Of a stretch of DNA of 22,636 nt, positions 1-22,636 are shown piece by piece. The notes below the pieces were generated by a model, which was given only the letters and a program-made list of their open reading frames with translations, was not told where the DNA came from and did no database searches. This DNA comes from a virus, in IMG/VR virus record IMGVR_UViG_3300047994_000330, positions 1-22,636 of that record; one strand, written 5' to 3'. Made by a program: the position numbers and the translations under genes. Numbering within the stretch: position 1 is the stretch's first letter; each line of letters starts with the position of its first letter.

Positions 1-3
1 CCG

Positions 4-24
4 CCAAGGGCCAAAGGCCCTTGG
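4..24. terminator. GC-rich hairpin in probable host flank
   Basis: A perfect 9-bp stem (CCAAGGGCC / GGCCCTTGG) closes on a 3-base AAA loop. Short GC hairpins of this kind are common between genes in Acetobacteraceae and related alphaproteobacteria. No T-run follows, so terminator function is inferred. It probably lies in chromosomal DNA left of the prophage. Confidence 0.45.
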
Positions 25-40
25 ATCCCGCCCGGGTTGG

Positions 41-98
41 AATGAGAGGGGCCGTCCACAGCACGTGTGTTCCACACACGAGGACGGCCCCTCTCATT
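41..98. repeat. Long perfect inverted repeat at the prophage/host border
   Basis: A 17-bp perfect inverted repeat (41-57 AATGAGAGGGGCCGTCC with 82-98) encloses a second hairpin, CGTGTGT (64-70) with ACACACG (74-80), around a TCC loop. It would fold into a long, nearly continuous hairpin. It ends at or just before the proposed left terminus of the phage. It could be a bidirectional host terminator or a small host repeat element, with the phage inserted at its edge. Which one cannot be told without other genomic copies. Confidence 0.6.
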
Positions 99-124
99 GA
101 TGGGTGACATAGATAATTGGAAGT

Positions 125-160
125 GGGATCATCCGGGACCATACGGGATTTAATGGGACG
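125..160 (+). repeat. Four GGGA repeats at exact 10-bp spacing
   Basis: GGGA occurs at 125, 135, 145 and 155, exactly one helical turn apart, in units such as GGGATCATCC and GGGACCATAC. Mu has a comparable run of GGGAT-type motifs close to its left end, as recalled rather than aligned. This suggests a transposase-binding or end-bending element. Confidence 0.5.
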
Positions 161-162
161 AC

Positions 163-183
163 TTCATTGAAAACACTCAAAAA
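163..183 (+). promoter_or_regulatory. Candidate MuA-type transposase binding site
   Basis: The stretch reads TTCATTGAAAACAC followed by an A-rich tail. It resembles the core of Mu transposase sites (roughly TTTCATTGAAAATACGAAAA, recalled from phage Mu). The transposase here is a clear MuA homologue, but its end-binding domain has diverged, so the match may be partly chance. Confidence 0.3.
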
Positions 184-209
184 TGTGGCGCCTTCGTGTG
201 GCGCCTTTG
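184..209 (+). repeat. 13-bp tandem repeat
   Basis: TGTGGCGCCTTCG (184-196) is followed directly by TGTGGCGCCTTTG (197-209), with one mismatch. It lies in the non-coding left end. Function is unknown. Confidence 0.7.
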
Positions 210-296
210 TGGCTCGGCATTCGCCCGGAAACCACCCTGCGGGGCGCCTGGTGGCGCTTTTGGGGCTGATTTGAGCGGGGCTTCATACGCCTCTTA

Positions 297-314
297 AAGA
301 CGTTTTAGACGGGG
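297..314 (+). repeat. Left copy of a dispersed AAGACGTTTTA(A)GACGGGG repeat
   Basis: AAGACGTTTTAGACGGGG recurs almost exactly at 20678-20696, in the control region of the capsid operon, with one extra A. Two copies 20 kb apart, both in non-coding DNA, suggest a shared regulatory or packaging site. Confidence 0.6.
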
Positions 315-394
315 CCGGGAATGGTGGCAACGAGCGCCTATCTCTCGATTGTAAGCCGAAAGTTCTTAAGATGAGCCGTTCTAAGGCGCTCAGG

Positions 395-438
395 TGACCT
401 GGGGTTGACCCCAGGTCAAAGTGGGGTGAACCCCAGGT
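395..438. repeat. Two GGGG-N4-CCCCAGGT hairpins spaced 22 bp apart
   Basis: TGACCTGGGG (395-404) and CCCCAGGTCA (409-418) form a perfect 10-bp stem with a TTGA loop. A related, shorter hairpin, GGGG-TGAA-CCCCAGGT, follows at 423-438, exactly 22 bp downstream. The 22-bp unit matches the usual footprint of a MuA monomer site, but a repressor operator or a terminator for the leftward operon is equally possible. Confidence 0.5.
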
Positions 439-451
439 TTGCCGGGCTGGA

Positions 452-554
452 AACTGTCCCACGGAGGGGACGGTTAGCGCTGAACTGTCCCGGCTATAAA
501 GCATTGAAAAGATACAACTTAAATAAACACCAAAAAGGTGTGCCGGGACAGTTC
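452..554. repeat. Cluster of AACTGTCCC inverted motifs
   Basis: AACTGTCCC (452-460) faces GGGACGGTT (467-475). GAACTGTCCCGG (482-493) has a perfect 12-bp inverted partner, CCGGGACAGTTC (543-554). The AT-rich DNA between the last two (494-540) looks promoter-like (for example TTGAAA at 504). This arrangement is typical of operator clusters. Repressor, Ner or transposase are all possible ligands. Confidence 0.5.
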
Positions 555-602
555 CACATTAATATATGGGGGCTTGCATGTCGCACCCGGCTCTAATGCC
601 AC

Positions 603-628
603 CCATTGTTAGCGACCATTGTTAGAGA
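603..628. repeat. 13-bp tandem repeat after the lysogeny operon
   Basis: CCATTGTTAGCGA (603-615) and CCATTGTTAGAGA (616-628) are tandem copies with one mismatch, lying just beyond the stop codon of the leftward exported-protein gene. The unit length is the same as that of the repeat at 184-209, though the sequence is not. Function is unknown. Confidence 0.6.
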
Positions 629-631
629 ATT

Positions 632-1210
632 TCAGGGTGTACCTGGCCAATTATCGACCAGAGAATAGGGAAATTTTCCCGAATCCTGGGTGCTTCTGAT
701 CACGGGCACGAGCGCATTCATCGAGTAGAGCTGTGCCAACGATCGATCCGAGGCCGATAACGGCCAGCAGCCGTTGTTATATTGATCGAGGTCGTTCTCG
801 CTGATGCCATGTGAGGCCGTCATCATTATGGCGATGCGCCATGCGCAGCTGCGCACTGGATTCGGCTGAACACCGGCTACGGAACTCGAGCCACCAGCCA
901 AGACGGTCGCAATATTATCTTGCGAGTTTTGGTCGCCATGGAAGGCAGCGATATAATCCAGGATGAACCGCTTTTGCTGAAATAGGCAGCCTTGATCCTC
1001 TTTTGTCGGGCATGGCGCGAGGTATTCACGTGCGCCGAGCGCGATACCCGAATGAGCCTTGACGAAGGATATGGTCTCCGGCGTTTCCCCCTGAAAGAGA
1101 TCGACCACATTGCCAATATATACGCCATCCCGCCAGCTCTGGCTGCCGGCAAGAGCACCATGGGCCATAAATATGAATGGCAGCGAAATTAGGCTCAGCC
1201 CGCGAATCAT
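632..1210 (-). CDS. Exported cysteine-containing protein of the lysogeny operon
   Basis: A 192-residue protein that I do not recognise. The N-terminus has a basic residue, a hydrophobic stretch and an A-L-A signal-peptidase site near residues 19-21, so it should be exported. The mature part has four cysteines (in CPTKEDQGC, SCAW and GCW contexts), suited to two disulfides in the periplasm. Its ATG overlaps the repressor's TGA by four bases, so it is translated with the repressor and should be made by lysogens. In other phages this position often holds lysogenic-conversion or superinfection-exclusion genes, and that is my inference here. The gene looks more AT-rich than the structural genes, as expected of a recently gained cargo gene. 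The Rap1a/Tai immunity fold was considered, but its cysteine pattern was not matched. Confidence 0.75.
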   Translation of the reverse strand: MIRGLSLISLPFIFMAHGALAGSQSWRDGVYIGNVVDLFQGETPETISFVKAHSGIALGAREYLAPCPTKEDQGCLFQQKRFILDYIAAFHGDQNSQDNIATVLAGGSSSVAGVQPNPVRSCAWRIAIMMTASHGISENDLDQYNNGCWPLSASDRSLAQLYSMNALVPVIRSTQDSGKFPYSLVDNWPGTP

Positions 1211-1656
1211 TTGGAAGCGACATCCTCACCTTGGAATTCAATGGGGGCATCGGGCAGGCTGCGCTGCACGCTGGTGATGTATGACGGGCCGATATAGTGC
1301 AGCACTTCTGCCAGCGTCGGACTCTGCTTGATCTGCTGATAGAAGTCCTGGCAGCTGCGGATGAAGACGAAAAGGCTCCAAAAATGAGCCGGCGCCTCCA
1401 TGATCTGCCGCTCCAATATCGGCAGAGGAGGAACGGGTGCCGCCGCGGCAGCGGCCTTGTTACCCCATGCCAGCCAATCAAGAGAAACCGAGCAGGCCGA
1501 TGCGATGGCGCTGAGCTTGGTAAAGCCGGGGTCGCTGCCGTTCATATAAGAATACAACGTACTGACGGCGACGCCTGATTTTTTAGATACAGCCGCCGGG
1601 CCGCCCGCATCCCTTACGGCTGACGACAGCCGCGCGGCAAAATCATCTTCAACCAT
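1207..1656 (-). CDS. Cro/CI-type HTH phage repressor
   Basis: This 149-residue protein has an N-terminal helix-turn-helix of the XRE type at about residues 8-60 (GGPAAVSKKSGVAVSTLYSYM, then a helix leading to SLDWLAWG). The C-terminal half carries no visible LexA/S24 peptidase motif, so induction by RecA-dependent cleavage is not indicated. It is the only leftward regulator and lies divergent to ner, the position of the Mu c repressor, although Mu c itself belongs to another fold. It probably represses the early promoter and holds lysogeny by binding dyads in 1657-1733 and perhaps the left-end motifs. It is translationally coupled to the exported protein downstream. Confidence 0.85.
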   Translation of the reverse strand: MVEDDFAARLSSAVRDAGGPAAVSKKSGVAVSTLYSYMNGSDPGFTKLSAIASACSVSLDWLAWGNKAAAAAAPVPPLPILERQIMEAPAHFWSLFVFIRSCQDFYQQIKQSPTLAEVLHYIGPSYITSVQRSLPDAPIEFQGEDVASK

Positions 1657-1733
1657 TGAGCGCGCGCGCCCAGAATGCTGTTGACGTAATCCAATATCTT
1701 GTACTAATTCTGTGATATTGGAGATTTGATTCT
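1657..1733. promoter_or_regulatory. Divergent repressor/ner control region with operator dyad
   Basis: This AT-rich gap separates the leftward repressor from the rightward early operon. CCAATATC (1691-1698) and GATATTGG (1714-1721) form a perfect 8-bp dyad with a 15-base spacer, a good candidate operator for Ner or the repressor. A rightward promoter may use TTGACG (1681-1686) with a -10 around TACTAAT (1702-1708), which would place the dyad over the promoter. GGAG at 1720-1723 is the likely ribosome binding site for ner and overlaps the dyad's right arm. Confidence 0.55.
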
Positions 1734-2042
1734 ATGATACTGGAAAAGCCCCTCAAAGGCTGGCATCGAGAAGACGTCAAGGCTTTGCTCCGCAAGAAAT
1801 TCGGGCCGATTTCCGCGCTGGAAAAGGCGTGGGGATATGGCGCGGGGATGATCTCGTGCGTTTTGCGCAACCCAAGACGGTCGGCGCCGCTCGCAAAAAA
1901 GATAGCTGCATCAATCAATAAGCCCCCGCATGAACTGTGGCCGGCGGTTTGGACAGCTGATGGCAGCTTCATCCCCCGGCCTCGAAAACCCCGTGTAGCA
2001 AGCCATCCAAAATTTCGCACGAATAAAAACGGGAAACTGTAA
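1734..2042 (+). CDS. ner: Ner-like early regulator
   Basis: The 102-residue protein shows the Ner/Nlp signature: WHREDVKALLRKKFGPISAL, then the recognition region WGYGAGMISCVLRN and the closing motif PPHELWP. In Mu, Ner is a small DNA-binding protein that turns down early and repressor transcription after infection starts. Here it is the first rightward gene, facing the repressor, exactly as in Mu. It is longer than Mu Ner (about 75 residues) because of a basic C-terminal tail (RPRKPRVASHPK). The ATG at 1734 has GGAG ten bases upstream. The next gene starts two bases after its stop. Confidence 0.9.
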   Translation: MILEKPLKGWHREDVKALLRKKFGPISALEKAWGYGAGMISCVLRNPRRSAPLAKKIAASINKPPHELWPAVWTADGSFIPRPRKPRVASHPKFRTNKNGKL

Positions 2043-2044
2043 GA

Positions 2045-2872
2045 ATGACCAAAAAGTTAGAAAACAGGGGCGACCTGGTAGAGGTTGGCCAGATTTTCGA
2101 GATTCCTCTCGATCTGATCGACGCCGTTGATCGTATCCGGCCGGTTGATCCGGCCAAGGCGGCCACGATTGCAAAGTCAATCGATGATGCACGGCAGATT
2201 TCGCCGATCGAAGTCCGGGCGACTGAAGGCGGCCGTTACCGCCTGGTAGCCGGCGCACACCGGATGGCCGCGTGCCAGCTGCTGGAACGGCAAACCATCG
2301 AGGCCGTCCTCTTTCAGGGATCGCTCGAGGAGGCGCGGCTTCGGGAGGTTGATGAAAACCTGTACCGGGCCGATCTCACGGCCAGCGAGCGCACATTCTT
2401 CGTGGCCGAGCGGCTGCGGTTCTTCACCTATACGGGTGGAGAGCTGCGGCGCGGCCGCGACGCACGCAAATCGGCCAACTTGGCCGATTTAGAAAATCCG
2501 CGATTTTACAAGGACGTAGAAGAGAAATTCGGCATTGCGGAGCGTACCGCGCGGCGACTTTTGCGCCGCAGCCGCAATATTGCGCCGGCACTGTGGGAGA
2601 AAATCCAGCAGGAAAACCTCGGCGATAAGGGGAACCTGCTGGACAAGGTGGCCGAGCTGGAAGCTGATGCTCCCGGCGCGCTGCTGGAAACGATGGAGCA
2701 GCGCGGCTGCACGCTGAAGGCGGCGATCTCGCTCTGCAGTGCCGGGGAAGCCAAAGACCCGCGCGCAGAACGGCTGCGCAAATTCCGCTCCCTGCTCGAG
2801 CAGGCATCGCTCGATGAGCTGAACGAGTTTCAGACCGCGCTGAAGGCGAAGATTAGGGAGAAGCGGCTGTGA
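2045..2872 (+). CDS. ParB/Srx-domain DNA-binding protein
   Basis: A 275-residue ParB-like protein. The N-terminal part (about residues 15-100) has the ParB/sulfiredoxin fold with the GAHRMAACQLL box and ENLYRADLTASER, matching the GERRxRA and ENLQRxDL motifs. An HTH follows at about 160-185 (FGIAERTARRLLRRSRNI), and the C-terminus is helical. ParB-like genes between ner and muA recur in Mu-like phages of alphaproteobacteria, as I recall. There is no ParA partner, so a plasmid-style partition role is unlikely. CTP-dependent DNA loading or regulation of transposition is a reasonable guess. It overlaps the next gene by four bases. Confidence 0.8.
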   Translation: MTKKLENRGDLVEVGQIFEIPLDLIDAVDRIRPVDPAKAATIAKSIDDARQISPIEVRATEGGRYRLVAGAHRMAACQLLERQTIEAVLFQGSLEEARLREVDENLYRADLTASERTFFVAERLRFFTYTGGELRRGRDARKSANLADLENPRFYKDVEEKFGIAERTARRLLRRSRNIAPALWEKIQQENLGDKGNLLDKVAELEADAPGALLETMEQRGCTLKAAISLCSAGEAKDPRAERLRKFRSLLEQASLDELNEFQTALKAKIREKRL

Positions 2873-3081
2873 GCGCCGCTGAGGCGCCCTGGGTGCGGGT
2901 GGCGTTCCCGCCGATCGTGCCGATGCCGCAGGCGCCGGTTATCCCCCTGCCGACTTCTGGGCGGCATATTGAGCTGGCGCTGCAGCTGGCCACGCGGCTG
3001 CGCGTGGATGTTGGGGCCGTACTGTTCGCCCTTGGCGATATGGACGCCACGCTGGCCGATGTGCCGGCGGGAGGCGTGTGA
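2869..3081 (+). CDS. Small hypothetical early protein (70 aa)
   Basis: A 70-residue protein without a recognisable family. It starts at GTG 2869 inside GTGA, overlapping the ParB-like stop by four bases, and ends at a TGATG junction with the next small gene. The N-terminal part is proline-rich (PPIVPMPQAPVIPLP). The second half (about residues 34-63) could form amphipathic helices. Its support is the tight coupling on both sides. Function unknown. Confidence 0.55.
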   Translation: MSAAEAPWVRVAFPPIVPMPQAPVIPLPTSGRHIELALQLATRLRVDVGAVLFALGDMDATLADVPAGGV

Positions 3082-3173
3082 TGAGGCGCCTGTCTCCCGA
3101 GAGCCGGACCGGGCTCGGCGTCGCCGCTGCCGTCATCATTGTGTGGGTTCCCTACATTTTGTGGGGGCTCTGA
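3081..3173 (+). CDS. 30-residue single-span membrane protein
   Basis: A very short gene with a basic N-terminus (MRRLSPESR), then a hydrophobic helix (about residues 11-29, GLGVAAAVIIVWVPYILWG). Its start and stop both sit in TGATG overlaps with the neighbours, which strongly suggests real translation. Role unknown. Similar mini membrane proteins occur in early regions of Mu-like phages. Confidence 0.6.
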   Translation: MRRLSPESRTGLGVAAAVIIVWVPYILWGL

Positions 3174-3454
3174 TGCGGCAGGAATGGTTCACTGCGGCCG
3201 AGCTGCAGGCGGCTGGTGTCGACAAGAATATCGTCGACAAACTGGTCTATCATTTCCCAGCGATGCGGCTGGCGCGCGTCCGCACGGGCCATGATGGCGA
3301 TATCTGCAGAGCCGAGGCAGAATTCCATATTTCCGCCCTGCCGAAACGGTTTCGGCCGATGGTGGAAATTTTAGTGCCTGAGAAAATCGAGGCGCAGATC
3401 TGCCGGCTTGGAATCTGGCGTTCAGTCGATGCGATCACGGAGCGTGCTGGCTGA
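3173..3454 (+). CDS. Small DNA-binding-like protein upstream of muA (93 aa)
   Basis: The ATG at 3173 overlaps the stop of the preceding mini-gene (TGATG). An earlier in-frame start at 2969 exists but would overlap two genes, so it was not used. The N-terminus (MRQEWFTAAELQAAGV) resembles the opening of the adjacent transposase (REWFSLPELAEETLPGLP), a wHTH layout in the Mu DNA-binding family. It may therefore be a small stand-alone relative of the MuA N-terminal domain, which would interest transposition control. That relation is my inference. It ends in a TGATG overlap with muA. Confidence 0.65.
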   Translation: MRQEWFTAAELQAAGVDKNIVDKLVYHFPAMRLARVRTGHDGDICRAEAEFHISALPKRFRPMVEILVPEKIEAQICRLGIWRSVDAITERAG

Positions 3455-5394
3455 TGCAAGGCGCGCTCTCCCGCGAGTGGTTCAGCTTACCGGAACTGGC
3501 GGAGGAAACTCTGCCTGGACTGCCAGCGAGCCGCTCGAAGATGGCGGAGCGCGCGCGGCGCGAGGGATGGGACCGTACTGAACTCACGCGCAAGCGTGAA
3601 GGGCGCGGTGGCGGCCTGGAATATCATTTCAGCCTGCTGCCGCCTGAGGCGCAGACGATGTTGGCCGCAAAATATGGGCGGCCAGCACAGGATAATCAGC
3701 GCGTGGCGCGGCCGCGGGCCGGGAGTGCGGAGAGCTGGGCCTGGTATGATGCGCAGCCGCAGAACCGCAAGGATGAGGCGAAGAAGCGGGCGAGCGCCGT
3801 GGCGCGGGTGGAAGCGCTGACGCCGGAACATGGCGCGGTGCAGGCGGTGAATTTCACCGCTGATGAGGTTGGAGTGCACCCCAGCTCGATACGAAACTGG
3901 ATTGCGGCCGTGAAGGGCGTTGCGCGGGCCGACCGGCTGCCGGCGCTGACGCCGCTGGCGCGTGGCGGTGAGAAAGAGCTGCTGGAAATTGATGAGCGGG
4001 CCTGGGATTTTATTCGCGCGGATTATCTCCGCATGGCAGAGCCCAGCTATGAGAGCTGCTACCGGCGGCTTGAGACCGCCTGCGTGAAGAATGGTTGGGC
4101 ATTGCCGCCTGCCCGCACGCTGCGCCGGCGCCTCGAAGCGATCTCCGCACCCGTGCAGGTGCTGGCGCGCAAGGGCAAGGAAGCGGCTGCAAAGATGTTC
4201 CCGGCGCAGGAGCGCGACCGCTCGATGTTCCATGCCATGCAGGCGGTGAATGCGGATGGCCATAAATGGGACGTGTTTGTTTTATGGGGCTACGACGCCA
4301 AGGGGAAACCGATCATCGGGCGACCGATGATGATGGCCTTCCAGGACCTTTATTCCGGAAAATTTGTTTCGTGGCGGTATGCCAAAAGTGAAAACAAGGA
4401 GACGGTGCGGCTCGCCTTTGGCGACATGTGCTACTCCTACGGCATTCCGGACGAGTGCTATTTCGACAATGGCAGGGCCTTTGCCAGCAAATGGCTGACG
4501 GGCCGCATGGCGAACCGGTACCGGTTCACAATTCGCGATGAGGAGCCCGCGGGTATCCTCATACAGCTCGGCGTGCGGGTGCACTGGACGACGCCGTACC
4601 ATGGGCAATCAAAACCCATAGAGCGCGGCTTCAAGGATTTCGCTCAGGATATTGCGCGCGGGCCCTGGTTTCAGGGGGCATATACCGGCAATACGCCGCT
4701 GGCGAAGCCCGAGGATTACGGCAGCCGGGCAATTCCGATCGAGGAATTTAAGCGCATCGTTGATCATGAGATCATGATGCACAACCAGCGGCCGGGGCGG
4801 CGCTCGCGTGTATGCGGCGGGCAGCTCTCGTTCAACCAGGCGTTCGATGCATCGCTCGCGCTTTCCGATATTCGCAAGCCAACCGAGGAACAGATGCGCA
4901 TCTGCCTGCTCGCCGGTGAGCAGGTGAGCGTGCGTGGTACGGATGGCTCGGTGCATCTGCACCATAACCGGTACTGGCATGAAAAGCTGCTGGAACACCG
5001 GAGCGAAAAGGTCATCATCCGGTTTGACCCCGACAATATTCAGCAAGATTTGCCGGTGTACCGGCAGGATGGAACGCTGATCTGCACCGCGCTGCTGGTT
5101 GAAGCCGTGGGCTTTGCCGATGCTGATGCCGCCCGCGAGCACGCCAAGGCGAAGAGCCAGTTCATGCGTGGTGTGCGCGACCAGCGTGATGCCGAACGCA
5201 AACTTGGGCACACCCAGGTGGCAGCGCTTCTGACGGGCGGCGATATGCCCGTGCCGCAGCGCACCGCGGCCAAGATTTCAGGAAATTTGGCGTTGAAGGC
5301 TGACACGGAAATGTCGCCGGACGCCGTTGATGATTTCGACCGGAGATTCGCGGCCAGCCTGCGCAAGTTGCGCGCAGCGAACAGCGATTTTTAG
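3454..5394 (+). CDS. A: MuA-like DDE transposase
   Basis: At 646 residues, close to the 663 of MuA. The N-terminal winged-helix domain (about residues 5-75, REWFSLPELA and RAREEGWDR-like segment) should bind the enhancer. The next helical domains (about 95-230) bind the ends. The catalytic core carries all three acidic residues at nearly the MuA positions: D268 in NADGH, D338 in YFDNG and E390 in KPIERGF. The C-terminal part (about 480-646) should contact MuB and ClpX. It catalyses strand transfer for integration and replicative transposition. It starts in a TGATG overlap with the previous gene and is followed 18 bases later by muB. Confidence 0.97.
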   Translation: MQGALSREWFSLPELAEETLPGLPASRSKMAERARREGWDRTELTRKREGRGGGLEYHFSLLPPEAQTMLAAKYGRPAQDNQRVARPRAGSAESWAWYDAQPQNRKDEAKKRASAVARVEALTPEHGAVQAVNFTADEVGVHPSSIRNWIAAVKGVARADRLPALTPLARGGEKELLEIDERAWDFIRADYLRMAEPSYESCYRRLETACVKNGWALPPARTLRRRLEAISAPVQVLARKGKEAAAKMFPAQERDRSMFHAMQAVNADGHKWDVFVLWGYDAKGKPIIGRPMMMAFQDLYSGKFVSWRYAKSENKETVRLAFGDMCYSYGIPDECYFDNGRAFASKWLTGRMANRYRFTIRDEEPAGILIQLGVRVHWTTPYHGQSKPIERGFKDFAQDIARGPWFQGAYTGNTPLAKPEDYGSRAIPIEEFKRIVDHEIMMHNQRPGRRSRVCGGQLSFNQAFDASLALSDIRKPTEEQMRICLLAGEQVSVRGTDGSVHLHHNRYWHEKLLEHRSEKVIIRFDPDNIQQDLPVYRQDGTLICTALLVEAVGFADADAAREHAKAKSQFMRGVRDQRDAERKLGHTQVAALLTGGDMPVPQRTAAKISGNLALKADTEMSPDAVDDFDRRFAASLRKLRAANSDF

Positions 5395-5412
5395 CAGAAA
5401 GGACAGATTGAA

Positions 5413-6363
5413 ATGGACGTAGAGGATAACACGAAAATTCAGGCCGACCGGACGCGCGATTTGGCGCGGCAGCATCTGGCGCGGGCAAAAATCAGCCAGG
5501 CGGATATGGCGCGCCAGGCGGGGATTGCCAGCACCACATTCTCGGCCTGGCTGAACGATAAATACGCTGGGAATAACGAGGCCGTTACCGTGGAGGTGGA
5601 GAAATACCTGACGGCGCAGGCCACGCGCGGGCGCATGGCGCTGGTGGCGGCACTGCCTTTTGTGATGACGCCCACGGCCACGCGGATTTTGACGACGCTG
5701 GAACATGCGCAGTTTTTACCGGATGTGGTGGTGATTGCCGGTGAGCCGGGCACGGGCAAGACGCGCTCGATTAAGGAATATGCTGCCACACACCCGAATG
5801 TGCTTCACCTGACCGGGCAGCCCGCGACCAAGACGGCCTTCCAGGTGCTCGATGCACTGGGCAATGCGCTGAACGTGACCGAGACGACGGTGCAGCGGAT
5901 TACGCGCGGGGTGATTGCGAAGCTGAAGAACACACAGGGGCTCCTCATTTATGATGAGGCGCAGAACCTCTCGCCCGAGGCGATCGACCAGCTGCGCTCG
6001 TTCCATGACCTGGCCGGCGTGGGGCTGGTGCTGGCCGGGCATCCGGCCGTGTGGGCGAAGATCGACGGCGGCTCGCGCGGATCGAAGCTCGCCAATTTGC
6101 ATTCCCGCGTGGGCATGAATGTGAATATTCCGCGCCTGCAGAAGGAAGATTTGGAGGCGGTGCTGGATGGGATCGGCATTGCCGATGCGCAGCAGCGGAA
6201 ATTGCTGAAGCGGATTGCCAGCCTGCCGGGCGCGCTGCGCGCGCTGGATAAAGTGGTGCGCATGGCCCGGATGCTGGCCGATGGCGAGGATGCCGAGATG
6301 GCGGCCGAGCATATCATGGCGGCCTGGCACCGCTTCTCCAATGGTCAGGAGTTGGGGGCATGA
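5413..6363 (+). CDS. B: MuB-like AAA+ ATPase, transposition target selector
   Basis: A 316-residue protein, close to the 312 of MuB. An N-terminal HTH lies at about 24-52 (ISQADMARQAGIASTTFSAWL). Walker A is GEPGTGKT at 110-117 and Walker B is LLIYDEA at 177-183. The C-terminal helices correspond to the DNA-binding end of MuB. The family polymerises on DNA with ATP, delivers target DNA to MuA, stimulates strand transfer and gives target immunity. The ATG at 5413 has an AAAGGA ribosome site. The stop overlaps the next start (ATGA). Confidence 0.96.
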   Translation: MDVEDNTKIQADRTRDLARQHLARAKISQADMARQAGIASTTFSAWLNDKYAGNNEAVTVEVEKYLTAQATRGRMALVAALPFVMTPTATRILTTLEHAQFLPDVVVIAGEPGTGKTRSIKEYAATHPNVLHLTGQPATKTAFQVLDALGNALNVTETTVQRITRGVIAKLKNTQGLLIYDEAQNLSPEAIDQLRSFHDLAGVGLVLAGHPAVWAKIDGGSRGSKLANLHSRVGMNVNIPRLQKEDLEAVLDGIGIADAQQRKLLKRIASLPGALRALDKVVRMARMLADGEDAEMAAEHIMAAWHRFSNGQELGA

Positions 6364-6677
6364 CGGATAACCGCACAGCATATTGCTCGACCAATGGCCT
6401 GATCTTCATGGGTAAGCGGCGCAGCACACGCTCGTTCTTTCTGGCCCGCGCGCCATGGGAGCAGCTGCAGGATGCCATCTGCAAACTGGCGCCGGTGAAG
6501 GAGGATGGGCGCAGCCGGTATGTGCCCGGCGTGGCTGATGCCACGACCTATCTGCAGGCGCTCGAGCTGGCCACGGAATTCTCCGGCCGGTTGAAGGAGG
6601 AGCTGGGGCTGACGGGCCCGCGCGCCATTCTGCAACGCATTATGGCGAGGAAGGAGACGCGGCATGGGCATCCCTGA
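6360..6677 (+). CDS. Hypothetical early protein (105 aa)
   Basis: It starts in an ATGA overlap with muB. No family is recognised. The first half is basic and aromatic (GKRRSTRSFFLARAPWEQLQ). The second half is helical (TTYLQALELATEFSGRLKEELGL). No membrane segment is seen. Its place after MuB, among small semi-essential early genes, suggests an accessory replication or host-takeover role, but nothing in the sequence defines one. Confidence 0.65.
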   Translation: MTDNRTAYCSTNGLIFMGKRRSTRSFFLARAPWEQLQDAICKLAPVKEDGRSRYVPGVADATTYLQALELATEFSGRLKEELGLTGPRAILQRIMARKETRHGHP

Positions 6678-6900
6678 GGAGGAACGTACCGTGGCGGGCG
6701 ACATCGACGCCATGCTCGAGGAGCGGGTGAAGGTGCTCGAGACGAAGCTCATCGCCCTAGTCGCCTATTTAGATCGCGTCTCGCAAAATCAGTTCCGTGG
6801 CCAGCTCACGCCCGAGATGGCCGAGCTGATGACGGTGCTCGACGGCGGCAAAGGCGCGCAGGAATTCTACCAGGGCCGTGTTGTGGGGTTGTCGAGATGA
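6664..6900 (+). CDS. Hypothetical early protein, helical (78 aa)
   Basis: The ATG at 6664 lies inside the end of the previous gene (14-base overlap) and is preceded by a strong AGGAAGGAG site at about 6647-6655. Residues 8-45 (AGDIDAMLEERVKVLETKLIALVAYLDRVSQ region) look like a coiled coil. Not recognised. It ends in ATGA with the next gene. Confidence 0.6.
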   Translation: MGIPEEERTVAGDIDAMLEERVKVLETKLIALVAYLDRVSQNQFRGQLTPEMAELMTVLDGGKGAQEFYQGRVVGLSR

Positions 6901-7184
6901 GCCGTTGGGACAACTGGTTCAACGAAGCGTGGCGCGGCCGCTACAAAAAAACGTGGCGACAGGCGCGGCTAATGCTGGGAAAGACGGGGTATCGATCGCC
7001 GTGCCGCCCTTTGATGGCCATCATCAAAGCAAGACCGCCAGTTAAGCTGGCGGGCCTTACAGATGATCAAATCGCGTATTTTGAGCGGATGAAAGACAGC
7101 TTGGTTCGCGCCGGTGATCCGCAGCTGATGACGATCATTTCCGGTCGATCGCACATTGTAAGCGAAGGGGAATGCGTGAAATGA
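6897..7184 (+). CDS. Hypothetical basic early protein (95 aa)
   Basis: It starts within ATGA at the end of the previous gene. The N-terminal third is rich in Trp, Arg and Lys (RWDNWFNEAWRGRYKKTWRQ), so nucleic-acid binding is possible. The rest has no recognisable domain. It overlaps the methyltransferase start by four bases. Confidence 0.6.
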   Translation: MSRWDNWFNEAWRGRYKKTWRQARLMLGKTGYRSPCRPLMAIIKARPPVKLAGLTDDQIAYFERMKDSLVRAGDPQLMTIISGRSHIVSEGECVK

Positions 7185-7774
7185 CCCTCTTCGCGCGCGA
7201 GCCCTCGCCTTTCATCGCACTGCCGTCACAGCAGGCGCGGGTTATTCTGGCTGACCCGCCCTGGTATTTCAAAAACCATTCGGAGAAGGGTGAGGCGAAG
7301 AACCCGGTTGCGCATTATGACTGCATGGAGCTGGATGAAATCCAGGCGTTGCCGGTGGCCGAGCTGGCGAACCCAAATGGTTGCGCGCTGATTATGTGGG
7401 CGACGGCTCCCATGCTGCCCCAAGCCCTCGATACGATGCTGTGCTGGGGCTTCAAATATAAATCGGCCGGGGCTTGGGCGAAGCAATCCAGCACCGGCGA
7501 AAAATGGGCGTTCGGGCCGGGCTATTGGTACCGCTCAGCCGCTGAATTCTGGATTTCCGGCGTGATCGGCAAGCCGCGGATACGTTCGCACAGTGTGAGG
7601 AACCTGATCGTGGCGCCGGTGCGGGAGCACAGCCGCAAGCCTGATCAGATGAGGAGCGATGTCGAGAGCATGTTCGCCGGCCCGTATGTTGAGCTGTTCG
7701 CCCGCGAGACGGCGCCGGGCTGGAGCAGCTGGGGCAACCAGGTGGGAAAATTCGATACGGAAGCGCCGGAATGA
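7181..7774 (+). CDS. MT-A70-like DNA N6-adenine methyltransferase
   Basis: A 197-residue enzyme with the MT-A70 motif DPPW at residues 25-28 (ILADPPWYFKNH), the usual IMWATAPMLPQAL segment and a C-terminal YVELFARETAPGWSSWGNQ, the LELFAR motif of this family. It should transfer methyl groups from S-adenosylmethionine to N6 of adenine, probably in phage DNA. The start at 7181 was chosen over 7172 because AAGGGGA (7165-7171) is well spaced and the ATGA overlap with the previous gene fits the pattern. No restriction enzyme is next to it, so protection from host restriction or regulation by methylation is likely. In Mu the corresponding role is played by mom, which is unrelated. Confidence 0.9.
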   Translation: MTLFAREPSPFIALPSQQARVILADPPWYFKNHSEKGEAKNPVAHYDCMELDEIQALPVAELANPNGCALIMWATAPMLPQALDTMLCWGFKYKSAGAWAKQSSTGEKWAFGPGYWYRSAAEFWISGVIGKPRIRSHSVRNLIVAPVREHSRKPDQMRSDVESMFAGPYVELFARETAPGWSSWGNQVGKFDTEAPE

Positions 7775-8136
7775 TCATGCTCTCCGGCAATTGCATGTTC
7801 TGCAACGGGTCCCGCGTGAAGGTGTTGGGGCCGGGTGAATTTGATGCGCGCCGCCACTGCATGCGCGTTGCCGAAATGGAGTGGGAAAGACTGGCGGAAG
7901 TAGCAAAACGGCAAGGAAATTATGCGATTTTTTTGAAGGAGACAATCGATGGGCAAGCCGAAGAAGTTGAAGGTGGCGGCGACACAGTACAAGGTGCCGC
8001 AATCGCGCGAGGAGGTGACGCAGGCGATCCTGCAGATCGGGCTCGACCAACGCGAGCGCTTACGGGTCGAGACGGCGATGAACGACGAGATCGCCGCGAT
8101 CAAAACCAAATACGAGACGCAAGCCGCGCCGCTTAA
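7771..8136 (+). CDS. Small Cys-motif protein with probable frameshifted tail
   Basis: The start is within ATGA after the methyltransferase. The first about 54 residues look genuine, with a CMFC pair near the N-terminus and a helix (AEMEWERLAEVAKRQGNYAIF). The frame then runs 188 bases into gam as a low-complexity Gly/Asp/Arg tail. A run of seven Ts (7928-7934) sits at the change point. With one T fewer, the protein would stop at a TGA there, just ahead of the gam AAGGAG site. So the true product is probably about 54 residues, from slippage or from a base-call error. Function unknown. Confidence 0.5.
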   Translation: MIMLSGNCMFCNGSRVKVLGPGEFDARRHCMRVAEMEWERLAEVAKRQGNYAIFLKETIDGQAEEVEGGGDTVQGAAIARGGDAGDPADRARPTRALTGRDGDERRDRRDQNQIRDASRAA

Positions 8137-8476
8137 CGATAATATCGTGCAGTTGCAGGCAGGCGTGCAGATTTGGTGCGAGGCCAACCGTACCCAGCTC
8201 ACCAATGACGGCAAGGTGAAGACCGTCAATTTCGGCTCGGGCGACGTGCGCTGGCGCATGACGCCAAAGAGCGTGACGCTGAAAAAGGTGAAAGCGGTGC
8301 TGGCGGCGCTGCGCAAGCAGGGGCTGAAGCGCTTCATCCGCGAGAAGGAGGAGGTGAACAAGGAGCAGATTCTGGCCGAGCCGGATGCCGTGAAGGACAT
8401 CGCCGGGATCACGATCAGTCAGCATGAGGAATTCGTGATCGAACCCTTCGAGGCCAAGCTCGAGGAGGCGGTGTGA
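7949..8476 (+). CDS. gam: Mu Gam-like host-nuclease inhibitor
   Basis: At 175 residues it is about the size of Mu Gam (174). A long helix (about 20-80) includes EIAAIKTKYETQAAPLNDNIVQLQAGVQIWCEANR, and the segment VKTVNFGSGDVRWRMTPKSV is characteristic of the family. Mu Gam is a Ku-like dimer that binds double-strand DNA ends and blocks exonucleases such as RecBCD, protecting linear phage DNA. An AAGGAG site at 7936-7941 sets the ATG at 7949. The stop overlaps the next start (TGATG). Confidence 0.93.
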   Translation: MGKPKKLKVAATQYKVPQSREEVTQAILQIGLDQRERLRVETAMNDEIAAIKTKYETQAAPLNDNIVQLQAGVQIWCEANRTQLTNDGKVKTVNFGSGDVRWRMTPKSVTLKKVKAVLAALRKQGLKRFIREKEEVNKEQILAEPDAVKDIAGITISQHEEFVIEPFEAKLEEAV

Positions 8477-8652
8477 TGGCACCAGGCCGCAATAGTTATG
8501 GCATCAGCAGCACGTTGATCGACCCCTCCCAGCGCCGGCTGAGCACCCGGCGCAAGTCTCCTTCCGGCCTGGCGATCCTGGCCGGAATGACTGTGATGGC
8601 CTGCATCGGTTGCCTTTTGGCGATGGTCCTCCTGCCCCTGTTCGGAGGTTAA
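8476..8652 (+). CDS. 58-residue single-span membrane protein
   Basis: The ATG overlaps the gam TGA by one base. A basic, polar N-terminal half (SQRRLSTRRKSPSG) is followed by one hydrophobic helix (about 31-57, LAILAGMTVMACIGCLLAMVLL). The pattern suggests an inner-membrane protein with its N-terminus in the cytoplasm. Not recognised. It lies in the early region rather than the lysis block, so holin function is not assumed. Confidence 0.6.
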   Translation: MAPGRNSYGISSTLIDPSQRRLSTRRKSPSGLAILAGMTVMACIGCLLAMVLLPLFGG

Positions 8653-8656
8653 AATA

Positions 8657-8743
8657 ATGTCAGAATCTCGTACGATTACGGTTGCAGGTACGGCCGCGAG
8701 TCGGCAACCTTCAGGTGTGGCTGGGGAGACGACTCGTGGCTGA
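8657..8743 (+). CDS. 28-residue leader-like peptide before gemA
   Basis: A consensus GGAGG (8644-8648) lies eight bases before the ATG at 8657, one of the best ribosome sites in the window. The frame is short (28 residues, Ser/Thr-rich) and its TGA overlaps the GTG start of gemA by eight bases. It may be a real mini-gene or a leader that couples translation into gemA. No function is visible. Confidence 0.4.
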   Translation: MSESRTITVAGTAASRQPSGVAGETTRG

Positions 8744-9200
8744 AATGCCGCGCAAGCGTAATCCGCTCCTGGCGAAGGTGCATATCGCCGCCAAGGAGCT
8801 GGCGCTGCATGAGGACAGCTATCGCGCTCTCCTGCGGCGTATCACCGGCCATGACAGTGCGGCGGCCTGCAGCGAGGCCGAGCTGGAGGCCGTTGTGGTC
8901 GAATTCCGGCGGCTGGGCTGGGCCGACAAGCGCCGGGTGCCGCGCTCGCACAAAGCCTATGTGCGCATGATCTATGGGGTGTGGAATGATCTGCGCCCCT
9001 ATTTGCGCGACGGCTCGAAGGCTGCGCTGCGGCGCTTTGTGCAGCGGCAGACCAGAAATGAGGACCGGCCCGATGGCGTGACCGATCCGGAGTTCTTGAA
9101 CCCCGAGGATGGCAACCTGGTGGTCGAGGGTCTGAAGGCGTGGCTGGCGCGCGAGCGCCATAAGGCCGCCGCCGGCAACGGAAAGGCCGCGGCGGAATGA
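8736..9200 (+). CDS. gemA: GemA-like regulatory protein (Mu gp16 family)
   Basis: A 154-residue protein matching the gp16/GemA family: the N-terminus RKRNPLLAKVHIAAKELALHEDSYRALL is typical, followed by GHDSAAACSEAELEAVVVEFRRLGW. In Mu, GemA modulates host gene expression and DNA supercoiling and sits directly before mor, as here. The GTG at 8736 was chosen because GGGGAG (8723-8728) is well placed. TTG 8682 and ATG 8745 are alternatives. It ends in an ATGA overlap with the mor-like gene. Confidence 0.85.
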   Translation: MAEMPRKRNPLLAKVHIAAKELALHEDSYRALLRRITGHDSAAACSEAELEAVVVEFRRLGWADKRRVPRSHKAYVRMIYGVWNDLRPYLRDGSKAALRRFVQRQTRNEDRPDGVTDPEFLNPEDGNLVVEGLKAWLARERHKAAAGNGKAAAE

Positions 9201-9550
9201 AGAGCTTCGAGCTGCCAAACTTGCGCGAGCTGCTCGGCGATGACGGCGCCCTGCTGCTGACAGAAAAATGCGGGGGCGTGCGCATATGCGTGCCCCAATA
9301 TTTCTCCGGCGAGCATGAGCTGCGCGGCACGCTCGGCGATAAGGTGTTTGTCGACCTGGTGCGGTATTTTGGCGGGAGCCGGGTGCTGGTGCCCGTGGCG
9401 CGGGAATGGCGAGCGGAGATTTATGCCGCCCGCCAGCCCCGGCCGACGCAGGCCGAGATTGCCCGCATGCTTGGTTGCTGCGAAACGACGATCTATAAAA
9501 TGTTCAAGAAAAAGCGTCTTGCGCGCGATCAGTTCTGCCTCGATTTATAG
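9197..9550 (+). CDS. mor: Mor/C-family late or middle transcription activator
   Basis: The 117-residue protein has the Mor layout: an N-terminal acidic helix, a central dimer region with GGVRICVPQYF and GDKVFVDLVRYFGGSRVLVPVAREW, and a C-terminal HTH (PTQAEIARMLGCCETTIYKMFKKKR). Mu Mor (129 residues) activates the middle promoter and its relative C the late promoters. Only this one member is seen here, at the end of the early operon, and the next 110 bases contain a perfect dyad, so it may activate the late genes directly. Start by ATGA overlap with gemA. Confidence 0.88.
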   Translation: MKSFELPNLRELLGDDGALLLTEKCGGVRICVPQYFSGEHELRGTLGDKVFVDLVRYFGGSRVLVPVAREWRAEIYAARQPRPTQAEIARMLGCCETTIYKMFKKKRLARDQFCLDL

Positions 9551-9660
9551 GGCGCCGAGACAACCGGAAGAGTGAAGCTGGCCACCATATGGTGGCCATA
9601 TGTTTTTGGGGCGACCGCTTAGAGTTGGCGCAATTCAACCCCTAGCGCAAGCGGCCTTTT
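9551..9660 (+). promoter_or_regulatory. Late control region upstream of the lysis genes
   Basis: No gene is present. It holds the palindrome at 9579-9598 and an imperfect hairpin (CCGCTT 9615-9620 with AAGCGG 9649-9654, inner GTTG/CAAC) just before the endolysin start. This is the position of Mu Pm/Plys. No clear -35 is seen, as expected of activator-dependent promoters. Confidence 0.6.
9579..9598. promoter_or_regulatory. Perfect 20-bp palindrome, probable Mor operator (Plys)
   Basis: TGGCCACCATATGGTGGCCA is a perfect dyad of 8 bp plus a 4-base spacer plus 8 bp. The same arms and spacing recur at 20836-20855. It lies 29 bases after mor and about 60 before the endolysin. Binding by the Mor-like dimer is inferred. 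Confidence 0.65.
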
Positions 9661-10203
9661 ATGATCCTGTACCGCCCCGAAGTGATCTCCCGCGCCTTGG
9701 CGATCGCCACCGGAATCTCGAACCATTTCGAGGGATGCGAGCTGACGGCGTATCCCGATCCGGGCACGGGTAACGAGCCTTGGACGATTGCGCGCGGCAC
9801 CACCTTCATTTTTGGGCGGCCGGTGCGCAAGGGCGACACTTGCACGCAGGCCCAGGCCGATGCCTGGGGTCAGGACGACCTGCGCGCCTCTATGCAGGTT
9901 ATCATCAATAATCTGCCGGTTGAGCTGGACGCGAACTGGCTGGGCGCCATGACCAGCTTCGTGAACAATGTGGGGCCCGGCAAGCCCGGCGTAAGAGACG
10001 GGTTTATCTGGCTGAAAAACGGCAGTCATTCGACGTTGTTCTGGCGCCTGGCGCAGCATGATCTTGCCGGGGCGCTGCTGCAAATTCCTCTTTGGGACAA
10101 GGCCGGTGGCCGGGTGCTGCGCGGGCTCGATTTGCGCCGCGCGGCCGAGGTGAATGTGGCAGCTGGCAAGCTCGATCCGACGCTGCCGGGAGCATTCGCA
10201 TGA
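9661..10203 (+). CDS. lys: GH24-family endolysin (phage lysozyme)
   Basis: A 180-residue muramidase of the T4/P22 lysozyme type. The catalytic triad region reads HFEGCELTAYPDPGTGNEPWTI, giving E24, D33 and T42, with the usual E-to-D spacing of nine. AMTSFVNNVGPG and STLFWRLAQHDLAGALLQIPLWDKAGG match the family core. WTIARGTT replaces the common WTIGYGHT. It cleaves peptidoglycan glycan strands at lysis. No clear signal or SAR segment is seen, so release through a holin is expected. No good ribosome site precedes ATG 9661. An in-frame stop 18 bases upstream rules out an earlier start. Confidence 0.9.
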   Translation: MILYRPEVISRALAIATGISNHFEGCELTAYPDPGTGNEPWTIARGTTFIFGRPVRKGDTCTQAQADAWGQDDLRASMQVIINNLPVELDANWLGAMTSFVNNVGPGKPGVRDGFIWLKNGSHSTLFWRLAQHDLAGALLQIPLWDKAGGRVLRGLDLRRAAEVNVAAGKLDPTLPGAFA

Positions 10204-10766
10204 TCGGCCTCCTTATCATCCTCCTCTACAACATATTGTGCGGTATCATCTGGCGGCTGCGCGGCGGGGCGTTCACCACGCTCACGAAAATCGACCCCGG
10301 CACGGATGGGGCGCGAGCGATTGCCGCGGTGCTCATTCCGCTGATGCTCATGTGCATGACGCTCAATCCGCTGGTGCCGCTGGTCGGCATCACGCTGATG
10401 CTCGGGCTCATGATGACCGGCTGGGGGGCGTTTCAGGGAATGGGCTTGCCGCCCATCAATATGCCGGAGCGGTCCTGGTTGCGGAATATTCCGCTGGATT
10501 TGGGGTTTCCCGAAAATACCTTCTGGCATGACTTCATCGGCATGGCCGCGGCCGGGGTGGTGTGCATGCTGCCCTCGATGATCGCGGCATTATCGTTTGG
10601 GCATCATGCCTGGGTGCTTTTGATTTCCGGCCTCGGCTTCGCACCGGCCTATGCGCTGGCCCGGCTTGAGCATCCTGCAATTCCTAATTTTGCCCAAGGG
10701 CAGGAATGGGGCGAATTTTATACCGGGGTCGTGGTCGGCGCCGGCCTGCTCATTGTCTTCACATAA
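10200..10766 (+). CDS. Multi-spanning membrane protein in lysis block
   Basis: A 188-residue protein with about five hydrophobic segments (about residues 2-18, 40-60, 62-80, 115-135 and 138-155, plus a C-terminal one near 175-187). The ATG at 10200 overlaps the endolysin stop (ATGA). An earlier in-frame start at 10092 lies inside the endolysin and is unlikely. It is larger than typical holins. A holin, an anti-holin partner or another inner-membrane role is possible, and the sequence does not decide. Confidence 0.75.
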   Translation: MIGLLIILLYNILCGIIWRLRGGAFTTLTKIDPGTDGARAIAAVLIPLMLMCMTLNPLVPLVGITLMLGLMMTGWGAFQGMGLPPINMPERSWLRNIPLDLGFPENTFWHDFIGMAAAGVVCMLPSMIAALSFGHHAWVLLISGLGFAPAYALARLEHPAIPNFAQGQEWGEFYTGVVVGAGLLIVFT

Positions 10767-10776
10767 GGAGTTCATC

Positions 10777-11007
10777 ATGGACGCTTCTTCCATTCCCGGC
10801 GCCGCTGGCGCTTCTGTTGCCGGTGCCAACGCGACCGTGTCCGGCGCGATCGGTTTTCCCGATGCCGACAAGGACAGCGCCGGCCGGTTCCTGACGCCCG
10901 CGCAGATCAACGTGTGGAAGCGGCTCTCCGCGGCTTTCGTCGAAGTCGGTGATGATATCCGGCATGACGAAGAAGCCATCGTCGCTTGGGTCAAGGCGAA
11001 CCTCTAA
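10777..11007 (+). CDS. Hypothetical protein in lysis block (76 aa)
   Basis: The ATG at 10777 has AAGGAG (10765-10770) seven bases upstream, overlapping the previous stop codon. The N-terminus is Ala/Gly/Ser-rich and flexible. The C-terminal half (about 40-76, LTPAQINVWKRLSAAFVEVGDD) is helical and acidic. It is not a membrane protein. Not recognised. Confidence 0.65.
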   Translation: MDASSIPGAAGASVAGANATVSGAIGFPDADKDSAGRFLTPAQINVWKRLSAAFVEVGDDIRHDEEAIVAWVKANL

Positions 11008-11012
11008 GAACC

Positions 11013-11267
11013 ATGCGCAAGCCGCTCTCCCAGTTCCTTCAGGATGCCCAAGGGAACTGGGATGAGCAGGCACTGCTGTCGATTATCGGTGTGGGCGCCT
11101 TCTGGTTTTGCGTGGTCTGGGACGTTGTTGTGCTGCATCAGCATTTTGATGCGCAGGGCGTGGGAATTGGGTTTGGCGCCGTGATGGGCGCGACGTTGGG
11201 AGGGTTGTCCTTCCGTGAATCTCGAGGAGCGAAAAATGCCGCCATTTCTAGCCAGCCTGGGAGCTAA
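11013..11267 (+). CDS. Two-span membrane protein, candidate holin
   Basis: An 84-residue protein with two hydrophobic segments (about 22-43, ALLSIIGVGAFWFCVVWDVVVL, and 50-68, GVGIGFGAVMGATLGGLSF) and a short polar tail. Size and topology fit a class II-type holin, and it sits between the endolysin and the spanin genes. Holin function is inferred from topology and context. The ribosome site is weak. A start at 10986 inside the previous gene is less likely. It overlaps the spanin gene by 32 bases. Confidence 0.65.
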   Translation: MRKPLSQFLQDAQGNWDEQALLSIIGVGAFWFCVVWDVVVLHQHFDAQGVGIGFGAVMGATLGGLSFRESRGAKNAAISSQPGS

Positions 11268-11622
11268 ACTCGCCGCCGCCGCGTTGGTTGCGGTGCTTGT
11301 GTTTTCCTTCGGATTTTATGCCGGTAAGCGCTGGGAGCTGCCCGCCGTGCAAAAGGCGCAGCTCGCGCTTGCCGCGCAGCAGACGGCCGATGCGCAGGAG
11401 GTTGCCGCTGCCAACGCGCAGGCGGCCGCAGACCTGGCTGCCATGCGCCAAGCCGAGAGTACGGCGATGAGTGCGCGCCAGGCCGCCGTTGCGGCTGAGA
11501 AGGATGGCACGGCCAGTATCCGGGCGGCGATCGCCGCACAGGCCGCGCAGCCGGGCCAGGATGGGCCCGTGGCGCCGGTGCTGGCGCAGGCGCTGGCGAG
11601 CATTGGTGGAGGCAGGAAATGA
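11236..11622 (+). CDS. Rz-like inner-membrane spanin
   Basis: A 128-residue protein with one N-terminal membrane helix (about 8-28, LGAKLAAAALVAVLVFSFGFYAG) followed by a long Ala/Gln-rich coiled coil (about 36-100). That is the layout of i-spanins, which with an outer-membrane lipoprotein fuse the two membranes at the last step of lysis. The ATG at 11236 was chosen for AGGAG at 11225-11229. GTG 11215 is an alternative. The probable partner is the lipoprotein at 11858. Confidence 0.75.
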   Translation: MPPFLASLGAKLAAAALVAVLVFSFGFYAGKRWELPAVQKAQLALAAQQTADAQEVAAANAQAAADLAAMRQAESTAMSARQAAVAAEKDGTASIRAAIAAQAAQPGQDGPVAPVLAQALASIGGGRK

Positions 11623-11861
11623 GGGGCATTGGGTTGGTAGGAATACTTCAGGCTGCCTCGCTTGGCCGGGTCATCGTTATCAGGAACGACGAACTTCTTT
11701 TGGCCAGGCACGGCGAGGCTCAACCTGAAGCGCCGCCGCCCCGCCAGGCGGCTATCCAGAAATGTGATCCTCCGGCGCCGAAAGTTCATGCGCAGACCCG
11801 CGAAGCCGCGCGGCGCCAGCGCCAGTTTGAGCGCCTGGCTCAGAAAGGAAATAAGCGATGA
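11619..11861 (+). CDS. Hypothetical basic protein between the spanin genes (80 aa)
   Basis: The start and stop are both in ATGA overlaps (with the Rz-like gene before and the Rz1-like gene after), which argues that it is translated. The N-terminus is mildly hydrophobic (RGIGLVGILQAASLGRVIVI). The C-terminal half is strongly basic (TREAARRQRQFERLAQKGNKR). Not recognised. An insertion of this size between Rz and Rz1 is uncommon. Confidence 0.5.
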   Translation: MRGIGLVGILQAASLGRVIVIRNDELLLARHGEAQPEAPPPRQAAIQKCDPPAPKVHAQTREAARRQRQFERLAQKGNKR

Positions 11862-12199
11862 TTCGTGCGATGATGCGCTGCACTTGCGGTGCGGTGACGG
11901 GTGAGAAGCAATGCCAATGCGCCAAGCGGCGCGCGCAACGCGCACTGGCGATGAGCCTGGCCGTTGTGCTGGCAGGATGCAGCAGCTCCGCGCCGCCGCC
12001 GGTGCTGACCAAAACAGTGGTCGAGCGGGTGACCGTGCCGGCCGGGCTGCTGGCCTGCGAGGCTGAGCCTGCCATCGGCGCTTATACGCTGCAGAGCCAG
12101 GTCGCGGACTATGTCGTGCGGCTGCACGAGGCGTGGGCCGATTGCCACGAAGATCTGAGCGCGATCGCGCAGCTCGAAACCGCGCCACCGGGAAAGTAG
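11858..12199 (+). CDS. Rz1-like outer-membrane spanin lipoprotein
   Basis: A lipobox, LAVVLAGC, after a basic stretch (KRRAQRALAMS) marks a lipoprotein; the acylated Cys is near residue 41. The mature part begins SSSAPPP and continues VTVPAGLLACEAEP and VADYVVRLHEAWADCHEDLSAI, a pattern typical of Rz1-type o-spanins. With the ATG at 11858 (ATGA overlap) the protein is 113 residues and carries an odd N-terminal extension with C8, C10, C19 and C21. A later start within 11873-11894 would shorten this while keeping the signal peptide. It partners the Rz-like protein. Confidence 0.78.
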   Translation: MIRAMMRCTCGAVTGEKQCQCAKRRAQRALAMSLAVVLAGCSSSAPPPVLTKTVVERVTVPAGLLACEAEPAIGAYTLQSQVADYVVRLHEAWADCHEDLSAIAQLETAPPGK

Positions 12200-12202
12200 C
12201 CG

Positions 12203-12577
12203 ATGAATGCTGGTGATTGGCAGGCCGCCGCAGAAGTCTTTGGCGTCATCCTGGTTGTGGCGAATATCGCCTTCAATGCGTTGCTTTACCGGATGGCGGC
12301 AAAGTTCGTGACGCGCAAGGAGCACACTGACCAGCACCTGCTGATGCAGAATAAGCTCGTCGAGGTCGAGGGTAATGTCGAGGACATTCAGAAGAAAATG
12401 GGCGGCCTTGTGACCAATGACCAGGCGGCCGAGATCTACCGGCGCATCGGCACGGTTGAGAATCAGGGCTCACGGATGATCGGGCAGCTCGGCGGTATGG
12501 AGACGCAGCTGGGGGGCATAAACAACATGCTGCAGCTGCTCGTGAAAAACGAATTGGATGGGGGTAGAAAATCATGA
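12203..12577 (+). CDS. Mu gp25-like protein (DUF2730 type)
   Basis: A 124-residue protein with one N-terminal membrane helix (about 10-30, AEVFGVILVVANIAFNALLY) and a long coiled coil after it (about 45-120, KLVEVEGNVEDIQKKM and following). The layout and the position before gp26- and gp27-like genes match Mu gp25. The function of this family is not known. It overlaps the next gene by four bases. Confidence 0.7.
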   Translation: MNAGDWQAAAEVFGVILVVANIAFNALLYRMAAKFVTRKEHTDQHLLMQNKLVEVEGNVEDIQKKMGGLVTNDQAAEIYRRIGTVENQGSRMIGQLGGMETQLGGINNMLQLLVKNELDGGRKS

Positions 12578-12873
12578 GCTTCGCGGACACGCTGGCCGAG
12601 GATCGCCGCCTGATCATGCTGCGCGCGCTGGATGACGTGAGCTATTCGGCCAATGAGAGCGTGCTGCGCTCCGTGACGGAAGGCTTAGGGCACCGGGTAT
12701 CGCGCGAGATGATCCGGGCGGATATTCAGTTTCTGGCCGAGCATAGTCTGGTGCGGATTGAGAAACTGCCCGCGCAGAGCGGGGAAATCTGGATTGCGCA
12801 TTTGCTGCCCACTGGACAGGACGTGGCGCGCGGGCGCGTGCACCCCGGCGTGGCGCGGCGCGAGCCGAGCTGA
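12574..12873 (+). CDS. Mu gp26-like winged-helix protein
   Basis: At 99 residues, with an MarR/ArsR-like layout: RRLIMLRALDDVSYSANESVLRSV, then SREMIRADIQFLAEHSLVRIEKL as recognition helix and wing, and the closing segment QDVARGRVHPGVARREP that is typical of gp26. It lies just before the gp27-like small terminase candidate, so a packaging or DNA-recognition role is likely. Start by ATGA overlap. Confidence 0.8.
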   Translation: MSFADTLAEDRRLIMLRALDDVSYSANESVLRSVTEGLGHRVSREMIRADIQFLAEHSLVRIEKLPAQSGEIWIAHLLPTGQDVARGRVHPGVARREPS

Positions 12874-13457
12874 TGCCCAGGAAATCCTCGATCGACCAGC
12901 TGCCGGAAGAGATACGCGCGGCGATTGTGCGGCTGCGGGAGAAGGGCTGCACGATCGACCAGGTGCTGGCGCATCTCGCCGACCTCTACACGCAGGTGAC
13001 GATATCGCGCTCCGCTCTTGGGCGGCATGTGAAGGGGCTGGATCGGGCGGTTGAGCGCATGAAGCATTCCCGCGTACTGGCAGAGGCGCTGGCGCGGGAG
13101 ATGGGCGATGACCCCGGCACGAAGGCCGCGCGGGTGAATATCGAATTTCTGCACGGCGCCTTCATGGAGCTGTTCACGCGATGCGATGATGGGGATGACG
13201 GCGAGGAAGGCGGCGGCCTTAGCTCCGCCAACCTTGACCCTCAGCAACTGATGTTCCTGGCGAAAGGGCTTGATCACCTGGCGAGGGCGCAGAAGGCCAG
13301 CGTGGAGACGATTATCGCGGCGGAGAAGCGTGGTGAGGATAAGGCCAGGCGCGAGGCGGCGAAGGCCGTGGAAGAGGTGGCGAAGGCGAGCGGCGGCGGC
13401 CTGAAGCGCGAGACGGTCGATGCGATCTTGACGAAGATTTTCGGGGTGCAGGGGTGA
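12873..13457 (+). CDS. Mu gp27-like protein (DUF3486), probable small terminase
   Basis: A 194-residue protein opening with RKSSIDQLPEEIRAAIVRLREKGCTIDQVLAHL, the standard DUF3486 start, and an HTH-like region up to about residue 60 (SRSALGRHVKGLDRAVE). The rest is helical with an acidic linker (DDGDDGEEGGG, about 105-115). In Mu this gene precedes the large terminase and is thought to be the small subunit that recognises the packaging site. Linked by TGATG overlaps on both sides. Confidence 0.87.
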   Translation: MPRKSSIDQLPEEIRAAIVRLREKGCTIDQVLAHLADLYTQVTISRSALGRHVKGLDRAVERMKHSRVLAEALAREMGDDPGTKAARVNIEFLHGAFMELFTRCDDGDDGEEGGGLSSANLDPQQLMFLAKGLDHLARAQKASVETIIAAEKRGEDKARREAAKAVEEVAKASGGGLKRETVDAILTKIFGVQG

Positions 13458-13894
13458 TGCCGATACGCCCTGAAAATAAGGCACGTTACCCGGAAAACTG
13501 GCACGAGATTTCGCTCGCGATACGCGCGCGCGCCGGCAACCGGTGTGAGGATTGCGCGGTGCCCAACCATGAGCTGGGCGGCCGTGATAGCCGGGGGCGC
13601 TGGTACAAAGCTGCGCCGAAAGGCACGAATGGGCTGGGGCTCGATTGGCCTGTGCCTGGTGAGTCTTCCTGGTGTTACCGGGGTGAAGACTGGCAGCTGC
13701 TGCGCATCGTGCGGATCGTATTGACGGTGGCGCATCTCGACCACCAGCCGGAGAATTGCGCACCGGAGAATTTGAAGGCGTGGTGCCAGCGCTGCCATAA
13801 TATCTATGACGCGGCGATGCGGCGCGCCGGCATCCAGGCGCGCGAGCGCGAGCGTATGGCTTGCAGCGATTTGTTTGAAGGAGTGGCGACGTGA
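13457..13894 (+). CDS. HNH-endonuclease-like protein
   Basis: A 145-residue protein with zinc-ribbon cysteines (NRCEDC, about residues 31-34, and CQRCH near 113-117) and the HNH core TVAHLDHQPENCAPENLKAWCQRCH. The H/N/H residues fit a metal-dependent nuclease. HNH proteins next to terminase genes are common in phages and can assist cleavage at packaging, though this one is inserted between the gp27-like and gp28-like genes, which is not the Mu arrangement. ATG 13457 (TGATG overlap) was preferred to GTG 13454. Confidence 0.85.
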   Translation: MPIRPENKARYPENWHEISLAIRARAGNRCEDCAVPNHELGGRDSRGRWYKAAPKGTNGLGLDWPVPGESSWCYRGEDWQLLRIVRIVLTVAHLDHQPENCAPENLKAWCQRCHNIYDAAMRRAGIQARERERMACSDLFEGVAT

Positions 13895-14139
13895 GCGACG
13901 CGCCCAAGAGCATGTTGCATGCCGTGACGACGGAAGCGGACGAGTTGAAGAAATATATGGCCGCGCGGATGCGGGGCGGTGTGATGCCGCTCGTGTTGAT
14001 GCTGGCGATATCGGCCCAGCTGGGACGCTCCGTGGGCATATGCGCGGCTGACGGGTATCTGGAGGACATGCTCGAGCGCGTGATCTCGACGATACGGGCA
14101 AATGCCGTGCTGAGTTCCGAGGTGGCCGGGCATGGATGA
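13891..14139 (+). CDS. Hypothetical helical protein (82 aa)
   Basis: Starts at GTG in a GTGA overlap with the HNH gene. A central hydrophobic stretch (about 31-46, VMPLVLMLAISAQLG) is followed by helices (ADGYLEDMLERVISTIRANA). Not recognised. Many phage head operons carry such small proteins. Confidence 0.6.
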   Translation: MSDAPKSMLHAVTTEADELKKYMAARMRGGVMPLVLMLAISAQLGRSVGICAADGYLEDMLERVISTIRANAVLSSEVAGHG

Positions 14140-14323
14140 TCTGGCAGCGGCGCCGCCGGCGGCGAGCCCGGCGCAAATTGCTGAGGATGAGGGCTTTGAG
14201 GCGTTCGTCGCGGGGCTGCGCATCGAGGATAATCCCTATCTTGGCACCATGCTCGATGATCTGATGTCCGCATGGCTATGGGGCTGGCGCATGGCGGCGA
14301 GGTACGCAAGCCATGAGCACTGA
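14132..14323 (+). CDS. RMF/CrpP-like small protein (63 aa)
   Basis: The C-terminal part reads EGFEAFVAGLRIEDNPYL, followed about 15 residues later by SAWLWGW, matching the G-x-AF-x-x-G, NPY and W-x-x-GW pattern shared by ribosome modulation factor and CrpP-like phage proteins. RMF dimerises ribosomes in stationary phase. Whether phage copies act on ribosomes is unknown. It overlaps the previous gene by eight bases and the terminase by eleven. Confidence 0.6.
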   Translation: MDDLAAAPPAASPAQIAEDEGFEAFVAGLRIEDNPYLGTMLDDLMSAWLWGWRMAARYASHEH

Positions 14324-15893
14324 GCTTGTGACGCAACAGGACGCGATAGCGGCGTTCGTCGGCTTTCAGCAAGAGTTTGTGGCGGCGGTTTATGCGAATC
14401 CGGTTGTCGTCGTCGAGAAGAGCCGGCGCACGGGCTATTCATGGGTAGCGGCGCTGATCTCGGTTCTGATCGCGGCGGAAGAGACCGGCATGGACGTGTA
14501 CTACCAGGGCTACGAGAAGACGATGACGCGTGAGTTCATCGGCTATTGCGGAGACTGGGGGAAGTTGCTGCTGCCGGTGGCGCTCGATTTTGAAGAAAGC
14601 CTTTTCAAAAACGATGATAATCCGGACAAGGATATCTTGTCTTTCCGGGTTGCACTTGCCTCTGGATTTGAGATCAATGCGCTTTCAGGGGCAGCTCGTG
14701 GGTTTCGAGGCAAGCAGGGGCTCGCCATCATTGACGAGGCCGCCTACCACGACAATCTGCAAGAGGCGATCGACGCCGCGATGGCGTTCCTTATGTGGGG
14801 CGGCAAGGTCGTAATTATCTCCACCCATCTTGAAGACACCAATGACTTTAACACGCTCGTGAAAGATGTGCGTGCAGGCAAGCTACCGTACAAGCTGCTC
14901 CGCTGCACGCTAGATGATGCGATCAAGGATGGCCTGGTTAAACGCATCTTCATGAAGACGCGGCAGCCGTGGTCGCCCGAGGCCGAAGCGCAATGGCGTG
15001 CTGATTTGATCGCGCGGTACGGTGAGAAGGCCGACCGGGAGCTGTTCTGCGTTCCCGATTCCGGTGAGGGGGCCTATCTGCCCGCCGCATTGATTGAAGC
15101 GCGGATGCGCGAAGGGCTTCCGGTGCGCCGCCTGCAGAAGGAGGACGCCTTCAAACTCTGGGCAGAACATCTGCGCGTGGCGGAGATTGAGCACTGGTGT
15201 GAAGATGAGCTGAAGCCTCTGCTGGACAAGCTCGATAAGGATTGCCCGCATGTGTTCGGGCAGGATTTTGCGCGCAAACGGGACCTTTCTGTGTTCTGGC
15301 CGCTGGCGATCGGCAAGGACCTAGTCCTGCGCACACCGTTTTTGCTGGAAATGCGGAACATTCCCTACGAGGCGCAAAAGCAGATCGTGTTTTATATTGT
15401 CGACCGGCTGCCGCGATTCCGCGCCGGCAAGTTCGATGCCGGCGGGAATGGCGGATACCTCGCTGAGGTGGCGCAGCAACGGTATGGCGAGCGCATCGAG
15501 GCCGTGATGCTGAGCGAGCCCTGGTACCGGGAAAACATGCCGCGCTGGAAAGCGGCCTTCGAGGATGGCACCATTATCATTCCGAAGGATAGCGAAGTGC
15601 TCGATGATCACCGGTTGGTAAAACTGGTGCGCGGCGTGGGGCGCGTGCCAGATGAACGGACAGGCGAGAAAGACAAGAAGCGGCATGGCGATAGCGCCAT
15701 TGCGGGCGCGTTGGCGGTGGCGGCCTCGAAGGCCGAGCCCGAGGAATACGGGTATGAGGCCGTGCCGATGCGCCAGGCGCGCACCGGCTCCTACGGTTTT
15801 TTCGAGACGGCGGACGATGCCAACCGGGCGCAGGATGATGCGCAGCGCGATGGGCACGGCTTCATCCCCCGGCTGACGCGGAGGAGCTATTGA
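14313..15893 (+). CDS. Large terminase subunit (Mu gp28-like)
   Basis: A 526-residue packaging motor. The ATPase part has a deviant Walker A, EKSRRTGYS at 35-43, and Walker B LAIIDEA at 137-143, with a likely coupling motif STH at 170-172. The nuclease part has the RNase H-type acids D318 (GQDFARKRD), D375 (KFDAGGNGG) and D460 (KRHGDSAIAG). It translocates DNA into the prohead and cuts it by headful packaging that includes host flanks in Mu. It overlaps the neighbours on both sides. Confidence 0.95.
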   Translation: MSTELVTQQDAIAAFVGFQQEFVAAVYANPVVVVEKSRRTGYSWVAALISVLIAAEETGMDVYYQGYEKTMTREFIGYCGDWGKLLLPVALDFEESLFKNDDNPDKDILSFRVALASGFEINALSGAARGFRGKQGLAIIDEAAYHDNLQEAIDAAMAFLMWGGKVVIISTHLEDTNDFNTLVKDVRAGKLPYKLLRCTLDDAIKDGLVKRIFMKTRQPWSPEAEAQWRADLIARYGEKADRELFCVPDSGEGAYLPAALIEARMREGLPVRRLQKEDAFKLWAEHLRVAEIEHWCEDELKPLLDKLDKDCPHVFGQDFARKRDLSVFWPLAIGKDLVLRTPFLLEMRNIPYEAQKQIVFYIVDRLPRFRAGKFDAGGNGGYLAEVAQQRYGERIEAVMLSEPWYRENMPRWKAAFEDGTIIIPKDSEVLDDHRLVKLVRGVGRVPDERTGEKDKKRHGDSAIAGALAVAASKAEPEEYGYEAVPMRQARTGSYGFFETADDANRAQDDAQRDGHGFIPRLTRRSY

Positions 15894-16192
15894 TGGCCTA
15901 TGCCGTAGCCGAAATCGACAATGAGGAAGAGGCGCGCATCGCCAAGGTGATGGTGATCTGGCTTGAGCCGAGGGTTGCCGCCCTATGCCAGCTGCAGATG
16001 GAGACGATGGGCGAGACGGCGTTCGTTGACCGCGTGGCCAAGAAGCTGGCCGAGGGCACTGCGCCAGATGATGGCGAGGCAAGTTACGTGCGGAACCTGC
16101 TCTGGAAATACCGGCGCCGGCTGCCGCGCAACCTGGCGCCAAAACTGCCACCGCATGATCCGATTGTGAAAGAGATGGAGGGACGAATATGA
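15893..16192 (+). CDS. Hypothetical protein with YRRxxPxxLxP motif (99 aa)
   Basis: ATG 15893 in TGATG with the terminase stop, with GAGGAG at 15881-15886. The C-terminal part, YVRNLLWKYRRRLPRNLAPKLPP, resembles VRRLAYKYRRQMPAQLVPN in the protein at 16430, so the two are probably paralogues. Short phage proteins with such an ending are common between terminase and portal genes, with unknown function. Confidence 0.65.
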   Translation: MAYAVAEIDNEEEARIAKVMVIWLEPRVAALCQLQMETMGETAFVDRVAKKLAEGTAPDDGEASYVRNLLWKYRRRLPRNLAPKLPPHDPIVKEMEGRI

Positions 16193-16437
16193 CCGATGCT
16201 GAAAAGCTGTTGCGGCCCGATAATCTTGGCGTGCGGTTCTTCCTGTTCATGCGCAAGCAGGCCGAGATGGATGGCGAGGAGGATGTTCCCTCTGCGGAGG
16301 AAATGCTCGCCGAGATGAATGCCGAGACCGGCTTCGTGCGTGAGGAGATGCTTGAGTGCATCCAGGCGGCTGATGAATTCTTGCGCGGAATCATCGTCGA
16401 GCATGGCGGCACGGTGCGGGAGCAGCTGGATGGATAA
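16189..16437 (+). CDS. Hypothetical acidic protein (82 aa)
   Basis: ATGA overlap with the previous gene. An acidic, mostly helical protein (AEMDGEEDVPSAEEMLAEMNAETG). No recognised family, no membrane segment. It overlaps the next gene by eight bases. Confidence 0.6.
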   Translation: MTDAEKLLRPDNLGVRFFLFMRKQAEMDGEEDVPSAEEMLAEMNAETGFVREEMLECIQAADEFLRGIIVEHGGTVREQLDG

Positions 16438-16678
16438 TTTGGCGGCTCTCGCCGAGCTGGACCGGTTGCGGGAGCAGCTCCGGCATCTGCAGGCTTGCAC
16501 GATGATTCCGGGGTGCTGGGATAAAAGGTTCGTGGCCGACACTTTCCAAAAGGACCCCGCAAAGCTCACCGAAAACCAGCGCAACCAGGTGCGGCGGCTG
16601 GCGTATAAATACCGGCGGCAGATGCCGGCGCAGCTGGTGCCGAACCGCACGAACCTGCCAAGGGGAGTCGTCAAGTGA
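16430..16678 (+). CDS. Hypothetical protein, paralogue of the 15893 product (82 aa)
   Basis: ATG 16430 is used because the in-frame start at 16319 would lie deep inside the previous gene. A coiled N-terminus (LAELDRLREQLRHLQ) is followed by FVADTFQKDPAKLTENQRNQVRRLAYKYRRQMPAQLVPN. The tail matches the ending of the 15893 gene. Function unknown. Confidence 0.65.
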   Translation: MDNLAALAELDRLREQLRHLQACTMIPGCWDKRFVADTFQKDPAKLTENQRNQVRRLAYKYRRQMPAQLVPNRTNLPRGVVK

Positions 16679-16953
16679 CGGAGCCGCTGCGCCGTGTCGA
16701 AGGTGGAAAATGGGATTTGAACCGCGGCGAATTCAGCTACCAGCGCGCTGAAGACGGCACGGTGAAATGGGTTCACTTCTGGCCTGTTGATTGCCCTTGT
16801 CCGCTCGCGGTGCCCATTGCTCCTCTGCGCAATGGGAACAATGCGACATGGACGCTGCACGGAACTGAGGACGCTCCGACGCTCCAACCCTCGGTGAACG
16901 CGGTGGATATCTGGCACGGTTATCTGACGGACGGAGTTGCAAGGAAATGTTGA
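16675..16953 (+). CDS. DUF6527-like zinc-ribbon-type protein (92 aa)
   Basis: GTG 16675 within GTGA. The protein has a paired CPC segment (about 40-42), then WTLHGTEDAPTLQPSV and WHGYLTDG. This order (Cys motif, W-x-x-x-G, PTL-x-PS, H and LTDG) matches the DUF6527-type phage proteins. The expected CH before the LTDG motif is WH here, so metal binding may be altered. Function unknown. Confidence 0.55.
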   Translation: MTEPLRRVEGGKWDLNRGEFSYQRAEDGTVKWVHFWPVDCPCPLAVPIAPLRNGNNATWTLHGTEDAPTLQPSVNAVDIWHGYLTDGVARKC

Positions 16954-17165
16954 CGGACCTGCCGCTTGCCGAAATGAGCGACGAAGAGCTGCTGCAGGAG
17001 CAGGAGGCGGCGGTGCAGGCACGGGCGGCGGCGGAGTTCGTTGACGGGCTCGATGCGTGGCGCTCTGCCACCTATGCGGCTGACCACCGCCTGGACGCGG
17101 TGAAAGCGGAATTGCGGCGCCGGGACATGGAGCCCGAGCGCCTGAAGGAGTGCGGGGATGGCTGA
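16947..17165 (+). CDS. Hypothetical helical protein before portal (72 aa)
   Basis: A Glu/Ala-rich coiled coil (LLQEQEAAVQARAAAEFVDG, about 16-36) with a basic C-terminus (KAELRRRDMEPERLKE). It overlaps the previous gene by seven bases and the portal by eight. Not recognised. Confidence 0.6.
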   Translation: MLTDLPLAEMSDEELLQEQEAAVQARAAAEFVDGLDAWRSATYAADHRLDAVKAELRRRDMEPERLKECGDG

Positions 17166-18816
17166 GTACAAGCAGCTCTACGACCAGTTCAACAATCCGA
17201 TTCCGCGCGAGGAGATCGCATCGCTGAAGGAGGAGATTTCCGCGCCGAGCAGCATGTCGGCACGGCCGCCCTTCGTCGGGCATATCGGTTTCGATATCAC
17301 ACCCCAGCAGCTGGGCCAGATCATCCGCGGCGCCGATAGTGGGCAGACGCGGGAATGGTTTATTCTGGCAGAAGAAATCGAGGAGCTATTCGCGCATTAT
17401 TCGGCCGTGCTCTCGAAACGCCGGCGCCAGGTGAGCCTGCTGCCGATGACGGTGATTGCCGCCGAGAATGCGCCGGATGGTGAGCGGCACGCCGAATTCG
17501 TGCGGGAATGGCTGGCATCGGAAGTGCTCGAGGATGCGATGTTCGATATCACGGATGGCATCGGCAAGGGCTATGTGCCGTGCGAAATCATGTGGGACAG
17601 CCAGCCGGACGGGATGCGGCCCAAGGAGATCGCCTGGCGCAACCAGCGCGACTTTGAGGTGTCATGGCGCGATGGGCAGACGATCTGGCTGCGCTCGGAA
17701 AACGGATATGACGAGCTAGCCCGGCATAAATTCCTGCTACACCGTCACCCGTTCAAATCCGGTAATCCGGTGCGCAACGGGCTGACACGGGCGGTGGCGT
17801 GGCTGTGGATGTATTCCACCTACACGCTGAAAGATTGGGCGCTGTTCGTGCAGGGGTACGGACTGCCGACACGGCTGGGGAAATACGGGCCCGAATCCTC
17901 GTACCAGGACAGGCGCGTGCTGATGCGCGCCGTGCGCGATATCGCGGGCAGTCTGGCCGCCATCATTCCAAAATCGATGGATATGGAGCTGGTGGAAGCC
18001 AAGGGCGCGAATGACGGCTCCAGGCTGTTCGACGGGCGCGCAACCTGGTTGAACATGGAGGTGAGCAAGCTGGTGCTCGGCGGCGTTGCCGGTACCGATG
18101 CTGTGAAGGGCAGCCACGCCGTGGGCGAGGAGCACCGCAAGGCCGAAGATGATGTGGAGAAGTTCGATGCACGGCTGATCGCCAAGAGCATCAACCGCCA
18201 GATCATTCAACCGATGATCGCCTTCTCCTTCGGGCAGCAAAAGGGTTATCCGCGCATCCGGATCGGTGAGGATGAACAAGTCTCGCTTGCGGCGATGATC
18301 GCGGGCGTGGCCGACCTGGTGCCCGTAGGGCTGAAGGTGAAGGCGCAAGAGGTGCGTGATAGGCTGCAGCTGACGAAGCCCGAGGCCGGTGATGAGGTGC
18401 TCGAAGCGCCTGCGCCGGTGGCGGGGCCAGACGGGGCGCCGGCGGTGAAGCCGAATCCTCACCCGCTGATCAATCCAAATTCCGATTCGCATGCGCTTAT
18501 GACCGGGGCGTTGTTCGGGCGGCTGGTCGCCTCGCATAGCGCGCAGATGGGCGATGACGAGGTGAAGGCGACACTGGCAGCGCTCGACGCGCGGGTGGCG
18601 CGCGAGGCCGCCGGCGCGCTGGGCGGGATGAGTGCGGAGATCCACGCGGAATTTCTCGCGGCGCATGACATGACGGATCTCGCGCACCGGCTGACGAAGC
18701 TGAAGCTGGATGACGAGCAGTTCGCCGAGGCCATGGCGCGCGGCATGGCGCTGGCGAACCTGGCCGGCCAGGCGGCATTGATGGATGAGCTGAGGCCGCT
18801 CGGCCGGCAGGGCTGA
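17158..18816 (+). CDS. Portal protein (Mu gp29-like, DUF935)
   Basis: A 552-residue portal. Diagnostic stretches include HRHPFKSGNPVRNGLTRAVAW, LFVQGYGLPTRLGKYGP and LVLGGVAGTDAVKGSHAVGEEHRKAEDD. The family forms the dodecameric ring at one head vertex through which DNA enters and leaves and to which the tail joins. The C-terminal region (about 430-552) is Ala-rich and helical. It is two bases from the F gene, as in Mu. Confidence 0.95.
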   Translation: MAEYKQLYDQFNNPIPREEIASLKEEISAPSSMSARPPFVGHIGFDITPQQLGQIIRGADSGQTREWFILAEEIEELFAHYSAVLSKRRRQVSLLPMTVIAAENAPDGERHAEFVREWLASEVLEDAMFDITDGIGKGYVPCEIMWDSQPDGMRPKEIAWRNQRDFEVSWRDGQTIWLRSENGYDELARHKFLLHRHPFKSGNPVRNGLTRAVAWLWMYSTYTLKDWALFVQGYGLPTRLGKYGPESSYQDRRVLMRAVRDIAGSLAAIIPKSMDMELVEAKGANDGSRLFDGRATWLNMEVSKLVLGGVAGTDAVKGSHAVGEEHRKAEDDVEKFDARLIAKSINRQIIQPMIAFSFGQQKGYPRIRIGEDEQVSLAAMIAGVADLVPVGLKVKAQEVRDRLQLTKPEAGDEVLEAPAPVAGPDGAPAVKPNPHPLINPNSDSHALMTGALFGRLVASHSAQMGDDEVKATLAALDARVAREAAGALGGMSAEIHAEFLAAHDMTDLAHRLTKLKLDDEQFAEAMARGMALANLAGQAALMDELRPLGRQG

Positions 18817-18818
18817 CC

Positions 18819-20018
18819 ATGCCGACCACGACGCGCAGCGCGGTCAGCCTGCCGTTCACCGAGGCGGTGGATTTCTTCCGGCAGAAGGTGAACATCCCGA
18901 CCGAGTCCTGGCTGGATGTAATGAACGAGGCGCACAGCCACGGCTTTGCCGTAGCGGGTGCGGCCAACGAGGCGATGCTCGGCGACTTCCGCACGGCGGT
19001 GGACAAGGCGATTGCCGAGGGCACCGGCTTCAAGGAATTCCAAGGCGATTTTAATGCCATCGTGAAACGCTACGGCTGGCAGCATACGGGCACGCCAGGT
19101 TGGCGGGCGAAAATCATCTACGAGACGAATTTGAACACGGCCTTCGCGGCGGGGCGCTATGCGCAGCTCACCCAGCCTGACACGCTCGCGGCCTTTCCGT
19201 ACTGGCAATATAACCATACGTCCTGCGCGAACCCGCGGCTGCAGCATCTGGCGTGGGATGGGTTGATCCTGCCGGCGGATGATGCGTTCTGGTCGACCTG
19301 CTATCCGCCGAACGGATGGGGCTGCCGGTGCTTCGTGACGGCGGTATCGGCCGGCGGGTTGCGGCGGCTGGGGCGCACCGGGCCCAATGCCTCACCGGTG
19401 CTGCAGACGAAGGTATGGACCAACAAGAGGACGGGCGAGCTGCTGCACGTGCCGGTGGGTGTAGACCCCGGCTTTGCCTACAACCCCGGCAAGGCATGGA
19501 AGGAGGGCGCCAGGCTGCCCGTGCGTGCCCCTGACGTGAGGCCGGTGGGTGGTAAGCCGCCGGCGCTGGCCCGGCCCGGCAGCAGCGCCGTGGAGCCGCA
19601 TGTGCTGCATAAATTTATCGAGGCACCGGAAGGGGCGGCGCAGGTGGCGACGCTGCGGCCGCAGCTCGTGCAGCTGCTGGGCGCGAAAACGCCACGCGTG
19701 CTCATATCATCCCCCACCATGATCAAGCAGCTGGCCAAGCACCCCGAGCTGGCCCGCGAGATCTATCAGGAGATCGATGAGTTGCTGCGCGGGCATGAGA
19801 TCGTGCTGCAGGATGGCGATGGGCGATTGCGCATCATGGGCCGCGCCGCCGGCCGAGCTGCGACCGTGGTGATCAAGCGTACCGGTGATGGCGAGGAGGT
19901 GTTCGTGCTCAGCTTCCATTTTTTGAATGGGAAGACCGCGCGCGGGTTTTTGAAACGTGACCGCCGGCTGCTCGGCAATGCCGCGGCGTATCTGGCCTGG
20001 GTGGATGGGGCGCGGTGA
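18819..20018 (+). CDS. F: MuF head protein with nuclease-toxin-like C-terminus
   Basis: A 399-residue protein. Residues about 1-180 are the MuF/SPP1 gp7 head-morphogenesis domain, including YETNLNTAFAAGRYAQL (101-117) and FWSTCYPPNGWGCRCFV (158-172). A Pro-rich linker (about 232-255) leads to a separate C-terminal domain (about 293-370: RVLISSPTM, EIDELLRGHEIVLQDGDGRLRIM, ATVVIKRTGDGEEVFVLSFHF). The latter resembles the PBECR nuclease domains (Barnase/EndoU/ColicinE5/RelE-like) that often end MuF proteins. MuF is injected or packed with DNA in some phages, so this domain may act inside the recipient cell. The toxin assignment is by pattern and moderately sure. Confidence 0.9.
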   Translation: MPTTTRSAVSLPFTEAVDFFRQKVNIPTESWLDVMNEAHSHGFAVAGAANEAMLGDFRTAVDKAIAEGTGFKEFQGDFNAIVKRYGWQHTGTPGWRAKIIYETNLNTAFAAGRYAQLTQPDTLAAFPYWQYNHTSCANPRLQHLAWDGLILPADDAFWSTCYPPNGWGCRCFVTAVSAGGLRRLGRTGPNASPVLQTKVWTNKRTGELLHVPVGVDPGFAYNPGKAWKEGARLPVRAPDVRPVGGKPPALARPGSSAVEPHVLHKFIEAPEGAAQVATLRPQLVQLLGAKTPRVLISSPTMIKQLAKHPELAREIYQEIDELLRGHEIVLQDGDGRLRIMGRAAGRAATVVIKRTGDGEEVFVLSFHFLNGKTARGFLKRDRRLLGNAAAYLAWVDGAR

Positions 20019-20140
20019 TGGGGCCTGCCAGGAACCCCATAATTGACGCAGCTTTGACACCGGCCGTGGTGGGCAGAATTTCGCCATCTCGCACCGCGCC
20101 CTGCCGGCAATATAGAGACGATGGGGCGATACGGCAATGA
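20018..20140 (+). CDS. 40-residue small protein between F and G
   Basis: The frame opens in a TGATG overlap with the F stop and closes in an ATGA overlap with the G start, exactly filling the 118-base gap. The product is MGPARNPIIDAALTPAVVGR, then a basic tail (ISPSRTAPCRQYRDDGAIRQ). Such a perfect fit at both ends is unlikely by chance. Not recognised. An alternative reading is a spacer with an ATGGGG/CCCCAT hairpin (20018-20040). Confidence 0.55.
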   Translation: MGPARNPIIDAALTPAVVGRISPSRTAPCRQYRDDGAIRQ

Positions 20141-20631
20141 TGGAGATGACCTTCGACGATAGACCGGTCATCGATGCGCTGACGGCGTTGGAAGCCGTGG
20201 GGCGCGATGCGCTGCCGCTGATGACGGCGCTGGGCTCGGCGCTGGTGGATACGACCAGGCTGCGCTTTTCGACGAATATCGCCCCTGATGGCAGCCGGTG
20301 GAAGGGGTTGAACTTCGCCTATGAGGCGTTCCGCCGGTCTGGCCCGATACTTGTGCAAAACGGGGCACTGCGCGGCAGCGTGACATTCCGGCCCGGTACC
20401 AGTGAGGTGCTGATCGGCAGCACGATGATCTATGCCGGCGTGCATCAGGACGGCGCGACAATAAAACCGAAGCGGGCGAGCGCCCTTGTTTTCCACATGG
20501 GCCCCCGGTTGATTTTCGCGCGCCAGGTGGTGATTCCGGCGCGGCCGTATCTCGGTATATCGGCCTCTGACGAGGTGATGATCGGCGAGGAGACTGTGGC
20601 CTATCTCGGGCGCGTTCTGGACCTCGCATAG
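20137..20631 (+). CDS. G: Virion morphogenesis protein G (Mu gp31-like)
   Basis: A 164-residue member of the phage virion morphogenesis family (tail completion type). Typical stretches are RFSTNIAPDGSRWKGL, VQNGALRGSVTF, IYAGVHQDGATI and IPARPYLGIS. In Mu, G follows F and is needed to make functional virions. Start at 20137 in ATGA with the preceding small gene. The next 257 bases are non-coding. Confidence 0.9.
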   Translation: MMEMTFDDRPVIDALTALEAVGRDALPLMTALGSALVDTTRLRFSTNIAPDGSRWKGLNFAYEAFRRSGPILVQNGALRGSVTFRPGTSEVLIGSTMIYAGVHQDGATIKPKRASALVFHMGPRLIFARQVVIPARPYLGISASDEVMIGEETVAYLGRVLDLA

Positions 20632-20677
20632 GTGCATGTGCGCCCCTTAGGGTGGCCAGTGATTTTAAGATGGGCAT

Positions 20678-20696
20678 AAGACGTTTTAAGACGGGG
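20678..20696 (+). repeat. Right copy of the dispersed AAGACGTTTTAAGACGGGG repeat
   Basis: The sequence matches 297-314 with a single inserted A. It also contains an internal direct repeat, AAGACG-TTTT-AAGACG. It lies about 140 bases before the full late dyad. Confidence 0.6.
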
Positions 20697-20835
20697 TTGT
20701 GCGTCTTGCGCGCCCGCGCGCGGGCAATGAGGGCGGCGCTCCGGCGGCCGGGCTGTGTGCGCGGCTATTGGGGCTGGCGCAAAATGCCGGTGCCGCGCTA
20801 AGGTCGGGCATCTCCCGACATCGATGCGACGTATC

Positions 20836-20855
20836 TGGCCACCGTTTGGTGGCCA
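20836..20855. promoter_or_regulatory. TGGCCACC-N4-GGTGGCCA dyad, probable late operator (PI)
   Basis: The arms are identical to those at 9579-9598 with the same 4-base spacer (GTTT here, ATAT there), and flanking C/G extends the dyad to 22 bp (20835-20856). It is centred about 43 bases before the I/Z start codon. A weaker copy, TGCGCCCC-TTAG-GGTGGCCA, sits at 20639-20658. Confidence 0.65.
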
Positions 20856-20888
20856 GCGTGCCGGTAAAGCCCATGCGACTGTCGGGCC

Positions 20889-21845
20889 ATGCTGGAGAAA
20901 CTATCCTACCACACCGCCGCGCTGCCCGAAGGAGATGTGCCGCCCGAATGGCTGCACCTGCTCCCGCCCGGTACGTTCTACGGCCAGGTGGATGGGCGTG
21001 GTCCTTTTCATAATCGGAGCATGAGCGATGTAATCGAAGCCTCGATAAAGGGCGGCTGCAGGCTGCCGGTCGACGAAAACCATTCCACCCAGAAAGCCGC
21101 GGCGGCGGGGTTGCCCTCGCCGGCGCGGGCCTGGATTGTCGAGCTTGAGGCGCGGCATGACGGTATCTGGGGCAGAACCGAATGGACGGACGAAGGCGCC
21201 GACCTCTACCGGAAGAAGGCGTACAAGGCCCTCAGCCCCGTGCATGGCTATAAGCCAGACGGCACCGTGACGCGCCTGGTTTCAGTGGCGCTGACCAACA
21301 ACCCGAATTTGACGCAGCTGACGGCGCTGCACACCCCCGACAACCAAACCGGAGCAGATATGGATATCACAGTCCTTCGGACGGCCCTTGGGCTGTCTGA
21401 GACGGCCAGCGAGGCTGATGTTCTCGCGGCCGTGAAGAAGAATAATGAGATGGTGGCGGCGCATACCGCGACCATCGAGAAGCTCAGCACCACGCATGTG
21501 CCGATGGTCGAGCACCTGGCGCTGCATACGCGGGTGGAAAAGATGGAGAAGGACGGCAAGCAGGAGCGCGCCGTTGCCTTCGTCGATGGCGCCATCGGTA
21601 AGGGTAAGGCCCTGCAGCCCGTGCGCGACAAGATGATCGCGATGCATGTCGCCGACCCGGAAGGGACGGAGGCGTTGATCAACGGCCTGGTCGATGTGAA
21701 TGCCGGCGGCACCGAGGGCCGCGCCGAGCACGCCGCCGGCGCCGACGGCGTCTCCGATGCCGATATGGCCATCTACGGCAAGATGGGCATCACCGATCGC
21801 GCCAAGGTCGCCGAGGCGATCAAAGCCAATAAGAAGGGGGCGTAA
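20889..21845 (+). CDS. I: Mu I-like prohead protease with C-terminal scaffold
   Basis: A 318-residue protein. The first about 150 residues are the protease (PVDENHSTQ, ARAWIVELEARHDGIWGRTEWTDEGADLYRKKAYKALSPVHGY and VALTNNPNLTQLTAL are diagnostic of the Mu I family, with candidate His in DENHS and Ser in LSPV). The rest is a helical scaffold with a Gly/Ala linker (about 273-290). It matures the head by cutting scaffold and capsid parts. An internal start gives the scaffold alone (see 21360). No ribosome site is visible at ATG 20889. An in-frame stop lies 24 bases upstream. Confidence 0.92.
   Translation: MLEKLSYHTAALPEGDVPPEWLHLLPPGTFYGQVDGRGPFHNRSMSDVIEASIKGGCRLPVDENHSTQKAAAAGLPSPARAWIVELEARHDGIWGRTEWTDEGADLYRKKAYKALSPVHGYKPDGTVTRLVSVALTNNPNLTQLTALHTPDNQTGADMDITVLRTALGLSETASEADVLAAVKKNNEMVAAHTATIEKLSTTHVPMVEHLALHTRVEKMEKDGKQERAVAFVDGAIGKGKALQPVRDKMIAMHVADPEGTEALINGLVDVNAGGTEGRAEHAAGADGVSDADMAIYGKMGITDRAKVAEAIKANKKGA
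21360..21845 (+). CDS. Z: Internal in-frame scaffold product (Mu Z-like)
   Basis: Within the I gene, M158 (ATG 21360) is preceded by GGAG at 21351-21354 and follows the end of the protease domain (TALHTPDNQTGAD). In Mu the scaffold Z is made from such an internal start in the I frame. The 161-residue product would be helical scaffold (VLAAVKKNNEMVAAHTATIE and following). The analogy and the ribosome site support it. It is not proven. Confidence 0.6.
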   Translation: MDITVLRTALGLSETASEADVLAAVKKNNEMVAAHTATIEKLSTTHVPMVEHLALHTRVEKMEKDGKQERAVAFVDGAIGKGKALQPVRDKMIAMHVADPEGTEALINGLVDVNAGGTEGRAEHAAGADGVSDADMAIYGKMGITDRAKVAEAIKANKKGA

Positions 21846-21848
21846 CCC

Positions 21849-22268
21849 ATGGCAGCTTTGACCCAGAATATTACCGTTGCGCGCCGCGGCGCGGCGCGCG
21901 CGGAATCCTTCGGCTACCCGGTGGCGCCGGGCGAGAAGATTTTCTCCGGCGGTCTGTTCGGCGTGAATTCGTCCGGCCAGGCCGTGCGTATCCAGACCTC
22001 GGGCATGGCCGCCTTCGTGGGCATGGCGCTGAACGGGTACGATAATTCCGCCAGCTCCAGCGCGAGCACCGTGCTCGTGGTGGGCAGCAATGATGTCCAC
22101 CCGTTGACGGTGCCCTCCGCTACCGCCGCCAACATCAACGCGCCGGTCTATGCCACCAATGACGGGACGCTGACACTGACGCAGCCGGGTAGCGGCTTCG
22201 AAGGCATCGTCGGCTATCTCGTGGGCATCGAGAACGGCCAGACCTATGTGAAAGTGCAGGGGCATTAA
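21849..22268 (+). CDS. Mu gp33-like head protein, probable decoration protein
   Basis: A 139-residue beta-rich protein (RAESFGYPVAPGEKIFSGGL, FVGMALNGYDNS, GIVGYLVGIENGQTYVKVQG). Small proteins of this sort sit between I and T in Mu-like phages and in others act as capsid decoration proteins. The role is inferred from position and look. It starts three bases after I/Z with an AAGGGGG upstream and ends three bases before T. Confidence 0.75.
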   Translation: MAALTQNITVARRGAARAESFGYPVAPGEKIFSGGLFGVNSSGQAVRIQTSGMAAFVGMALNGYDNSASSSASTVLVVGSNDVHPLTVPSATAANINAPVYATNDGTLTLTQPGSGFEGIVGYLVGIENGQTYVKVQGH

Positions 22269-22271
22269 GCC

Positions 22272-22636
22272 ATGGATATTACCCTCCCGAATCTGACGAC
22301 GCTGAACAACGCAGTGAACATGGCGTTCAATGATCAGCTTTACGCCGCGCCGGACGACTGGAAGACCTATACGATGCACGTGAGTTCCACGGGCGACGGC
22401 GAGGTCTATCCGCGGCTGGATATGTTGCCCGGCCTACGCCAATGGATTGGTGAACGCGTTACGTTTTCCCTCAGCCAGGAAACCTTCCGCATCGATAACC
22501 TCACCTTTGAGGAGACGATCGGCGTACGGCGCGAGCAGCTTGAAGACGATAAGTATGGGATGTTGGCCCCCGCTGCCGCGCAGCTCGGTCAGGATGGTGG
22601 CAATCTGCCCGGCAAGCTCATCGCGTCGTTGATGGT
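22272..22636 (+). CDS. T: Major head protein T (Mu gp34-like), partial
   Basis: The gene runs off the window after 121 complete codons. ATG 22272 is three bases after the previous stop. The N-terminal part is diagnostic: DITLPNLTTLNNAVNMAFND, WKTYTMHVSS, YPRLDMLPGLRQWIGERV, then IDNLTFEETIGVRREQLEDDKYGM, which correspond to the W-x-R, LREWIGDRV and F-x-x-T-V-x-V-x-R-x-x-I-x-DD patterns of Mu T. It forms the capsid shell with the HK97 fold. Mu T is about 300 residues, so roughly 40 percent is seen. Confidence 0.93.
   Translation, partial: MDITLPNLTTLNNAVNMAFNDQLYAAPDDWKTYTMHVSSTGDGEVYPRLDMLPGLRQWIGERVTFSLSQETFRIDNLTFEETIGVRREQLEDDKYGMLAPAAAQLGQDGGNLPGKLIASLM

Follow-up and report, generated by a model that had tools for sequence, protein, structure and literature searches.

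A Sel1-like exported protein encoded with the repressor of a Mu-like phage is a candidate periplasmic prophage exclusion factor

Why would a Mu-like phage encode an exported protein together with its lysogeny repressor? This question is raised by a virus record of 22,636 bases, the whole of which is the window analysed here. Its relevant features are:

104..176, plus strand: probable left terminus of the phage, by its resemblance to the corresponding ends of three related phage loci, L012, L013 and L014
527..541, minus strand: weak terminator-like hairpin, by consensus only, with a T-rich tail; located some 90 nt beyond the operon on its 3' side
632..1210, minus strand: gene for the exported four-cysteine Sel1-derived protein, 192 aa; predicted signal peptide at residues 1-21; predicted disulfides C67-C75 and C122-C148
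1207..1210, minus strand: ATGA stop/start overlap; translational coupling predicted
1207..1656, minus strand: CI/c-like lysogeny repressor, 149 aa; N-terminal HTH_3 and a short C-terminal region common to related repressors
1729..1756, minus strand: promoter-like match 5' of the repressor; weak, 9/12, not above chance
1734..2042, plus strand: Ner-like HTH_35 regulator, divergent from the repressor
2045..2872, plus strand: ParB-like protein of the early operon, by domain/profile match
3454..5394, plus strand: Mu-type transposase A (DDE_2, 1.2e-44)
5413..6363, plus strand: Mu B-type transposition ATPase, by domain match

This is the Mu-type left-end layout, with a minus-strand repressor and a divergent Ner-like gene that is followed by the ParB-like gene and by transposases A and B. 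Since the left end of the phage is probably near 104-176, the gene at 632-1210 would be its leftmost gene. That 1207-1656 is probably the lysogeny repressor rests on synteny, namely its divergence from the Ner-like HTH_35 gene and the presence of the Mu A and B genes, and on its HTH domain (HTH_3, E = 1.3e-7). A first, sequence-only reading of this DNA had stated that the repressor stop and the next start overlap as ATGA, and this overlap was found at 1207-1210. Judged by gene order and by this overlap, the exported gene comes second in the lysogeny operon, after the repressor. A consensus scan around the operon gave promoter matches at chance level and weak terminator matches. The short repressors of the window and of L012-L015, L101 and L110 have in common a C-terminal PxNFxLL...CQxxF...PTLRxxLxWI and are without the S24 peptidase part. 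The stretch that separates the exported gene from the left end of the phage has palindromic repeats at 395-438 and 482-554 (ACCTGGGGTTGACCCCA with an inverted copy, and GAACTGTCCCGGC as an inverted pair), which are possible transposase or regulator sites, and a tandem direct repeat (CCATTGTTAGCGA/CCATTGTTAGAGA) at 603-628 lies directly 3' of the stop of the exported gene. The early operon includes an MT-A70-type methyltransferase at 7172-7774 (E 8.6e-25).

Translation of 632-1210 on the minus strand gives 192 aa with the N-terminus MIRGLSLISLPFIFMAHGALA followed by GSQSW and with cysteines at positions 67, 75, 122 and 148, the signal peptide being called by sequence rules and from homologues. 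Thus the second product has the signal peptide and the four cysteines that had been ascribed to it, and when their conservation was checked in homologues both were found to be kept at the same locus in related phages. The left-end homologues retain an export signal (Sec or lipobox) and all four cysteines, and C67, C75, A89, C122, W124 and C148 are invariant in a 16-row alignment of these homologues with the window protein. C122 and C148 were present in 48/48 members and C67 and C75 only ever occurred together, both being present in 35 of the 48 and both absent in 13; in a tandem array described below, one copy has lost both core cysteines together. This paired presence and absence is as expected from two disulfides, and the predicted bonds are C67-C75 and C122-C148. 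Because the ORF is kept at the same locus in related phages and the 4-nt overlaps recur, it appears to be more than a chance reading frame.

The sequence-only reading had also recognised no known family for this protein, and here it has to be corrected because the protein belongs to phrog_5882, a family of unknown function, and its core fold is Sel1-like. In a PHROGs profile search phrog_5882 matched residues 87-164 of the window protein (E = 4.5e-6), and 45 of 48 relatives matched the same profile (best 9.6e-41). Pfam, NCBIfam and PADLOC were all empty for the window protein and a search for a housekeeping homologue in them found no clear one; a nitrogenase match (E 0.63) is due to chance. 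The window protein gave no tblastn match in phages, and single-sequence searches of viral contigs with the exported protein, the repressor, ParB and the transposase as queries gave nothing useful, the relatives being reached only through profile searches and transposase-alignment searches. Transposase-anchored scans yielded 160 related phage loci whose ORFs were then searched by profile, and homologues were found in 16 of these loci, two of which contain the same gene, and in every case on the minus strand immediately to the left of the early operon. Of 397 genomes surveyed within one order, 22 were positive. With profile searches, the wider scan and the order survey taken together, the family has 83 non-redundant members, mostly in temperate phages. 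Two plasmid proteins and gp16 of Rhizobium phage RR1-A, which is itself included in phrog_5882, are relatives and gp15 of Mannheimia phage vB_MhM_3927AP2, found by tblastn, is a further one; the members at L002, L003 and L223 have plasmid or chromosomal surroundings in which no prophage is evident. Like the window protein, phrog_5882 members have an export signal and a CAWR...C core, whereas the window protein is extended in its N-terminal part by a region carrying the C67/C75 pair, which RR1-A has too. RR1-A gp16 (L004:5755-6273) has probably been annotated too short; with a start further upstream it includes a signal peptide and the C67/C75 pair.

Coupling to a repressor is a repeated feature of the family. 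For at least 30 of the 83 non-redundant members, a same-strand repressor is found no more than 600 nt to the 5' side. A further 14 members are oriented against both neighbours. In the transposase-anchored set the 5' neighbour is a CI-like repressor, either short or S24/LexA-like, and in some loci a single small gene separates the two; a 4-nt overlap was found at 10 of 17 curated repressor/family-gene junctions, other relatives having short gaps. The 14 members oriented against their neighbours include morons that lie on the opposite strand between the head protease and the minor head protein or beside a tape-measure gene. The RR1-A member is a moron, as is that of 3927AP2, which lies between its own terminators; the window gene is repressor-coupled whereas these two are elsewhere in their genomes. 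In one genome of the surveyed order a Mu-like prophage has eight tandem diverged copies (L207:7277-12740; G378:C1, about 1587276-1592739) flanked by portal-like and protease-like genes, and in this array the signal peptides are more alike than the mature parts, which are mostly 28-56% identical. No sign of positive selection was seen in the array, dN/dS being below 1 in every usable pair. A VapBC-like pair at 5658-6364 of L207 adjoins the array.

The position 3' of the repressor was also compared across related phages regardless of family. The gene tightly 3' of the repressor encodes an exported, lipo- or membrane protein in 25 of 36 cases as against 2 of 97 co-directional early-gene controls, counting non-redundant genes of 90-260 aa, and the effect size is approximate because export or TM was called by a simple hydrophobicity rule and the phages were picked by transposase likeness. 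When genes of the phrog_5882-type family were left out, 15 of 26 slot genes still encoded exported, lipo- or TM proteins (p about 1e-10). Comparison of 22 slot proteins among themselves gave 21 clusters, and about ten slot proteins from other phages matched nothing of known function in Pfam or PHROGs. In L007, L040, L085, L165, L140, L057, L138, L063, L122, L169 and others the slot is taken by unrelated proteins that are exported, lipo- or membrane proteins. The scope is wider than had been claimed for the single gene, in that the family is conserved among phages and the envelope-cargo slot that it occupies recurs. A more extended interpretation, which we offer tentatively, is that Mu-like phages of Alphaproteobacteria keep a repressor-fused envelope-cargo slot into which unrelated exported proteins are swapped, that its commonest occupant found is a widespread disulfide-stabilised mini-Sel1 family blocking phage DNA entry by binding the periplasmic injection component of the superinfecting phage, and that tandem expansions track different invaders.

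The predicted structure gives the family its likeness to Sel1 proteins. AlphaFold2 with 48 sequences produced an all-helical model (pLDDT 92.4, pTM 0.88), and the 93-residue core of a short member was modelled with a pLDDT of 96.7. The best structure matches to the core were Sel1-repeat proteins, namely, LpnE (Z 11.4; 2.1 A over 86 residues), AlgK (10.6), c5321 (10.1), and SflA (8.7). With LceB included, the Sel1 superpositions had Z of 8.7-11.4 at 2.0-2.3 A over 81-88 residues, mostly near the C-terminus of the Sel1 proteins (the C-terminal cap), and because these values are below the Z of 13 advised for helical repeats they make a statement about fold and no proof of common ancestry. When the core profile was run against PDB sequences all matches were Sel1 proteins (best E 0.0012). 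Foldseek gave an E of only 0.05-0.1 on Sel1 proteins, the window protein, which has no Pfam match, did not reach the curated threshold of Pfam Sel1 (PF08238), and Sel1 Pfam matches in 4 of 30 relatives were weak (best E = 0.006). Since the Foldseek E is weak (0.05) and the Pfam threshold was missed, we call the protein Sel1-derived in fold and not a canonical Sel1-repeat protein. Sel1-repeat proteins have repeat arrays, whereas the core of this family consists of five helices, equivalent to roughly one and a half Sel1 repeats and not to several in tandem, with conserved cysteine pairs in addition. A fold search of BFVD gave no good match.

The location, export and family of the protein are well supported, and the question becomes what it would do in a lysogen. 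For a phage protein that is exported, diversifying and coupled to a repressor, the best explanation is a prophage exclusion factor acting in the periplasm, and we lean, with modest confidence, towards expression from the prophage and a mode of action resembling that of K139 Glo or TP-J34 Ltp, although the fold would be a different, Sel1-derived one. In lysogens the exported protein would be co-translated with the repressor, as the overlap suggests, and Sec would secrete it into the periplasm, where the two predicted disulfides (C67-C75 and C122-C148) would stabilise a small helical Sel1-derived adaptor domain. This domain would most likely bind a periplasmic component needed for DNA entry of a superinfecting tailed phage; the candidates are proteins of the phage itself (from the tail tip, the tape measure or among those ejected) and host factors that it uses. 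If such a component is bound, lysogens would shut out related phages against which the repressor by itself gives no protection. The sequence-only reading had suggested that the gene excludes other phages or changes the host surface, and this is partly supported because the lysogeny-operon placement, the morons, the tandem diversification and the exported slot genes fit it, while the lack of a known family that was part of it did not stand. No literature linking Sel1 repeats to prophage exclusion was found.

The neighbourhoods and the diversified array also fit toxin immunity or modification of the host envelope, and the dN/dS values below 1 in the array and the members outside any evident prophage likewise count against exclusion. 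In lysogenic conversion the protein would remodel the envelope, a periplasmic Sel1-type adaptor binding a host regulator or assembly factor so that surface polysaccharide, motility or stress response is altered and phage resistance is indirect. ExoR, like AlgK and SflA, is a Sel1-type adaptor that binds a host regulator or assembly factor. Two observations are in keeping with remodelling: the nearest fold matches are to Sel1-repeat proteins, among them several from the envelope (AlgK and the periplasmic domain of SflA), and the slot holds varied exported proteins. However, fold similarity is silent on function and, because the family is found at loci of several types in phages from more than one proteobacterial class, a single host-specific target is unlikely. 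We consider remodelling unlikely.

The eight-copy tandem array resembles orphan immunity arrays, and PA5086, PA5087 and PA5088, which are Sel1-type and annotated as immunity proteins, were among the structure matches. Together these would suit a protein that shields the lysogen from a periplasmic toxin, whether a T6SS lipase or amidase or the toxin of another mobile element. However, the matches to PA5086-PA5088 are weak (for the full model, Z 3.5-4.3 at ranks 16-28; in Foldseek, E no better than 0.54), and an effector gene was recognised beside none of the members inspected, of whose neighbours only a minority were annotated one by one. We take immunity to be quite improbable. The protein could also restrain a periplasmic lysozyme or transglycosylase, either that of an incoming tail or that of the host, in the manner of T4 Spackle, which blocks the T4 tail lysozyme and is itself small, helical, periplasmic and disulfide-bonded (PMC7677548). 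However, Spackle is absent from the fold matches and, since the window ends before the tail genes, a tail lysozyme is out of view, and we count this inhibitor role as very unlikely.

If periplasmic exclusion is the correct explanation, a large structurally predicted family would be added to the few periplasmic exclusion proteins in Gram-negative temperate phages and a common envelope fold, Sel1, would be tied to phage-phage competition. There would also be a simple rule to find more of them, which is to read the repressor-coupled gene in transposable phages. Among known systems, glo of Vibrio phage K139 is in a cI-orf2-glo-int lysogenic operon and its periplasmic product is annotated as involved in exclusion. 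Glo and the window protein, which is predicted to be periplasmic, are alike in being exported and in being encoded by temperate phages together with a CI-type repressor, but K139 is another phage type and glo is the second gene after cI. Homology to Glo was rejected because hhalign found no detectable similarity (probability 0.2%, E 0.36, 3 columns). Ltp of TP-J34, the exported product of a lysogeny-module gene, blocks the injection of DNA, and its reported target is the tape measure protein (PMC3952083); it is a Gram-positive lipoprotein with another repeat domain and is likened here by description only. In Fc02, a transposable phage of P. aeruginosa, an exclusion ORF is on the repressor transcript in lysogens (PMC9936078); the protein described there is of 7.9 kDa and its gene is upstream of the repressor, and the likeness is again by description only. 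None of the three is a shown homologue, and Glo, Ltp and the Fc02 exclusion ORF serve as precedents for the separate steps of the proposed exclusion.
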